64,000 nt of DNA from Flavobacterium sp. N502540 (GTDB lineage: Bacteria; Bacteroidota; Bacteroidia; Flavobacteriales; Flavobacteriaceae). The position numbers were made by a program, and so were the translations under genes. The DNA is taken from assembly GCF_025947365.1 (NCBI RefSeq), contig NZ_CP110012.1, forward strand, positions 3,906,001 to 3,970,000, read 5' to 3'. Of the stretch, positions 1 to 64,000 are shown piece by piece (the stretch's first letter is position 1; every line of letters starts with the position of its first letter). Under the pieces are notes generated by a model. That model made no database searches. It saw only the letters and a list, made by a program, of their open reading frames with translations, and was not told the origin of the DNA.

Positions 1-148
1 TAATGGAAAGGTTGTTGGTTTAGTCAGAACTGATGGAGAGTTTTTAGGTAAATCTGCTTTTTTAGGGCTAACAGATGAAGATTTTTATATTTATTCTTTA
101 CTCCTTCATCGCCCTAAAACAGGTAGTTCTTTAGAAGTAATTAGATAA
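1..148 (+). CDS. 3' end of an unidentified gene (partial)
   Basis: An open frame enters from the left edge and stops with TAA at 146-148, giving the last 48 residues of a protein that ends in SSLEVIR. The next gene starts 2 bases after the stop, so the two are probably co-transcribed. The tail is soluble and of mixed charge, with no motif I recognise. The start lies outside the window, so no function is offered. Confidence 0.55.
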   Translation, partial: NGKVVGLVRTDGEFLGKSAFLGLTDEDFYIYSLLLHRPKTGSSLEVIR

Positions 149-150
149 CT

Positions 151-900
151 ATGAATTCACTTAAAAATAAATTGAGCTTTTTTTTTATCACCACCTGCAT
201 CTTTAATTTGTGTTTTGCTGTTTTTTATTTGTTTAAATTTTATTCTAAAGATTTTCATGAAAATGAAGGAGCTGCTATCATAAATTTATTATTTTTTCAA
301 GTATCATCTACTATTTTACTAATTTTTTTTTCAGTATTGAACCCATTAAAAATATTTATTAGTGCAAAAAAAGGTGTAAATAATCGAAAAAAAAAAGGAA
401 AAAATTATTTTGATATTATGGAATATAATATCATACGATTAGACAATAAGTTAACGCCATATTTAATTACTATTTTATTTGTTTTTTTCTTCTCTTTAAT
501 TCTCATTGGATTTATATTAATTATAAACTATTTGGGAGTGCCAATTTTAGAAGTTTTAAAATTCCCATTTAGATTTATGCAAAATTTAAATCAATCTGAA
601 TTATATTATGGAGTTTATAGTTTTTTACTTGTGAACATAGGTTATATTCTTTGCAATTCAGAACAATCTGCAGAATCATATTTATTAAAATTCAAAGTCT
701 ATTTAAATTCCCTTGTTATAGCATTTTGTTTTAGTGCTTTTTTTATCCTATTTAATATGTTTTTTTATTTTTCTGCAAATGATACAAATAATGACATATT
801 TACAGATAAAGTAAAAATAGCATATGCAATGTTTTTTAATATAGCCTTTGTTGTAAATAGTTATTTAGTTGAAAAGAAATATTTAAGCATAGAAATATAA
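151..900 (+). CDS. Multi-pass membrane protein, unknown function
   Basis: A 249-residue protein with about six hydrophobic segments: roughly residues 8-28, 43-65, 100-128, 153-170, 185-207 and 222-240. A basic loop near residues 73-85 (KKGVNNRKKKGK) separates the second and third and suggests a cytoplasmic face. It starts 2 bases after the preceding stop. Base composition is very AT-rich, like the three genes that follow. I do not recognise the family. Small membrane proteins clustered behind the tail of another gene can be immunity proteins of contact-dependent toxins, but nothing here proves that. Confidence 0.6.
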   Translation: MNSLKNKLSFFFITTCIFNLCFAVFYLFKFYSKDFHENEGAAIINLLFFQVSSTILLIFFSVLNPLKIFISAKKGVNNRKKKGKNYFDIMEYNIIRLDNKLTPYLITILFVFFFSLILIGFILIINYLGVPILEVLKFPFRFMQNLNQSELYYGVYSFLLVNIGYILCNSEQSAESYLLKFKVYLNSLVIAFCFSAFFILFNMFFYFSANDTNNDIFTDKVKIAYAMFFNIAFVVNSYLVEKKYLSIEI

Positions 901-932
901 GAATTTAGGATTAGTAATTCTAAATTTTTTAT

Positions 933-1258
933 ATGGAAAAATCATTATCAATAAAAGGATTGCGAATCAAAAAATATGTAAGATAACGGAAGATTTTAGC
1001 ATTTTACGAAAAGATAACTATTCTTATACTTCAGATTCCGCTTCAGATAGTGACTATTTTAGATTGTATCTCATAAATAAAGATGATCAAAAAAAAGGAA
1101 TTTATGTAAGCAAGGAAGATTATAAAAAAGTAAAAGAAAATGATACAGTAACAATTACCTATTTTGAGATGGTAAATATCATTATAAAGGCTGTTTGTAA
1201 TAATCAGGACTTAGAATATTCACGTTTTTTTACAAAAAGAAATCGGAAATTATGGTAA
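933..1258 (+). pseudogene. Small hypothetical protein, frameshifted in a poly-A run
   Basis: The frame from ATG 933 closes after 17 codons, while a different frame is open from before 933 to the stop at 1256-1258 and has no ATG. Adding one A to the A5 run after the start (about 937-941) joins them into one 108-residue protein beginning MEKIIINKRIANQK and ending RNRKLW. The product is hydrophilic, with a Ser/Asp/Tyr-rich stretch near residues 30-42. If the frameshift is real, only a TTG-started 64-residue product (1064-1258) is possible. No family was recognised. Confidence 0.45.
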
Positions 1259-1326
1259 TGTTATGTGAGAGGATTGTGAAGTAAATAATTGTGGAAATGG
1301 AAAAACCAAATTAGAAATTTTTTAAG

Positions 1327-1743
1327 ATGATAAAAAGGAAAATTACAGAAGAAGAGATATTATTTGTTAGTCGGATATTTACTAAAACTATTAGAAACTC
1401 TAGTCTTATCATTTTTATTTTATTGTATTTTTTTTCTGCTTTTCTTTATTGTTTATTTATAAATTTGGTTGAATACCTAATTGTAAAAATTATATTAATT
1501 ATTATAGTATCATTTTTAGGTTTTTTTATTTTTAATTCAATATACAGTATTATTTGTCTAAATAAAGAGATTAATACCTGTAATATTGACCGTATAGAGG
1601 CTGAATTTAAAGTACAAAATAAAGATATCCTCACTTATACATATGATATTGTTTTTGTAAAGAAAGCATTCAATAAAAGTTTATGTAAATCAATAATTAT
1701 CATGCCTTTTATTCAAACGACATTAATTCTTCTTTACAAGTAA
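1327..1743 (+). CDS. Small membrane protein, unknown function
   Basis: A 138-residue protein with hydrophobic segments near residues 25-47 and 50-75 and a weaker one at the C-terminus (about 122-136). The charged N-terminus (KRKITEEE) precedes the first segment and a soluble loop carrying two Cys lies around residues 80-100. It sits 17 bases before the next membrane-protein gene on the same strand, in the same AT-rich context. I do not recognise it. Confidence 0.5.
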   Translation: MIKRKITEEEILFVSRIFTKTIRNSSLIIFILLYFFSAFLYCLFINLVEYLIVKIILIIIVSFLGFFIFNSIYSIICLNKEINTCNIDRIEAEFKVQNKDILTYTYDIVFVKKAFNKSLCKSIIIMPFIQTTLILLYK

Positions 1744-1760
1744 TAAAATAAAATATATTA

Positions 1761-2180
1761 ATGAAAAGAGGTCTTCCATTAAAAGAAACATCCCCTGTGA
1801 AGATGTTCATTTTTGCTTTTATGTTTATAATTAGTATTTATTTTTTATATACTATGTTAAAGGTATTTCAACCTAGAATTTATGGAGACAGAATAAATGC
1901 TTTGGTAATAAATGTTGATAGTATTAAATCTCATAAAAACAACAATACGTACCGATATTTTGGCAAAATAAAATTTAAAAATAAAGAAGGCAATGGAATT
2001 ATTGAAGATTATGGTTTTAGCAGTAAATTAAAAAAGAATGATTGTTTACAGCTTTATTATGACCAAAAATACGGTTTCTATGATTCCGAAGATCAAAATG
2101 TTTACTTTGTACTTATAACAATTCCTGCTATAATTTTAATAATACTTAGTGTTTTCTTTTATAAATATTTTATTGATTGA
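1761..2180 (+). CDS. DUF3592-like membrane protein
   Basis: A 139-residue protein with a transmembrane helix near residues 13-33, a soluble middle (about 45-110) and a second helix near 112-135. The middle part, with an NVDSIKSHKNN turn, a KIKFKNKEGNG strand and a DCLQLYYDQKYG strand, resembles the beta-rich extracytoplasmic segment of DUF3592-type two-helix proteins. This is recognition by pattern only. It is the last of the same-strand membrane genes at the left end. Confidence 0.5.
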   Translation: MKRGLPLKETSPVKMFIFAFMFIISIYFLYTMLKVFQPRIYGDRINALVINVDSIKSHKNNNTYRYFGKIKFKNKEGNGIIEDYGFSSKLKKNDCLQLYYDQKYGFYDSEDQNVYFVLITIPAIILIILSVFFYKYFID

Positions 2181-2262
2181 AACAGAAGATTCGATTGCGG
2201 ACTATCTGAAATCTATAATCGAAAGAGGAAATTAGTTTTTGATTGGAAAATTTTAAACAAAG

Positions 2263-2370
2263 TTATACAACCTGTAATAATGCTGCAAAAATTCCAATAT
2301 GCGTAATGCTGATACGTTGATCTTTTTCTATTGCTTTGAAGAATTGGGTTAAAGGATTTAGCTGATCCAT
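2263..2370 (-). pseudogene. 5' fragment of a small mobile-element-associated gene
   Basis: From ATG at 2370 the minus strand encodes 35 residues starting MDQLNPLTQFF and containing SITHIGIFAALLQ, then hits a stop. The block ITHIG-F-AALLQ recurs in the fragment at 3121-3435, which carries the rest of the family but lacks the start. The family is a short protein of about 110-120 residues that I recall from flavobacterial accessory DNA, with no established role. The abrupt end right after the shared block suggests truncation or recombination. Confidence 0.45.
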
Positions 2371-2455
2371 TACTCTTGTTATTTAGATTTTTATTCCACT
2401 GTCATAAAAATGAATTTTAATGATTGTTATTTAATTGCGTTTTTTTCTGAAACGG

Positions 2456-2508
2456 CGCCAATACGGCTTATTTAGGCCTGCTTTGTGCAGGCAGTAAGCT
2501 TGTTGGCG
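2456..2508. repeat. Nested three-stem hairpin
   Basis: Three nested perfect inverted repeats: CGCCAA (2456-2461) with TTGGCG (2503-2508), GCTTA (2466-2470) with TAAGC (2495-2499), and GCCTGC (2476-2481) with GCAGGC (2487-2492) around a TTTGT loop. Together they form one long imperfect stem of about 53 nt. It could be the core of a small non-autonomous element, a recombination site or an RNA hairpin. No T-tract follows, so it is not a typical terminator. Confidence 0.45.
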
Positions 2509-2696
2509 AATATAACAATGATATAGTGAATCTCTTATTTGTGCACCAATAGGCTTTGAATCAGTTGTTTTTCTTTTCCTCATGCTGTTTTATTATAGCT
2601 TAGAATCAGCTGATTTAGTTTTAGACCTGGATGAATCCCGTATCAGGAACTGCCGGGGGAAACTACTTTGAAGTGGTCATCATGGTCAATTATATA

Positions 2697-2800
2697 GTAT
2701 TATTTTTTTTAGGTTTGATATTGTTTTTTTGGAGCTGGTCCCACTGTATCTTACACCGGAGCGTTAGCGAACTGCCTGGGCAATCTTTTGTTGCCGGAAT
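2697..2800 (+). repeat. Interspersed repeat, degenerate copy 1
   Basis: Begins with TTTAGGTTTGATATTG and GGAGCT, as copy 3 does, then diverges, keeping only scattered matches such as GCAATCTTTTG. It is the most decayed of three copies in this decayed 1.8-kb stretch. Confidence 0.4.
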
Positions 2801-2848
2801 CTAATTCATAGTGATCATCTTTGTGAGTTGTATATAGTGCTGTTTTTT

Positions 2849-2954
2849 AGGAGCTTTTTCCCGCTATACGTTGCAATCTTTTGTGCCTAACCCCGGCACA
2901 AAAGGATTTTCACTGCACACGAGCGAAGCGAATTGGCGAAGCAATCGGGGCTAG
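2849..2954 (+). repeat. Interspersed repeat, copy 2
   Basis: Starts AGGAGCTTTTTCCCGCTAT and continues through GTTGCAATCTTTTG and CCCCGGCACAAAAGGATTT to ATCGGGGCTA. About 60 bases match copy 3 (3443-3553) with few differences. An insertion (around CACACGAGCGAAGCGAATT) separates the last two blocks. No coding capacity; I believe repeats of this type recur in flavobacterial genomes. Confidence 0.55.
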
Positions 2955-3120
2955 TAATATATGGAAAAAAAGGCGTCAATTGTCTTGAATTGGCGACTTT
3001 TGGTGAATTCGACGGGACAAATTTCTATACATTTTTATTGAAGATTTTAAGAGAGTGGCCTACTACATGTAGTATTAAAAACAGCTTTACTATACTTTTA
3101 TTGAGAATTTTAAAAAACTC

Positions 3121-3435
3121 TTAAACGATGAAATAAATTATGCTCTTCTGATTTCTATTTCTCTTTGGAAGATAATTTTTATAACCGTAATCATTTAGGT
3201 CTCTGATACATCTATGGTAGGTAACAGGGCCGCTTATTTTAGCTATCTTCATAATTTCATGCCTGTATGCTTTAATAGGATTCGTATAACCTGCGGCAGT
3301 TCTGAATTGTAATAATGCCGCAAAAACTCCAATATGGGTAATCTTGGCGGGCTGTCCTTTATCAGATGTAAAGCGGACAGGGGCGGTTTTTTTTACAGTA
3401 TAAGGATCTGTGTTTATAGAACAGCGGTCAGGTGA
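3121..3435 (-). pseudogene. 5'-truncated copy of the small gene family
   Basis: An open frame of 104 codons on the minus strand, bounded upstream by an in-frame TGA (3436-3438) and lacking any ATG near its start. It encodes VRFTSDKGQPAKITHIGVF, then AALLQFRTAAGY and later HEIMKIAKISGPVTYHRC and DLNDYGY. The ITHIG block matches the 2263-2370 fragment, so both belong to one family: one keeps the 5' end, the other the 3' part. The TYH-C---LN-YGY region looks like a small winged-helix or helix-turn-helix fold, which is inference. Probably not expressed. Confidence 0.5.
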
Positions 3436-3442
3436 TCAGGGG

Positions 3443-3553
3443 GTATATTATTTTAGGTTTGATATTATTTTTCAGGAGCTTTTTCCCGCTATGCGTTGCA
3501 ATCTTTTGCGCCGAACCCCGGCACAAAAGGATTTCCACTTCTATCGGGGCTAA
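3443..3553 (+). repeat. Interspersed repeat, copy 3
   Basis: Carries TTTAGGTTTGATATTATTT, AGGAGCTTTTTCCCGCTAT, GTTGCAATCTTTTGCG, CCCCGGCACAAAAGGATTT and TATCGGGGCTAA in order. It is the most complete of three copies and lies just upstream (in minus-strand terms) of the truncated gene at 3121-3435. Confidence 0.55.
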
Positions 3554-4010
3554 GGACTCTGAGGAGCCCTGTTTTGTCTGGGACAACTATCTGTCAGTCC
3601 TCTCTTATTTTGTCACGGTGGTTTTTACCCCACTCAATCATTTCGGAGATCATATTGTGCAGTGTATCGCAGTACACAGAAGCTGTGTACAAATACAATG
3701 AAGTATGCCAGCCGTTAATCCGTTTCTGCGTTACAGACGGCACTTTTGTCGATATTTGAAAATTACGCAGTGTAAACCTGAATATCTTGGCAATAAATAA
3801 GTAATGCCAACAAGTGCATATGCTGGTATATATATTCATATTCTGGATCAGGATGATGAATATCATAGCAATACCTTTGAAACTGTTGCAGATCATATAA
3901 CTGCATTTATTAATTCGAAAAATCTTTATGATACTGTTTTCATAAAGGAATAGATGTTTGCCAATACTTTTGGATTTGAAAAAGTAATATAAAGGAAACA
4001 GTATTTTTTT
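3554..4010. other. Intergenic region without a convincing gene
   Basis: Short frames overlap on both strands. The best are a 49-codon frame at 3804-3953 (+, MPTSAYAGIYIHILDQ...) and the C-terminal part of a minus-strand frame at 3594-3896 (WHTSLYLYTASVYC). Neither matches a family I know, and both look like remnants. The downstream gene ends at 4011 on the minus strand, so its terminator should lie here, but no strong GC-rich hairpin is seen. Confidence 0.4.
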
Positions 4011-6887
4011 CTAATTGTTCTTATTCTTTGCTTTTATAAGTATTTTTTTTAATTTGGCGCTATTCTCAGTTTCTCCCTTAAAATCTGAAATGCAGATTAG
4101 TATCTCTACCACTGCTGTAAACATTTTTCCTTCCTTTATTTTGAGACGATGAATTATATTTACTGCCCATACAGCAGCTTTTTCGGCAGTTTCAATTTCA
4201 CGATCCATTAAATGGCAGTAAGCCAGATCGCAGAGATAAATAACTAGAGTAAGGTCATTCCTGCTTTCGTCGGGTAGTTCCTGATGGGCATTTACAGCCA
4301 TTGAAAATTTTTTCCTTGCCTCTGAAAAATCTCCATAATTCTTGTAAGCAGTTCCCAATAGGTGACACTGGATGGGAAAGGTTACATCATACCATAGATC
4401 ATATATTTTTCTTAAATCCATCAGCTCCTGAAATGAATCTTTGAAACCTTTTAGATCATCAAGATGAAGATAGAGATAAGCTTTGTTGCATATCATATTG
4501 AGAAGATGTGATGCATGCGCACTTCCTTTAGCAGATTTAAAAATAGTTATGGATTTATTGAAGTACTCAGAAGCTTCATCTTTCCTTCCAATACCAGCAA
4601 GTGTTAATGCATAGTTATGAAAAATAGTTCCAAGATTGAAATCTTCGGGGTTTAGTTTTGCAGAGGCTCTGACGGCAAGATCTTCCCATTTATTAATTAG
4701 ATTTTCAGGATTCTGCAGCCAGTTTTGAACATTCAGAACTTCATTTTCTAAAATCAGCATTGGCTGGTAAATTGGCTCTCTAAAATCTTCCTTTATTTTT
4801 CTTAGCACTGATTGGCCGTACTGAGCAAAACGAACTGCTTGAGCTGGGTCGCCTTGGGCGCCCTCCTGAATTCGTGCTCTAAGGAAAGGGATGTGGAACA
4901 TCTGGGAAAGAAAAGCCCCCTTGTCTTTACGCAGCTGGTATAGAACGGACTCCTGAAATACCATGTCCATTTTTATATTATTTCCTGTTCTTGTAATCAG
5001 CCCTTTTTTATGAAGTAAATTTATTGCCTTTGTAAATTCAATTTTGTTGTTTTTTTCATAGTCTTTACCGTAGAGAAGCACAATATCCTGCATAGTGATC
5101 CCTCCAGCAGGAAGCAATGCGAAGAACTCCATATAATAACGTTCATCCTGGTTCAGTGAACTTATCGAAAAAGTTTTTTCAAGAATAGAAAGTAGATTGA
5201 CGTTTAAATCTCCAACTTCAATGTCTACTTCTATCTCCTTATCGTCTAGTTTTTGCTCCTGAAGATATTCCAAAAATGTTTTTAAGGTGAGGTCAAAGCT
5301 AAGGTGTATAGTTTTAGCCGCCAGTATAATGACTAAGGTATTATATTCTATAAATTCGAAAAAAGCCCTAAATGTATCTTCGTCAGAATTTCTTGTAGGC
5401 TCAAAAGTACGGTAAAGCAGGCAGGCATTATCAAACGATAAATGATGCGTCTGCTGTAATTTTCCTATGTCCGTGCGTAGACGTGAAGTAATTATAATAT
5501 GCCAGTTATAAAGGCTTTTTAAATTACTTATATTCTCCTTATCCTCACAGACTAAATCATTTATGATCAATAATCCATTTCCCTGTATATTATTGAGTTT
5601 CTGAATAATCTCGTTCAGTTCGCTTCGAGTTGTGCCCAAAGTGCTTATGGACAGATTGCGCATTAGGTTGTCATTAAGAATGAAGCCGTCGAATATTCCA
5701 GTCTCTGCATCTAACCAGATTAAATGGTCATATTCATTACGAAAAACCGATATATATAAACTGGCAAGCGTGGTTTTTCCTATTCCTCCAACACCAGAAA
5801 GGTTTATGAGTTTGTTTTTTTTCAAGTTCTCTTTAAGAATGTCAAGCTCATCTTCTCTTCCAATTATATCTGAAGGGATAACATATGGAATTAAAGTTAG
5901 GTCTTTGGGAAATGTTACAGGCTGCTTTTTCTCATATTCCTCTATTAATGAATTTAACTGCGAGGAATGTTTTGTTAGCAGGTTATTATGCAATACTGTA
6001 GTTTCTTCAATCTTTTCGACTTTTTTTTTCAGACTAAAAAATCGTACATCAAGAAGTTTTAGAAGAGAATTATTGACCATGCTCTTAATTTGATCTTCCT
6101 TTTTAGCAATAATTGAGACCATTAAAGAATTATCTACTTTCCTGCTTTCGCTGTCTTCCAGTTGTGAGCAGCGGCAGATTTCAGAAAGCAGGGCTTCTAA
6201 CATAATCACGGGTGGATGACCTTCAAATTTTTCATGTTTCAAATCTTCTAAAACGCTATTATGAAGTGTAATAATACTTTCAGCAGGTGTTTCTTCTGCA
6301 AAAAACCATTGTATGCTCTTCATAAAATTATCCATCAAATCATCATTTTCCAGCGTTGATAGAAGTGTTGTAAAACTTAATTTTATTTCCAGTTTTTCTT
6401 TTTCGTCTTTTGTTTTGTCTTCGAGTTTTTTCTTGCGTAAAGCTTTGAGTTCTTTTTTTAAAATCTCCTTTATTTTTTTTCGGCACTGTATGAGCAGCGG
6501 ACTTTTAATCAAAGGTTGAGCTTTTATCCATGCCGCTAGTAGAGTTTCGTTTTTAGTCAGCGAAGTATTGGTAAAAAAATGGAACTCCAGCTCTGGGTTG
6601 CTTTCTTTTTCCTCGAGATACTGTACAAAAAATGTAAAAAGCTCTTTTTTGAGAATAGGGCTTTGAAGACTGAATGGCGCTTTATAACTTTTGACCTGAG
6701 TATAAACTAGTTTTTCGCCTACCTCTTTAATGTCGTTTCCAACTTCAGTTGAAACCACCGTGTCATTACCGTTGATATAATGATTTACCCATTTATGAAG
6801 TACAGTCAAGTACTGATAGTAAAAACCTCTGCTCACATAATAAGCATCATGGTTGGTTTTAATGAGGTTAATGAGCTTTTGTTCCAT
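4011..6887 (-). CDS. STAND (NB-ARC) ATPase with N-terminal Cap4-like nuclease and C-terminal TPR-like repeats
   Basis: A 958-residue protein. Residues 14-68 (RGFYYQYL, then E48, D52 and Q64-x-K66) fit the Cap4/DUF4297-type dsDNA endonuclease of the PD-(D/E)xK fold. Residues 140-170 are Lys/Glu-rich. The NB-ARC core has Walker A GVGGIGKT at 365-372, Walker B LLIINDL at about 439-445 and an IIITSR sensor at 464-469. A winged-helix-like region follows (about 600-670), then helical TPR-type repeats from about 690 to the end. The layout nuclease-STAND-repeats is that of antiviral STAND proteins, which oligomerise on sensing phage proteins and unleash the effector; that role is inferred here. It lies 67 bases downstream of the DUF4365-like gene on the same strand, implying an operon. 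At under 1000 residues it is much shorter than typical Avs proteins. Confidence 0.8.
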   Translation of the reverse strand: MEQKLINLIKTNHDAYYVSRGFYYQYLTVLHKWVNHYINGNDTVVSTEVGNDIKEVGEKLVYTQVKSYKAPFSLQSPILKKELFTFFVQYLEEKESNPELEFHFFTNTSLTKNETLLAAWIKAQPLIKSPLLIQCRKKIKEILKKELKALRKKKLEDKTKDEKEKLEIKLSFTTLLSTLENDDLMDNFMKSIQWFFAEETPAESIITLHNSVLEDLKHEKFEGHPPVIMLEALLSEICRCSQLEDSESRKVDNSLMVSIIAKKEDQIKSMVNNSLLKLLDVRFFSLKKKVEKIEETTVLHNNLLTKHSSQLNSLIEEYEKKQPVTFPKDLTLIPYVIPSDIIGREDELDILKENLKKNKLINLSGVGGIGKTTLASLYISVFRNEYDHLIWLDAETGIFDGFILNDNLMRNLSISTLGTTRSELNEIIQKLNNIQGNGLLIINDLVCEDKENISNLKSLYNWHIIITSRLRTDIGKLQQTHHLSFDNACLLYRTFEPTRNSDEDTFRAFFEFIEYNTLVIILAAKTIHLSFDLTLKTFLEYLQEQKLDDKEIEVDIEVGDLNVNLLSILEKTFSISSLNQDERYYMEFFALLPAGGITMQDIVLLYGKDYEKNNKIEFTKAINLLHKKGLITRTGNNIKMDMVFQESVLYQLRKDKGAFLSQMFHIPFLRARIQEGAQGDPAQAVRFAQYGQSVLRKIKEDFREPIYQPMLILENEVLNVQNWLQNPENLINKWEDLAVRASAKLNPEDFNLGTIFHNYALTLAGIGRKDEASEYFNKSITIFKSAKGSAHASHLLNMICNKAYLYLHLDDLKGFKDSFQELMDLRKIYDLWYDVTFPIQCHLLGTAYKNYGDFSEARKKFSMAVNAHQELPDESRNDLTLVIYLCDLAYCHLMDREIETAEKAAVWAVNIIHRLKIKEGKMFTAVVEILICISDFKGETENSAKLKKILIKAKNKNN

Positions 6888-6954
6888 AAAAATAGAATGC
6901 CTGTAAGAAGTTTGTGAATTTTTAGTTTTTGGGATGATTTATTTAAAACTTCTT

Positions 6955-9600
6955 TTAATTTGCGAAGTACTGAAAATAGATATTTAGAATATTCTTGTTT
7001 GACGAGGTGTTTATTTTTTTTCTTATTTCCAATTTAAGCGCATCCGAGCTTGCCAGTCTCTCCAGCACAATATTGGATCGATTTTCTATGAGCCAGCTCA
7101 AATCAAAAGGATTTCCCTGCCTGTAATTTTCAATCTCTAGGAGAAATTTATAATAAGGGTGCACCTTTTTTATCGCGGATAATGTTTTTTTATCAACTGC
7201 CTTTTCCCCAACGGCATAAATAATCTCTACAAGGTTGCCTAATCTTGAAGCAATGTAACTGCTTAGTCCTGTTACGGTGCTTGTCTGTTCCAGAAACACT
7301 GGGTTTTTACGATTTATTATTGCATTAATTTTATCGCTGCATACCTTAGTAAATTCTAAATAATTATTCAGGCATGCACAGATTATTGCTTCATGATAAA
7401 GTTCAAAATTGAATTCAGTAGTAAGGGAACTATTTATTCTCAGCTTTAATTTTTCTAGTTCAGAGGGTCTCAAAATCTTAGAAAATGCCCTTAATGTCTG
7501 AAAATGCGGGGCATCAATAATTATTTCAGTAATTTGGTCAATAATTTCCTGGTTATTTTTTTCAATAAAGCATTTTTTATCCCTTAACGCAAAAAGACAG
7601 TTTGTTAGCAGGTATCCTTTATGATCATTTTTGGCTAAAATTATCCCAATAAGCTCCAGTAGATCAGCAGAGCTGAAGAAAGATGCCTTTTGAAATATGG
7701 GATGCGCCAAAAAGGAATATTCGTCAAGTGATAAATCTAGTTCTTTAACAAATTTTATAATTTTACCAGCAAGATGTTCATGAAAATCGGTTTCTACATG
7801 AGATAAAACAATGCATATATTGTTAAAAATTCTAACCGTTTTTCTTCTGAGATCATAGTTTTTAATTTTCCCTTCTACAGCGCTGATTTCATTTTTAAGA
7901 TAAGCTATATTTTTATCAGAAAAAAAGTTCAAAAGCGCACTAGGAAAATAATTGTTATTTTCACTAATATATGGGACATCATAAACATTGTTTCTTTGAA
8001 AATAGGTTATGAGTTTCTGAGGGTCACAATATAGAAGTATTAGTTCTATGATAAAATCGTCAAAACTGTTGAGGTGTCTCCTATAGCTGCATCTCATTGA
8101 ATAGGAAATTATACAGCTTTCAATATGCTTCTCGAAAAGCTGATCAAATTCTTCAGTAAGTAAAAATCTGTTGCCTCTGTAAAAATTAAGACATTCAATA
8201 ATCTTAATCCTTTGACTATTGATAAGATCAAATGTAGAGTTATTAACCTGCCTTTGCTGATAATCTTTTATTTTGAGATAATTATTGTCAATCTGATTTA
8301 AATAGCTGTTGAGCATTGTATGTTCAGATACAAATTTCAAGATCTCTTTTTTTTCAGCCGGAATATCCAGCTTTAACAATTCGAAATAAAGGTTAGCAGA
8401 ATTTTGTTCTGGAATATATTGGCTGACTATGTTTAGGTTATATCTGCAGATAAAAGAAAGTACAAATTCTTTATTAGAAACAGCATCTTCGTGTGCTTGG
8501 TTAAAAAGAATTCTTGCCTGGCCGTATTTTCCCATACTGAAGAGTGAAAAAGCATTTTGAATCAGATCCCAGCCGTTCTCTGAATCTTTTTTAAATGCAG
8601 AGCTGGCAGATTCGCAGAAATTAAGGGATCTGTAATGACAAATAGAGCATCCGCACGGCTTTGTTTGTTTGAGCTTAATGTCTATTTTATTGGTACCTGC
8701 CTCTAATACAGTTATATTGCCTTCATTTAATGTCTTTACGATATGATTAATTTTTTCTATAACATTCGATACTCCGTTGAAATAGCTTATATTCTTAATC
8801 CCAACAGTTTTTGCTATTTTGATATTTGAAAAGAAATCGATTATCTGCTGGTTATTGGTTCGAAGAGCAAAATTGTGATAATAAGTATGTGTATTAATTT
8901 TGTCGTAAAATGAAACTTTTTCACCCAGTCTCCATCCATGTACCCTGCGAAAGTCATTATAAGTATTTAGTACAATATAAAGTTTATCAACAATATGCTT
9001 ACCTTTTAGTGATTTAAAAAGGTCATTATTGGAATACTGCTGTTCATTTATTGGATTTACCCATTTTTCAGTTATGCGTCGGATAAATTCCTCATTACGA
9101 AATTCTTCTGTACGGCTGATTTCATTCCTTATTACCTGATTAATCTTATGGCTTGGAATATTTTTATATTTTAGAAATTTTCTTTTGCTTGAAAGCCTGA
9201 AGATATAGTAATCCTTATCAGAATCAGTACGCAATGTAAAATTTTGCTGTATCTCTCTGGCAGTAAAGAAATATACATGTTCATTCCTGTTGATATCGTC
9301 AGTATGAATTAGCGCGAAAAAATCGGTTTTAACACCTTCTGTGTCTTCAACGTAATGTCTGGCAATTTTAACCTCATTGCTGTTTTCGAAATATTTAGCC
9401 TGAACAATGCCTTTACATGTGATTCTTTTTTTTGACTCCTGAATCTCAATCAAACTAGAAGGCATCTCTTCTACGGTAAAGTCCCTGCCCTCAATATCAA
9501 CAGATATTGTAGATACTAAAAAATCTTTTGCAAGAATAGCAGCGGTTCTCTGTTCTCCTAGATGACCATTAAATCCCTGTTTGTTTAATATATTATGCAT
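6955..9600 (-). CDS. DUF4365-like nuclease-domain protein with large helical C-terminus
   Basis: An 881-residue protein. The N-terminus shows GE (15-16), D35-x2-EGRD40 and Q67-A-K69 in the order expected for DUF4365-type PD-(D/E)xK nucleases. Residues 100-140 complete an alpha/beta domain (YFFTAREI). A Cys cluster CGCSIC (316-321, with C329 nearby) could bind zinc. The rest, from about 335, is helical and TPR-like (NAFSLFSMGKYGQARILF). It is the promoter-proximal gene of a pair with the STAND ATPase downstream. The arrangement suggests a two-component defence system in which both partners carry a nuclease fold. The pairing is my inference; I do not recognise a named system. Confidence 0.7.
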   Translation of the reverse strand: MHNILNKQGFNGHLGEQRTAAILAKDFLVSTISVDIEGRDFTVEEMPSSLIEIQESKKRITCKGIVQAKYFENSNEVKIARHYVEDTEGVKTDFFALIHTDDINRNEHVYFFTAREIQQNFTLRTDSDKDYYIFRLSSKRKFLKYKNIPSHKINQVIRNEISRTEEFRNEEFIRRITEKWVNPINEQQYSNNDLFKSLKGKHIVDKLYIVLNTYNDFRRVHGWRLGEKVSFYDKINTHTYYHNFALRTNNQQIIDFFSNIKIAKTVGIKNISYFNGVSNVIEKINHIVKTLNEGNITVLEAGTNKIDIKLKQTKPCGCSICHYRSLNFCESASSAFKKDSENGWDLIQNAFSLFSMGKYGQARILFNQAHEDAVSNKEFVLSFICRYNLNIVSQYIPEQNSANLYFELLKLDIPAEKKEILKFVSEHTMLNSYLNQIDNNYLKIKDYQQRQVNNSTFDLINSQRIKIIECLNFYRGNRFLLTEEFDQLFEKHIESCIISYSMRCSYRRHLNSFDDFIIELILLYCDPQKLITYFQRNNVYDVPYISENNNYFPSALLNFFSDKNIAYLKNEISAVEGKIKNYDLRRKTVRIFNNICIVLSHVETDFHEHLAGKIIKFVKELDLSLDEYSFLAHPIFQKASFFSSADLLELIGIILAKNDHKGYLLTNCLFALRDKKCFIEKNNQEIIDQITEIIIDAPHFQTLRAFSKILRPSELEKLKLRINSSLTTEFNFELYHEAIICACLNNYLEFTKVCSDKINAIINRKNPVFLEQTSTVTGLSSYIASRLGNLVEIIYAVGEKAVDKKTLSAIKKVHPYYKFLLEIENYRQGNPFDLSWLIENRSNIVLERLASSDALKLEIRKKINTSSNKNILNIYFQYFAN

Positions 9601-9748
9601 TGGATATGTCTTTGATTTTGTAAAAAAAATCTTTGATTGCTAAGATATTAAATTATAATATAGTTTTAAATTTAAAGGAATGCGTTTCTGAAATTTATAC
9701 AGATCAATGTTTATATATCTTCTAAAATCATTAAGATAGAAAGACTTT

Positions 9749-9925
9749 TTATAGATTATTAATGCTTCCTTCCATTTTCTGGCGTGGTAGGTTAATCTCA
9801 TGTTCCTGAGGATAAGGAGCACGGTGGGTGAGACTGATATCTTCACGAAGTTGTTCATGAACATTATATTTTCTGTAATTGCTATTAGAATATCGAGGAT
9901 CTTCAATAAAAGGCATCTTTTCCAT
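9749..9925 (-). CDS. Possible small protein upstream of the nuclease/STAND operon
   Basis: From ATG at 9925 the minus strand encodes 58 residues (MEKMPFIEDPRYSNSNY...), hydrophilic and Arg/Glu-rich, ending MEGSINNL. A longer overlapping frame (9640-9906) is less protein-like at its N-terminus. The gene would sit about 150 bases upstream of the 881-residue protein on the same strand. It may be a remnant or a short leader gene. No family was recognised. Confidence 0.25.
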   Translation of the reverse strand: MEKMPFIEDPRYSNSNYRKYNVHEQLREDISLTHRAPYPQEHEINLPRQKMEGSINNL

Positions 9926-10127
9926 TTTTATGGTAGTAATAGTCGGGAAGTGGCCATTTGGTTATGACGACCTCGATTAGACCAATCCTTATAACTATCC
10001 GTTTTTAGGCATAATTTGATTAAATAAATAGAATATTTATAACTGCGCAAAAACACTGCGTACTAAAGAAGTATTTTTGATCAATATTTAAATACAAACA
10101 AATTACAGCAACATAATTTCTTCTATA

Positions 10128-10975
10128 ATGAAAACAAAACATTCTCTTGACGATTTAAAGCGATTCCATAATGAAGCCATAAATTTTTTTGCAGCAGAAC
10201 TTATGCTTTTGAAGGAAATAGTAACTAAAATTGAAGATGATCGACTAGGTAAATGTTCAGTTTTATTAATAAGCTGCGGACAAACAGGAGCGGCTCTTCT
10301 TCAGTTGGCAAATCAAATTGACTCCTTTGCAAGTGAATCTGTAATGCTTTCTCGTGCATTTATGGAAAAACAACAAATTTTTGTTATGCAGGTATTTGTG
10401 ATGAAGAAGAGTTTCGGGCATTTGTTTTGCATCCTATTTATAAAAAGTATCACAGCCTTGGTGCTACTAAAATGGAAGATGATTTAGATCTCATCACTGA
10501 AAATGTTATTAGCAGAAAACAAATACAGCAAAAGTTTAAAGAAAACGCTATTGTACAAGAAGCATTAAATATATTTTCTGAAAAAAATTCCCGGTTAAAT
10601 TGGACTAAAAAAACACTAAATCAAAGAATTGATGTTATACAAGAATGGGGGAAATTGATGGATGTATTTTTTACGATCAATAAACTTGAATATTATTCTG
10701 ATGCTTCTGAAGTTCTGCATGGTTCGTTGTATGGTTGCACTTACAACTTAGGTATTTTTGATGATGGTTTTGATAGAAAGATAGAAGGAGAAATGGAAAA
10801 AAAATTATATAAAGATAGTACTTGTATGTTGTTGCATTTAGGAATGTTAATACATGAATCATTTACTCTTATATCATATTCAAATAATATTGAAAAAGAA
10901 TGGAACTACTCGTATAATAATAGAGGACAAGCATTAAATTTATTATTTCATGTGTTAGAAAGAAAGATTAAATAG
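10128..10975 (+). pseudogene. DUF5677-like protein, frameshifted
   Basis: The first frame (ATG 10128) reads naturally to SVMLSRAFMEK, then degenerates. The next frame carries FCYAGICDEEEFRAF and continues to the stop at 10973-10975. Adding one A to the run in ATGGAAAAACAAC (about 10361-10369) restores a 282-residue protein. SRAFMEK-TNFCY, the helical body and Y-ASEVLHGSLYG agree with DUF5677, a helical family often seen in defence islands. The ASEVLHG segment is the usual conserved motif. The break is either recent inactivation or a homopolymer sequencing error, because the downstream part is otherwise undamaged. Confidence 0.6.
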
Positions 10976-11037
10976 AAGACTTAAAAAAGTGATATAAGTT
11001 TTAAAGAAACATTGAAATAAATAATACAAATAGAAAA

Positions 11038-11742
11038 ATGGTAAATAATATAGAAGCAACACGTGAAACTGCAAAATTAGGTCTTCAAACCTTTTTCATG
11101 GATGTTGAGAATAATTTTCACGATAGGATTTCAGATGAAGCAATCAATATTTTTGAAAAGAAAATTCTTGATGCTAACACTAGAGATCGTTCTGATGAGT
11201 ATAAAAGAGGAGACTATTCTGGTCCAACTATGGAGATTTATTTTATGGAGCAGGAGTTGAAAGCAATTTCAGAAATGAAAATTCTTTATGCTTATAAGCA
11301 TTTTGAAAATAAATTAAAATTTTTATTAAGTGCTGCTTACGGTGCCTCGAAATCTAAGATGTTTAAATGGGAATTTGTGTGTGAATTTTTGAGAGAGAAA
11401 AATATTGATATTAAAAATATAAATTGCTATTCAGAGATAAATGAATTACGAAATTTAAGTAATTGTATTAAACATTCTGATAATATTAAAAATGATTCAA
11501 GAATGATGTCAATAACAGAATTTAAAGAAAAGCCAATTGTTCTTTACGCAGACCTTTTAGCTTTTTATAAACGAATTGAAAATGCTCCCTCTTCTTTTAT
11601 ATCTTCTTTATCGGATTTCATATACAAAGACTTATATATGTTTGATGAAAAAAGAATTGATCAGGAAGCAGAAAAAAATGCTCTTAGAATGACTGAAGCC
11701 GAAGCTTCAATTCTAATTAAAAAACTTAAAGAGAAATATTAA
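11038..11742 (+). CDS. Hypothetical protein with HEPN-like R...H motif
   Basis: A 234-residue, mostly helical, charged protein with no signal peptide. Residues 137-147 (LRNLSNCIKHS) resemble the conserved RN-x-x-N-x-x-KH segment of small HEPN-like proteins, with R138 and H146. Spacing is R-x7-H, longer than the canonical R-x4-6-H, so catalysis is uncertain. The DUF4209 gene follows after 50 bases on the same strand, suggesting co-expression. Context among STAND and nuclease genes suggests a defence role, by inference only. Confidence 0.5.
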   Translation: MVNNIEATRETAKLGLQTFFMDVENNFHDRISDEAINIFEKKILDANTRDRSDEYKRGDYSGPTMEIYFMEQELKAISEMKILYAYKHFENKLKFLLSAAYGASKSKMFKWEFVCEFLREKNIDIKNINCYSEINELRNLSNCIKHSDNIKNDSRMMSITEFKEKPIVLYADLLAFYKRIENAPSSFISSLSDFIYKDLYMFDEKRIDQEAEKNALRMTEAEASILIKKLKEKY

Positions 11743-11792
11743 TATTATACTAAAGTAAATTTTATAATTTATTTTAAACTTATACTTATACT

Positions 11793-13487
11793 ATGTTTGA
11801 TACAATCGATGGATATTACGAATTTTTGGAGACTCAAACCCAATTGATTAAAAATAACTTTATTGTTAGTTATATTTCAAAAATGCAAGATCACACAGTT
11901 GATCAAGATCTAAAAACTAAGATGGATTATGAAATTTATTTTGAAAATTTCATTTTGAATCAAAATAATATATCTTTAACAGATAACGCATTTAATTATC
12001 TAAATAAACGGGCGCAAAGTGTTCAAAATACTAGGTTAAAGGCAAAGTATAATCATATGCTTTGGAGCCATAATAAGAATTTGACTTTTGCAAAATTTGC
12101 AATTGATAACTACCTTCTAACACTTCAGAATAGCAGCTTTAAAGTAGATGATAATTTAAACAATCAAGCTTTTGCAGCTCATTATAAAATTTTGTTACTC
12201 TTATCTCAAGATGTAAAGTACAGAAAAGATGAAGTTTTAAAATACTTAATTTCAATTTTCGGCATCGCTAAGATAAATGGTTACCAGGAGAGTGCCTTAA
12301 TGAAATTAGTGGCGAAAGATGGTAAAAGTATTTCAAGAGAAATTTTGGAAACTCTTTACAATTATGCAAATACAATTATCGATAATGATATTTATCCTGA
12401 TTTTGTAAAAGAGTATTTGGAATTGCAAATAGTTTTGGCGCAAAAAATTGGTCAGCAGATTCAAGATTATCAAAATAAGTTAGGAGATTACTATATTAAT
12501 AAGGGTAAAATTAGCGATGGCTTCATAGTTCACGGATATTATCTAAAGGCACTTGAACAATATAAAAAATCTGGGAATACAATCAAATTTGAAGAAGTCT
12601 CTGTCTTACTACAACGAGCTAAATCAAATTTAAATTTTACAAAAACTGAAATTGAAGCAAAAGAAGTGAGTGAGCTTTATGAAAAAATGGAGATTGAAAT
12701 CGATTATCTAATTTCACAACTAAATGCCAGTGAAATTTATAATCATTTAACTCTTTCGACAGATATTTTCCCAAACGCTGAACAATTGGATGAGGAAATT
12801 TTACCAGCAACTTTTGAATTGGTTCATGTCATGGTTTTTGACTCTAATGGTAATCTCAATAATAAGGCTAAGGGAGGCATTTGTCCTTATGCGATTTACA
12901 TTCAAAATTTCTCGCTTACATTTTTACAGTGGATTTTCTATAAAGGAATTAAAAGCAAAAAATTATCGTTTGATTCTCTTTATGATCACTTACTAAAAAA
13001 CACTTGGTATGGCGAGGACAACTCTTATATAAATAATGAAAGAAATTCCGAAACATTTAAATGGCTTGATTTATTAGCTCCATCTTTGCAGAATTTTTTT
13101 TCCCAAATGGAAAGTGATATTGAAATGGGCATTGTAAATAATATTGCCTACCAACTGTCTATTGATTCACTAGCTGTTAAATTTGAAGGCCTATTAAGGG
13201 CGTTTTCAGATAGACTAGAGGCGCAAACAATCGATTTAAAGGATTCTGAAACGCAGGAAAGAATTTCCTTCGAAAAATTTTTAGATAATCCTAAATTTCT
13301 TAATGCCATTCCTCAGGATGATGTGGCACTTTTTAAATATTTATTCACAAACAAAGGAATGAATTTCAGAAATAATGTTGCACACTGTTTTTATAAACCA
13401 AAAAATTACTCAGTAGGAATGATGTGGTTTCTTATCGTGGCAATTTTAAAACTAGGGAACTACGATTTTAAAGCTGTCCAAAATTAA
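11793..13487 (+). CDS. DUF4209-domain protein
   Basis: A 564-residue protein. The N-terminal two thirds are helical, repeat-like and without clear motifs. The C-terminal 180 residues fit DUF4209, whose hallmark is an RNxxxHG-type motif; here RNNVAHC, with R526 and H531 in R-x4-H spacing. That is the geometry of HEPN ribonuclease active sites, although the usual Gly after His is Cys. DUF4209 proteins recur in accessory DNA and function is not established. It follows the HEPN-like gene by 50 bases. Confidence 0.6.
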   Translation: MFDTIDGYYEFLETQTQLIKNNFIVSYISKMQDHTVDQDLKTKMDYEIYFENFILNQNNISLTDNAFNYLNKRAQSVQNTRLKAKYNHMLWSHNKNLTFAKFAIDNYLLTLQNSSFKVDDNLNNQAFAAHYKILLLLSQDVKYRKDEVLKYLISIFGIAKINGYQESALMKLVAKDGKSISREILETLYNYANTIIDNDIYPDFVKEYLELQIVLAQKIGQQIQDYQNKLGDYYINKGKISDGFIVHGYYLKALEQYKKSGNTIKFEEVSVLLQRAKSNLNFTKTEIEAKEVSELYEKMEIEIDYLISQLNASEIYNHLTLSTDIFPNAEQLDEEILPATFELVHVMVFDSNGNLNNKAKGGICPYAIYIQNFSLTFLQWIFYKGIKSKKLSFDSLYDHLLKNTWYGEDNSYINNERNSETFKWLDLLAPSLQNFFSQMESDIEMGIVNNIAYQLSIDSLAVKFEGLLRAFSDRLEAQTIDLKDSETQERISFEKFLDNPKFLNAIPQDDVALFKYLFTNKGMNFRNNVAHCFYKPKNYSVGMMWFLIVAILKLGNYDFKAVQN

Positions 13488-13651
13488 TGAACTTGTCTTA
13501 AGAAATAAGATAGTTTTCTGCATCAGTTGAGTAACAAATAATATTCGAAAAACGGGAGCTGGATGATGAGATATTTATCCATAATTTTTATTTGCATATG
13601 CAAGTAGTTTTTGACATATTTATAAGCATAAAAAACTAAACTATAAAAAGT

Positions 13652-16600
13652 ATGGTAAAAGGCAAAAAGGTTAGTGCAATAAGAAAAGTTGCCACTTCAA
13701 AACAAACAGGAGGTGGAGGTTTTGTCTTTGAAGATAAGACATCCGCGTGGTTTATTTCGCATTTTTTGGCCGACAAATGTCCTTTTGGCCATGATATAGG
13801 GAAGATTAAGAAGATTGGATACCAAATAAGACCGGAAGGATGGTTATTCGACGATTTATTACTGATTACTCAAGATGCTAATGGAGTGATTCATCGTGTA
13901 GCTATCTCTAGTAAAAGTAATATCCAAATAAATACAAAAGGGCCGAATAATGAATTATTGAGGGATATTTGGAATCAATATTTGAATGTTGATTCGGCTG
14001 TTTTTAATAAAGATTCGGATTATCTTTGCATTGCAAATTCAAAGTTGCCACCAGCTATTTCAAAGGATTTAAACACTCTAATCAGATTTTCACAAAGCCA
14101 AGATGCTGCAACACTGCATCGGAGAATAAACCACGCAGACCAAGCATTTTCCCAATCGCTTAAAAAAATATACAAAGGATTTTATTGTCCAGAAGATCTT
14201 AAGAAAGACTTTTCAATCAATGATGAGGAAACTGTAAAGGTCATCAGTAGGCTTTTGTTGCTTGAATTTGATTTTGAGAATGCAGTATCTAATGATGAAA
14301 AACAGATCATTTCTATATGCACAGATTGCTTAACTGCTCCTGATGGTAACCGTGAGCAGCAATTATATAAAAATTTATGTTCTTTCCGTGCAGAGCTGGC
14401 GCCAACATCAGGATATTTAGACTATCAAATATTAATTGATAAACTTAAAAACCATTTTCAATTAAAAGGCTATACAAACCACATTGCTGATTGGAATAAA
14501 ATAATTGCCAAAAGTAAATCCAGAATTGACTCGATCCAAGATAAGATCGGAAATAAAGTAATATTATCTAATTCTGTGGAATTGGACGAAGTTGAAAATT
14601 TATTGAAAGACAACCAAGCAGTCTTTATTTTAGGTAAATCCGGTTACGGTAAATCTGTTTTGGCAAAAAAATATATTCAGCAGAAACTTTCGATACATGA
14701 CAAATATGTTTGGATAGATTCCCAGTCGCTGCAGCAGGGAGGCTTGAATAATTTTTATGGACTTCAAAATGATTTGTCAGATTTGTTAACTAAAGTGCAG
14801 CAAACCGGATATTTATTTATTGACGGTATAGACAGGTTTTTTAAAGAAACTGAATTGAATTTACTTTATCCTATACTTTCCATTGCGGGCAATCCATCAT
14901 CGTGCTGGAAAATTATATTCACATGTCAGACTGATGATTTCAACGATGTGCTGGAAAGGCTTTACAGAATAAATATAACCATAAATTCCGTTACCTATAA
15001 GGTGGATAAAGATGCATTTACTAATGTATCGGCATTAATTACCCATTTTCCAAAATTAGCGGAACTCTTTAAGCACGTGCATTTACGGCCGATTCTGAAC
15101 AACTTAAAATACCTTGATCTATTAGCCTATAATTTAACTCAAAATGCTACCATATCAGAATCTGATTTTATTGGCGAATCCACAATTATTGACTGGATAT
15201 GGAAGGAAGAAATAGAATCGAAAGGTGCAGCAAGCTCAAGATTTGTTAAAGAATTTTCTGAAAAGCAGGCTGAAAATCTTTCTGTCGGAATAGCTTCTTC
15301 AGATTTTGCTATAGCAGATTCGGCACCCATTGATATTCTGAAAGAAAGTAAAATTTTTGTTGAGAATGAAGATAAGCTTTATTTGACGCACGATTTATTT
15401 GGGGATTGGGCAAGGTATAAACTTATAAGGGCAAATAATAATAATGTAAATGGCTATCTGAAGACAAAGGAACTTTTATCAGCCTTGTGGTGCAAGGCGA
15501 TTCGATTATATGGTATTTACCTGCTGGATAAACAAAGTGATGCCTCAGAATGGATTAAGTTATTTAAAACATTGGGCAATGTTGATGCAAAAGAAAAGAT
15601 AATTCAGGATTTACTTCTTGAATCGATTATTTTTTCTGCGTCAACATATACCCATCTATTGGCTCTTTGGAACTTTTTCCAAATTAGTAATGGTGAACTT
15701 CTAAAAAGATTTTTGGAACTTTTTTTAATAAAAGCTACAGTGCCAAATCAGAATGTATTAAAAATGGCAAAAGAGATGGGAGGTTATACCACAGCCCAAG
15801 CGTCTACCTACAACAGGACACCAAACCACTTTTATTGGGGCGAAGTTTTAAAATTTATATATTACTACAAATCTGAAGTTTTAATACTTGCGGGAAGGCA
15901 AGCTGCCGAAATTAGTAAAATCTGGCTTGATTATACACCCAAAAAGTTTCCATACAGACAGGAATGCTCTGAAATAGCTGTCGAAAATGCTAAAAGCATG
16001 TTTGACTTTAAATTCAATGGGGGTTATGTGAGAGGTGATGCTGATGAGCTGATGTATAAGGCAATGCTTTTGGCGGTTAATGAATTCCCTGAAGAGGTTA
16101 TTGACCTATCATTAAAATTATGTAAACGCATTAAAGTTGACAGACAGGAAAAACAGCAGGACTCTGAAAGAAATGATGGACCGCCTTCTATTTTTAGTGG
16201 ATTTAAAATAAGAGATAAGGTTCAATGGCCTGATGGCCCCTATGAAAGGCCAGATAGCGCTTTTGAAAAAATTTGTATTGAAGAAAATGCGCTGAACCCC
16301 ATCATAGATTTATATCCTGTAGCGGCCAAACAGATCTTGCTTGCATTGTTTATCGAAGCTCCTGAAGAAATTTCTTTTGGCTATGACCATAGTTATGATT
16401 TGGATATCAACGTACCGCATGGATGGTTTCCTCCGTTTTACACTAGAGGCCCTTTTTTATATTTTTTAAGAAGCCAACCAAAATATGGGATAGATTTTAT
16501 AGTGACCCTTGTTAATTTTGCAACACAGCAATGGACAAACAAATTTACCTATGAACATAAAGAAATTCCAAAAATCATTATAAATCTTAATTCTACAGAC

Positions 16601-18898
16601 CGCGAATACATAGGGGACTCCAGAGTATATTTTTGGTTTAGAGATTCAACAGGTGTCCCGCACAGTATTGTTTCTGCATTAATGGCTTTGGAAAAATTTC
16701 TTGTTGATCTGATCGATGCACAAAAGCCAATCAGGAATTACATTGAGCTACTTTTGCAAAATGGTAATTCTCTGGCGTATCTGGGAATTTTAATTTCGAT
16801 TGGAAAATATCATCCAGACTTATTTCTGGAAGAATTAAAACCTCTATTGAAAGATTATAGTTTTTATGAATTTGAAAAGTCACTTCACTACGGAGGACAT
16901 GGTGTTGAAGGACATCAAATGACCGGAGCATTTTCTCTGGGAGAGAAGACGTGGAATTTGGCCAAGCAATGGCATGAAATGCCGCATCGAAAAGAATCTA
17001 TTCTACAGGTTTCACATTCTTTGTTTTTACACAATAAAGATCTGCAAGATTACTATGTTCCAATAGTGGAATCATGGACAGCACTGCTGGAGCAAATTGA
17101 GTCAGAGGGATCAACCAATATCTATTTAAACAACCTGATAAAATATTATAATTATAGTAATTATGTTGAATTAGAGCATAAGGGAATCCATTATCTTCAA
17201 TACAAAGAACCTGAAGAATTAACCATTAAATATAAGGAGGCAAGGGAAGGTATAGCTGAAAATAGCGACTTATTCACATTTCCTTTTCAGTGTTACCAGC
17301 AGCTTCAGCAACAAATAAAGCATCTGCCAGAACAATGTGATGAGGTATGGTTAAAAGTCCAGGGTTATTCAAAATTAGATGATGAAGATCCGCATTCTCA
17401 AATGCATGGCAAGCACCAAAACGTATTGGCAGGGTGCGCAATTTTAGCTTCAAATAAAAACTGGTTAATCACTCATCCGGAACAATTAAAATGGATTGTG
17501 ACTTATATTAGCGATGTCATAAACACATTTGCTGCAGACAGGCATGATCGCATCCAGGCTGATTTAGACTTTTCATGGCAGGCATTTGCTGCAAGGATTT
17601 TAGCGTTGCTTTGGACAAATGAGCCGACTAGCAAAATTTTCAGAAGACTACTGGGGGTTTTAATACTTAAATCGTCCTATGCTACTTCAGAGCTTTTATT
17701 CTCTTTGATATCCAAACACTTAAAATGGAATGATGAGGAATTTATTCAAATTCAAAATTTTGCAATTTTATGGAGCTTTGCATTAGATAAAGACAATAGG
17801 AAAAATTATTCTATAGCTACAATGGCAAAAGAACTTAAAGGTTTTAACTTAAATAGATATGCGGAAGAGATTTTAAATGAATTTATTGCTAGCAAAACAA
17901 GCAGAACATTAATCGACTGGTCAAAACTAAGGCCCGCTTTGCCAAAAAGGAATAGGAAAAACCAAGGGTATAATACAGATAGCAGAACTGAAAATGAGCC
18001 CGGAATTGATCTTGAAATGATTAAGCATGTCTTTGGCTCCATTCCAAGGCTTAGCACAATAGATGATAACAAAGAGCGTATTTATGTGCTGTTTTTTTGG
18101 AAACAGATCGTAAATCAAATTATTTTCGAATTGGGAGAAGTCAGTTCGGATTCAAAACTACGCAGGGATTCTCCCACCAGTTTTCATTTTTGGGCTATAG
18201 ACCGTATAACTGAATTTATGACGGAAATTAAAGTTGAAGACAAATTAAAGTCTGAAATTTATTGGAAGCCTATTTTTGATTTTGGATATTCTGCCTCTGG
18301 ACATATCGATTATTTCTGCATGCGATTCTTTACTCTTAACCTTCCAAAAAAAGAAAAGCATAACACCTTTTTTGAAGAATGGCTTAAGATGATTGCGCAT
18401 GCTAATTGCTGCGATACGTGGATTTTAAAAGGAAGACATGACAGAAAGGAAATATGGGAAGCCTTAATGGGGTTGACCGGTACTATTCTTATTTATTGGA
18501 AAAATGAAGATTATTTAGATTTCTTTGCTAGAATTGCTCCGGAAAATATTAAATGGGCGCAAAAGCATGTCGGTGATCAGGATGCTATTTCTAAAATAAT
18601 ACGCATTCTAAAAACAAATGCAGGTCTTACAGTTGTAAAAGACGGACTTGAAATAATAAACCGCTACCTGAGTTTAAGAAGCGAAGTTGATAAAATGGAA
18701 CCTCCTAAAGGTTATGTACGAGTAGATTTTAAATACGAAGATTCATTAGCCACAACAGCAAGTTTTCTCTGGGAGGAACACAAAGAGATGATTAACAGGG
18801 ATGCTGCTATCTTGAAGAATTTTAAAGAAATAGTAACCTTCCTTGTTGCAAGGCAGAATGCTATTGGACTTGAGCTGCAGGGCAACTTACTGATTTAA
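13652..18898 (+). CDS. Avs-like giant STAND ATPase with N-terminal restriction-fold domain
   Basis: A 1748-residue protein. A Gly-rich entry (TGGGGFVFEDK, 19-29) leads to an N-terminal domain with WLFDDLLL (D67, D68) and AISSKSN (S86-x-K88), a plausible variant PD-(D/E)xK nuclease. The STAND core has Walker A GKSGYGKS (328-335) and Walker B YLFIDGID (387-394). About 1200 residues of helical repeats follow. Size and order (nuclease-like effector, STAND, long sensor) match AVAST/Avs proteins, which recognise conserved phage proteins such as terminase or portal through the C-terminus and then degrade DNA. That is known of the family; the ligand here is unknown. No partner gene is needed for Avs2-4 types, and none is obvious here. 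Confidence 0.75.
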   Translation: MVKGKKVSAIRKVATSKQTGGGGFVFEDKTSAWFISHFLADKCPFGHDIGKIKKIGYQIRPEGWLFDDLLLITQDANGVIHRVAISSKSNIQINTKGPNNELLRDIWNQYLNVDSAVFNKDSDYLCIANSKLPPAISKDLNTLIRFSQSQDAATLHRRINHADQAFSQSLKKIYKGFYCPEDLKKDFSINDEETVKVISRLLLLEFDFENAVSNDEKQIISICTDCLTAPDGNREQQLYKNLCSFRAELAPTSGYLDYQILIDKLKNHFQLKGYTNHIADWNKIIAKSKSRIDSIQDKIGNKVILSNSVELDEVENLLKDNQAVFILGKSGYGKSVLAKKYIQQKLSIHDKYVWIDSQSLQQGGLNNFYGLQNDLSDLLTKVQQTGYLFIDGIDRFFKETELNLLYPILSIAGNPSSCWKIIFTCQTDDFNDVLERLYRINITINSVTYKVDKDAFTNVSALITHFPKLAELFKHVHLRPILNNLKYLDLLAYNLTQNATISESDFIGESTIIDWIWKEEIESKGAASSRFVKEFSEKQAENLSVGIASSDFAIADSAPIDILKESKIFVENEDKLYLTHDLFGDWARYKLIRANNNNVNGYLKTKELLSALWCKAIRLYGIYLLDKQSDASEWIKLFKTLGNVDAKEKIIQDLLLESIIFSASTYTHLLALWNFFQISNGELLKRFLELFLIKATVPNQNVLKMAKEMGGYTTAQASTYNRTPNHFYWGEVLKFIYYYKSEVLILAGRQAAEISKIWLDYTPKKFPYRQECSEIAVENAKSMFDFKFNGGYVRGDADELMYKAMLLAVNEFPEEVIDLSLKLCKRIKVDRQEKQQDSERNDGPPSIFSGFKIRDKVQWPDGPYERPDSAFEKICIEENALNPIIDLYPVAAKQILLALFIEAPEEISFGYDHSYDLDINVPHGWFPPFYTRGPFLYFLRSQPKYGIDFIVTLVNFATQQWTNKFTYEHKEIPKIIINLNSTDREYIGDSRVYFWFRDSTGVPHSIVSALMALEKFLVDLIDAQKPIRNYIELLLQNGNSLAYLGILISIGKYHPDLFLEELKPLLKDYSFYEFEKSLHYGGHGVEGHQMTGAFSLGEKTWNLAKQWHEMPHRKESILQVSHSLFLHNKDLQDYYVPIVESWTALLEQIESEGSTNIYLNNLIKYYNYSNYVELEHKGIHYLQYKEPEELTIKYKEAREGIAENSDLFTFPFQCYQQLQQQIKHLPEQCDEVWLKVQGYSKLDDEDPHSQMHGKHQNVLAGCAILASNKNWLITHPEQLKWIVTYISDVINTFAADRHDRIQADLDFSWQAFAARILALLWTNEPTSKIFRRLLGVLILKSSYATSELLFSLISKHLKWNDEEFIQIQNFAILWSFALDKDNRKNYSIATMAKELKGFNLNRYAEEILNEFIASKTSRTLIDWSKLRPALPKRNRKNQGYNTDSRTENEPGIDLEMIKHVFGSIPRLSTIDDNKERIYVLFFWKQIVNQIIFELGEVSSDSKLRRDSPTSFHFWAIDRITEFMTEIKVEDKLKSEIYWKPIFDFGYSASGHIDYFCMRFFTLNLPKKEKHNTFFEEWLKMIAHANCCDTWILKGRHDRKEIWEALMGLTGTILIYWKNEDYLDFFARIAPENIKWAQKHVGDQDAISKIIRILKTNAGLTVVKDGLEIINRYLSLRSEVDKMEPPKGYVRVDFKYEDSLATTASFLWEEHKEMINRDAAILKNFKEIVTFLVARQNAIGLELQGNLLI

Positions 18899-19225
18899 AC
18901 AAATTACTTGTGGACGGCTGTGTAAAACCATTACATAAAATGTTCAGTATTTGAAAATTATTTTGCATCGCTTTATTTTTTATTATGTTTAATAGCATGA
19001 ATATTTTTATATCATGCTGGGGGATAATTAGTGGTTATCGAAAAAAATTTGTAACAAAAATTTTAATATAAGCTGCGCTGAAAGGGTATAAATACTTATT
19101 ATAAATTTAATACTTAAGTTTACTTTTGGAGCAGTAAGTAAGCTAAATAAAATATAAAGGCCGATTTCTATTATGTTGGGTTTGCTATTTGTTGGATTAT
19201 CAAAATATTATTTAGTCAAAAAATT
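18899..19225. other. Intergenic, no gene seen
   Basis: Very AT-rich, with no open frame of note and no strong hairpin. It separates the giant STAND gene from the next membrane-protein gene and probably holds that gene's promoter. Confidence 0.4.
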
Positions 19226-20080
19226 ATGTTTGAAATATTCTCAACCAGAGAAACTGCGATAATAATATGGACTTCCATATTTATTATTATTGCTCTTTTA
19301 GTCGTAAAATTTAAAGGTGTTTTTGATCTTTTAAGTAAGTTTTTTGATCGTAAGATACAAATTCCTTTATGGGGAATGTTTTGCTATATAGGAGCAATAA
19401 CCTTTGCTTTCTATATAGCTGGTGTATGGAATATGGGTTTGCTTAAAGATACAATATTATGGTCTTTAACTTCAGCCACCATTTTGTTTTTTAATATGAA
19501 TAAAGCAAAGGAACGTTCTCATTTCATACCAATAATAATTGATAACTTAAAAGCAATTATACCTCTGGAGTTTATCACTAATTTTTACACTTTCAGTTTT
19601 GGGATCGAAATGGTTATAATTCCAGTTATGACTTTTATAGGTGTAATGCAGATTGTAGCAGAAAATTCTTCAAGAACCAATCCTGACCATTTGAAGACGG
19701 CCAGCTGTTTAAAAGGTCTGTTTGCCGGACTTGGAATTCTTATTTTTATTTATGTATGTTATAAAACATTAATAGATTATAAAAGCTTGATCACCGCTGA
19801 AAATTTAAAAAGTTTATTTCTTCCGGTTGTCTATACATTTCTTTTACTGCCCTTTTTATATCTTTTGGCCCTTTATATGAATTATGAAGTTTTATTTATA
19901 CGACTGCCTTATCTGATTGACAATAAAAAAGAACTGCTTAAAATGAAATTAAATATCCTTTTACTGGCAAATCTGAATTTAAAAAAACTGCATAAGATAA
20001 GTACAAACTTGAATTTTGCGACGTATACCGGCCAAGAAATTAGAAAAAGCCTAAAGGGAATATTAGAGGAGTCTAATTGA
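19226..20080 (+). CDS. Multi-pass membrane protein, unknown function
   Basis: A 284-residue protein with hydrophobic segments near residues 10-30, 47-70, 73-92, 125-145, 165-183 and 198-222. The C-terminal 55 residues are soluble and basic (KKLHKISTNLNF...), probably cytoplasmic. No enzymatic motif is visible. Its place directly after an Avs-like gene makes a defence role possible, but 327 bases separate them, so co-transcription is not supported. Confidence 0.5.
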   Translation: MFEIFSTRETAIIIWTSIFIIIALLVVKFKGVFDLLSKFFDRKIQIPLWGMFCYIGAITFAFYIAGVWNMGLLKDTILWSLTSATILFFNMNKAKERSHFIPIIIDNLKAIIPLEFITNFYTFSFGIEMVIIPVMTFIGVMQIVAENSSRTNPDHLKTASCLKGLFAGLGILIFIYVCYKTLIDYKSLITAENLKSLFLPVVYTFLLLPFLYLLALYMNYEVLFIRLPYLIDNKKELLKMKLNILLLANLNLKKLHKISTNLNFATYTGQEIRKSLKGILEESN

Positions 20081-20260
20081 AAAGATCAGTAAAATGACTC
20101 TTTCAATTTCAATGTCTCGTGCTATTTATTAGGGCTATGTACGGCCTAAAACAGTCCGAAGAATACAACTAAGAGACAGCTTTTATATTTTTGCCATGTG
20201 CTTTTTTGATTATTTCTGATAAAGAGATTAAAGACAATTGTATCATATTAAATAACTGAT

Positions 20261-20611
20261 ATGTTAGAAAAAACACTTAAAATTGAAGGATATAAATTCC
20301 TTCTGAAGTATTTTGACAAAGAACTGCTGGATAAAGCTGAAAAAGGACGGATTTTGGCATTCTGTATCAACTACATGCCCAAGGGCTACGAAACAGAGTC
20401 CGAAACCAATCACCTGCTGCAGCGGCTGGAAAATGATTTTGCAAATGAAATTAACAAAATCATCAACTTAAATCCGCAGTGGTACGAACGTTTTGAGGTT
20501 AGCCGCAGATTTGACGGAGGCTGGATGGGCGGTTATAATGATGCCGGGCAGCGGGGGACAGTCAGCGTCCACAGGTACTTAATTATGCATCTAAAGGAAA
20601 ATATGCTCTAA
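20261..20611 (+). CDS. Hypothetical protein, first gene of a pair
   Basis: A 116-residue soluble protein, acidic to neutral, with RRFDGGWMGGYNDAG near residues 82-96. No signal peptide or helix-turn-helix motif was recognised. The next gene starts 29 bases downstream on the same strand. Both genes use more G and C at third positions than the AT-rich defence genes upstream, suggesting that they arrived together from another source. Confidence 0.5.
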   Translation: MLEKTLKIEGYKFLLKYFDKELLDKAEKGRILAFCINYMPKGYETESETNHLLQRLENDFANEINKIINLNPQWYERFEVSRRFDGGWMGGYNDAGQRGTVSVHRYLIMHLKENML

Positions 20612-20640
20612 GGGGTAAAGAAAATAACCATCGAAAAATT

Positions 20641-21837
20641 ATGTTCAAAAAAATCTGTATAAAAGATAAGCAAGCCGAGGGGTATAGGCTTGACGTGACT
20701 TTCCTTATTGATTCAATGCTTTTTTATGGCAAAGTAGTTTTGCTTGTCCACCGTCAGGAAATGATAATCCTTTTGAAATTTTTTGGTGAGGATCTGTTAA
20801 ACGAACTGATAGCCATTGGAAGGATTGAAGTGAAATTCAGGGAAAACATTTTAGGGTCGATGATTTTTCCTGGTGGAAAATACAGCGTGGATACTTTTTC
20901 ATCGCAGGACGAAAACATAGAAACGATCCTGTATCAAGCCCACAGGGAGCTCCATAACAACAGCGCAAAGAACCAGAAGTTCGCTTCGGAATTCAGCAGG
21001 AAAATTGCCTCTTATTCTTATCCCGGCACCGTCAGGGAGAATATTATTGCCGATTTTAACAATAAAGATTATCTGCAAAGGGCGCTTCCTGTTTATCTAA
21101 ATTCGATAGTGCCCGAATTTGTGCTACCTGAAAAAGTCGAAATTGAAATTATTAAAGACGGACAGTTTGCGGGCTATGATGCTTATACCCTTAATTCAAA
21201 CATAGACATGACCGAGCTCAATAGAGTCCATAAACAGCACAATCCGGATGCAGGTTATCAGATTGACTACAGCGGATTTCTGCTGTCGATCGCCGAATCT
21301 AAGGGGGATATCCATATAACCTCAGAGCTTGACAGCGAAATTGTGACCTCTGAGTTGTATTCGAAATTTATAGCAGTAGAACTGGAGAGCATCATCGCGC
21401 AAAGAACCAAATCAGAGAATGAACTGAATCTTTTCAGCACTTACGTGCTTCAGGACTGCACCTCGCTTGGCACTGCTTTTGTAAAGGGAATTTTAAGCGG
21501 TAGGGATCTTTTGCGGATCCTTGAGAAATCAGACCAATTCAGGGAATGGCTTGAGCATATCCCAGAGGACAATAACTTACTTGGGGAATATCACAATGCA
21601 GTAATGAAAAAAGAATTTTCTGCAAAGATGCCTACAAGAATTGTGCGTTTTGTGCTTTTTCAGGCAGCAAGTTTGGGACTTGGCCTGCTCGGAACAGGAG
21701 CGTTTGCAGTGGCGGCTGCGGCAGGAGGTACAGCTATTGGAGCAACTGACAATTTTTTGCTGGACAAAATATTGAACAGGGAGTGGAAACCCAGCCAGTT
21801 TATTGACAAAACCCTAAAGCCCAAGATAAAAGTTTAA
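20641..21837 (+). CDS. Hypothetical protein with C-terminal Gly/Ala-rich hydrophobic segment
   Basis: A 398-residue protein. The first 330 residues are soluble, with a strand-rich part and no known motif. Residues about 338-372 form a hydrophobic, small-residue stretch (LGLGLLGTGAFAVAAAAGG) that could span a membrane as one or two helices, followed by a basic tail ending KPKIKV. A soluble domain plus a late Gly-zipper-like segment would suit a membrane-perturbing effector, which is speculation. It is paired with the 116-residue protein 29 bases upstream. Confidence 0.5.
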   Translation: MFKKICIKDKQAEGYRLDVTFLIDSMLFYGKVVLLVHRQEMIILLKFFGEDLLNELIAIGRIEVKFRENILGSMIFPGGKYSVDTFSSQDENIETILYQAHRELHNNSAKNQKFASEFSRKIASYSYPGTVRENIIADFNNKDYLQRALPVYLNSIVPEFVLPEKVEIEIIKDGQFAGYDAYTLNSNIDMTELNRVHKQHNPDAGYQIDYSGFLLSIAESKGDIHITSELDSEIVTSELYSKFIAVELESIIAQRTKSENELNLFSTYVLQDCTSLGTAFVKGILSGRDLLRILEKSDQFREWLEHIPEDNNLLGEYHNAVMKKEFSAKMPTRIVRFVLFQAASLGLGLLGTGAFAVAAAAGGTAIGATDNFLLDKILNREWKPSQFIDKTLKPKIKV

Positions 21838-22062
21838 ACAGGAAGATTCCAATAGTCGGCTTATTAGATCGTTCATTACATTTAAGATATTATTTTTAAT
21901 TTTACTGGTTTCTTTAAACTTGCTGGTAACGTCTTAGAGTTATATGTGGTTTGGGATTAAAGATGTGAGATTTTTCGGTTAAACACAAGTTTTTCAAGTA
22001 CATAAATATCTTTAAATTAATCCAAATACTCAATCTCGTGTAACAGCTGTTATGCGCTGAAC

Positions 22063-22932
22063 TTATTTGTTACTATTTTTGTAATCTTCACTGAGCCAAA
22101 ATGTTTTTGATTGAATTGTCCCTCTTAATAAACTAATTTCATAGTTAATTTTTTCAAAGTCTGATTTGCAATCAACTTCTTCTATCATTAAGTCAATACA
22201 AAATCCTATTCCTTCGCTAATATGAAATATAGAAGCAAGAATATTACTGCAAACTAAGTCTATGTCCATATATTCGAAAAAGATGGATGCTGTTCCGAAA
22301 TGGTCATATTTTGAATACAAATCATATAGATAAAAGACATCTTCATAATGAATATTTACTAGTTGATTCGATAATTCATCTAGACGCTTTCGCATAGTTG
22401 CAGTTTTTATGTCGTCCTGTGCCTTATAAATTAATGATTTTGAAGGTTTATTATAATCAATCGGTATTTCTTGGTCAAATAAATGTGAGAACTTATCTTT
22501 GAGAAAATCGACTGCTTTGATATGATCACTATGATTATAAAATCTTGTTTTCTTATCATTTTCCGCAATAGAAATAATTCTTCTGATTTGCTCGGAGACA
22601 AGTTTATCTACTATTTCATTATATTCCTTACTGAGTTTAGGATTAGCTTTTTTTTCTGCTTGATACGTGCTTAAATATAATGTAGTTAAATAATCTAAAA
22701 GACTTGCACGTAAGACTATCGAAAGGGCTAATTCTCTGTGTCTTTTTTCAGCATCAAAATCTTGCAACAGAATATTGATCGATTCAAATCCATAAATATA
22801 TCTTTTGAAAAGACTATGATAAATATTAAAAACGTTTTGGTTTTCATTAATTATTCTAAAACCTTCATCTAATATTATTTTAAATTTAAGTTTCGTTTGA
22901 AAAATTTTATCGATGTTAACTTGTGAAATCAT
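22063..22932 (-). CDS. Hypothetical helical protein, DUF5677/HEPN-like pattern
   Basis: A 289-residue helical protein. The order SIVLRASLLDYL (about residues 71-82) followed by a C-terminal YDLYSKYDHFG resembles the DUF5677-type arrangement (R-E/D helix, then Y-x-x-S-x-x-x-HG), but the match is weak. It is convergent with the gene pair at 20261-21837 and diverges from the mobile-element module. It is AT-rich, like the defence-type genes on the left. Confidence 0.45.
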   Translation of the reverse strand: MISQVNIDKIFQTKLKFKIILDEGFRIINENQNVFNIYHSLFKRYIYGFESINILLQDFDAEKRHRELALSIVLRASLLDYLTTLYLSTYQAEKKANPKLSKEYNEIVDKLVSEQIRRIISIAENDKKTRFYNHSDHIKAVDFLKDKFSHLFDQEIPIDYNKPSKSLIYKAQDDIKTATMRKRLDELSNQLVNIHYEDVFYLYDLYSKYDHFGTASIFFEYMDIDLVCSNILASIFHISEGIGFCIDLMIEEVDCKSDFEKINYEISLLRGTIQSKTFWLSEDYKNSNK

Positions 22933-23277
22933 ATCGGTTTTTTTTGGTTTTGTGCATAACTAATTTATAGCAGCCGTAAAATGGAACCAATACTACTTTT
23001 TGTAGTTGGCTTTGTGCCATTAGTAAGATTTTTAAGCGAATATAAGAATAATATACTAAATCTTTTTAGCTGTAACGAAACACGCTTTACTACGCAATTT
23101 TGACCGCTGGCTTCTGCAATACTCAGCAGATAGAGTGGCGGTCTTTTGGAATTCACCCCATAGCCAGCTGCTTTTTTCCTTGATGTTCTTCATCCAAAAA
23201 TACCCCAATTGCTTCCCTTTTACTTTTTATCAAAGATCTGGTATGCTTTTGTCTTATTTCAGGAGCAAAGGTAGTCC
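22933..23277. other. Intergenic junction, no gene seen
   Basis: Only short overlapping frames on the minus strand (22965-23156 and one reaching 23380), which look like translation of non-coding DNA. Composition rises in GC from left to right. This is the boundary between AT-rich defence-type genes and the GC-richer conjugative module. Confidence 0.4.
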
Positions 23278-23380
23278 GTGTCCTGAAGCCAAAGCAAGGC
23301 CGTAGCCTTTCAGGTCTTGGCAAAAAATCTCCACCCATGCGGGTTGTATTTTTTGCCAGAGCCTTGCTTTTGCCGGACAC
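23278..23380. ncRNA. Candidate structured RNA or DNA element with four nested stems
   Basis: Nested perfect inverted repeats: GTGTCC (23278-23283) with GGACAC (23375-23380); AAAGCAAGGC (23291-23300) with GCCTTGCTTT (23361-23370); GGCAAAAAAT (23319-23328) with ATTTTTTGCC (23348-23357); ACCC (23333-23336) with GGGT (23341-23344). They form one long rod with a side bulge at 23301-23318. It lies about 250 bases upstream of ssb, at the left edge of the conjugative module. It could be a non-coding RNA, a replication or single-strand origin, or a recombination site; either strand could be functional. Confidence 0.45.
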
Positions 23381-23444
23381 TCACCTTTTTATGCTCATGA
23401 AACAAAACATAGCATACTGCGGCTCTTTAGACGAATAAAAAAAA

Positions 23445-23567
23445 ATGTCAGAAATGAAAATTGAAATATTGAAAAAAGCAATGATGAAACAAGCAATGAT
23501 GAAACAAAACAGCGCCTGCTCTCATTGCCGAATAAAATTTCAAAAAAAAGAAAAAAAAGAAAAGTAA
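23445..23567 (+). CDS. Possible 40-residue basic peptide with CxxC
   Basis: ATG at 23445 opens a 40-codon frame (MSEMKIEILKKAMMKQ...) with an internal direct repeat encoding KKAMMKQ/QAMMKQ, then CSHC and a poly-Lys/Glu tail. A CxxC in a short basic peptide is common in mobile-element regulators, but the low-complexity 3' end could be chance. It precedes ssb by 65 bases. Confidence 0.3.
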   Translation: MSEMKIEILKKAMMKQAMMKQNSACSHCRIKFQKKEKKEK

Positions 23568-23632
23568 AAAAAAGTAAAAAGTAAAAATGCGGGGCGGAAA
23601 AAAAGAAAGTAAAAATTTAAAAACTAGAAATC

Positions 23633-24043
23633 ATGAACATTACAGGAAGAGTGACAAAAGATGCGAAAGTAAGCACCTTGTCAGACAGCAGACAGGTAGT
23701 AAATTTTTCAGTAGCCATCAACGAGAGCTACAAAAACAAAAAAGGCGACAGGGTAGAGCAGACCACCTTTTTCGAGTGCGCCTACTGGATAAGCCCAAGG
23801 GTTGCCGAGTGGCTGACCAAGGGCACGGTGGTGGAGCTCACAGGCATGGTAAGCGCAAGGGCTTGGAAGGGCAATGACGGGGAACCTCGTGCGGGGCTGA
23901 ATTTCAATACGTCCAATATCAAACTGCACGGGGGCGGTCAGAAATCGAATGATACCCGCGCAGTGCAAACTGGGCAGAATGCAGAGCAGGGAGAAAACAA
24001 AAAAGCCACCTTAAAAGAGCCTGAGGACGACATCCCGTTTTGA
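23633..24043 (+). CDS. ssb: Single-stranded DNA-binding protein (element-encoded)
   Basis: A 136-residue protein with one OB-fold domain in the first 100 residues (NITGRVTKDAK, VVNFSVAINESYKNKKG, FFECAYW, GTVVELTGMVSARAW) and an acidic tail ending EDDIPF, the classic SSB tip that recruits partner proteins. It is typical of the short SSBs at the start of Bacteroidetes conjugative elements, where they protect transferred single strands. The ATG at 23633 is supported by the canonical MNITGRVT start; a longer overlapping frame from 23587 is in another register. DUF932 follows after 55 bases. Confidence 0.93.
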   Translation: MNITGRVTKDAKVSTLSDSRQVVNFSVAINESYKNKKGDRVEQTTFFECAYWISPRVAEWLTKGTVVELTGMVSARAWKGNDGEPRAGLNFNTSNIKLHGGGQKSNDTRAVQTGQNAEQGENKKATLKEPEDDIPF

Positions 24044-24098
24044 TCAGGCAGTAAAGCATTTTAAACAATTTAATTACAAACTTTTAAAATCAAATATC

Positions 24099-25172
24099 AT
24101 GGCACATAATATTAATTACAACAGTCAAACAGGAAATTATTCTTTTTTCAGCGTAAAGGAAAAAGCATGGCACGGGCTCGGGCAGATCGTGGAGCAGTAC
24201 CCGACAAGCGCAGAAGCCATCAGACATGCGGGGCTTGATTATGAGGTGGCTAAAAGCCCTTTATACACAAAAGCATCGGGCATTATTGAGACTTCAAACG
24301 GTATTGAAATGGGCAGTACTGAACTGGCAGTACCTGACTGCTTTGCCACTATCCGCACCGACAGCAATGCCGTTTTGGGCGTGGTTGGGAAAGACTACCA
24401 AATTGTGCAGAACCGTGAGGCGTTCAGTTTCTTTGATGCGATTGTCGGGGGCGGTGACGGCATCTTGTATGAAACGTCAGGGGCGCTTGGGCAGGGGGAA
24501 CGCATTTTTATAACGGCAAAACTGCCCGATTATATCCGTGTAGGGAAAGGCGATGATGTGACCGAAAAATACATTTTCCTGACCACCTCGCACGACGGAA
24601 GCGGAAGTATCACAGCGGCTTTTACGCCCATCCGCATCGTATGCCAAAATACCCTTAACGCTTCGCTTAGAAATATGAGTAACGTGGTGCGCATCCGCCA
24701 TACCTCAGGGGCAAAACAGCGCCTTGACGATGCCCATAAAGTGATGGGACTGGCAGACAGGCTGAGCACTCAGCTTGAAGGTATTTTTAATGAGTGGGCT
24801 AAAGTAAAAGTAACAGACCGAGAAGTTAAAAAACTCATTCAACTGGCACTATGTCCCAATGCGGAAACACTCACTTTACTAAAAAAAGGGGCAGACGATG
24901 AAATGTCCACCGTGTTTAAAAATACCGTTGAGGATGCTTTTACCTACGCCATGGCAAGTGAATCTCAGCAGATGGACACGACCAAAGGCACGCTTTTCGG
25001 GGCATACAATGGCGTGACGGGCTACTATCAGAATGTGCGAAAATACAAAGACAGCGAAGCCAAATTGCAGTCCATTGTGATGGGAGGCACAGCCCAGGGA
25101 AAAGCCCAAAAGGCATTTGAACTGTGCACGGCTTTTCAGGCAGATGGAGCGCAAATCCTTAACCTTAATTAA
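24099..25172 (+). CDS. DUF932 domain-containing protein
   Basis: A 357-residue protein matching the phage/plasmid-like DUF932 family (TIGR03299 type). It shows AWHGLGQ near the start, then YEVAKSPLY, VVGKDYQIVQN, DAIVGGGDGILYETSGAL and GSGSITAAFTPIRIVCQNTL. The family is common on plasmids and conjugative elements. It has a distant relationship to RecT/Erf-like ssDNA-annealing functions proposed in the literature, but no firm biochemical role. Directly downstream of ssb, it fits a DNA maintenance or recombination module. Confidence 0.88.
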   Translation: MAHNINYNSQTGNYSFFSVKEKAWHGLGQIVEQYPTSAEAIRHAGLDYEVAKSPLYTKASGIIETSNGIEMGSTELAVPDCFATIRTDSNAVLGVVGKDYQIVQNREAFSFFDAIVGGGDGILYETSGALGQGERIFITAKLPDYIRVGKGDDVTEKYIFLTTSHDGSGSITAAFTPIRIVCQNTLNASLRNMSNVVRIRHTSGAKQRLDDAHKVMGLADRLSTQLEGIFNEWAKVKVTDREVKKLIQLALCPNAETLTLLKKGADDEMSTVFKNTVEDAFTYAMASESQQMDTTKGTLFGAYNGVTGYYQNVRKYKDSEAKLQSIVMGGTAQGKAQKAFELCTAFQADGAQILNLN

Positions 25173-25288
25173 GGGGAAGATAAACCAAAGGCTGTTGCAA
25201 ACCGTGACAGCCTTTAAAATCAGGTTTTAGTGATGCGATAGCAGGGTTGAACATTCTGCACAATTCAATAACATAAAACGCAGGAATT

Positions 25289-25663
25289 ATGGCAGGGAAG
25301 CACAGCAACAATTTTGAGTTTATACTGTATCTCTATAATCAATTTGTCAGCAAACACCGCATTACAGGCAAGGAAGCCCGTATGTATTGGCATATTTTGG
25401 ACAAGTATATAGAAGTGGGGCTTTCAAAAAAAAGCCAGACAGCCGAAAAAAAGTACGCCCAAAAGCTTACAGCCATCATCAGGGAAGCAGTAGGGGAATG
25501 GAACACCCATCTGCTTATCTTAAAAGGGGAAGAGGGAGAAAAGGAATATCAGGAAAATATGAAAAGCTACATCGAACGCCTCTACAGATTAGGGCATAAT
25601 GAGCAGAGCGTCATAGAGTCAATCATTAAAAAATTAAAATTAAATTATGGAAACGACAACTAA
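25289..25663 (+). CDS. Conserved hypothetical protein of the PRTRC region
   Basis: A 124-residue, charged, helical protein (MAGKHSNNFEFILYLY...) with RITGKEARMYWHILDKYIE and two Lys/Glu-rich helices. No motif was recognised. Its stop lies inside the start of the PRTRC protein E gene (17-base overlap), indicating translational coupling and a shared role in the cassette. Confidence 0.65.
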   Translation: MAGKHSNNFEFILYLYNQFVSKHRITGKEARMYWHILDKYIEVGLSKKSQTAEKKYAQKLTAIIREAVGEWNTHLLILKGEEGEKEYQENMKSYIERLYRLGHNEQSVIESIIKKLKLNYGNDN

Positions 25664-26327
25664 TTTTTTCAATCAGATAGCGCAGTTGCAGATCATAGGC
25701 GATTTGCACATTACAATTGCCAAAGGGGCAGAGGACAGGCTTATCGTACTGGTTATGCTTCAAAACGAGGGGTGCGGGGACAGCGCCAAACACAGCATAC
25801 CGCCTTTGAACCTACGGGGAACAGCCGAGGAACTTGACAGCGGTTTTTTTGAGAATATCACAGCGCCCATTGAGTCGGCTTCGGGTCTTATGGTTGACAT
25901 GGAAGGCTATATGAAACAGCTTGAAGATACCAAAAAGCAGTCGGCAATGGAAAAAGAGAAAGACGACAGCAAGAAAAAAGAGCAGGAAGCCAAGGACAAA
26001 AAATTCAGCGAAGCTATGGTAAAGGCGGACGAACTGGAAAAAGAAGGGAAATTCCGTGAGGCATGGATAAAAGTGCCCGAAATCCAAGAGTTTCCCTTTA
26101 AGGCGGAGGAAATACGAAGACGCAAATCCGAACTGTCGGCAAAATTTGCGCCCGATCTGTTCGGCAGTACAACAGAACCTGCAAAGACTGATCCATCCCG
26201 AGAGGCGCTTTTTCCCGAGTATGCTAATGATAGTAGTGTTGCGCAGGGGCATGAAACGGACGAGGAAGAAATTGACGCAGAGGACATGGAAAACTGGGAA
26301 GACGAGAACCAAGAGGAACGATACTAA
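25647..26327 (+). CDS. PRTRC system protein E
   Basis: A 226-residue protein. The N-terminal 90 residues (FFNQIAQLQIIGDLHITIAK, then IPPLNLRGTAEELD) match PRTRC protein E. A Lys/Glu/Asp-rich coiled-coil region spans about 92-130 and the acidic C-terminus is low-complexity. PRTRC (ParB-related, ThiF-related cassette) genes occur on plasmids and integrative elements; the biochemical role of E is not known. It overlaps the preceding gene by 17 bases and precedes protein C by 15 bases. Confidence 0.85.
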   Translation: METTTNFFNQIAQLQIIGDLHITIAKGAEDRLIVLVMLQNEGCGDSAKHSIPPLNLRGTAEELDSGFFENITAPIESASGLMVDMEGYMKQLEDTKKQSAMEKEKDDSKKKEQEAKDKKFSEAMVKADELEKEGKFREAWIKVPEIQEFPFKAEEIRRRKSELSAKFAPDLFGSTTEPAKTDPSREALFPEYANDSSVAQGHETDEEEIDAEDMENWEDENQEERY

Positions 26328-26342
26328 ACTAAAATACAAATC

Positions 26343-26561
26343 ATGTTATTAGCGACACAATTACAGCGGGTTTTTATACTCAAAGACAAGGGGCAGGAAA
26401 TCAGGCTTTCCGACCCCGAACCAAGATGGAGTACCGAGGCGGTACTGAATTTTTATGCCCCTACCTATCCGATACTTACCACCGCCAAAATATCAACCCC
26501 TGCCATCAGGGACGATGCGGTGGAGTACCGATTTGAAACGGTAATGGGAACAAAAGGCTAA
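26343..26561 (+). CDS. PRTRC system protein C
   Basis: A 72-residue protein with the family pattern: RVFILKDKGQEIRLSDP, LNFYAPTYPILTTA and VEYRFETVMGTKG. Length and layout are standard for PRTRC protein C, a small beta-rich protein of unknown function always found next to E. It sits 15 bases after E and 23 bases before the next small gene. Confidence 0.88.
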   Translation: MLLATQLQRVFILKDKGQEIRLSDPEPRWSTEAVLNFYAPTYPILTTAKISTPAIRDDAVEYRFETVMGTKG

Positions 26562-26584
26562 CCAAAAATTTAAAGCCATGGATT

Positions 26585-26761
26585 ATGCAAAAGACAATTA
26601 TTTCGGGGACAGTTCAACTGCCCGAGCAAAAAAGACAAAAACAGCTTCACGCACAGCTCGCAGGGTTTATGCATTGGATGCAGAGGCCCAAGGACACAGG
26701 CGAGGTGCAGAAAGACAAACCAAGGTCAGTGCCTGCGGGAATGCTACCGATGGTTTTCTAA
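26585..26761 (+). CDS. Small hydrophilic protein of the PRTRC cassette
   Basis: A 58-residue frame from ATG 26585 (MQKTIISGTVQLPEQKRQK...) that is Gln/Lys-rich and ends AGMLPMVF. It fits the space between protein C and the next gene exactly, and reads more like protein than the overlapping longer frame that starts at 26578. I cannot name a function. Confidence 0.45.
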   Translation: MQKTIISGTVQLPEQKRQKQLHAQLAGFMHWMQRPKDTGEVQKDKPRSVPAGMLPMVF

Positions 26762-26826
26762 AGGTTTCTTTTCTGCCCAGACTGCAAGAGAGTAAAACGC
26801 TGCAGGCTTGTCAGGATATTTCCAAA

Positions 26827-27752
26827 ATGGAAAGCGATTTTTATAGCTCTCTTGACAGTCTAGCTGAGCATTACCATATTGTGCCGATGCCGACCTCTCA
26901 TTTTGAATATCCCTATAATATGGCATTGGCTGTATGGGATTTGGAAGAGAAGCTCAAAAAAAGTGTGAGGAACTTTTCCGAACTGCGGTTATTGCAGGAC
27001 AGCCACAGAACGTATCTGCTCAGCGAGGAAAAATTCAATATAGGCACAACGCTGTATTATATCCCACCCATCCGATTTATCAGATGCTCAAAGACCCCAA
27101 ATACAAAAATAATGCGCAACTGCTTTTATCGGTCTGCTCGTATCTGTATCATAGTGCCGATGTACCGTATTTCAGAGAGCAGGGCAGTTATCTGTATTGG
27201 CTCTATGAGATGCTCAGGGAATGGACAGAGCAGGACGAGGACAGGGATGAAAATGAGTGTTACGTGCGGGAGTTTGACAAGGCAGAAGGTATCGGGGACT
27301 GTATGGGACAAAAGATTTTCAACCGCATAAATTTAGAAGTGTTCGAAGGGCTTTTAAAAGGTTTTAAAAGCCTTGATGCCTTTGATAAGCAGTGTTTGGA
27401 TATAGCGAAAAAAGCTTTTGCATTATTTACCGACTATCCCAACGAGAGCATTTTTCGAAATGCACCAACACATGAAGAGGAGCAAGACGAAGAAACGGAA
27501 AATGAAAGCATTGGGATGGAAAAGTACATTTCTTTTATCTCTGATACCAAAGGATGGCTGTATGAAAGCATTGAAGAGAGCATCAACAATGAATTTAACG
27601 AGTATGGAGCAATGGACGAGCCAACCATTTTAAAATGCTTTGACGGAAATAAGCTATCAGAAAACAGCCTTGATTTTGAAAGCCGACTGTTTGCCCTTTT
27701 GGATGAACTGTGCGATTTATTACATAACTATAAACAACACGAAAATGAATAA
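26827..27752 (+). pseudogene. Conserved PRTRC-cassette protein, frameshifted
   Basis: The start MESDFYSSLDSLAEHYHIV at 26827 agrees with a conserved family of about 300 residues that I recall from this cassette. The frame is correct to GTTLYYIP, then shifts: TATATCCCACCCATCCG must read ATC-CCC-ACC-CAT to continue as IPTHPIYQML. One C is missing at about 27064-27070. The next frame then runs intact to the TAA at 27750-27752, through SVCSYLYH, GIGDCMGQKIFNRIN and GMEKYISFISDTKGWLY. The corrected length is 308 residues. The function is unknown; it is mostly helical and acidic. It overlaps the PRTRC B gene by 8 bases. It may be a sequencing indel rather than decay. Confidence 0.65.
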
Positions 27753-28463
27753 TACACTTGATATAACCGAAAATTTTGGGATGCTCTATCACCCGAAATC
27801 CGCCCTTGTTTTCTATCAAAGCAATGGTTTGGATAAAGAAGTTTATGTAGAGCATTTTGATATGGATAAAAACGGCACGCCCATCCCCTCACAGAGCGTG
27901 AGGCAGGGGCGCTCGCAAAAGCCCTTACAACTGAAAAACAGAAGCAGACCGCCTTTTTAAAACCCGTCGGGATTCTGCCGACCACTATCCTGCACATCAA
28001 TCCGAGCAGGGACAAAGGGGCTGTGATATGGTACACCAAATCCCAAAAAAGACTGCTTTATTTTATAGAGGGGTTAGGGATTCCGAGCGGTCAGGGGTTT
28101 GTGCCTCCTATGGTCTGGCAGGCGGACAAAAACAGTCTGCGGGTATTTGCGCTTTCCACAGGCAGGAGACCCACAGAGAAAACACCATTGTACTGTACGC
28201 CATTTTTCAATATCTATGAGGATGGCAGGGTATGTATGGGTTCAGTGAGTATCGATATTAAAAACTCTGCATCGATGGAGGAATTTACAAGGGCGTGGGA
28301 GGATTATTTTTTTAACAGCTATTTCAGCCACCTGATGGGAGAGAACAGTCCTGTAAAGGGCAACTGCGTTAGCCTGTGGAAAGACTTAATCTCGACAGGC
28401 AGAATCTTTCCCAGAGCAGTATTAAAAAAGAATAATAAAACACTTAAAGATCTATTGTCATGA
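27745..28463 (+). pseudogene. PRTRC system protein B, frameshifted
   Basis: From ATG 27745 the frame gives ITENFGMLYHPKSALVFYQS and FDMDKNGTPI, then goes out of register. Adding one C to the CCCC run in ATCCCCTCACAG (about 27885-27890) restores PLTEREAGALAKAL and the rest of protein B: FLKPVGILPTTILHINP, IWYTKSQKRLLYF, PPMVWQA, YCTPFFNIYEDGRVCMG. The corrected length is 239 residues, normal for the family. The second frame ends at 28461-28463, overlapping the ThiF start by 4 bases (ATGA). This is the second C-run frameshift within 820 bases. Confidence 0.75.
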
Positions 28464-29260
28464 AAACAGGCAAAACCAAAATGCATTTTACAGATCCTTA
28501 TCTGATAAGCCCGACCAATCCCATAACGGTTAACCTTATAGGGGCAGGGGGTACAGGCTCAAAGGTGCTCATTGCGCTTATGGAAATGAACAACAGCCTT
28601 GTATCGCTCGGGCATGCAGGGCTCTCGGTGCGCCTTTGGGATGATGATATTATCACAAATGCCAATCTCGGCAGGCAGCGTTTTGCGCCCTCTGAGCTCG
28701 GACTGTACAAGTCCGTGGCACTTATCAACAGAGCGAATCGTTTTACGGGCACGCACTGGAAAGCGGAAAACGTAAAATTTGAAAGGGACAGCTTTGGAAA
28801 ACTGCCCAGTAATGCCAAGGCAACTATTTATATTACGTGTACAGACAGCGTACGCTCCCGTTTTGACATTGCCGATATTTTAAAAAACAGCAACCAAAGG
28901 CATCACAGGGACGACCCGAAATACTGGATGGATTTTGGCAACAGCCAGCATACAGGGCAGGTTATACTCTCCACCGTTGGGGACATTACACAGCCCAAAT
29001 CCGAAAAATTTGAAACGGTGGCAAGCCTGCCGTTTGTAACCGAGGAATTTGGGGAGCTGCTCAATCAGTCTGAACAGCAGGACGACACCCCGAGCTGTTC
29101 GCTTGCCGAGGCGCTCGAAAAACAGGATTTGTATATTAATTCAGCTTTGGCGCAGATGGGATGCTCGCTTTTATGGAACCTGTTTCGTGAGGGCATGACC
29201 GCAAACAGGGGATTTTTTCTGAATTTGAAAGATTTCCGATCACAGCCCATTCCAGTATAA
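28460..29260 (+). CDS. PRTRC system ThiF family protein
   Basis: A 266-residue E1-like (ThiF/MoeB) Rossmann protein. The nucleotide-binding loop is LIGAGGTGSKVL (about residues 26-37), followed by WDDDIITNANLGRQRF, where Asp and Arg residues contact ATP in the family. ThiF proteins adenylate a C-terminal carboxylate; the PRTRC partner is not known. The catalytic Cys and zinc Cys pairs of full E1 enzymes are not obvious. It overlaps the B gene by 4 bases. Strong hairpins follow its stop, so it is the last gene of the plus-strand operon. Confidence 0.88.
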   Translation: MKTGKTKMHFTDPYLISPTNPITVNLIGAGGTGSKVLIALMEMNNSLVSLGHAGLSVRLWDDDIITNANLGRQRFAPSELGLYKSVALINRANRFTGTHWKAENVKFERDSFGKLPSNAKATIYITCTDSVRSRFDIADILKNSNQRHHRDDPKYWMDFGNSQHTGQVILSTVGDITQPKSEKFETVASLPFVTEEFGELLNQSEQQDDTPSCSLAEALEKQDLYINSALAQMGCSLLWNLFREGMTANRGFFLNLKDFRSQPIPV

Positions 29261-29411
29261 GCCCGAAATCGGGCGGCAAAAAGACACTTCTTCCTTTCGG
29301 GCGGAGCGTCTTTTTGCGTTTAAAACCGTGGAGCGACTTTGCCAAAATGCAGTGCCCGCTATTTTACCAAAACCGCTGCGGTTTTTTTTAAGGGATGCTT
29401 ATCATCCCTTT
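29261..29411 (+). terminator. Cluster of four hairpins ending the ssb-PRTRC operon
   Basis: Right after the ThiF stop are: GCCCGAAATCGGGC (29261-29274); GCAAAAAGAC (29276-29285) with GTCTTTTTGC (29308-29317); CCGC-T-GCGG followed by eight T (29373-29389), the best intrinsic terminator; and AAGGGATG (29390-29397) with CATCCCTT (29403-29410) followed by TT. The minus-strand gene at 29494-30050 ends towards this block, so it may serve both directions. Confidence 0.7.
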
Positions 29412-29493
29412 TGCTGTTTTTTGGGGGCTTCTTTTCTTTCCGAGGGCGGCCAAAGAAAAGAAGCAAAAGAAGACCGCCTTTTTTTTATGGCTT

Positions 29494-30050
29494 TTATTTT
29501 AGTTGTACAATAGGCTCTTTTTTCCAGCGGGAAAAGCCTTTGAAAAGATACGCTATGTCTTGAAACTCGATAAAGGCAATGAGTTCTTCTTTGCACTTTA
29601 CTTTAAATCCCGTGATACACATAAAATCCTTTAACGGCATATCGGCGAGCTCCCCAATAGTTTTGATCTCTAAATTTTCCAGTATGGTTTGTAGCCTTTT
29701 GCTGAAAGGGAAAGGGCAGTCAAGGAGTAGTTTCTGCCGGTCTTTTTTCTTTTTTTCTTTTCTGATTTGAGCGGGCTGGGATTTGGATTTAATTCGCGCT
29801 TTAATGCCTGAAGTTTTTTCTTGTAATGATCGATTTCACACATCAGTTCGGTTGCTGCTTTTACTTTATTGCAGGTTTTCTCGTAAAGCTCCTCCACATA
29901 TTCGGATGTAACCCCGTATTGTTCTGCCGCCTGGATCAGGGGCATCTTTTCAATGAGTAGTTTCTGAAGTAAATCATATTCCTTTTCAGAAAGTACCTGC
30001 TTGGACATTTCGATATAAAACCTGTTGGTGCGGTCAATAACATTATGCAT
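29494..30050 (-). pseudogene. HTH plus RpoA-CTD-like protein, frameshifted
   Basis: The frame from 30050 reads MHNVIDRTNRFYIEMSKQ..., with a sigma-factor-like helical N-terminus (LIQAAEQYGVTSEYVEELY), then reaches a Lys-rich run and stops at 29670. In the next frame the sequence continues sensibly: LLLDCPFPFSKRLQTILENL, IKTIGELADMPLKDF, ITGFKVKCKEEL and FSRWKKEPIVQLK, to a stop at 29494-29496. One base missing in the A-rich run (about 29745-29765) explains it; the corrected length is 185 residues. The C-terminal part has the helix-hairpin-helix layout of the RNA polymerase alpha CTD, which binds DNA. A regulatory role is inferred. Confidence 0.6.
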
Positions 30051-30174
30051 AACAATACAAGTTAAATCCTTATTGCCAAAATAGGTTTTGGCTCTTGCAG
30101 TTCAATGCTAAGATACTAACGTTAATTGAGTTATGCAATGTATTTGCAGGAAAGGCTTAAGCTCAGGAAACAAA

Positions 30175-30201
30175 ACAGCCCAAAGCAATGCTTCGGGCTG
30201 T
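30175..30201 (-). terminator. Terminator of the tra operon
   Basis: ACAGCCC (30175-30181) pairs with GGGCTGT (30195-30201), extended inward by AAGCA/TGCTT with one mismatch. Read on the minus strand it follows traN by 33 bases and is followed by TTTTG-TTT, a reasonable U-rich tail. Confidence 0.65.
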
Positions 30202-30234
30202 AATACTTTTTAATTTCTAATTTTTTAATAGTTA

Positions 30235-31128
30235 TTAAAATTTAAGGTGCATACTGTTTATCACCTTGGCTTTTACCAGATCTGAATTTTTAATCTTGAG
30301 TGTCTGCTGTCTCCCTCCGTTTTTCTCAAAAATATCAATTAGCAGCAGTTTGTCATCCGCTATTGTAAATTGGTCAAAGAGAAACACATTCTGGTCTGTG
30401 GCTTTTCCGGGAATCTCATCAAGGGTTTTATAAATGCGCAGCGGCACAATCGGCCTTTGCTGCGAGGCAGTTCGTCTGGCTGTTTTTTTATCTATCACCT
30501 TGAAACTCATAAAGTCAATGCTGAAAGGTACATTGGTTTGGTTTTCAAGCTGCGTATGGAAATAGTATAGGCCGTTGTGGATATAGATGCCCTTTAGGCT
30601 GAACTGAATACCGAAACTCTCCGATGCAATGTGCTTTACGATTCGCTTGTTGCTTTTGTAAATAGTTTCCAGAATCAGTCCTGCCAGCGAGGGCGGTGTT
30701 TTTCCAAGCTCCTCAAAAAGAACATCGCTTGCACTGACTTTGTCGAAGTTCTTCTGCATCGCCATAAGATCATAACTGAGGGTAGGCGGGCTAGAGCTGT
30801 ACTGCACGTTAAAATTGTAAAAACGGCCGTCATCGGTAATCACCGAAAAGTTGGTTTCCTCTTCAAAAGTCTTTACCGATGCCTTGACGCGAAGGACGTT
30901 TTCAGCATCCTCGGCCTTTGATGCAATCAGGTATTCACTTCCAAGATCCACGTATCGGATAGCGGACGGGAAAATAAGATGGGAAGTTTTGTCATAAGTA
31001 ACCTGCATATGGTACGGCGGTATCGTTCCTAAATCAAGGCTAGTGGTTTCGTTTTCCTGCGCAGATGCGGCTAATGAATATGTTATTAAAAGGGCTATTG
31101 CCCAAAATAGTTTAAATTGATTTTTCAT
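30235..31128 (-). CDS. traN: Conjugative transposon protein TraN (DUF4138)
   Basis: A 297-residue secreted protein. A signal peptide (MKNQFKLFWAIALLITYSLA, cut after ASA) is followed by the DUF4138 TraN body, with THLIFPSAIRYVDLGSEYLI, FYNFNVQYSS, YIHNGLYYFHTQLENQTNVP and VPLRIYKTLDEIPG. In this transfer system TraN is a periplasmic/outer-membrane channel component, comparable to VirB9. It is the last tra gene here; traO, P and Q, which follow in CTnDOT, are absent. Confidence 0.9.
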   Translation of the reverse strand: MKNQFKLFWAIALLITYSLAASAQENETTSLDLGTIPPYHMQVTYDKTSHLIFPSAIRYVDLGSEYLIASKAEDAENVLRVKASVKTFEEETNFSVITDDGRFYNFNVQYSSSPPTLSYDLMAMQKNFDKVSASDVLFEELGKTPPSLAGLILETIYKSNKRIVKHIASESFGIQFSLKGIYIHNGLYYFHTQLENQTNVPFSIDFMSFKVIDKKTARRTASQQRPIVPLRIYKTLDEIPGKATDQNVFLFDQFTIADDKLLLIDIFEKNGGRQQTLKIKNSDLVKAKVINSMHLKF

Positions 31129-31151
31129 AATTAATTTATTTTAGATTGCTG

Positions 31152-32432
31152 TTATTTTTTGGAAACCAGATACATCTGATGTCCTGCTTTTAGGGTCACC
31201 TTAGTAGTCCTCACTTTTTTGGCGAAATAGCCCGAGATGCCCTGAACCACCCCGCGGCTCAGGTCAGCGGCCACCTGCTGTCCTGCAGACTGTGTCATCA
31301 TAAGGCTCGTGCCGGACTGTTGGCTCATGTTGCCCGCCATTTCAGTTAGGGCACTTCTCTCGGCAGAATAGGGAACAGGTACTCCCTGCTGGCCGTCAAG
31401 GTCATAAATAGTAATGTCTACCGGAATAATGGAGCCCTCCAGTTCGATGGAAGTGACTTTCAACTGCAGGCGGCCTGCCTGTATCTTCGCATTTGCCGTG
31501 ACCGTTGTGCCCGCTGCTATGCTACGTCCTGATATCCTTGCAGGTTCTACAAGACGAAGGGAAACACCTGCCTCGCCAATAATAGTTTGTGTTTGGTGCA
31601 CGCAGGCCTTGACGCTATTTTTTGGCTGCAGGTTCTCTTGCATTGAACCTGCAGAATTAAACCCTCTGCCCGTGTTCCATTCTGCAAGAAAAGTGCTGTC
31701 TGAAGGCTGGCGATACAGAGAGGATACCCTGCTTTTTTTTGAAGGAACCAGTGCCGAAAAAATTTTCTCTTCTGATTCCGTCTTTGCTACTGTAGTGTTT
31801 TTGACTGCAGGATCGACAGAAGCGGAGCCTGAGGGAAGGTACTTGGCGGCAATCTGATAGGATTTTTCCATAAGTGCCAGCTGGTCATCAAGTGTGGCAG
31901 CTTTGGGAATTTCCTTTTGCGCGAGCTCCTGCTTCAGGTCCTCAAGCTGTCGGCGCAGTTCCTTGGTTTCTCCGTTGTCCTGCTGATAGAATGAGCCCAG
32001 CGTGCTTTGGGCAGCTCGGTAGGTGTGCAGGGCCGGATTGTTAGTTTCTTCCGCGTCATCGGGCAGTGATGGTTTCTGCTCAGCGTTATCCTCATTCCAG
32101 TAATTGGACAGCGTGGTTAAAGCGTTCTTTTTTTGCTCTTCTTTGTCTTCGAGTATTTCCTGCTCATATGCTTTCTGTTTGTCTGCCTGCAGTACAGATC
32201 CGCTTGCCTGTGGCACGCTGTCGTTCAGACCAATGCTTTCGATCTGCTTTTTATCCTTCGACGGCTTAAAGATCAAATACATACAGCCGATACATACAAT
32301 TCCCATCAGTGTGAAAATCAGCGGTTTTTTAATACGCTCGACAGTTGTCTTTTTTTCATCAGGCACAAACGAGGAACTGTTTTGGAGAGTCTCTCCTGAG
32401 AGAAGGCTGACCTTTTTTTTATTTTCTTTCAT
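31152..32432 (-). CDS. traM: Conjugative transposon protein TraM
   Basis: A 426-residue protein with one membrane anchor near residues 35-53 (PLIFTLMGIVCIGCMYLIF), a long polar and coiled periplasmic region (YEQEILEDKEEQKK) and a C-terminal beta domain (IIGEAGVSLRLVEPARI, then GSIIPVDITIYDLDGQQGVP). This is the TraM/VirB10-type bridging protein of the type IV secretion channel. The ending MYLVSKK fits family length. It lies 23 bases before traN. Confidence 0.9.
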   Translation of the reverse strand: MKENKKKVSLLSGETLQNSSSFVPDEKKTTVERIKKPLIFTLMGIVCIGCMYLIFKPSKDKKQIESIGLNDSVPQASGSVLQADKQKAYEQEILEDKEEQKKNALTTLSNYWNEDNAEQKPSLPDDAEETNNPALHTYRAAQSTLGSFYQQDNGETKELRRQLEDLKQELAQKEIPKAATLDDQLALMEKSYQIAAKYLPSGSASVDPAVKNTTVAKTESEEKIFSALVPSKKSRVSSLYRQPSDSTFLAEWNTGRGFNSAGSMQENLQPKNSVKACVHQTQTIIGEAGVSLRLVEPARISGRSIAAGTTVTANAKIQAGRLQLKVTSIELEGSIIPVDITIYDLDGQQGVPVPYSAERSALTEMAGNMSQQSGTSLMMTQSAGQQVAADLSRGVVQGISGYFAKKVRTTKVTLKAGHQMYLVSKK

Positions 32433-32436
32433 AATC

Positions 32437-32706
32437 CTATTTTTTTTTAATTGGCCTCAGGGAGTCCTGTAGGGACGCCGGACTTTCTTCCCCTGACGAG
32501 GCAGGGCTTTCGATATGTTCTAGAACTATATTGTTTCTCGCGTATACCGTATCGCGGCATACGTTGAAAATGACAACTGCGCTCAGCAGCACGTACGCTG
32601 CAAAAAAGTACAGTATCACCTGATGTTGCCTTTTTATAGGCATTGCTTCCCAGTTCTTGTCAAGCCCTTCCAGCCACTGGTCTATATTTACTCTTAATTT
32701 ATTCAT
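32437..32706 (-). CDS. Small single-span tra-operon protein (TraL-like)
   Basis: An 89-residue protein with a soluble N-terminus (INIDQWLEGLDKNWEAM-like), one membrane segment near residues 30-48 (ILYFFAAYVLLSAVVIF) and a Ser/Pro-rich tail ending RPIKKK. Position between traK and traM and size match TraL of Bacteroidetes elements. It ends 5 bases before the traM start. Confidence 0.65.
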   Translation of the reverse strand: MNKLRVNIDQWLEGLDKNWEAMPIKRQHQVILYFFAAYVLLSAVVIFNVCRDTVYARNNIVLEHIESPASSGEESPASLQDSLRPIKKK

Positions 32707-32724
32707 AACCTTGCTATTTTGTTC

Positions 32725-33153
32725 TCAAAGCTTAAAACGCTTTGGACATTTATCTGTTTTTTGTTGCTGTTCATCATTGACCAAGGCGACTGCCTGCGAC
32801 GCGCTGGGCGCAGATATAACAGACAGGTTTGTCAGTTCCGCTTTTTTCAGCAGTTGCCCAAATTGGTCTTTCCTTGCAATTTCCATTGCGTTGAGAGAAA
32901 ATTTACCGTTCAGGTATTTTACCAGCATAATGCATCGTACACTTGGCTTGTCTTTTTCTGACCATTGCAGGTAACCTGTCAGCAGCAAGTCCTCTTTAGG
33001 TAAACTGTCTTTTCCATTTTTGCAGTTTTCAAGATATTCTTTAATGCTGTCTTTTAACTTTCCGGCATGCGCACCCTGCGTATGGAAATAGCCGTTAAAT
33101 CCTTTTTCAGTCAGAATTCTCGCAAATGTGTCTAAATCTAATAATGCTTCCAT
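32725..33153 (-). CDS. Tra-operon hypothetical protein
   Basis: A 142-residue soluble protein without a signal peptide: an N-terminal helical part (LDLDTFARILTEKGF), then LPKEDLLLTGYLQWSEKDKP and VRCIMLVKYLNGKFSLNAM. It sits between traK and the TraL-like gene on the same strand with spacings of 10 and 18 bases, so it is part of the operon. I do not recognise it from CTnDOT, and its role in transfer is unknown. Confidence 0.6.
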   Translation of the reverse strand: MEALLDLDTFARILTEKGFNGYFHTQGAHAGKLKDSIKEYLENCKNGKDSLPKEDLLLTGYLQWSEKDKPSVRCIMLVKYLNGKFSLNAMEIARKDQFGQLLKKAELTNLSVISAPSASQAVALVNDEQQQKTDKCPKRFKL

Positions 33154-33163
33154 AACATTTTTT

Positions 33164-33787
33164 TTAGCGTTCGATGACTTCTATATCCCTGTTTTCAACC
33201 ACCGCAAACTTTTCAATAGTAAAGCCCTGCGGATTATTGTCCGAGCGCACCGAGTTTACCAGAAGGCAGGATGTAACCAGACTGCGGCTGGTTATATTAC
33301 TCGAGCGTATAATAATTTGCCTTGCATAGCTCCGTACCACATACGGGTAAGTCTCGAAATTGCAGACCACGCTGTCCATTTCGATACGCTGCTGTACATT
33401 GCCTGATATAATCCGGTTGTAATAACCTTTTTCCAAAAGGTCCTTGTAGTAGTTAAAGGCACTTTTATCGGCAAGGCTAAATGCCCTTTTCATATTGCTT
33501 TCAATAGCATTTTTGTCGGGCGCCAGGGTAAAGAACAGCTCGTGAAAACGCCTTACGTGCTCTCGGGCTTCCACAGGACGGTTGATCGAGGCATCCTGAG
33601 AGAGTGCGAGCATGAGCGATTTGCCATTGTCCAGCACATAAATTTTCTGGCGCTGCTGCTCGGCGAAACCATACGATCTCCAAAGCGCGTATGCGGTCAC
33701 TAATGCACAGAGCACGGCAAATACAATGGCATAAAGCCTGATTTGGTGAAAACTGTTTTCTATATTTCTGAGTGTTTTAAATTCCAT
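33164..33787 (-). CDS. traK: Conjugative transposon protein TraK
   Basis: A 207-residue protein with a membrane anchor near residues 16-34 (LYAIVFAVLCALVTAYALW) and a periplasmic domain, with KIYVLDNGKSLMLALSQDA, PVEAREHVRRFHELFFTLAP and YYKDLLEKGYYNRIISGNVQ. This is standard TraK, a VirB8-like assembly factor. It follows traJ by 19 bases. Confidence 0.9.
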   Translation of the reverse strand: MEFKTLRNIENSFHQIRLYAIVFAVLCALVTAYALWRSYGFAEQQRQKIYVLDNGKSLMLALSQDASINRPVEAREHVRRFHELFFTLAPDKNAIESNMKRAFSLADKSAFNYYKDLLEKGYYNRIISGNVQQRIEMDSVVCNFETYPYVVRSYARQIIIRSSNITSRSLVTSCLLVNSVRSDNNPQGFTIEKFAVVENRDIEVIER

Positions 33788-33806
33788 TTTATTGAATGTT
33801 TATTGA

Positions 33807-34802
33807 TTACTTATTGACCAGCCTTCCGGCAATGTTGCCTGCGGCCGAACCAGCGCCTGCGCCAGCTATATTTCCGGATTTCATGGCAGTATGGTGGATG
33901 TTGCGTGAAAAATTCCCTGCGCCGCCTGCCTGGATAATCCAGCCTGTCACAGTTGGAATGGTAAAATATCCCACTATGCCAATGATCATAAAAATGATGT
34001 ATACGGTGTTTGAGGTGTCGGGAACGAAAGTGGGATCGGCAAGCATTTCTATGTCCCTTTCAATGATAAGGAACTGGATCCTGGCCAGCATCGAGCTGAA
34101 CAGGTCCGCTACGGGAAGCCAGAGATAAACGCTGACATACCGTGTAATCCACTGCGTGAGAGTTGACTGGAGTCCGTCCCAGACTGATATGGCAAATGCG
34201 ATAGGCCCCAGGATGGACAGCACTATGAGAAAGAAAGTACGTATGGTGTCGATCACCAGCGCTGCAGCCTGAAATAGTATTTCGAGCAGGTTGCGAAACC
34301 ACTCTTTTATTATTTTCTCTATCTGATAGGTCTGCCTGTCCATATACATTCCGGCCATAGTCCCGATGTCCGAAGGCGACCAGCCCAGCTCGTCCAGTTT
34401 CTTGTCGAACTCCGCGTCCGATACCATATAGGCGGTCTCGGGATTGCGGATCATCGCTTCATGCTCCAGCAGGTCCTTTTTTGCCTGAAGATCGTTCAGA
34501 TCCAATACCTGATCTTCCAGAATGCTATGTGTTCCCTGAACTATCGGGCTTAATACGGCATTGATTGTACCCAGCACGATCGTCGGGAAAAACATGATGC
34601 AGAGACCCAGTGCAAAAGGGCGCAGAAATGGGTAGACATCAATAGGTTCAGCTCGGCTGAGTGCCTGCCAGACTTTCAAGGCCACAAAAAACAGCGCCCC
34701 GAGTCCTGCCAGTCCTTTGGCCACCGCCGCCATATCAGCGGACAGTGGCAGCATCTCATCATACAGCGAGCGAAGGACTTCATGAAGATTATTGAATTCC
34801 AT
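33807..34802 (-). CDS. traJ: Conjugative transposon protein TraJ
   Basis: A polytopic inner-membrane protein of 331 residues when started at MEFNNLHEVLRSLYDEML (34802). That start directly follows the traI stop (34804-34806). An upstream in-frame start at 34841 would overlap traI and lacks family support. It has several membrane segments, with EPIDVYPFLRPFALGLCI, FPTIVLGTINAVLSP, ILFQAAALVIDTIRTFF, YVSVYLWLPVADLFSS and FMIIGIVGYFTIPTVTGWI, the TraJ/VirB6-type pattern. Confidence 0.9.
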   Translation of the reverse strand: MEFNNLHEVLRSLYDEMLPLSADMAAVAKGLAGLGALFFVALKVWQALSRAEPIDVYPFLRPFALGLCIMFFPTIVLGTINAVLSPIVQGTHSILEDQVLDLNDLQAKKDLLEHEAMIRNPETAYMVSDAEFDKKLDELGWSPSDIGTMAGMYMDRQTYQIEKIIKEWFRNLLEILFQAAALVIDTIRTFFLIVLSILGPIAFAISVWDGLQSTLTQWITRYVSVYLWLPVADLFSSMLARIQFLIIERDIEMLADPTFVPDTSNTVYIIFMIIGIVGYFTIPTVTGWIIQAGGAGNFSRNIHHTAMKSGNIAGAGAGSAAGNIAGRLVNK

Positions 34803-34803
34803 A

Positions 34804-35436
34804 TTACCAGTATTTTTGGTTTGGGGTGCCGTAAAGCTCAAGAACTCTTTTGGTGCTGTTCTGCTTTTTAGCGCGCAGGATACTCACCGATATATTCTTA
34901 TTGGTGTAGTAGCGCACCAGGCTGTGGTATTCTTTTACCTCTTTGTATACACGGTCGATAATGTCCATTCGCTCCTTATCACTGAGTGACAGGCTCGAGG
35001 AGGTGACAATCTGTTTGAGTTCTTTCAAAAGCTCGGTACTCTCTCCCAGCAGCGCCGAATATCCCTTGGCAATGGCGGTGAGTTCCCTTGCCGAAAAGTT
35101 TGGATCATTAAGCATCCTTCCGAAATTTTGCACATACATTTCCGATACATCACCCACCAAAAGGACGGTCTGCTGTACCTTGCGGGCGTCTTTTACCAGA
35201 TTGTTAATCGCCTGTAGCTTATCGTAATATTCTTTGCCCTGCTTGTATACCTTTTCGACTTCCTTGAAATTTTTGACCACATTGCTAACTGTAGAGGAAG
35301 TCTGTATGATCTCGTTGGCGCTGTTGAGAATCCCCGAGGCAAGATTGGCCGGATCGGTAACCACAAACTGGGCCTTTGCTGATGGCGCCGAGGCAAGCAT
35401 AATTGCCGCAGAAACCATAAATAGTATTTTTTTCAT
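34804..35436 (-). CDS. traI: Conjugative transposon protein TraI (DUF4141)
   Basis: A 210-residue exported protein. A signal peptide (MKKILFMVSAAIMLASA, cut after AKA) precedes a helical body, with IIQTSSTVSNVVKNFKEVEK, YYDKLQAINNLVKDARKVQQ and YKEVKEYHSLVRYYTNKNIS. This is DUF4141, named TraI in these elements and comparable to VirB5-type pilus-associated proteins. It is unrelated to the F-plasmid relaxase TraI. It follows traG by 27 bases. Confidence 0.85.
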   Translation of the reverse strand: MKKILFMVSAAIMLASAPSAKAQFVVTDPANLASGILNSANEIIQTSSTVSNVVKNFKEVEKVYKQGKEYYDKLQAINNLVKDARKVQQTVLLVGDVSEMYVQNFGRMLNDPNFSARELTAIAKGYSALLGESTELLKELKQIVTSSSLSLSDKERMDIIDRVYKEVKEYHSLVRYYTNKNISVSILRAKKQNSTKRVLELYGTPNQKYW

Positions 35437-35463
35437 TGTTATCGATTTTTAAATTGTTATTAA

Positions 35464-37968
35464 TTACTGATTTTCCTGTTCGCGACGCCTACTGGCGATC
35501 TGCTTGATGGCAATCTCTACATTGCCGCCAAGTTCAGCGGCAAGCTGCATCACCTCCATTTTTTCTGTTTCTTCTGTCGTGTACGCGAGATATTCCTCAG
35601 CGGACACTTCTGTAGCATAGACAGCCGAGTGCGTCCCTCCAAGCCCGATCCATACTTCTTTGTAAAGACGTGATGCATCGTTGTTCATATTAATGGATAA
35701 CACCTGCGCTTTTTCCTTGTCTGTCAGTCCGAGCATGGCCTGTATTTCATCAAACTTATTCATGTATTTGCGCTGATCAAGAAGTATCTTGCAGTCCGAA
35801 TTATTGATGATGCTTTCCTTAACAATAGGAGACTGGATAATATCATCTACCTCTTGGGTCACCACAATGGCCTCGCCAAAGAACTTCCGAACAGTCTTAA
35901 ATAAATATTTTATATAATTTGCCATACCTTCCTTTGCAATAGCTTTCCAGGCCTCTTCAATCAGGATAAGTTTTCGGATGCCCTTAAGCCTTCTCATCTT
36001 GTTGATGAACACTTCCATAACGATGATCGTTACGATTGGAAAAAGGATTTTATGCTCCTTGATCGCATCAATCTCAAAGACTATAAAACGTTTGGAAAGC
36101 AGATCCAGCTGCTTGTCGGAATTCAGCAGGTAATCATACTCGCCGCCTTTGTAATAAGGCTCCAGTACATTAAGAAAATTGGCAATGTCAAAGTCTTTTT
36201 CCCTTACCTGTTTTTCTAATAGCACCCTTCGGTAATCTCCCTGAACATACTCGTAAAAACCATTGAAAGACGGAAAGACGTCATCGCGCTTAATCTTTTC
36301 GATATAGCCGCTTACGGCATTAGACAGTGCCACTTCCTCGGAGCGGGTGGGAGGCTCGTCATCACGTTTCCATAATGTTAGTATGAGCGTCTTAATACTT
36401 TCTCTTTTTTCAATATCGAAAACCCCGTCATCGGTATAGAAAGGGTTAAAGGCAATGGGATTGTCCTCGGTATAGGTAAAATACACCCCGTCTTTGCCTT
36501 TGGTTTTTCCATTGATCAGCCCGCACAATCCCTGATAGGAGTTACCGGTATCAACCAGCAGGACATGGGCGCCTTGTTCATAATACTGCCTCACCATATG
36601 ATTGGTGAAAAAAGACTTGCCACTTCCCGAGGGACCCAGTATGAACTTGTTGCGGTTGGTAATGATACCGCGTTTCATCGGCAAGTCGGAAATGTCCAGA
36701 TGGATAGGTTTTCCCGTCAGCCTGTCTGCCATCTTGATACCGAATGGCGATGGGGAATCATGGTAATTGGTTTCTTGGATGAAGAAACACAATGCCGGTT
36801 CAATGAAGGTGTAAAAGCTTTCCTCACTTGGAAAATCTCCTGCATTGCCGGGCATACCCGCCCAGTACAGCGCCGCCGTATCAGTAGTATTGTGCCTTGG
36901 CTTGCATTCCATAAGGGCCAGTGCGCTCCCGCAGTCGTTCTTCAGCTGTTTGAGTTCGGACAGGTCGTCCGACCATGCCATTATATTGAAGTGTGCGCGG
37001 ATTGACGACAGTCCAAAGGAATGCGCCTCATTCAAATAGCGTTCTATCCACTCTTTATTGATCTGGTTGGCGCGGCTGTAGCGTGCCAGTGAGTGCATGT
37101 TTCGGGCGGACTTTTCAAACTTCTGCAGGTTCTCCTCACTGTTGTCCAAAAACAGGTACTGGTTGTAAATGTGATTGCAGTTCAGCAGTAGTCCCACAGG
37201 AGCTGCAAAAGATAAACGGCAGTCGCTGCGGTCTGTGGACAGTTTTTCATATCGCGTATCAGCAGATACCGATGAGGGCAAGTCGTCAGTATCGGAAAGC
37301 GTGTGAAGGCACAGCCTATTATTTCCTACGCGTACCTCTTCGCTGCCCAGCACAATATCCTGCATCGAGGTACCTGATTCCTTTGAAAGGGTTAGGTACT
37401 GTTCCAACAGTCCCGGTCTGCCTTGCTCACCGATGATGTCTTCTTCGCTCATACGGCTGATTTTGACAAATCCGCAGTCGTTTATAATGCGCTCAAACTG
37501 AGCGACGGCTTCCATAAAACGGTGAACTGTTTCTTTATCCCTGATTTCTTTTGGTATTAGTAAACCTTTGCACAGTGAGGAGAAATTGCTCTGCATCCGC
37601 ATGCGCTCTTTGGTGGTTTTGGTAAGAAACAGATAACAGTAATGGTTCAGGAACGGGCGCTCATTAAAGTGCCGCTGATAAGATCTGGCCAGAAAACTCT
37701 GCACATCCTTGTCCATTTCAGGATCATAGTTCTCCCTGATGTACCAATCCTGTTTATGGACAATCGTAAAATCGGGTAGGGTCTTAATAGCCTTATGCCA
37801 GGCAGAATGAATCGCTTCATATTCGGCCGAAGCCACCGTGAAGAGTTCAGGCAGACGGACTTCAAAGCAGGCGGTAATATCCGCATCCTTTGAAAGGATG
37901 CAGTTATTTTCCACTGCCAGCAGCGGAAATCTGTTTTCCAGTGTTGTGGTCTTGGCTGCGTTTCTCAT
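35464..37968 (-). CDS. traG: Conjugation system ATPase TraG (VirB4-like)
   Basis: An 834-residue ATPase powering the transfer channel. Walker A is GPSGSGKS (445-452) with FILGPSG before it; Walker B is LILIEEAW, and later motifs include VVTQEVDDI. The N-terminal half fits TraG/VirB4 (FEVRLPELFTVASAEYEAIH, QDWYIRENYDP). No frame disruption is seen. The start ATG overlaps the traF stop by 4 bases. In the Bacteroidetes naming TraG is the VirB4 homologue; the VirD4 coupling protein is mobC here. Confidence 0.95.
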   Translation of the reverse strand: MRNAAKTTTLENRFPLLAVENNCILSKDADITACFEVRLPELFTVASAEYEAIHSAWHKAIKTLPDFTIVHKQDWYIRENYDPEMDKDVQSFLARSYQRHFNERPFLNHYCYLFLTKTTKERMRMQSNFSSLCKGLLIPKEIRDKETVHRFMEAVAQFERIINDCGFVKISRMSEEDIIGEQGRPGLLEQYLTLSKESGTSMQDIVLGSEEVRVGNNRLCLHTLSDTDDLPSSVSADTRYEKLSTDRSDCRLSFAAPVGLLLNCNHIYNQYLFLDNSEENLQKFEKSARNMHSLARYSRANQINKEWIERYLNEAHSFGLSSIRAHFNIMAWSDDLSELKQLKNDCGSALALMECKPRHNTTDTAALYWAGMPGNAGDFPSEESFYTFIEPALCFFIQETNYHDSPSPFGIKMADRLTGKPIHLDISDLPMKRGIITNRNKFILGPSGSGKSFFTNHMVRQYYEQGAHVLLVDTGNSYQGLCGLINGKTKGKDGVYFTYTEDNPIAFNPFYTDDGVFDIEKRESIKTLILTLWKRDDEPPTRSEEVALSNAVSGYIEKIKRDDVFPSFNGFYEYVQGDYRRVLLEKQVREKDFDIANFLNVLEPYYKGGEYDYLLNSDKQLDLLSKRFIVFEIDAIKEHKILFPIVTIIVMEVFINKMRRLKGIRKLILIEEAWKAIAKEGMANYIKYLFKTVRKFFGEAIVVTQEVDDIIQSPIVKESIINNSDCKILLDQRKYMNKFDEIQAMLGLTDKEKAQVLSINMNNDASRLYKEVWIGLGGTHSAVYATEVSAEEYLAYTTEETEKMEVMQLAAELGGNVEIAIKQIASRRREQENQ

Positions 37969-38297
37969 ACGGTGCTGGATTTAGCGGTTGACCTTAAATA
38001 ACGTCGTATTGGCTTGCGGCATATGATGTAACGGGGATGCTTTTTTTTTGCCCCAATTTTCATCAGTCCGTGTTCCCCGTACTTTCTGTTCAGCGAGAAG
38101 GTCTGCCAGACAATCAGCGAGGCGCCGCCTGCGCCCAGAAAAAGACAGATATAGGAACTGGTCCTGGCCATATATAAAATCATGACCAGGATAAGTATTC
38201 CAAGCAGCCCTCCTGCGAAGATGAACAGGTACTGTGCCTTGAGTCCCCTGAACTCGACTGTTCTTCCTATGCCTTTGTTGATATTGTAAGTATTCAT
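37965..38297 (-). CDS. traF: Conjugative transposon protein TraF (DUF4133)
   Basis: A 110-residue protein with NINKGIGRTVEFRGLKAQYL followed by two adjacent membrane segments (about 25-47 and 51-67) and a basic C-terminus. This is the DUF4133 TraF layout, VirB3-like, and it normally precedes traG, as here (4-base overlap). An alternative overlapping frame at 37981-38343 is a shadow. Confidence 0.9.
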   Translation of the reverse strand: MNTYNINKGIGRTVEFRGLKAQYLFIFAGGLLGILILVMILYMARTSSYICLFLGAGGASLIVWQTFSLNRKYGEHGLMKIGAKKKHPRYIICRKPIRRYLRSTAKSSTV

Positions 38298-38305
38298 AGG
38301 CAGGG

Positions 38306-38611
38306 TTAAAGGAAGAAGGAGCGAAGGATGGTAGCCGCGACAATAAGGAAGATACAGGCGCCGAACCAGCTCGCCGCGGTTTTTGAGGTGTCGGGATCTC
38401 CGCTGCTGAATTTATTGTACACCTTAACTCCGCCGATCAGACCGACCACAGCTCCAATGGCGTAGATGAGCTGTGTAGCAGGATCAAAATAGGAGGTAAC
38501 CATTTGGGTGGCTTCCGTGATTCCGGCTGTACCGTTTCCCTGCGCCGATAACTTTAAGGATGACAGTATTATGATTACTGCCGGCAGGAATTTTTTTCTT
38601 TGTTTTTGCAT
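38306..38611 (-). CDS. traE: Conjugative transposon protein TraE (DUF4134)
   Basis: A 101-residue protein when started at MQKQRKKFLPAVIIIL (38611), a signal sequence followed by GTAGITEATQMVTSYFDPA and two membrane segments (LIYAIGAVVGLIGGVKVYNK, ACIFLIVAATILRSFFL). It is VirB2 pilin-like. The longer frame from 38770 has an unlikely 53-residue extension, so the internal start is preferred. TraF starts 8 bases downstream. Confidence 0.9.
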   Translation of the reverse strand: MQKQRKKFLPAVIIILSSLKLSAQGNGTAGITEATQMVTSYFDPATQLIYAIGAVVGLIGGVKVYNKFSSGDPDTSKTAASWFGACIFLIVAATILRSFFL

Positions 38612-38824
38612 AATGAAACACTTTAGATTGTTACTGTATTCCCGCACTACGCGGGTTCTGGCAACAAAAGTGTCATGAAAATCGAATGCTTGCAGTGAAC
38701 TGGCTGTCTGTGGAATCAGTTGACTAGCTGTGGCGCTATTCTCAGTGTTTTGGCATAAAAAAAACGTCAAACATTTTAAGTCTGACGTATTTTGTTAAAC
38801 GAGAAAGGGGAGTATTATGCCCTT

Positions 38825-39469
38825 TCAGACATACTCCCCAATATCAAATTCATTTAAATTAATGTTCCGCAGATAGGAAGAGCTGGAATCCTTTTCAAAA
38901 GAAAGGCTCCCGTCCAATAGTTCGGCTATTTTTCGGGAAGCACTTTCTATGGAATTTTCCAGCAGGCTGAATAATTCGGTTCCCTGTATTTTCTGAACTA
39001 AAGCTATCGCTGTTTCCTGTTGAGAGGGCTCCAATTTATCTTTTTGAAGCAGCATCCCCACAGAGCTTAGTTCCTCGAAGGTAACCCCTTGGGCAAAACC
39101 GTCATCTGCGCCGGATATTCCGTACCTGTTCCATTCTTCCTCTTCCTGTTCAAAATCAGGCATATTACTGAAAAATTCATCCAGCTCTTCCTGCGGAATT
39201 TGAACACTTACGTTTTCATTTTCGTCGTATTCAATGTCAAAATTATTGGGATCCACCGCTGTTTCCTCGATTTGGCTTTCATTGGCATTGTTTGGGACTG
39301 AAAGGCTTCTCATAGGCCTGGGCTGACCCATAATATCCGGCAGGTTTGGGTTAACTTTTTCCTTTTTAGTCTGCTGTTGCTTTAACCTATTTTTAATGAC
39401 AATCTTGTCCTGCATAAGAAGGACTATTATTATTAGCAGGCATATCACAATAACTGTTTCCATAATCAA
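38825..39469 (-). CDS. Conjugal transfer protein TraD-like
   Basis: A 214-residue protein with an N-terminal membrane anchor (METVIVICLLIIIVLLMQD), a basic linker and an acidic region (NFDIEYDENENVSVQIPQEE). The C-terminal part has TFEELSSVGMLLQKDKLEP and a helical end. It matches the TraD slot between traC and traE in Bacteroidetes elements. It overlaps traC by 4 bases and leaves a 213-base gap before traE that contains a CCCGC/GCGGG hairpin. Confidence 0.75.
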   Translation of the reverse strand: MIMETVIVICLLIIIVLLMQDKIVIKNRLKQQQTKKEKVNPNLPDIMGQPRPMRSLSVPNNANESQIEETAVDPNNFDIEYDENENVSVQIPQEELDEFFSNMPDFEQEEEEWNRYGISGADDGFAQGVTFEELSSVGMLLQKDKLEPSQQETAIALVQKIQGTELFSLLENSIESASRKIAELLDGSLSFEKDSSSSYLRNINLNEFDIGEYV

Positions 39470-39744
39470 AGAATTGGTTTTTGTTTTTCAATATGCAGCG
39501 TCTCTATGTCCTCTCCAAAATCCTGAAAATGCTGCTTCAGTACATTGTACATGTAATCTGAGATTGTGATTTTTCCATCGCCGAGGATAAAAACAATACG
39601 TGAAATCTTCCTGTGAAAATCCTCACTGATATATACCGACTTGCCGTTTCTGGCTATAAATTCTGTTGGTTGTAAAAAATTGTCTTTGTATTGCCCACTT
39701 TTTACAGGCAGCTTGGTTTTCCTAAATAAATTTTTCATAATCAT
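39466..39744 (-). CDS. DUF3408 protein (TraC-like)
   Basis: A 92-residue basic protein. SVYISEDFHRKISRIVFILG followed by KITISDYMYNVLKQHFQDF is the ribbon-helix-helix-like DUF3408 pattern shared with the next gene upstream. DUF3408 proteins lie beside the parA-like gene in tra operons and are presumed DNA-binding partners. It overlaps the TraD-like gene by 4 bases. Confidence 0.82.
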   Translation of the reverse strand: MIMKNLFRKTKLPVKSGQYKDNFLQPTEFIARNGKSVYISEDFHRKISRIVFILGDGKITISDYMYNVLKQHFQDFGEDIETLHIEKQKPIL

Positions 39745-39750
39745 AATATT

Positions 39751-40188
39751 TTAAAAAATGGGTTTAAACTTCTCATTAAAATCTTCAGTAATTGCTTTCT
39801 CAAATAATTCAAAATGATGTTCGAGAATATTGTCGAGATAGGCATACAGCGGTATCTGATCTTTCCCTATTACCTGTACAATGCGGGACAAACGCTGGTG
39901 ATATTCCTGACGGATGTAAATACTCTTATCTCCACGCTTGGTCATTGAGTGGGTTTTCAAAAAGTGGCCCCCATAACTTCCGTCAACACTTTTCTTTGCT
40001 CGGCTCTTTTCCCTTTGTACAAGTTTAATCGATAGTGACTCTTCCTGTTTTACATCTATCTTTTGTGTCACTTCGATTGGTTCAGGCGGAAACTGTATCC
40101 CTTCTTTTTTGACGCCGTCAACCATCAGGTCCATCATGAGTTCTTCATTAATGTCTGGCGGGGTTTTTCTGTTATTTTCCTTTTCCAT
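39751..40188 (-). CDS. DUF3408 protein (TraB-like)
   Basis: A 145-residue protein. A variable acidic N-terminus is followed by the DUF3408 domain: KSIYIRQEYHQRLSRIVQVI, then QIPLYAYLDNILEHHFELFE. The domain is a paralogue of the one in the following gene (S-Y-I----H---SRIV motif in both). Gaps are 4 bases to parA/traA and 6 to the next gene, consistent with ParA/ParB-like cooperation. Confidence 0.85.
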   Translation of the reverse strand: MEKENNRKTPPDINEELMMDLMVDGVKKEGIQFPPEPIEVTQKIDVKQEESLSIKLVQREKSRAKKSVDGSYGGHFLKTHSMTKRGDKSIYIRQEYHQRLSRIVQVIGKDQIPLYAYLDNILEHHFELFEKAITEDFNEKFKPIF

Positions 40189-40192
40189 AAAT

Positions 40193-40960
40193 CTACAATT
40201 GAATAATTTTTAAAAATTCGTCTATGAAGAGGTCTAATTGACACGCTTTCATCAAGCGTTCATCTGGAGGCAATATCGTGGAACGGAAAATGGTTTTGCT
40301 GTCTACTTCACTTTCTTTGCGAAATCGTGTGCTGCTCTTGATTTGGCTTTGCATAAGGCTTAAACCTAATTGTTCAATAAGTTGGTTATACACTTCATAT
40401 AAAGGCGTGCTTTCCCTGCCGTCAACCTGGTTCCAGAACAGGTTAATAGTTTCTATGGAGGTTTCCCCTTTTTTCATAATCACATCCTGCAAAAGCTGTG
40501 TGAAGATCAGTGTACTTTCCATTACCACACGATCAGCCGTGATCGGGCTAAAAATATGGTGCATTCCTGCCAATGCTTTCAGGATTCCGGGCGTGTTAAC
40601 GGTTCCGGGCAGGTCGAAGAATACAACATCAACGGGAGTAGGAGAATCATTTACAAAATCTTGAGCTGCTTCTAGTACGCTGTCTGCTTTGTACGGCATG
40701 ATGGGGTAGGCTTTTTTGCTGAGGGTAGTAAACTGTCTATACGCCAGCTTTTTCAAAGCTTCGTTTTTCATTACCATTGCCAAATCTCTTGTCTTCATTT
40801 TCACAAGGCTGTGCTGTGGAAAATCCGCATCAAATGCGGCTACGTTATAGCCCAACCGATAGTGCAGCACACTTGCTAGAAGGGTTGTAAATGTACTTTT
40901 GCCAACACCGCCTTTTTGAGAAGAAAAGGCGATAAACAGAGGTTTCTTTTTTGTGTTCAT
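40193..40960 (-). CDS. traA: ParA-family ATPase TraA
   Basis: A 255-residue ParA/MinD ATPase from ATG 40960 (MNTKKKPLFIAFSSQKGGVG). The deviant Walker A is KGGVGKST, followed by AFDADFPQHS and VVFFDLPGTVNTPGIL. An in-frame extension to 41110 has no family similarity and is left out. It is the first gene of the tra operon. The role in conjugative elements is probably in positioning or maintaining the circular intermediate; this is inferred from the family. Confidence 0.9.
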   Translation of the reverse strand: MNTKKKPLFIAFSSQKGGVGKSTFTTLLASVLHYRLGYNVAAFDADFPQHSLVKMKTRDLAMVMKNEALKKLAYRQFTTLSKKAYPIMPYKADSVLEAAQDFVNDSPTPVDVVFFDLPGTVNTPGILKALAGMHHIFSPITADRVVMESTLIFTQLLQDVIMKKGETSIETINLFWNQVDGRESTPLYEVYNQLIEQLGLSLMQSQIKSSTRFRKESEVDSKTIFRSTILPPDERLMKACQLDLFIDEFLKIIQL

Positions 40961-41510
40961 ATTTGATAATTTAAAGTTTATATATCCTAGCAATACAGTT
41001 TTGGAGACTACACTGATTTCAAGCTTACTATTGGGCAGGGTAGCTGTCAGGGATGTCGGCCGGCATTTCTGATCGCCTGCTTTTTTTAAGTACAGCATCA
41101 CTGCATTCATTCCTGTATCTAGTCAGGCGGTAATTCCATCTTACTTATATTCTTTCAACCACTCCTTCAGGAATTCAAGATAGTCTCATGGCAAGCCGTC
41201 ACGCTTTCCGATATTTCCGCATTATTGCGATCTTGTATTCTAGCAATCATGAAAACCAGATGAAATGAAATCTGGAATGGGCCCAATATACTTGTCCTGA
41301 AGTACAGACTGGTTGTCCTCCTGCCAACATTCAAACACAAAGGACTAATCATTTTCGTTGCATTGTATGGGTGTGGCATTGCTTGTCGCTTAGAGGAAGT
41401 GTTTGGTACTTCTTCACATTACAATCCTTTTATAAACAGGGATTTACTTTGTAAAATGAATTTTTATTAAAGCATTTATGCAACGACTACTGAAAAAATG
41501 GAGAATAATG
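40961..41510. other. Divergent promoter region between traA and mobA
   Basis: About 550 bases without a supportable gene; a 70-codon minus-strand frame at 41167-41379 has no protein-like features. The region must hold the tra operon promoter on the minus strand, but I cannot mark its boxes with confidence. Confidence 0.4.
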
Positions 41511-41640
41511 AAACGGCTTCAAGCCGTTTTCCCTGTTACATTTAATCCGTCCCGAAGGGCGGATTTTTGTGTTCACCAGAACACGGCAAGTTGTGTTTTG
41601 AGGCACTCTAAAACGAGTTAGTGCCTCAAAACAACTTGCC
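41511..41640 (+). other. oriT: Hairpin-rich oriT candidate
   Basis: Three hairpins in 130 bases end 65 bases before mobA: AAACGGCT (41511-41518) with AGCCGTTT (41522-41529); AATCCGTCC (41544-41552) with GGGCGGATT (41557-41565, one G-T pair), followed by T; and a long arm at 41585-41607 (GGCAAGTTGTGTTTTGAGGC...) with 41620-41640, matching over 21 bases with two extra bases on the left and a 12-base loop. Relaxase genes in such elements lie next to oriT. The nick site cannot be read directly. Confidence 0.5.
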
Positions 41641-41705
41641 TTGCCGGGGGCTGAAAAAACCTTCCGAAGTCAGGTTTTTATATAAAATTTAATAATGGAT
41701 AAATA

Positions 41706-42137
41706 ATGAGGGAGAACAATAACAATAAAAAACACAAGGGTGGACGCACGCCCAAAAGCGACCCGAGCATCCACCGCCATGTATTTCGTCTGACGGATAC
41801 GGAAAATGCCAAACTTTTATCGCTTTTTGAAACATCGGGAATTCCCAACAAAGCAAAATTTATTACCTCGCTGTTGTTCAGCAAGGAGATGAAAACGATT
41901 AAAATTGACAAAGGAACAGTTGATTTTTATATGCGGTTGACTTCGTTTCACAGTCAGTTCCGCTCCGTAGGCGTCAATTATAATCAGATTGTAAAGCTAT
42001 TGTACCATCATTTTTCCGAGAAAAAGGCGGCGGCTTTTCTCTATAAATTGGAAAAACAAACTGCTGAAATGGCGGCACTATGCCAAAAAATCATACAGAT
42101 AACTGAAGAATTTGACGCAAAATATCTGAAAAAATAG
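41706..42137 (+). CDS. mobA: Mobilisation accessory protein MobA
   Basis: A 143-residue basic protein: KGGRTPKSDPSIHRHVFRLT, ENAKLLSLFETSGIPNKAKF and VDFYMRLTSFHSQFRSVGVN, then YNQIVKLLYHHF. This is the ribbon-helix-helix type MobA/BmgB accessory factor that binds oriT and helps the relaxase. It lies just 3' of the hairpin cluster and 8 bases before mobB. Confidence 0.85.
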   Translation: MRENNNNKKHKGGRTPKSDPSIHRHVFRLTDTENAKLLSLFETSGIPNKAKFITSLLFSKEMKTIKIDKGTVDFYMRLTSFHSQFRSVGVNYNQIVKLLYHHFSEKKAAAFLYKLEKQTAEMAALCQKIIQITEEFDAKYLKK

Positions 42138-42145
42138 CCTTAGAA

Positions 42146-43432
42146 ATGATAGCAAAAATCGGAAGAAGCGCAAATTTATACGGAGCTTTAGCCTACAACC
42201 AGCTCAAACTTGAGAATGAAAAAGGAGAGATATTGTATGGCAATAAGATAATTGAAACCGCTAGCGGTAATTATTCCGTTGCACAATTAGCCCAATCTTT
42301 TACCCCTTATCTCATTGCCAACCGCAATACAGAGAAACATACGTTGCATATCTCGCTTAATCCCGATCCGAAAGACAAAGTAAGTGACGACAGGTTCATG
42401 GAAATGGCAGATGCGTATATGCAGGAAATGGGTTATGGACAGCAGCCTTATGTGGTGTTCAAACATACTGATATTGATCGTAGCCATATCCATATTGTAT
42501 CGGTGTGCGTTGATGAACAGGGGAAAAAGATTTCGGATAGTTATGAGAAAATGCGCTCTATGAACGTCTGCCGTGAACTTGAAAAGAAATATGGATTGAT
42601 ACCTGCAACAGATAAAGAGCATAAACAGATAGACAAGGTTTTCCGTCCTGTAGATTATAAGGCAGGTGATGTTAAAAGTCAGATAGCTTCCGTAGTTCGT
42701 CACCTGGCTAACTATTATCATTTCCAAACTTTAGGAGAATTCAATGCCTTGCTTTCTCTTTTTAATATTACCACCGAAAAAGTGCAGGGCGAGTTGGAAG
42801 GAAAAATGCAGGAGGGTTTGTTATATATACCTTTGAATGAAAAAGGCGAAAGAGCCGGACATCCTTTCAAGGCTTCTTTATTGGGAAAGAACGCTGGACT
42901 GCCGGCTCTGGAATTGAATTATGCAAAATACAAAGAAACTTTAAAAGACCACCCGGCAAAGCCGACCATTAGAGCTGCCGTTACCATTGCCCTGCAATTA
43001 ACAAGTGGTGAGGAGGCTTTTAAAAAACAGTTAGTGGAGCAAGGAATTAATGTGGTGGCACGTAGAAATGACACAGGACGTATTTACGGAATTACCTTTA
43101 TAGACCATAATTCTAAAACAGTGTGGAACGGCTCCAGATTGGGAAAAGAACTATCTGCTAACACATTTAATGATTTTTGGAACAAAAATATCACACCTGA
43201 AATTAAAGATTCGGTTAAATTGCAATCGAAAATATCCCCAGCAAATAATGCAGATCTTCCGCCAAATGAACCTTATCATTTGTTCGACTTCCTATATACT
43301 GCGCAAAAGCACGAAGGCGATTTAATTGATGCATTGGGTACCTTATTGCCAGAAGCCAATGGAGAAGATTATCAGGAACAAGATTTTGCTAATAGAATGA
43401 AGAAGAGAAGAAAAAAGAGGGAAGGCAGATAA
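42146..43432 (+). CDS. mobB: Relaxase MobB
   Basis: A 428-residue relaxase/mobilisation nuclease. The metal-binding motif is KHTDIDRSHIHIVS (H107, H114, H116), with an earlier HTLHIS (H65, H68); the candidate catalytic Tyr is among those near the N-terminus (Y12, Y17). RGSAN-like IGRSANLYGALAYN starts the protein, as in the family. It nicks oriT and pilots the strand into the recipient. Basic C-terminus MKKRRKKREGR. It is followed by a strong hairpin. Confidence 0.9.
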   Translation: MIAKIGRSANLYGALAYNQLKLENEKGEILYGNKIIETASGNYSVAQLAQSFTPYLIANRNTEKHTLHISLNPDPKDKVSDDRFMEMADAYMQEMGYGQQPYVVFKHTDIDRSHIHIVSVCVDEQGKKISDSYEKMRSMNVCRELEKKYGLIPATDKEHKQIDKVFRPVDYKAGDVKSQIASVVRHLANYYHFQTLGEFNALLSLFNITTEKVQGELEGKMQEGLLYIPLNEKGERAGHPFKASLLGKNAGLPALELNYAKYKETLKDHPAKPTIRAAVTIALQLTSGEEAFKKQLVEQGINVVARRNDTGRIYGITFIDHNSKTVWNGSRLGKELSANTFNDFWNKNITPEIKDSVKLQSKISPANNADLPPNEPYHLFDFLYTAQKHEGDLIDALGTLLPEANGEDYQEQDFANRMKKRRKKREGR

Positions 43433-43443
43433 GGATAGAATCA

Positions 43444-43481
43444 AAGCTATCCGAAAAGCCGACGGTTTTATCGGATAGCTT
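43444..43481. terminator. Bidirectional terminator after mobB
   Basis: Perfect 11-base arms AAGCTATCCGA (43444-43454) and TCGGATAGCTT (43471-43481), 16-base loop. It lies between the convergent mobB and the minus-strand small gene, and serves both. Confidence 0.75.
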
Positions 43482-43492
43482 AGTTAAAAAGG

Positions 43493-43780
43493 CTAGAGTA
43501 AATTCCAGTTTTGAGCCACAAAATTATTTAGCTGGTCTCTCATTACAATGCTGCTGGCTTGAGATAGTCTTATTATTCTCTCGACCTTTTGAAAGCTTGC
43601 TTTGGTTTTCGGAACCTGATAGTTCTTTACAAAAGCATCGCAAAAATAGACGACTTCATAGCGTTCTTTTTTATTTACACGTTCTCTGTCACGAATAGCC
43701 GTGTAATTGGGATTGTCACCATTGGTGGTCGTGTTTACATAATCACGATTGACTAAGTCATTTTCATCAAATTCTACCAT
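43493..43780 (-). CDS. Small hypothetical protein between mobB and mobC
   Basis: A 95-residue soluble protein (MVEFDENDLVNRDYVNTTTN...), with a central RERVNKKERYEVVYFCDAF and a basic helical C-terminus (KTKASFQKVERIIRLSQ). It is transcribed against mobB and mobC. I recall similar short genes near mob regions but no function. Confidence 0.55.
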   Translation of the reverse strand: MVEFDENDLVNRDYVNTTTNGDNPNYTAIRDRERVNKKERYEVVYFCDAFVKNYQVPKTKASFQKVERIIRLSQASSIVMRDQLNNFVAQNWNLL

Positions 43781-43968
43781 AATTTATTAATTTAAAATTT
43801 CCTAAAATTAAGAGCTTTTAAAAAGCAGTTATTACGGTTTTCCGTAACCTTAAAATTTAAATTTTAACAAATCAGTCAAACACTGCCGCTTGCCGCCATT
43901 TTCAACCACTTTAATACAAGCAGTTCTTATCGTATTTAAATTCATGAAACAACATTAAATGTTTTGAG

Positions 43969-45987
43969 ATGCAGGGAGAAGATGATTTAAGAGGATTAGC
44001 CAAAATTATGGCTTTTATGCGGGCAGTAAGTATCCTATTGATATTGATGCACCTTTATTGGTTTTGCTACTGTTACTTTATAGATCGGGGCTGGACACTA
44101 GAGGTAATCAACAAAATATTAGGCAATTTTCAGCGTACCGTGGGATTGTTCTCGCATACTCTTTATACCAAAGTATTTGCCTTAGTGTTATTAGGATTAA
44201 GCTGCCTGGGTTCAAAGGGAGTTAAAAACCAGAAGATAACATGGGCTAAGATTTATATGACTTTAGCAATTGGCTTTGTTCTGTTTTTTCTGAACACACC
44301 TTTATTAAGGCTATCAATAACTATCTCTATAATTCTTTATATCCTTAGCACTAGTTTAGGTTATATCGCTTTAATGGTATCAGGAATATGGATGAGCCGT
44401 CTGCTTCGTAATAATCTAATGGAAGATGTTTTTAACTATGAGAACGAAAGCTTTCAGCAGGAAACAATACTGATGGAAAACGAATACTCTGTTAATCTAC
44501 CTACGAAGTTTTATTACAAAGGAAAATGGAACAATGGCTGGATTAACATAGTCAATCCTTTTCGGGCAACGATTGTCTTAGGTACGCCGGGTTCGGGTAA
44601 ATCATATGCAATCGTGAACAATTACATCAAACAGCAGATTGAGAAAGGTTTCTCAATGTACATCTACGATTTCAAATTTGATGACCTTTCTACCATTGCA
44701 TATAATCATTTATTGAAGCACAGCGATAAATACAAAGTACAACCAAAATTCTATGTCATCAACTTTGATGACCCCCGAAAGAGCCACCGTTGCAATCCTC
44801 TTAATCCCGATTTCATGACGGATATCTCGGATGCTTACGAAGCAGCATATACAATAATGCTGAACCTCAATCGTAGCTGGATACAGAAGCAGGGCGATTT
44901 TTTCGTCGAAAGCCCAATTATCCTTTTGGCTGCAATCATTTGGTACCTGAAAATTTATGACGACGGTAAATATTGCACATTCCCACACGCGATAGAACTC
45001 TTGAATAAAAAATACTCAGACGTGTTTACGATTTTAACCTCATATCCCGATTTGGAAAACTATCTGTCGCCTTTTATGGACGCGTGGCAGGGAGGGGCAC
45101 AGGATCAGTTGCAGGGACAGATAGCCTCTGCAAAAATCCCTTTGTCAAGAATGATTTCGCCTCAACTGTACTGGGTTATGACAGGAGATGATTTTTCATT
45201 GGACATCAACAATCCCAAAGAGCCTAAGATATTATGCGTAGGCAATAATCCTGACCGCCAAAATATCTATTCTGCCGCGCTGGGATTATACAATTCACGT
45301 ATCGTTAAACTCATTAACAAAAAAGGCCAATTGAAGAGTTCTGTTATCATAGACGAGCTGCCCACTATATACTTTAGGGGGCTTGATAACCTTATTGCAA
45401 CCGCCAGAAGTAATAAGGTGGCTGTTTGCTTGGGCTTTCAGGATTATTCACAGCTGACAAGGGATTATGGCGACAAAGAGAGCAAGGTAATTCAGAATAC
45501 TGTAGGTAATATTTTTAGCGGCCAAGTGGTCGGCGAAACTGCAAAAAGCCTGTCGGAAAGATTCGGGAAAGTATTGCAGAAAAGGCAGGGCATGAGCATC
45601 AACCGCAACGATACATCAACTTCAATATCAACTCAATTGGACAGTCTTATACCTGCTTCCAAAATATCCACCCTGACACAAGGTTTTTTTGTTGGTTCTG
45701 TATCAGACAATTTTGATGAACGCATCGAGCAGAAAATTTTCCATGCTGAAATTGTCGTGGATAATCAAAAGGTTGCTTCAGAAACTAAAGGATATCAACA
45801 GATACCGGAAATCTTATCTTTTATTGACGAAAACGGGAATGATAAAATGAAGCAGGCAATTGAGAGTAATTACAGGCAGATAAAAACGGATATTGTACTA
45901 GTTATAGAAACCGAATTGGAACGTATAAAGAATGATCCCGAGTTAAAGCATTTGGTACAAAAGGAAAGTTGTAAAAAAAGCGAGTAA
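43969..45987 (+). CDS. mobC: Type IV coupling protein MobC (VirD4/TraG-like)
   Basis: A 672-residue protein. Four membrane segments lie in the first 145 residues (about 17-38, 66-82, 95-112, 118-142). Walker A is GTPGSGKS (205-212); Walker B is near SSVIIDELPT. Other family blocks are NPLNPDFMTDISDAYEAAYT, ILCVGNNPDRQNIYS and VCLGFQDYSQL. It recruits the relaxase-DNA complex to the channel. It is named MobC in Bacteroidetes elements. Confidence 0.92.
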   Translation: MQGEDDLRGLAKIMAFMRAVSILLILMHLYWFCYCYFIDRGWTLEVINKILGNFQRTVGLFSHTLYTKVFALVLLGLSCLGSKGVKNQKITWAKIYMTLAIGFVLFFLNTPLLRLSITISIILYILSTSLGYIALMVSGIWMSRLLRNNLMEDVFNYENESFQQETILMENEYSVNLPTKFYYKGKWNNGWINIVNPFRATIVLGTPGSGKSYAIVNNYIKQQIEKGFSMYIYDFKFDDLSTIAYNHLLKHSDKYKVQPKFYVINFDDPRKSHRCNPLNPDFMTDISDAYEAAYTIMLNLNRSWIQKQGDFFVESPIILLAAIIWYLKIYDDGKYCTFPHAIELLNKKYSDVFTILTSYPDLENYLSPFMDAWQGGAQDQLQGQIASAKIPLSRMISPQLYWVMTGDDFSLDINNPKEPKILCVGNNPDRQNIYSAALGLYNSRIVKLINKKGQLKSSVIIDELPTIYFRGLDNLIATARSNKVAVCLGFQDYSQLTRDYGDKESKVIQNTVGNIFSGQVVGETAKSLSERFGKVLQKRQGMSINRNDTSTSISTQLDSLIPASKISTLTQGFFVGSVSDNFDERIEQKIFHAEIVVDNQKVASETKGYQQIPEILSFIDENGNDKMKQAIESNYRQIKTDIVLVIETELERIKNDPELKHLVQKESCKKSE

Positions 45988-46050
45988 ATGAGATTCTAAG
46001 TTAAAGTTTTGACCAGGGCCAGGCTTTTCTGTAAGTCCAAAATAAAACAA

Positions 46051-46074
46051 AACCCTCGAATTATTCAGAGGGTT
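46051..46074. terminator. Bidirectional terminator between mobC and ORF6N gene
   Basis: AACCCTC (46051-46057) and GAGGGTT (46068-46074) with an A-rich flank on the left and a T-rich flank on the right. It lies between two convergent genes and acts both ways. Confidence 0.7.
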
Positions 46075-46081
46075 AATTTAT

Positions 46082-46960
46082 TTAATTGTTCAATATCTGC
46101 AGCATTTTACCCACCTCAATATCCATTCTTGAAAAGGCAAACCATTTTTTACCCAAATCCTTGAGCGAGGCTCCGATGTGATAGAGTTCCGTATCGTCAA
46201 TTATCAAAAAACGGTCGTGAGCATCAAAGAAAATTTCAATTTCAATCCTGGGATATTGGCTGTTGTATCGTTGCACATCCAGCCGCAGCTGATTGCTAAT
46301 GTTCTTGGTATAGATAGTCGCACTAACATCATTGTTCCGCTTACCTAACAAAGTTAGTACAGTGTCATCTACATAATTATCCAGCAGGATGATTGAACTT
46401 TTGGCAGTTCGAATAATATCGGAAACAAAGGCATAGGCATCAAAAACCTGCCCGTTATAGAAAATACCTTTTTCGCTATGGAGCTTATCGCTTTCCAAAG
46501 CCTTAAAAATTTCTTCAAATTTTTGGTTCGCTTCTAATTGTTTGAATTCAATTTTATCCAATCGATGAAAAAGAGAGGCGTTGCTCATAAGTATTCTACG
46601 CATTTCTACAAAGGCTTCCATAATTTCTACACTGACCTTAACGGCAATGTGGGAACGCAGTATAGCAGAAGCCATGGCAACACCCTGTTCGGTAAAAACA
46701 TAAGGTAAATAGCGTCTTCCACCATAATTCAAACTTGAGGTTCCAATTTGGAACCTCAAGATTTCAGCTTCCTCTTCATTCAATTGAAAACAAAAGGATT
46801 CAGGAAACCTTTCTATATTCCTTTTTACGGCTTTGTTGAGGTTCTTTGTTTCAACTTGGTATAAGGAAGCAAGGTTGCTATCGAGCATAACCTGCTTTCC
46901 GCGTATGGAATAAATCAGATTTCTGATTTCCATAGTGCTAAGGGTAGGTTTATTTTCCAT
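46082..46960 (-). CDS. ORF6N-domain protein with PLD-like C-terminus
   Basis: A 292-residue protein started at MENKPTLSTMEIRN (46960), 11 bases inside topB. An upstream in-frame start at 47008 would overlap further and lacks family support. The N-terminal ORF6N (KilA-N related) domain has IRGKQVMLDSNLASLYQVET, NLNKAVKRNIERFPESFCFQ and YVFTEQGVAMASAIL. The C-terminal half has SSIILLDNYVDDTVL and HDRFLIIDD (H248) then HIGASLKDLGKKW, a single degenerate phospholipase D-like HxK/R-x4-D motif. The family is frequent on phage and conjugative elements and presumed regulatory. Confidence 0.82.
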   Translation of the reverse strand: MENKPTLSTMEIRNLIYSIRGKQVMLDSNLASLYQVETKNLNKAVKRNIERFPESFCFQLNEEEAEILRFQIGTSSLNYGGRRYLPYVFTEQGVAMASAILRSHIAVKVSVEIMEAFVEMRRILMSNASLFHRLDKIEFKQLEANQKFEEIFKALESDKLHSEKGIFYNGQVFDAYAFVSDIIRTAKSSIILLDNYVDDTVLTLLGKRNNDVSATIYTKNISNQLRLDVQRYNSQYPRIEIEIFFDAHDRFLIIDDTELYHIGASLKDLGKKWFAFSRMDIEVGKMLQILNN

Positions 46961-49043
46961 TACTTGGGAAGCCTTTATTTTTGGCAAATTCAAAGGTAGT
47001 TTCTGCATTATCGTTCAGTACGATGTACGCATCGAATTTCTTTCCTGACCTGCTTTTCATTCCTTTAATGAGTGAAGTTGTACCCTTGCTGACAAGACTT
47101 TTAATATTGTCTATACTGATTTGCGCACCGCAGACATTGCGGAACTGTATCCAGTTGCAAGTCTCTTCAGGACACTTTACTATTTTGTCACGTATGATAA
47201 GTTGTTGGCTTTTACATTTGGGGCAGATGAGGTCTGGCAAGTTGTTTTTGGCAATTGGGGTCTGCAACAATTCATTGGCAATGGATGCAGCGTATTTTTC
47301 CGTTTGCTTTTGAAATGTTCCGGCATCTGATTCGTTGTTTTCGATTTTTTCCATTGCAAGTTCCCATTGGGCAGTCATCGCCACATCTGCTATTTTTTGG
47401 TCTTTGACGAGTTCATATACCAATAATCCCTTTTCGGTTGGTACCAAAGATTTGTTTTCCCTATTTATGTAATTACGGGTAAGCAATGTTTCGATAATTG
47501 CTGCCCTTGTAGCTGCAGTGCCGATACCTAAATTTTGCAAAACCTTTCGCTCACCTTGATTTTCGATATCATTTCCGGCACTTTCCATAGCTGACAAAAG
47601 GCCTGCTTCAGAGTAAAGCACAGGCGGTTTAGTTTTCTTTTCCAGAACGGAAGCTTCTTTTATTTTAAGTTTATCGTCCTTTTTCAGCTCAGGCAAATCC
47701 ATTACATGATCTGTCTCATCATCGAGGAAACTGCCTCTAATGGAACGCCACCCGGATTCCATAATCTTACAGCCTTTTGATGTAAAATCATAATGCAGTA
47801 CCTGTAAGTCGACAACAGTTATCTCTTTGATACAGGGTTGTGAAATGGCTTCGAGTAATCGAAAGGCAATCATATTATAAATTGCATTTTCCTTTGGATT
47901 CAGGGCTGATGTCATTTTATCAGTAGTTAATAGTCCATGATGGTCAGTGACACGCAAATCGTTCACGATATGTTTATTAAAACGGCGCCATTTCATTTGA
48001 GATAGGTTTTGTTTAATATTTTCCCTCTTTTGTAAAGCTCTTACAAGATTAGGAATCTCTGCCCACATATCTTCAGGAATGTATTTGCTTGCGGTACGTG
48101 GGTATGTGATAAATTTCTGTTCGTAAAGGCTCTGGGAAATGTTGAGGGTTTCTTCGGCCGAAAGGTTTAATTTTTTATTGGCCTCCTTTTGCAGACCGGT
48201 AAGGTCGAACAATAAAGGCGGTTGCTCTGTAACGCTTTTGGTCACTTGGGATGTAATTATTGCCGTTTGCTTTCGCGCAATGGCTTTCAGCACATCACCG
48301 GCTAGTTTTTTGTCTTCCCATTTGATTTTTGAGATACTTTTAAAATCCATCATCTCTTTGTTATGGGACAACTGTATCTGCCAGTAATTTTTTACTTTGA
48401 AACTCCTGTTTTCCAGATAGCGTTTGCATATTAAAGCCAATGTAGGTGTCTGCACTCTTCCGAGTGAATAAACCCCGTTGGCTAATGCAATGGAGAGCGC
48501 TTGTGTGGCATTGATACCCACTAGCCAGTCGGCACGGCTCCTGGCTTGTGCTGCCTGATATAATCCGTCAAATTCTTTTCCGTCTTTGAGATTATCAAAG
48601 CCTTGTTTAATGGCTTTTTCAGTAAGGGAGCTTATCCAAAGTCGCTTAAAGGGTTTATTGCACTTCAAGTATTCGTATATGTACCTAAAAATGAGTTCGC
48701 CCTCGCGTCCTGAATCGGTAGCGACAATAATATTATCGCTGTTGTCAAAGAGTTCTCTAATGATTCTTAGTTGTTTTAGCGCTCCTGTATCTACAGAATC
48801 CCCTTGATTTTTACTGACCTTTCTGACAACCAGTAAAAAAGGGTTTGGAAGTATCGGTAGTGATGCTTTGTCAAATCCTGTGATGCCGTAATCTTCGGGC
48901 ATTCCTAATCCTACAAGATGGCCCAGTGCCCATGTAACAAAATAGCCGTTACCTGTCAGGTAGCCATCTTTTTTTTCGGTGGCTCTGATTATAACGGCTA
49001 TTTCCCTTGCCACACTGGGCTTTTCTGTAATAATTGTTATCAT
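46950..49043 (-). CDS. topB: DNA topoisomerase III (CTnDOT Exc-like)
   Basis: A 697-residue type IA topoisomerase. The TOPRIM domain has E7 and DSGREGE (110-116). The catalytic Tyr is Y314 in FITYPRTASKYIP. YSLGRVQTPTLALI is typical of TopB. The C-terminus has a four-Cys zinc ribbon (CPKCK ... CPEETC) and then a short module (SLIKGMKSRSGKKFDAYIVL) also found in the DUF3945 gene next door. In CTnDOT the corresponding Exc protein is part of the excision operon. It lies 6 bases downstream of the DUF3945 gene. Confidence 0.93.
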   Translation of the reverse strand: MITIITEKPSVAREIAVIIRATEKKDGYLTGNGYFVTWALGHLVGLGMPEDYGITGFDKASLPILPNPFLLVVRKVSKNQGDSVDTGALKQLRIIRELFDNSDNIIVATDSGREGELIFRYIYEYLKCNKPFKRLWISSLTEKAIKQGFDNLKDGKEFDGLYQAAQARSRADWLVGINATQALSIALANGVYSLGRVQTPTLALICKRYLENRSFKVKNYWQIQLSHNKEMMDFKSISKIKWEDKKLAGDVLKAIARKQTAIITSQVTKSVTEQPPLLFDLTGLQKEANKKLNLSAEETLNISQSLYEQKFITYPRTASKYIPEDMWAEIPNLVRALQKRENIKQNLSQMKWRRFNKHIVNDLRVTDHHGLLTTDKMTSALNPKENAIYNMIAFRLLEAISQPCIKEITVVDLQVLHYDFTSKGCKIMESGWRSIRGSFLDDETDHVMDLPELKKDDKLKIKEASVLEKKTKPPVLYSEAGLLSAMESAGNDIENQGERKVLQNLGIGTAATRAAIIETLLTRNYINRENKSLVPTEKGLLVYELVKDQKIADVAMTAQWELAMEKIENNESDAGTFQKQTEKYAASIANELLQTPIAKNNLPDLICPKCKSQQLIIRDKIVKCPEETCNWIQFRNVCGAQISIDNIKSLVSKGTTSLIKGMKSRSGKKFDAYIVLNDNAETTFEFAKNKGFPSNGK

Positions 49044-49049
49044 ATTTTA

Positions 49050-50507
49050 TTACATTTTACGCCCTTTTGATTTGGCAGTTGAGTTAGATTCTTCTTGTTG
49101 CTGCTGTTGTTTCTTGTCATCAGGATTTGTCTGACCTGATTTTAATGGCTCCTTTATGTTCTTAGTAGCTTCATTAGTTTTGCCTTCGGAATTGACAGCG
49201 GTCTGCGTTTTATGGGCTTCAGAAGGTTTTATCTGTTCTTTGATTTTATCAGGATTTTGAAATGAAAAATCTGTTTTATTAGTTTCCTTGTTGTAGGTGA
49301 TATATCCATTGTATTCTTTTCCTTTTTTATCCACTAAGCCGTTGATATAAACCGTCTGACCATCTTTAAGTTTTTGATACTCCTCATTATTGAGTTCCTT
49401 ATCTCTAAAGTTTTTAGGTGCTCCCTGAGTTTGGTTCTGCTGATTGCCTTGTGTCTGTTTATTAGAATCATTTCGGTCAAAGAGAAATTCAACAAAACGT
49501 TTATCTGCGTTTAATTGCACAGATGCATCAAAGGCAGTTCCTTTCTTGGAAACCATACCTTCTAATGCAAGAGGTTTGCCTTCAAATAAAGTTTGCTTTT
49601 GCTCTTCACTCAGCTTAACTCCTTTAATTTCATCGGGAATTTTAATGAAATCCGTGCGCAATGCGATCACCTCATTGGTCAGCCTGTCTATACTGATAAT
49701 GGAAGGCATGATCTCATTGTTTTTCGGATTGGTGAGATCCACTACGCGTCCCATATTGCCTGTTTGCAGCAGATTGTCTTTATCTTCCTTGGTGAACTCG
49801 TGACCGAAAAAAGGATAATTCAGATTAGGTTCTTTTCGGATGCCATGAATGGCCAGCACGACCTGTCCTTCGTCGTTTTGTTTGAGGGATAAGCGGGCAT
49901 CCATTCTGGTGACGGCAGTACCAAGGTTAAGGCTGACCGGTACAAGCTCATTTGTTTTGTATCCCTTTAGGAGCGGATCAAGAAGGCTCATTTTTTCAAG
50001 TTTTTCTTTGCTTAAACCCAAATGGTTTAATGTTTCCCAATCGATTTGTTCCGGTTTGTATTTGTATTCACTTGTTTCCGGATTTGTCTGTGTTGTTTCC
50101 ATATTAATTTCATTTTTTTGTTTATAATCTTTTACTTCGTGCTGTTTCATTAATTGCTCACCTTCAGGTGTAGGATGATCTAAATGTTTCTGCATCTCTT
50201 TTGAAGTATCAACAGCCAGCAGAGCAGGGATTTTGAAGAACGAAAAATTAGTTGGGTTCTTCAGTTGGCTGAAAAAATTAGAAAAGAAATTAGAAAACAC
50301 ATCCCCGTGCTTGTCTACCCGCATAAATTGATTCTGATTTTTGTGGGTTGGGTCAACAGTTTCCAGATTACCATTTTGGTCAATGCCTTTTACCGCCATG
50401 ATTTTCTTTTTCTCTTTATCGAATACCAGCAGTATATCTGATAACTCTTCAGGAGTATTTAGTACATCTTTAACTTGTTCGCTCATAATTTTAAATTTTA
50501 AATCCAT
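49050..50507 (-). CDS. DUF4099/DUF3945 protein
   Basis: A 485-residue soluble protein. The middle (about 165-265, LLKGYKTNELVPVSLNLGTA) fits DUF4099. DUF3945-type repeats follow: GKPLALEGMVSKKGTAFDAS and KDGQTVYINGLVDKKGKEYN. The C-terminus is Lys/Gln-rich and low in complexity (DDKKQQQQQEESN). It lies in the place of orf3 in the CTnDOT excision operon; function unknown. The start at MDLKFKIMSEQ is used, though a second Met (residue 8, MSEQVKDVLNT) is equally good. Confidence 0.82.
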   Translation of the reverse strand: MDLKFKIMSEQVKDVLNTPEELSDILLVFDKEKKKIMAVKGIDQNGNLETVDPTHKNQNQFMRVDKHGDVFSNFFSNFFSQLKNPTNFSFFKIPALLAVDTSKEMQKHLDHPTPEGEQLMKQHEVKDYKQKNEINMETTQTNPETSEYKYKPEQIDWETLNHLGLSKEKLEKMSLLDPLLKGYKTNELVPVSLNLGTAVTRMDARLSLKQNDEGQVVLAIHGIRKEPNLNYPFFGHEFTKEDKDNLLQTGNMGRVVDLTNPKNNEIMPSIISIDRLTNEVIALRTDFIKIPDEIKGVKLSEEQKQTLFEGKPLALEGMVSKKGTAFDASVQLNADKRFVEFLFDRNDSNKQTQGNQQNQTQGAPKNFRDKELNNEEYQKLKDGQTVYINGLVDKKGKEYNGYITYNKETNKTDFSFQNPDKIKEQIKPSEAHKTQTAVNSEGKTNEATKNIKEPLKSGQTNPDDKKQQQQQEESNSTAKSKGRKM

Positions 50508-50567
50508 TTGCGAAATTAAATGATGAGAAGGTGCTGACTAAAAGCTGGACTTTATTGGCGTTATTTT

Positions 50568-50876
50568 TCACTCCCTGGCGTATGTTTTTGGTATTTGGAC
50601 ATTGATACTTTCTCTGATGAACTGGTGTACATCTGATAGCTTATAATATATTTTTCCACTAATTGTATAATAGGGCAGCCTGCCGATTGATCGGTAACGC
50701 TGAAGTGACCTCCCGCTTATCTTAAGCATCTGCAATATATCTTGATTATCCAATAGCTCTTCGCCGTCAACACTTCCGCGTTTTTTTTCAAGTTCACTGA
50801 TATGCGCGTTCAAAAGATCGAAACGTTCAATGATTCGTTCCATCCAGGAAATGAATTCCATTCTGTCTATATTCAT
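50568..50876 (-). CDS. Excisionase-like helix-turn-helix protein
   Basis: A 102-residue protein with an N-terminal coiled helix (MERIIERFDLLNAHISELEK) and a MerR/Xis-type winged helix: LDNQDILQMLKISGRSLQRY, RSIGRLPYYTISGKIYYKLS, DVHQFIRES. Family and position match the Xis2c/Xis2d proteins of CTnDOT, which are needed for excision. It is the first gene of the excision operon, 60 bases before the DUF3945 gene, and lies behind a repeat-rich regulatory region. Confidence 0.82.
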   Translation of the reverse strand: MNIDRMEFISWMERIIERFDLLNAHISELEKKRGSVDGEELLDNQDILQMLKISGRSLQRYRSIGRLPYYTISGKIYYKLSDVHQFIRESINVQIPKTYARE

Positions 50877-50902
50877 GACTGTGTGTTTTACATTAGTGAT
50901 GC

Positions 50903-51080
50903 AAAATTGCTAATGGCAAAAGTTTTTCATTGCCAATGCCTGCCAATGTAAAATACTGTTTTGTGAAAAATTTAACTGTTAATGGAAGTGTATAAAATGT
51001 TGATTTATTAGGTCATGCAAACAGATGGAACTTGTTAAAAGCCATAGTTCGGCTAGTTGGCAATTGGCTCTCATTGGCAA
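50903..51080. promoter_or_regulatory. Repeated TTGGCA/TGCCAA operator sites upstream of the excision operon
   Basis: Between rteC and the excisionase gene are TTGC-N5-GCAA (50907-50919), the perfect palindrome CATTGCCAATG (50928-50938), TGCCAATG (50941-50948), TTGGCAATTGG (51058-51067) and CATTGGCAA (51072-51080). RteC of CTnDOT binds inverted half-sites upstream of xis2c and activates it, so these are the natural candidates here. The match to RteC sites is by position, not sequence. Confidence 0.5.
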
Positions 51081-51102
51081 CAGAATTGAAGTTTAAAACT
51101 CA

Positions 51103-51999
51103 CTATATCTCTTTTTCCATGTGCTGTTTAAGCGATGATTTGAGCTGATCCAGAAAAATACTTTTGCTTTCAGTCCTGTCTTTCATCCTGTGGAACGCGT
51201 GATGGACATCACCGAGCTGTATCCTGAAAAGCAGCTGGAAAACCATACTTATTTTGCGAATGCCAGCTTTTCCATGAGAAATGCTTCCCGACGCATGAAG
51301 TGCATAAATTAATTCGATTAAGGCATTCTTTGAATCTGTCCAGAAAAAGTCTCTGTTTGCTGTATTTCCGTCTGAAAAAATGGCGGTCTGCTGGGTGTCA
51401 GGTTCAATTTTAGAAACGAGGTAACTGTGAAGAAGTTCGTTGGCAATTATACGAGCTACCTTATAATCATAATAGGTGGAAAATTGTGTGTCAATTTCAA
51501 AAACAAAACTATTGACTCCCTCATGAAGGTCTATTTTTCCCCGACAAAAAAAATGGTGATCCCATTCGGTTCTTCCCGTGCGGTAGTAGCGATAAAAATC
51601 AGTGTTATAAAAGTGCTCTTTATATTCCTGCTTAAGGAGATTAAGCTCATTGGAAAAATATTTATGATGCATTTTTCCAGTTACAACCGGGCATGATGCT
51701 TCAATTCGAAAAACTTTATTATAGAAAATCAGTTTTCCCAGTATCTGGGGTTTGATACTTTTAAAAAAATTAATCTCTTCATTTTCATCGGAGAATCCTT
51801 TTTCTAAAACATTTTTTTTAACCGTACTAAGCAAGTTTCGAAGCACGGTAGTCATGTGGTAGGATTTTTCAATTATATGTTCAGGGTCTAAGCTGAATTC
51901 CTGTTCTGCTTTTCGAATAACCTGAAGTGCGTTCTCACATGTCGATCTTATCATGGCAACAGAATTTAGATTTATTTGAACAAGTAAAAGCATGGGCAT
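51103..51999 (-). CDS. rteC: RteC-family regulator
   Basis: A 298-residue protein of the RteC family: SYHMTTVLRNLLSTVKKNVL, EEINFFKSIKPQILGKLIFY, YYRTGRTEWDHHFFCRGKID and a C-terminal helical domain (ANRDFFWTDSKNALIELIYA, GSISHGKAGIRKISMVFQLL) that acts as winged-helix DNA binder in the known structure. In CTnDOT, RteC turns on excision; rteA/rteB, which control rteC there, are not in this window. It lies 226 bases upstream of the excision operon on the same strand. Confidence 0.85.
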   Translation of the reverse strand: MPMLLLVQINLNSVAMIRSTCENALQVIRKAEQEFSLDPEHIIEKSYHMTTVLRNLLSTVKKNVLEKGFSDENEEINFFKSIKPQILGKLIFYNKVFRIEASCPVVTGKMHHKYFSNELNLLKQEYKEHFYNTDFYRYYRTGRTEWDHHFFCRGKIDLHEGVNSFVFEIDTQFSTYYDYKVARIIANELLHSYLVSKIEPDTQQTAIFSDGNTANRDFFWTDSKNALIELIYALHASGSISHGKAGIRKISMVFQLLFRIQLGDVHHAFHRMKDRTESKSIFLDQLKSSLKQHMEKEI

Positions 52000-52054
52000 T
52001 GCTGCCCAGATACATTATGACGTTACTTTTCGTTGAAAATTAAAATGTATTATA

Positions 52055-54481
52055 TCAGCGCGCAGTATTGGTTTCATTCTGCAGTGTCTGCATTAATTCC
52101 ATAGCGTAGTTATCCCAGGCTTGTACGTAAGCGACCTTGGGTATTATAGAAGCGCCAAGTTTTTTCTTCTCAAAACTTGCCGATATGCCGAAATCGATTC
52201 GTCCAATTTCAAGCTCTCGTGCTCTTTTGATTGTTTGGTACAAAAGCTGTCTGTACAAGTTGAAGCCATCGCCAGAAATGTAGTCCATGCCGATAAGTTC
52301 AGGTACATATACATTTCCTGAATTTTTATAGCAGAACATTATCCCAACGAAATTCTTTTCAGGGGCATCTTTGAAGGTAAGAATTATAAACTCCCAGTTT
52401 GGACAGCTGTTCATATTTTCAAATACTTCCCTTTTGTATGTAAAGGTATTTATAGCAAGGTTGCGTTCCTTTACGTTGCAGTATAGCTGGTACGCCCTGT
52501 TTAGTTCTTCTTTGTTGAGGCAATCTTTTATTTCAACAGCATAGAATTTTTCGTATGGCAGTATTTCCCGATTGAAATGCTGGCGTGAACGCGTAGAAAG
52601 CAGGGAACCATAATTCTCAATTGCCGGGAAGTTTTTATTTTCAATAACACATGATTCTGGCATATCGATTCTAAAATACCCTTGGTTTCTAATCATTTCA
52701 TCTAAGTGGAATCCGGTTTCAAAATCACGCAGAACGAGCATGTCGGCATCCAGCGAATTGTATGATTCCTCAAGCTTATTTAATAGCATTCTCATTGAAT
52801 GCTCTGCCAGAGGATGATCCTTATCAATATAGCAGTGCAGTCCCTCAGTAAATAATGAGCCGATACTTAATACTTTGGAAGTCATATGCATGGGATCTGT
52901 TTTTCTAATCTCTTCAAGATGCCTTGATACAGATTCTGTAGCCAGCATATCATCTTTCCAGATCCCTAACGTAAAGTAGGTCATTAAAACCACTTGCATG
53001 TTCTGGTCACGAATTATATAATAGAAAAAATCCCATTTATTGCATGGATCTTTAGCGTTTGCGAAAGTCTGCTCGAGATACTGCATTCCTTCCCAATCCA
53101 AAATATTATAAGCACCCAGATACTTGTTCCATTCCCGCTTGTCGATGTTTTCGATTGTTACTTTTTCTTCAATCTGCAGCAATTCTGTTTGCTGTTTTAT
53201 AACAGGGAGCCAAGTTTTGATGTCCATTCTGAAAGCCTGTCGTATTTTCTGGTCACTACTTCCTGTTTCTCCTACAGCTTTGTGAAAGTGGTGATCCATT
53301 GCACGGGCAAGATCTGTAATATCTTCAATTTTATTATGTGCAGATATCGTGATACGGATTCCGGTATTTTTTATAGGAACTGCCGGATAGATACCAAGGT
53401 TGAGATAAAAACCTTCAGAATAGAGACGTTTGGTAAAATTATAAGCAGTAGCAGGTGTTCCCATTCCAAGAAAAAAGACGGGAGAGTCGTTATCAGAGAC
53501 TAGGGGCAGACTGCTTTTTGAAAGCAGCGTGCTGAAATGGGCTGTTTTTTTGGCAAGTTTAGCTTGGTGGTTATAGATTTCCGTAGAGAGATGGATGTCG
53601 CACGATGCGATTGCGGCGGCAACTGATGCAGGTTCAAGCTGAGCTGAGAAGGTAAGAGGACCGCCAAAAGTTTTAATCTTTTCGCGTAATTTACGATCGG
53701 TGCAGAAAAACGTTGCACCACTGGCACCAAATGTCTTGCTCAGCGTGCTGACAACCACAATATTTTCTTCTAACGTTCCAATAGTGTCAAAGATAAAACC
53801 TGTCCCATTTTTTCCTTTCCAGCTCATTCCATGGACATCATCAAAATAGAGGTGGAGCTGCGGATACTTTCGGGCAAGGTTCAACAGCTCCTGTACCGGC
53901 GCATAATCACCGTACATAGAATAAACACCATCTGCCATGTACCAGATTTTACCCGATTTGCCGCCTAACATCCGAATCTTATCTTCAAGCATTTCGAGGT
54001 TATTATGGCGTATCATCTCCACTGGTATTCCCCTAAGCTTAAGAACCTGACAAGCATTCTGCACACTCCAATGCGCCTGATGGTCTAGAATTACTGCATC
54101 TTCATCTCTTATCAGGGTTGGGATAATTGCCATATGTCCCAAGGTACTGTTCTTAGTTATGATTGGGGGTATATTGTACATCTGCTCAATCTTGCTTTCC
54201 AGTTCAGCATATAAGGGATGGGAAAGATAAGTTTTAGAAAGCGGGAACTGCGTTCCATAATTAGTAATGGCGCTTATTGCGGCCTCTTTTAGCCTTTTGT
54301 CCTGTTCCAGTCCAAGATATCCTGTAGTTCCGAAATGGAGCATTTCGCTTCCGTTAATTTTTATGCTTCGCCCATTAAGATATTCACCTTCAGCGTAAAG
54401 GTGTAATATGCCTTTTTCTTTTGCATTTGAAAAAACGGTGTCAACTGTATCAATAAAATTGTTGTGCTTTATTTTAGCCAT
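52055..54481 (-). CDS. PLP-dependent alpha-oxoamine synthase-like enzyme fused to a GNAT-like acyltransferase
   Basis: An 808-residue two-part protein. Residues 40-400 are a fold-type I PLP enzyme of the KBL/AONS/serine palmitoyltransferase group: FGTTGYLGLEQ, DHQAHWS, DDVHG (D214, D215, H217) and the PLP lysine K249 in STLSKTFGASG. AONS-type enzymes join an amino acid to an acyl thioester with loss of CO2. The C-terminal part, about 620-800, resembles GNAT-type N-acyltransferases (FVGIMFCYKNSG, YRQLLYQTIKRARELEIGRI). A fusion could make an acylated amino-ketone lipid or signal. Substrates are unknown. It lies beyond rteC as cargo, and diverges from the regulatory genes on the right. Confidence 0.75.
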   Translation of the reverse strand: MAKIKHNNFIDTVDTVFSNAKEKGILHLYAEGEYLNGRSIKINGSEMLHFGTTGYLGLEQDKRLKEAAISAITNYGTQFPLSKTYLSHPLYAELESKIEQMYNIPPIITKNSTLGHMAIIPTLIRDEDAVILDHQAHWSVQNACQVLKLRGIPVEMIRHNNLEMLEDKIRMLGGKSGKIWYMADGVYSMYGDYAPVQELLNLARKYPQLHLYFDDVHGMSWKGKNGTGFIFDTIGTLEENIVVVSTLSKTFGASGATFFCTDRKLREKIKTFGGPLTFSAQLEPASVAAAIASCDIHLSTEIYNHQAKLAKKTAHFSTLLSKSSLPLVSDNDSPVFFLGMGTPATAYNFTKRLYSEGFYLNLGIYPAVPIKNTGIRITISAHNKIEDITDLARAMDHHFHKAVGETGSSDQKIRQAFRMDIKTWLPVIKQQTELLQIEEKVTIENIDKREWNKYLGAYNILDWEGMQYLEQTFANAKDPCNKWDFFYYIIRDQNMQVVLMTYFTLGIWKDDMLATESVSRHLEEIRKTDPMHMTSKVLSIGSLFTEGLHCYIDKDHPLAEHSMRMLLNKLEESYNSLDADMLVLRDFETGFHLDEMIRNQGYFRIDMPESCVIENKNFPAIENYGSLLSTRSRQHFNREILPYEKFYAVEIKDCLNKEELNRAYQLYCNVKERNLAINTFTYKREVFENMNSCPNWEFIILTFKDAPEKNFVGIMFCYKNSGNVYVPELIGMDYISGDGFNLYRQLLYQTIKRARELEIGRIDFGISASFEKKKLGASIIPKVAYVQAWDNYAMELMQTLQNETNTAR

Positions 54482-54732
54482 TTTTTATAAGGTTTTTAAG
54501 TTTTAGAATTATTATTTTTTAAATATCTGAAAAACAGACATCTAAAATTCCTTATAAAATTTGAAAGTACTTTTATTGACAGATATTTTACTCCCAATAT
54601 GGCAAGGGTAATTCCCGATTTAACAACAAATTAGTGTGTTCTGCAAGAAATAATCCACAATTGACAATTAGAATGTTTCTTAATCTTTATATTTTTGTTA
54701 AATTACAACCCTTTATTAAAAACTGATAGGAC
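54482..54732. promoter_or_regulatory. Divergent promoter region
   Basis: A 251-base AT-rich spacer between the PLP-enzyme gene (minus) and the STAS-like gene (plus). TATTTTTG at about 54690-54697 fits the Bacteroidetes -7 box (TAnnTTTG) for the plus-strand gene; no -33 box sits at the right distance. ATATCTGAAAAACAGACAT (about 54523-54541) is an imperfect inverted repeat and a possible operator. Confidence 0.35.
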
Positions 54733-55116
54733 ATGATTGCGGCACATGAATCTTATGAGAATCGAAATGCGAGGTTTTGGATTGAAAAGGGAATTCTTTT
54801 TTTCGAATATAAACCCAATACTGCAATTGATTTAGAAGTCGCTATGCGTGTTGTAGCTGACAGGATTGCATTTCAAAATGAGAGACTTCTTCCTGTGTTC
54901 TGTGATACCAGGGGCATAGCCTCAATTGACAAAGCAGCCAGAGACTATCTGGCTAAATCTGGATCTCTGCTTGCAAAAGCAGTCGCATTGATTGGCAGTG
55001 AAAACGTTTCAATGACGATGAGCACTTTTTATCTGGAAATCAGTAAGCCCTCTGTGCCTACCCAAATTTTTACTATTGAGCAGGAAGCACTGGATTATCT
55101 TAAAGGCTTTCTATAG
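54733..55116 (+). CDS. STAS/DUF7793-like regulatory protein
   Basis: A 127-residue soluble protein: FWIEKGILFFEYKPNTAIDL, then VAMRVVADRIAFQNERLLPV and a C-terminal IFTIEQEALDYLKGFL. The layout (a short strand pair, helix, then VFCDTRGIASIDKAAR) resembles STAS-like proteins of the type now called DUF7793, common in Flavobacteriia next to PAS regulators. Likely a signalling partner of the next gene, 45 bases downstream. Confidence 0.6.
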   Translation: MIAAHESYENRNARFWIEKGILFFEYKPNTAIDLEVAMRVVADRIAFQNERLLPVFCDTRGIASIDKAARDYLAKSGSLLAKAVALIGSENVSMTMSTFYLEISKPSVPTQIFTIEQEALDYLKGFL

Positions 55117-55161
55117 AAACAGATCTAACTAAGCAGACTTATATATATAAAATCAGGACCG

Positions 55162-56106
55162 ATGAAGAGACCCCACAATCGCCAGCGGCTAGTATCCATG
55201 CACAAGATGTTATTTGAAATAGCACGGGGCAACTTCAATGGTCATATTCCCCTTAGTAGTTATGACGACGAAATTGAAACCCTGGTGGTTCTGGTAAATA
55301 TGGTCGCCGAAGAACTTAAAGAGTCTGCCTTTCATTCCGGTTTTGTGAATCCCTATATTACCCACAGGATGGTAACACCTGCAACTTTTATTTTAGATGA
55401 ATACCATTCCATAAAAAATGTAAATCAGGGCGCATTGGAAATTTTAGGTTATAATGCAGCAGAAATGCTAAGACGCCCGATACAGGATTTCTTAAGCGAT
55501 GACTTCAGCAGTATGTCTGATATTGAGAGAAAAGAATTGGAAGAAATGCTTTTATCAGGGGAAATCATTACACTGAATTTTATAACACTAAAAAAACTGA
55601 TTGTAACCGCGGAGTGTTCCGTATCGAGATTATCGGATGGTAAGTTTACCGTACTTAGTTTTGTGGCTCCCTTTCTTCAGGTTAATGAAGCTGCTTCGGA
55701 ATCATTTGAAATTAAATTAAACAGGCATTCTAATTTCAAACAAACTGATGCACGCCTAATACAGCGGGTTTACGATTATGTATTAGCTAATTTGAGTGAA
55801 CCATTACCATCCGTTAAGGAACTGGCAAGACAGTTCGGTACAAATGATTTTAAACTCAAAGACGGATTCAGGCATTTTTTCCATACAAGCGTCTACAAGT
55901 TTTATACAGAGCAGCGCCTAAAAAGGGCTTACCTTATGATAGAGCAGACCGATATTCCCCTGAAGAATATTTCTTTTATGAACGGTTTTAACAGCTATCC
56001 TAATTTTTCTAAATCATTCAAAAAGCAGTTTGGATTTTCTCCTAAAGAACTCGGCAGAGGTAAAACAGGTGGTCTTTTATCACTTGATGAGTTTAATCCT
56101 TCATAG
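55162..56106 (+). CDS. PAS-domain AraC-family transcriptional regulator
   Basis: A 314-residue protein. A HAMP-like N-terminus (IARGNFNGHIPLSSYDDEIE) is followed by a PAS domain (about 70-175, ATFILDEYHSIKNVNQGALE, ILGYNAAEML) and a C-terminal AraC HTH pair (about 205-300: SVKELARQFGTNDFKLKDGF, LKNISFMNGFNSYPNFSKSF, FKKQFGFSPKEL). It is cytoplasmic, with no membrane segment. It probably senses a small molecule through PAS. Targets may be the divergent PLP-enzyme gene or the following MauE/DUF6520 genes; this is inferred from position. Confidence 0.85.
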   Translation: MKRPHNRQRLVSMHKMLFEIARGNFNGHIPLSSYDDEIETLVVLVNMVAEELKESAFHSGFVNPYITHRMVTPATFILDEYHSIKNVNQGALEILGYNAAEMLRRPIQDFLSDDFSSMSDIERKELEEMLLSGEIITLNFITLKKLIVTAECSVSRLSDGKFTVLSFVAPFLQVNEAASESFEIKLNRHSNFKQTDARLIQRVYDYVLANLSEPLPSVKELARQFGTNDFKLKDGFRHFFHTSVYKFYTEQRLKRAYLMIEQTDIPLKNISFMNGFNSYPNFSKSFKKQFGFSPKELGRGKTGGLLSLDEFNPS

Positions 56107-56186
56107 TTAATTTTTGCTCCCGATAGTATAAGTGTTATAAGTTTGGAATTCAGAATTTTACATTGTGAAATTCAAAACCAACAGTT

Positions 56187-57707
56187 ATGAGACTTAATAT
56201 CAGTAGGGAATTTAAAAAATACGTAGTAGAGGTTATCTGTCTTCTTTATATGCTGCTTTTTACCTATGCCGCTGTAAGCAAGGTTTTGGACTATCATGAT
56301 TTCAGTATAAAGCTTGGTCAGTCCCCTTTGTTTAGTGCTTTTGCAGGCTGGGTAGCCATCAGTGTTCCTATGCTTGAATTGCTAATTGTTTTAATTCTTT
56401 GCTTTCCACGCTGGCGTTTAATAGGCCTCTTCGCATCGTTTTTCCTTATGGTTGCCTTTACAGCCTATATCGTTATCATACTCAATTTCAGTTCGTATAT
56501 ACCGTGCTCGTGTGGTGGAATCCTTGAGAATATGAGCTGGAATGAGCACCTAATTTTTAATATAGTATTTGTAGTTCTGGCAGTTATTGCAATGTTATTA
56601 CATGACCCGAAGGAGAATCTGTGGCTGGCAAGAATCAAACCATTATATTTTTATTTTATCATGATCCTGGCGGCAGTACTTAGCATCATGGCTGTTGCTA
56701 TTTTATATTTAATATCGGAAGATATAATACATAACCGCAACACTTTTGTAAGGAGATTTAATTCGCACGCTCAGCCAGAATATAATACTTATGATCTTGG
56801 TTTGAACTCTTTTTATTTTGCCGGAATTAACCGCGATACGATATATCTTGGAAATGTAACCACACCGCTTTTTATTACCAAAATTGACACGGGATTTACA
56901 AAACAAAACCGTGTTAAAACAGAACTGGATCAACCCAATCTGCCTTTTGGAGATCTTCATATCAAAGTGAGTCCTCCGTATTTTTTTGTCACTGATGGAA
57001 CAGTTCCTGCAATTTTTTCAGGAAAGACAAAGGATTGGAAAGCGCGAAAAAAGCAAGGTCAGGTACCTTTTTTTACGTTGGCAGATCCTATTGATTCCCT
57101 GCATATTGCCATGCGACTTACAAGCCTAACTAAAAAACAAAATACCCTGGCCGTGTATGGTTTGAATCAAGGAAAACTCTTGTCAGAGAACACCAGAATA
57201 CTTGAAAGGCAGCAGGATGGTATTTTTGATACAGATGGGATGTTGTGGTTTAACGACAAGCTTAACGCTGTGAACTATATTTATTTTTACAGAAATGAAT
57301 TTCTGAGTGCTGATCGTAAAATGCAGCTCCTAACTAAAGGAAAAACCATAGACACAGTGCGTAGAGCTGAAATAAAAGTGGCAGAGCTATCCGCTGGTGA
57401 CAGGCAAATGGCAAAACCTCCTTTAGTCATCAATAAGGCTTCGACCGTCTATGGGAACCTGCTTTTTATCAAATCAAAACGTATTGGAAGGTATGAAGAT
57501 AAAAATATGCTAAAAGACGCCTCTATTTTGGATGTATATAACCTCAATGATGGCAGCTATATTTCAAGTATATACATTTATCATGTCAATGGTGAAGAAA
57601 TGACAAATTTCAGAGTTGCAGCCAACAAAATTTATACGATATCAGGAAGATACTTAAGTGTAGTTAAACTGAGCCCAAAGATCACCAATGCTTATACTAT
57701 TAAATAA
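56187..57707 (+). CDS. MauE/DoxX-like redox membrane protein with extracytoplasmic beta domain
   Basis: A 506-residue protein. Residues 13-140 form four membrane helices of MauE/DoxX type (YMLLFTYAAVSKVLDYHDFS) with CSCGG at 107-111 in an extracytoplasmic loop, a possible thiol-disulfide relay pair. A fifth helix lies near 150-172. The C-terminal 330 residues are beta-rich and probably periplasmic, with repeats such as LGLNSFYFAGINRDTIYLGN, perhaps a propeller. It is followed by two DUF6520 cysteine peptides; MauE-type proteins assist disulfide formation, so a role in folding these peptides is likely but inferred. Confidence 0.75.
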   Translation: MRLNISREFKKYVVEVICLLYMLLFTYAAVSKVLDYHDFSIKLGQSPLFSAFAGWVAISVPMLELLIVLILCFPRWRLIGLFASFFLMVAFTAYIVIILNFSSYIPCSCGGILENMSWNEHLIFNIVFVVLAVIAMLLHDPKENLWLARIKPLYFYFIMILAAVLSIMAVAILYLISEDIIHNRNTFVRRFNSHAQPEYNTYDLGLNSFYFAGINRDTIYLGNVTTPLFITKIDTGFTKQNRVKTELDQPNLPFGDLHIKVSPPYFFVTDGTVPAIFSGKTKDWKARKKQGQVPFFTLADPIDSLHIAMRLTSLTKKQNTLAVYGLNQGKLLSENTRILERQQDGIFDTDGMLWFNDKLNAVNYIYFYRNEFLSADRKMQLLTKGKTIDTVRRAEIKVAELSAGDRQMAKPPLVINKASTVYGNLLFIKSKRIGRYEDKNMLKDASILDVYNLNDGSYISSIYIYHVNGEEMTNFRVAANKIYTISGRYLSVVKLSPKITNAYTIK

Positions 57708-57721
57708 AAACGACCACTACA

Positions 57722-57773
57722 ATATACCCGGCCGGTATCAGGGGAAGGCTGAAAACCTGAAAGAGAGTAAGCC
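57722..57773 (+). promoter_or_regulatory. Leader copy 1: hairpin plus H-type pseudoknot
   Basis: ATACC/GGTAT hairpin, then TCAGG (57738-57742) with CCTGA (57756-57760), whose loop carries AGGCT (57746-57750) able to pair with AGCCT (57770-57774). The nested-crossing pairs make an H-type pseudoknot 23 bases upstream of the first DUF6520 ATG. About 40 bases are identical in copy 2. Compact pseudoknots in leaders are typical of small riboswitches; no known class was recognised. Confidence 0.5.
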
Positions 57774-57796
57774 TCAATTATTAATTTTTTATTATT

Positions 57797-58060
57797 ATGA
57801 AAAGAGCAATTTTACCTGCGCTTGTGATTGTTTTGGCAGTAACAAGTGCATTTACCACAACTGCTGCTTCAAAAAGTACAGCAGCGATAGTAGAAGGATA
57901 TTTACCTCATAATGTTGAAGGAACTAATTGTGAGTTAAAAGATGACTGTCAAACAATAAACACTGGTGCATTTTGCCGTGTCGGCCAGTCTCCTTCAGGG
58001 CAACGTTTGTATATTATGAACGAGAATGATGAGTGTCTTAGAGTAGGTTACAAACCTTAA
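57797..58060 (+). CDS. DUF6520-family secreted four-cysteine peptide, copy 1
   Basis: An 87-residue precursor. A signal peptide (MKRAILPALVIVLAVTSAF, cut near TTTA) gives a mature peptide of about 63 residues with four Cys: NCELKDDC, FCRVGQSPSG and NDECLRVGYKP. The C-x6-C...FCRV...LY...C-L pattern is that of DUF6520, a Bacteroidetes family of unknown function. Two disulfides are likely in the periplasm or outside. It is a tandem paralogue of the gene 263 bases downstream and sits behind a MauE-like protein. Confidence 0.78.
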   Translation: MKRAILPALVIVLAVTSAFTTTAASKSTAAIVEGYLPHNVEGTNCELKDDCQTINTGAFCRVGQSPSGQRLYIMNENDECLRVGYKP

Positions 58061-58085
58061 TTTAATTTGAAAACCTAATCTAAAA

Positions 58086-58121
58086 AAGCAATGCAGGCCC
58101 ACTGGGACTGCATTGTTTATT
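58086..58121 (+). terminator. Terminator or attenuator after DUF6520 copy 1
   Basis: CAATGCAG (58089-58096) pairs with CTGCATTG (58108-58115), with inner CCC/GGG, followed by TTTAT. The same hairpin design follows copy 2, so the duplication included gene, leader and terminator. Confidence 0.65.
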
Positions 58122-58249
58122 TAGTACTGAAGATACTTTCGATTCTTTTGGATAACATTCTGGACATGTCAAGAATTTGTCTTAGGTCTATAATATTTTC
58201 TTTTCCAAGTCGCCCAAAAACCTATCGATTCAAACTTTTGCGGTATATG

Positions 58250-58302
58250 ATATACCCGGCCGGTATCAGGGGAAGGCTGAAAACCTGAAAAAAGAGTAAG
58301 CC
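58250..58302 (+). promoter_or_regulatory. Leader copy 2: hairpin plus H-type pseudoknot
   Basis: Repeats copy 1: ATACC/GGTAT hairpin, TCAGG (58266-58270) with CCTGA (58284-58288), and GGCT (58275-58278) with AGCC (58299-58302). Differences fall in the A-rich connector, where one base is added, so the paired parts are kept. It lies 21 bases before the second DUF6520 ATG. Confidence 0.5.
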
Positions 58303-58323
58303 GCAACCATAAATCTTATAATT

Positions 58324-58587
58324 ATGAAAAGAGTAATTTTACCAGTGCTTGTGATTGTTTTGGCAGTGACAAGTGCATTTACCACAGCAGATGCTTTAAA
58401 AATTAAACAAGCATTGGTGGAAGGATATATAGCCCATAATGCAGAAGGAACCGATTGTGAGCTAATAGAGGAATGCAGTACAATTAATACAGGAGCATTT
58501 TGCCGTGTCGGACAGGTTCCTTCGGGACAGCGTTTGTATATTATGAATGATGATGACCACTGTCTTAGAATCGGTTATAAACCTTAA
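58324..58587 (+). CDS. DUF6520-family secreted four-cysteine peptide, copy 2
   Basis: An 87-residue precursor about 75% identical to copy 1. The signal peptide is nearly identical (MKRVILPVLVIVLAVTSAF). The mature part differs mostly between residues 24 and 55, while GAFCRVGQ-PSGQRLYIMN and the four Cys positions are kept. The same-length paralogues show selection to preserve structure. A diversified middle would suit a variable recognition surface, or relaxed drift after duplication. Confidence 0.78.
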   Translation: MKRVILPVLVIVLAVTSAFTTADALKIKQALVEGYIAHNAEGTDCELIEECSTINTGAFCRVGQVPSGQRLYIMNDDDHCLRIGYKP

Positions 58588-58612
58588 TTTAATCTAAAAC
58601 TAACTTAAAAAG

Positions 58613-58639
58613 CAATGCAGTCCGAATTGGACTGCATTG
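58613..58639. terminator. Bidirectional terminator between DUF6520 copy 2 and the S9 peptidase
   Basis: Perfect 11-base arms CAATGCAGTCC (58613-58623) and GGACTGCATTG (58629-58639) with a 5-base loop, A-rich on the left and TTTTATTTT on the right. The S9 peptidase gene on the minus strand ends at 58642, so the hairpin serves both genes. Confidence 0.8.
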
Positions 58640-58641
58640 TT

Positions 58642-61254
58642 TTATTTTAGCCATGAAGGCATTTCGGAATCTTTTAAATAATAATCAAACCACTGCTCAA
58701 TGCGACAGGTTAAGTCTATAGCATTTTCTTTTCCTGTTATATCATGGCCCTCACCAGGATAGGCAAGCATAACATGTGTTTTTCCAAGTCGTCGAAGGGC
58801 CATATAGAATTCAAAGCTTTGTGTGGGCACCACCTGCTGATCTTCAAGACCAGTCCAGGAAAGCAAAGGAGTTGTGACATTTGAAGCATAAATAACTGGT
58901 GAATTCTTAAGATAAATATCCATATCTACATAAGGGGAAACTTTCATTCGGGCTTGTCCATATTCTATCTTGGCAAAATTAGGGGTATTGCTACTTTCCG
59001 ATACGGCAAGATAGGAACTAAGGAAATTGGACGTGGCCGCTCCTGCTACAGCACATGCAAAGAGTTTGCTGTGGGTTATAATGAAATTGACCTGAAACCC
59101 TCCGAAGGAGTGTCCGATAAGTCCAATTTTTGTCTGATCAATATCATGCTCTTTTAAAACAGATTTAACGGCTGCTTCCACGCAATCTACTGCAGACAAT
59201 CCGACATTTCCAATCTCGTAGGTTATATCGGGCAGAAACACGAAATAGTCTTTTGCTGTAAGATTGGCAATATTGAAACCATCCCCGTTGTATAGGGTGG
59301 GAAGATAATAATAATGGGCCTGGTAGGATTGCTTTTCATAGATGTGCACCACCATGGGATATGATTTCCCTTTTTGATAAGTAGCCGGGTAATATAAGAT
59401 GCCCTTAAGAAATTCTCCTTTTTGATTTTGATAGGTGATCATTTCTCTCTTTGTCCAGTTAAAGCTCTCCTGCTGGTGATTACTTTGCATGACTAGAGTC
59501 TCTTTACCCCGGGGCTCTTTAGCTTTAATTTGCCATGGTAGGTCGGTATCTTCCTGCACCCAGGAAAGGATGTTGTTTTTACTTCTTAGAATGGTACTTA
59601 TTCTTTTATCTGTATAACATATCTCTGAGAGGCCTTTTTTAAAATCCCAGAGGAAGATCCCGTTATAAAAATTGTCAGCACTGCGCGAAGTGAGCAGTAA
59701 TCCTTGTTTTAGATTAAAAATGCCGTTGGTATAAATTCGGCTGTCGAGCTGTTTTTGCTCACTGCGGGTTTGAGCCACAATCCGGTAAATCATACCTTTT
59801 TCCCGCCCCTTTGTGAGTCGTATAGCAGAACTACCATCTGGTGAAACTCTCCAGATGTCATATTGATCGTAAATAAGCAAAGAGTCATCGCCTGAGGTCC
59901 ATCCCGGATTTCCGTAGCTCTCGTCCTGATTCATCTCACCGGGAACGCTGAGAGGGTATGGAATCTTACTGTTGACCTGCGCGTGGCTGTCTTTAGGAAT
60001 ATCATATACATACCAATTGCCCTTTTTAAAATAAGATATATATTTTCCACCGGGAGAGGCTATTAAATTAGTGTTACTGCCAGAGTGTTTTTTGAGTAAA
60101 AGTTTTCGCTCCCCAGTGTTAAGGTTGGTTATATAGATATCTCTGTCACCTATATCTTTGCTTTGGGGTTCATAATCATGCGGATTGAAAGTCAGAGCAT
60201 AACTGAGATCTCCTGCCGCTGCCCCATGAGGGAGTTTGCTATCCGTAAATTGCAGAAAACGGTCCGATTTTGGTTCCCAAAGAGCCTGTTTGTCTATGAT
60301 ATTCCAGTCCTGAATCTGTTTTGCCATAGGATAAATGGATTTATCGGCAGCATTCCAGACCTGAACTTCATTTTTGTTATAAGTACGATCAAGTTCCCTT
60401 CGCTGCCTGATTCGAAAAAAAACTTTTTTATTATCATTTGAAATTTTAAGTACCCTGCTTGAGGCAATATTCATATCCTTGGGAAAGACAGAGGAAGCTG
60501 TAGAAAAAGTGGAGAGGTTTTTTTTTGCCACCTGATAATAATACAATGTGGATTCAGCCTCCCCATAATGCAAAAAGGCGAGGGCATCTGCATCATTCGA
60601 CCAGATGAGTCCTTGAAAAGAGGACCCTTGGTAATGAGCTATTGTAAGGGGCTTGTCAAAGGCTCCTGTCCTTACCAGACTAAGAGTACTCTTGTCATTC
60701 TCTTTTATCGAAAGTGCTATCTTTTTTTTATCGGGACAAAGCGCATATCCCATTACGTTATGCTGGGTATGTAATAATCGGCCTTCTAAAGTATAAATTG
60801 TTAGTGAAGAGTTTTCTTTTTGATCGGACATGGTAAGGAGGTAAGATCCGAAAACATCAAAACTTTTAATGTTTTTCAATACTTGACCGGTGCCTTTTTT
60901 CAAGGAGAACAAATGCAGTTTATTCCCTGTTGTCTTGCATACAAAGTGATCAGCAGTAAATTGCCCTTGAGACGCACCGGGGAAGAAATAAATCCTGCCG
61001 GTTTTTCTCTGGTGCAGGAAAAGCGAATCGGCAGTTGGGTATGATTTTGTGTAACTAATCCATTTACCGTCATCTGAGATTTCTTCTGCGTCGAGATAGT
61101 GCCATAAAGGATAATCTGCCTCTGTGAGATTTTTTTTTTCTTTATTTTGTCCCTTTACAGGGAAGCAAACCAGTATAAAAATAACCATCAGTAAAGTAAG
61201 TAATCCATTAGTACCTGAGAGGTACCTATTGTTATTGAGATCTGCATTTTTCAT
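58642..61254 (-). CDS. S9 family peptidase (prolyl oligopeptidase type)
   Basis: An 870-residue exported enzyme. A signal or anchor segment lies near residues 15-35 (GLLTLLMVIFILVCF), then a beta-propeller-like middle, then an alpha/beta-hydrolase domain. The nucleophile Ser is in GLIGHSFGGFQ; Asp is near WTGLEDQQV and His in PGEGHDITG. S9 enzymes cut small peptides, often after proline. The start overlaps the SusD stop by 1 base, so peptidase, SusD and SusC form one operon. Its partner substrates are likely peptides taken up or exported by the SusCD pair. Confidence 0.9.
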   Translation of the reverse strand: MKNADLNNNRYLSGTNGLLTLLMVIFILVCFPVKGQNKEKKNLTEADYPLWHYLDAEEISDDGKWISYTKSYPTADSLFLHQRKTGRIYFFPGASQGQFTADHFVCKTTGNKLHLFSLKKGTGQVLKNIKSFDVFGSYLLTMSDQKENSSLTIYTLEGRLLHTQHNVMGYALCPDKKKIALSIKENDKSTLSLVRTGAFDKPLTIAHYQGSSFQGLIWSNDADALAFLHYGEAESTLYYYQVAKKNLSTFSTASSVFPKDMNIASSRVLKISNDNKKVFFRIRQRRELDRTYNKNEVQVWNAADKSIYPMAKQIQDWNIIDKQALWEPKSDRFLQFTDSKLPHGAAAGDLSYALTFNPHDYEPQSKDIGDRDIYITNLNTGERKLLLKKHSGSNTNLIASPGGKYISYFKKGNWYVYDIPKDSHAQVNSKIPYPLSVPGEMNQDESYGNPGWTSGDDSLLIYDQYDIWRVSPDGSSAIRLTKGREKGMIYRIVAQTRSEQKQLDSRIYTNGIFNLKQGLLLTSRSADNFYNGIFLWDFKKGLSEICYTDKRISTILRSKNNILSWVQEDTDLPWQIKAKEPRGKETLVMQSNHQQESFNWTKREMITYQNQKGEFLKGILYYPATYQKGKSYPMVVHIYEKQSYQAHYYYLPTLYNGDGFNIANLTAKDYFVFLPDITYEIGNVGLSAVDCVEAAVKSVLKEHDIDQTKIGLIGHSFGGFQVNFIITHSKLFACAVAGAATSNFLSSYLAVSESSNTPNFAKIEYGQARMKVSPYVDMDIYLKNSPVIYASNVTTPLLSWTGLEDQQVVPTQSFEFYMALRRLGKTHVMLAYPGEGHDITGKENAIDLTCRIEQWFDYYLKDSEMPSWLK

Positions 61255-62675
61255 TAGTAGCCAGTATTTTGAGGTTCCAGGTTCGGGTTAAGATTTAGTT
61301 CTCTTTGAGGTATTGGCAAGAGCCGGTCAGTACTCTGCCAGGAAGCCTTCTTTTCTGTGAGCTCTTTATCGAGGGCCCCAAAGCGTTTAAGGTCCATAAA
61401 ACGGTGTGCAAACTCAGTGAAAAACTCTACACGTCTCTCGCGAAGAATGGCCTGAAGGATCTCTTCCTGGCTAATAGCGGTAGTGTTTTCCAGTCCTGCC
61501 GTATTTCTTATTTTGTTAAGGTCTTCCCTGGCGGTGTTTAATTCCCCTTGTCTTGCTCTTGCCTCAGCCCTTATGAGGTACATTTCCGCCAGACGCAACA
61601 CGATCGTGAATTCTGTCTGTGGTGTATTGGTGCCCATTTTTTTATACTTATAGGCATGATACCAGGTGCTGGTTCCTTTTACTATGGATCGGATCCATTT
61701 GAGTTTTCTCTTATCGCCACTTTCAAATGCATTTATAAGATCGTTTGTCAGGGCAACAGCCAGAGGTGGGCCTGAATTAAAAATGAAAGTTGTTCCATCG
61801 TCGGTATTCCTTGTTGCTGATCGAGGGGCATATTGCCAGATCGTGGTGGTGCTTTCTTTGAGAAATACCTCATTGAGGTCTTCCTCCCAGGGATAAATGG
61901 CTGTATTGCTTATGAGCTGGGTGGTATTGGCCTCTGCATTTGCCCAGTCGCCCAAATTGAGATACACCCTGGCAAGTAAAGCCTTGGCTGCATAAGAATT
62001 AGGAAGCGTGCGGGCAGGATCACTATACACCTCGGGTAACAAGCTGGAGGCTTCCTGAAGATCTTCTATGATCTTTGAATATAACTCAGGCAAGGGGAGC
62101 CGGCTAAGGGTGCTGTTGAATTTGTAATCCGTTCGGGTAACATAGGGCACATCCCCCCAGAGCTGGCACAAGTAAAAATGGATAAAGGCCCGTGCAAATT
62201 TTGCCTGTCCGATAAGCCTGTCTTTGTCCTCTTGGTGGAGCTTTTTTGACCCCGCAACACCCTCTATCACGGCATTGGCCGCGTAAATCTGACTGTAGGC
62301 GTTGTTCCACCAGGTAAGAAGTGTAGGGTGTGTTGGGATAAGGGTATTGGTGTAAAAATTAGCCGACGACTGGGTACTGTTTCCATACCAGTTCAGCTCG
62401 TCACTATACAAACCGATCTCTCTGCTCATGCCGGTTTGTTTGCCACTAAGCATTCCATTGTCGCGTATTTTGGCAAAAACACTACTCATGGCAGAGTTTG
62501 CCGTATTTATTTCTTCAAATACAGCAGCGGTGTTGAGTTCGGCCGCGGGCATATCGGTCTGGGTAAAACTATCACAGCTGCCCAGCATAATTACAATAGC
62601 GCTATAGATCAAAAGAAATATGGAGTTCAATGAATGCTCTTTATAAGGGACGATAAAAAAAGTCTTGTTGTTCAT
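61254..62675 (-). CDS. RagB/SusD family outer-membrane lipoprotein
   Basis: A 473-residue SusD-like protein. A long N-terminal hydrophobic region ends in a lipobox-like MLGSCDSF. The TPR-like core has NAMSSVFAKIRDNGML-like helices, YAANAVIEGVAGSKKLHQED and LIGQAKFARAFIHFYLCQLW, and the C-terminal family signature includes RRVEFFTEFAHRFMDLKRFG. It forms the lid of a SusC TonB-dependent transporter. A SusD length of 473 is slightly short but normal. It lies 18 bases downstream of SusC. Confidence 0.9.
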   Translation of the reverse strand: MNNKTFFIVPYKEHSLNSIFLLIYSAIVIMLGSCDSFTQTDMPAAELNTAAVFEEINTANSAMSSVFAKIRDNGMLSGKQTGMSREIGLYSDELNWYGNSTQSSANFYTNTLIPTHPTLLTWWNNAYSQIYAANAVIEGVAGSKKLHQEDKDRLIGQAKFARAFIHFYLCQLWGDVPYVTRTDYKFNSTLSRLPLPELYSKIIEDLQEASSLLPEVYSDPARTLPNSYAAKALLARVYLNLGDWANAEANTTQLISNTAIYPWEEDLNEVFLKESTTTIWQYAPRSATRNTDDGTTFIFNSGPPLAVALTNDLINAFESGDKRKLKWIRSIVKGTSTWYHAYKYKKMGTNTPQTEFTIVLRLAEMYLIRAEARARQGELNTAREDLNKIRNTAGLENTTAISQEEILQAILRERRVEFFTEFAHRFMDLKRFGALDKELTEKKASWQSTDRLLPIPQRELNLNPNLEPQNTGY

Positions 62676-62693
62676 TTCTAAGTGTTTTAGAGA

Positions 62694-64000
62694 TTAAAAA
62701 TTCAACTGTAATCCTAGGGTGACTATTCGAAGCGGGGGCAGGAAACCAGCTCCTATAAACTCGGGGTCGGAACCTTTGAAGGAAGTGATGGTCAAAAGAT
62801 TCTGTCCTTCAAGGGTAATCTTGCCGTTGATATTTTTAAGCCATTTTTGTGGTAATTCATAACTCAGGGCAACATTTTTTAGTCTGATAAAAGAGGTGTC
62901 TGTAATTCCTGCATCACTGGCCAAAAAACGATAAAACGCATTCTCAACATCGCCGTTTGCCCCCGATGTATAGATTTGTGTGGTAGCGTTATTCCCCACA
63001 GATTGCCAGTGATCAAGTACCTGTGTGGATTGGTTGTTCATAGTGCCTGCCGGAGTAAGGGTTCGTGGAATATCGTAATTCTGCTGTTTTACAAATTGGA
63101 AAAGGAAATCCAACTGCCATCTCTGGTAACGCAGGTTATTTTGCAGACCACCAAAATATTGAGGGTTTAAATCTTTGATCGTTTTTTTATCTTCGGTCTC
63201 GGTAAGCAGGCCGTCACCGTTTACATCCTCAAAGGTGTAAATACCGCTTTGAGGGTCAATTCCGGTGTAATGATACATTTTTAGAATATTGAGAGGCTTA
63301 CCAATTACATAGTTGTTTTGATAGGTCGAGCTCTCAAGATTGGGAAAAGATAAGAGCTTGTTTTTTGCAGCAGAAAAATTCAAAGTGGTACTCCAGCTAA
63401 AATCTGTTGTATTAATATTCTTTGTTTGAAGACTAATTTCAATTCCGCTGTTTTGAACAACTGCATCAAGATTGGATTGTATATCAGCAAAACCGGTGGT
63501 GCCCGGAAGGGGAATGCCAACCAATTGGTTGGATGACTTGTTAAGATACCAGGCATAGGTAAGGAAAATGCGGTCTTTTAAAAAACCGGTCTCCAGGGCT
63601 ATTTCAAGTTTTTTATTGGTCTCCCAGCCAAATTCAGAATTGAATAGTCTGGCTGGTTCCAATCCCGGAATACCGTAGGGAATACTGTTGGGGATATAGG
63701 TATTTAAAAACTGGTAGTTGCCAATCTGGTCGTTACCTGTTGTGCCATAACTTGCCCTGAGCTTGCCAAAACTCAAAAAAGTATTGTCCACAAACGTAAT
63801 TTCTTTAGAGAAAATCCAGGCTGCACCAACCGCGCCAAACCATGCAAAACGGTTTCCGGGACCAAAACGGCTTGATCCATCACGCCTTGTGGTGAGGTTG
63901 AGTAAGTAGCGGTCTTTCCAGTTAAAATTGGCCCGTCCAAAGATGGATTGGTACTTATAGACTGAATCATCAAATCCACGGATAAAAAGATCAATGGCTG
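62694..64000 (-). CDS. SusC/RagA-like TonB-linked outer-membrane protein (3' part)
   Basis: Partial: the last 434 residues of a large barrel protein, open without interruption from the right edge to the stop at 62694. Typical SusC blocks are present: YLLNLTTRRDGSSRFGPGNR, GAVGAAWIFSKE, LRASYGTTGNDQIGNYQFL, and a final IVTLGLQLNF ending in Phe, as outer-membrane barrels do. The plug domain and CarboxypepD-like part lie outside. With SusD it imports ligand in a TonB-dependent way; here the ligand may be a peptide, given the S9 peptidase and DUF6520 neighbours. Confidence 0.92.
   Translation of the reverse strand, partial: AIDLFIRGFDDSVYKYQSIFGRANFNWKDRYLLNLTTRRDGSSRFGPGNRFAWFGAVGAAWIFSKEITFVDNTFLSFGKLRASYGTTGNDQIGNYQFLNTYIPNSIPYGIPGLEPARLFNSEFGWETNKKLEIALETGFLKDRIFLTYAWYLNKSSNQLVGIPLPGTTGFADIQSNLDAVVQNSGIEISLQTKNINTTDFSWSTTLNFSAAKNKLLSFPNLESSTYQNNYVIGKPLNILKMYHYTGIDPQSGIYTFEDVNGDGLLTETEDKKTIKDLNPQYFGGLQNNLRYQRWQLDFLFQFVKQQNYDIPRTLTPAGTMNNQSTQVLDHWQSVGNNATTQIYTSGANGDVENAFYRFLASDAGITDTSFIRLKNVALSYELPQKWLKNINGKITLEGQNLLTITSFKGSDPEFIGAGFLPPLRIVTLGLQLNF

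Follow-up and report, generated by a model that had tools for sequence, protein, structure and literature searches.

DSR2 is a sirtuin that drains NAD+ on meeting a phage tail-tube protein. It is a single large protein with the effector, a SIR2 domain, at the N-terminus and the sensor at the C-terminus. In one structural report the tail-tube protein, as a monomer, engages both the closed clamp at the C-terminus of DSR2 and the partner protomer's middle domain, which activates the SIR2 heads of a tetramer that uses SIR2-SIR2 contacts (PMC10981675). A second report describes the pairing of DSR2 strand 403-407 with the tail-tube protein (PMC11263360), and in both the C-terminal region appears as a protein-binding clamp. 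Another layout, effector-NTPase-repeat, is that of the Avs/STAND receptors. Heads named DUF4365 and SMEK are mentioned for the partners of short Argonautes in the abstract of PMC10810196.

The window analyzed here is a stretch of 64,000 nucleotides, bases 3906001-3970000 of a 5.41-Mb single-contig Flavobacterium genome. Two of its genes, designated A and B (Table 1), lie on the same strand with B upstream of A and a gap of 67 bases (6888-6954) between them; the open reading frames 4011-6887 and 6955-9600 confirm the two adjacent same-strand genes reported in an earlier note on this DNA. They are not chance reading frames, as the aligned homologues are 32-68% identical to the window proteins (a range that includes a few rows shorter than full length), and for both genes the closest named relatives come from Flavobacterium. 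In this work we have computed the sequence relationship of B to DSR2, its predicted fold, the variety of heads carried by its sensor and the lack of a conserved pairing with A. By analogy with DSR2 we consider it likely that B is a stand-alone anti-phage receptor, triggered by a phage protein, in which a DSR2-type sensor carries a PD-(D/E)XK nuclease in place of the SIR2 NADase head.

Table 1 Features of the A/B region, in window coordinates
Feature	Position	Strand	Description
Gene A	4011..6887	-	ORF of 958 aa, ATG start; Cap4-like nuclease/NB-ARC/TPR STAND protein
A N-terminal module, residues 1-260	6108..6887	-	Cap4-like motif E48..K66 at 6690-6746; PF14130 in family
A NB-ARC	5451..5852	-	Walker A at 5772-5795; Pfam 26.8 bits, cut-off 23.5
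A C-terminal TPR array (~650-958)	4014..4940	-	Pfam TPR above cut-off
Gene B	6955..9600	-	ORF of 881 aa, ATG start; probable nuclease-armed DSR2-type receptor
B residues 1-170	9091..9600	-	Predicted PD-(D/E)XK-like nuclease (effector) domain
B putative catalytic E16 (9553-9555) and D40 (9481-9483)	9481..9555	-	Conserved in 38/42 and 41/42
B putative catalytic Q67-x-K69	9394..9402	-	Each conserved in 41/42
B residues 192-881	6958..9027	-	DSR2-type helical sensor module
B CxC-x2-C, C316-C321	8638..8655	-	Putative metal site in sensor module
Two Flavo-1 RNAs	2853-2934, 3478-3555	-	Directly downstream of gene A

The B family comprises 42 proteins collected at E<=0.001, the window's own included. 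Position E16 is occupied by E in 38 rows of its alignment, by Q in three and by a gap in one, and D40, Q67 and K69 are each kept in 41 rows with a gap in the remaining one; the residues singled out in the earlier note (E16/D40/Q67-x-K69 and the CGC-x2-C cluster) are thus conserved in 38-41 of the 42 rows. The AlphaFold model of B (pLDDT 87.3, pTM 0.72) has a nuclease-like fold over E16, D40, Q67 and K69, and its residues ~3-183 fold like the SPARDA nuclease-APAZ proteins and the PD-(D/E)XK enzyme I-Ssp6803I. Predicted fold and conservation together identify the N-terminus as PD-(D/E)XK-like, with an alpha/beta core and the acidic and (E/Q)xK residues in place. Unlike SPARDA, the locus gave no APAZ or Argonaute match in the seven scanned proteins of 4011-18898. 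The label "DUF4365-like" that had been attached to B survives as a resemblance of fold; membership of DUF4365 itself was rejected, PF14280 being matched at E<=0.01 by none of the 42 family members. No Pfam match of B to SIR2 was obtained at E<=1, and none of the 42 members has SIR2 among its family matches. MobA_MobL, DUF29 and DUF3475 were discarded for B since every Pfam match was sub-threshold, and PADLOC, NCBIfam and PHROGs scans returned nothing convincing. A single-sequence scan of genome contigs with B gave 65 stretches and no relative; viral contigs gave one relative of B (N-terminal part only), and tblastn of B gave no match in plasmids and phages.

The C-terminal ~690 residues of B, overlooked in the earlier note, are a DSR2-type sensor corresponding to the C-terminal helical region of DSR2 (residues ~299-1005). 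Compared with the DSR2 structures (PDB 8wy8, 8wyb, 8k98 and others) and their published boundaries, B has a matching HTH, helix bundle, HEAT repeats and C-terminal domain, and like DSR2 it is one large protein with the effector ahead of the sensor. B was not classified as DSR2 itself because the N-terminal SIR2 NADase domain is absent and the N-terminus is predicted to fold as a nuclease. By sequence the B family on its own barely reaches DSR2, which counts against this reading: its profile missed DSR2 among PDB sequences (no match at E<=1), and hhalign gave 55% over the last 166 residues and, with the sensor parts only, 67% over 72 columns. The relationship becomes visible with a wider set. 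A profile of 13 diverse modules finds DSR2 over profile positions 144-711, with E 1.5e-7 for the full-length protein and 2.9e-9 for the C-terminal construct, values obtained with a bias correction (~40 bits) larger than the score itself (31-39 bits). With the SIR2-armed member removed the profile still finds DSR2 (5e-4 and 6.8e-7), and the next match is a designed TPR protein at 0.008. Among the hhalign comparisons restricted to the sensor parts, the B family matches the SIR2-armed relatives at 6e-52 over 682 columns, these relatives match DSR2 at 96.9% (1.6e-10, 576 columns) and the module profile matches DSR2 at 98.3% (1.1e-14, 573 columns), whereas three control comparisons with the TPR part of gene A gave 0.1-1.3%. 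When the SIR2 head is included, the SIR2-armed relatives align with two DSR2 rows, namely a protein encoded on a Priestia megaterium plasmid, which shares 52% identity with B. subtilis DSR2, and the C-terminal part of the B. subtilis protein, at 2.1e-39 (columns 10-1024 versus 9-976). Judged by their sequences, these relatives (loci L092, L095, L097, L099 and L100) consist of SIR2 and sensor collinear with DSR2, and they thereby complete the sequence link between the B family and DSR2. A protein search with the module profile, in which scoring was limited to the 7995 candidates with the most words in common, brought 25 proteins of 796-904 residues that are alike to B over most of the sensor, none of them with a listed Pfam domain.

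B differs from DSR2 in its head (a PD-(D/E)XK-like nuclease where DSR2 has SIR2), in sequence (10-13% identity) and in the conserved CxC-x2-C cluster. C316, C318 and C321 are conserved in 38, 40 and 39 of the 42 family rows, and the cluster is invariant in all five SIR2-armed relatives and present in eight of nine rows with other heads (alignment A3); the Priestia DSR2 homologue has no counterpart at the corresponding place. Residues 316-321 fall just ahead of the position aligned to DSR2 420, a rough placement by counting along the profile rather than a residue alignment, and thus lie roughly near the tail-tube-pairing strand of DSR2. A sensor fold in common with DSR2 does not show that the ligand is common too.

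The sensor is found on proteins with several kinds of N-terminus. In 398 genomes of the genus the module profile located 18 places in 16 genomes, with heads of the SIR2 (5), MmeI_N-like (4), DUF4365 (3), Mrr-like (2), SMEK (1) and B (1) types and two fragments without a readable N-terminus; these and the other genome counts are lower bounds, as at most two first-look candidates per genome were scored in the profile searches. Pfam supports the SIR2 heads (SIR2_2 in 5/5), the MmeI_N-like heads (4/4, 27.0-32.4 bits against a cut-off of 27), the DUF4365 heads (3/3) and the SMEK head (1/1); one Mrr-like head scored 19.5 bits against a cut-off of 21 and the other was assigned by eye. Outside the 398-genome sample a PIN-like head, recognized by eye only, occurs in genome G206 of the same genus (L086), a DUF4365 head in G277, from another genus of the same order (L087), and an MmeI_N head on a plasmid of Hymenobacter tibetensis (L103), and in a sample of the phylum the profile had matches in four of 395 genomes. 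No plasmid match was obtained by tblastn with a DUF4365-armed relative. The DSR2-type module forms a modular family, seen here in Bacteroidota, of one sensor with about seven kinds of N-terminal effector, including the DUF4365 and SMEK heads also named for short-Argonaute partners, and the sensor thus seems suited to general use; this diversity rests on the genome and plasmid searches and not on the protein search that gave the 25 B-like proteins. Locus L082 carries two such modules in tandem (2117-4750 and 4795-7692, 44 bases apart), one with an Mrr-like and one with an MmeI_N-like head, and genome G667 has a second, divergent module (L102, 44-1921) whose N-terminus is cut by the contig end.

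Six head changes are needed on the maximum-likelihood tree built from 29 modules over 733 columns, whether the DSR2 outgroup is left uncounted or counted as SIR2, and seven head types cannot be had with fewer. Heads group with sensor clades (none of 200 shuffles gave so low a number), every non-SIR2 head can be explained by one gain, and SIR2 heads stand in two places, as expected if SIR2 is ancestral; the outgroup branch is long, which leaves the root and direction unsure. Free exchange of heads was accordingly rejected: they do not shuffle freely and are tied to sensor clades.

Gene A encodes a defence protein of the STAND type, a kind already known. As read from its sequence it is a STAND/NB-ARC protein, with NB-ARC above the cut-off and a P-loop conserved in 17/17 rows of the family alignment (A2), where G367, G368, G370 and K371 of the Walker A motif GVGGIGKT (365-372) are invariant. 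E48, D52, Q64 and K66 are likewise identical in all 17 rows, so these motif residues of the earlier note stand; its Walker B does less well, the acidic positions being variable (residue 443 is N in nine rows and D in eight; residue 444 is D in nine, N in five, I in two and a gap in one). Cap4_nuclease (PF14130) reaches 17.4 bits in the window's A against a cut-off of 26.2 and is matched at E<=0.01 by 13 of the 17 family members, and the N-terminus of A is a probable nuclease. The model of A (pLDDT 80.7, pTM 0.46) is unreliable in the nuclease motif region, with pLDDT below 50 at residues 12-20 and 49-60 and ~55 at 61-70; of the two nuclease folds expected at the named residues, that of B thus appears in the model and that of A is unconfirmed by structure. 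The Foldseek list for A is led by the STAND-TPR protein 6mfv and plant resistosomes, and the model also resembles helical-repeat proteins. A shares its layout with the Avs/STAND receptors; its C-terminus is a TPR array, and no PADLOC Avs model (2023) matched it at E<=0.1. The best PADLOC match, Lamassu LmuA (E 1e-6, residues 19-432), was rejected as an identification, being an LmuA-like score only, with no LmuB-like (SMC) partner among the seven scanned proteins of 4011-18898. Viral contigs contained no relative of A. Six other proteins, 1082-1359 residues long, begin with the ~1-260 module of A (L066-L071, in genomes G444, G768 (two), G725, G708 and G529), and A may therefore likewise be part of a set that exchanges effectors. 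A small HTH regulator (131-141 aa) recurs near A-type N-terminal modules (L063, L066, L068 and L070) and at three of these loci adjoins an unnamed protein of one cluster (c5).

The surroundings of the two genes hold further defence-related sequences. A 1748-aa protein encoded on the plus strand at 13652-18898 matches PADLOC Avs4 (E 2.5e-23), its STAND P-loop matches in Pfam being sub-threshold, and represents a further defence gene in the region. A DUF4209 protein at 11793-13487 (plus strand; 31.0 bits, cut-off 22.3) matches the PADLOC candidate PDC-S39 (E 3e-11); the Hymenobacter plasmid carries a DUF4209 gene as well (L103, 1435-3297), three genes from the DSR2-type module. Overlapping frames of 119 and 182 aa at 10128-10975 (plus strand) may represent one broken gene. 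A block of SSB, DUF7222, PcfK and PcfJ genes lies within ~4 kb of gene A in G688 (L064) and G587 (L065), and the window's own genome has SSB and PcfJ relatives at L081 (1-1503), beyond the left end of the window and ~22-24 kb from A, possibly marking a shared mobile element or insertion region.

The earlier note had taken A and B for a candidate two-component defence system. Both do look like anti-phage proteins, A for its STAND architecture and probable N-terminal nuclease, B for its nuclease-like N-terminus, and their common strand, the short gap and the position of B as the first gene would suit an operon acting jointly, a young pairing not yet widespread. The distribution of the genes speaks against it. 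Full-length A occurs in six and full-length B-type genes in one of the 398 genus genomes, the window's own being the only genome with both, and the other five genomes with A have neither a B-type gene nor any DSR2-type module. Conversely, A is missing from all four full-length B-type loci of other genomes (L002, L003, L004 and L010) in the DNA covered, and this DNA takes in no less than 1.4 kb on the flank that A occupies in the window. When 14 relatives were searched at the DNA level for the A+B region, a 59-base match in one of them was the sole result. Five neighbours of A were scanned, from four loci, and all differ from one another. As far as sampled, A and B rarely occur together and a conserved pair was rejected. 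B has its own sensor and effector, so on paper it would need no ATPase partner, and A has its own switch and effector. We therefore judge a joint operon improbable; A, downstream of B, is probably a separate STAND-type defence gene of the same island.

Two other readings concern the role of B. It might sense a non-virion cue (a nucleic acid, a phage enzyme, or a redox or metal signal through CxC-x2-C) on a DSR2-like scaffold, as the identity to DSR2 of only 10-13% and the conservation of the cysteine cluster in this branch would allow; the use of the same region of DSR2 as a protein clamp, according to the structural reports (PMC10981675; PMC11263360), makes this doubtful, though still a serious possibility. 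That one module carries effectors unrelated to each other, as a dedicated sensor of infection would, also speaks against it. B could also be a nuclease of restriction or DNA repair that is built on a helical scaffold and not triggered by infection. Pfam was applied to 14 neighbours of module genes at nine hand-picked loci (L002 left out), and a methylase adjoins the module gene at three of them: an Eco57I/TaqI_C methylase at L003 (together with YhcG) and at L080, and a cytosine methylase with a UvrD helicase at L073. The Eco57I/TaqI_C frames, as mechanically called, overlap the module gene by one base (L003) and 17 bases (L080). Against this, the scanned neighbours at six of the nine loci include no methylase, and SIR2 heads, which have no role in restriction that we know of, sit on this module too; this reading is very unlikely. 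The remaining neighbours were an OLD/TOPRIM ATPase (L004) and sub-threshold MukB_N and JetD_C matches (L076), and at four of the nine loci no clear defence neighbour was recognized: a subtilase at L077, a hydrolase and an unnamed protein at L010, an unnamed protein at L079 and a weak PIN match at L074. This picture, together with the lack of pairing with A, fits single-gene systems in defence islands. The methylase genes overlap the starts of module genes with two different heads (897-3959/3959-6604 at L003; 3001-6723/261-3017 at L080), and a functional coupling of methylase and module at these two loci is possible.

For the stand-alone receptor favoured here, we infer the ligand, oligomerisation, activation, nuclease activity and abortive outcome by analogy with DSR2. 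The HTH, helix-bundle, HEAT and C-terminal region would hold B in an inactive dimer or tetramer. A late-made phage structural protein, with the tail-tube protein as the prior candidate, would be clamped by the HEAT and C-terminal domains, and the resulting rearrangement would switch on the nuclease heads, which would cut DNA (or RNA) so that the infection is aborted. The SIR2-SIR2 contacts of the DSR2 tetramer are lacking in B, which counts against a DSR2-like mechanism. Other points that weigh against the receptor reading are the low identity to DSR2, the Q at position 16 in three family rows, the bias correction behind the profile match, the missing cysteine cluster in the Priestia homologue, the single gains that fit the non-SIR2 heads and the four module loci with no clear defence neighbour.

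Taking a wider view, we lean slightly towards regarding DSR2 as one member of a broad receptor class, in which a tail-tube-sensing scaffold would bear about seven killing heads (SIR2 NADase; B-type, DUF4365, SMEK, MmeI_N-like and Mrr-like nucleases; PIN-like) and CxC-x2-C would form an element stabilised by metal, in the ligand clamp or close to it. This would imply at least six head changes on the sensor tree and parallel the varied effectors of STAND and APAZ modules; our assessment rests on one sensor with several heads and not on repeated exchange. Among the matches listed in open-licence literature, which mostly excludes subscription journals, no DSR2-type sensor with a nuclease head was found. 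The possession of its own sensor suggests why B would need no ATPase partner, and a function can be proposed for large "hypothetical proteins" whose sensor part was left unnamed by Pfam and the PADLOC 2023 models in our scans. If the DSR2 sensor is exchangeable, sensing and killing would be separate evolutionary units outside the STAND and Argonaute worlds too.
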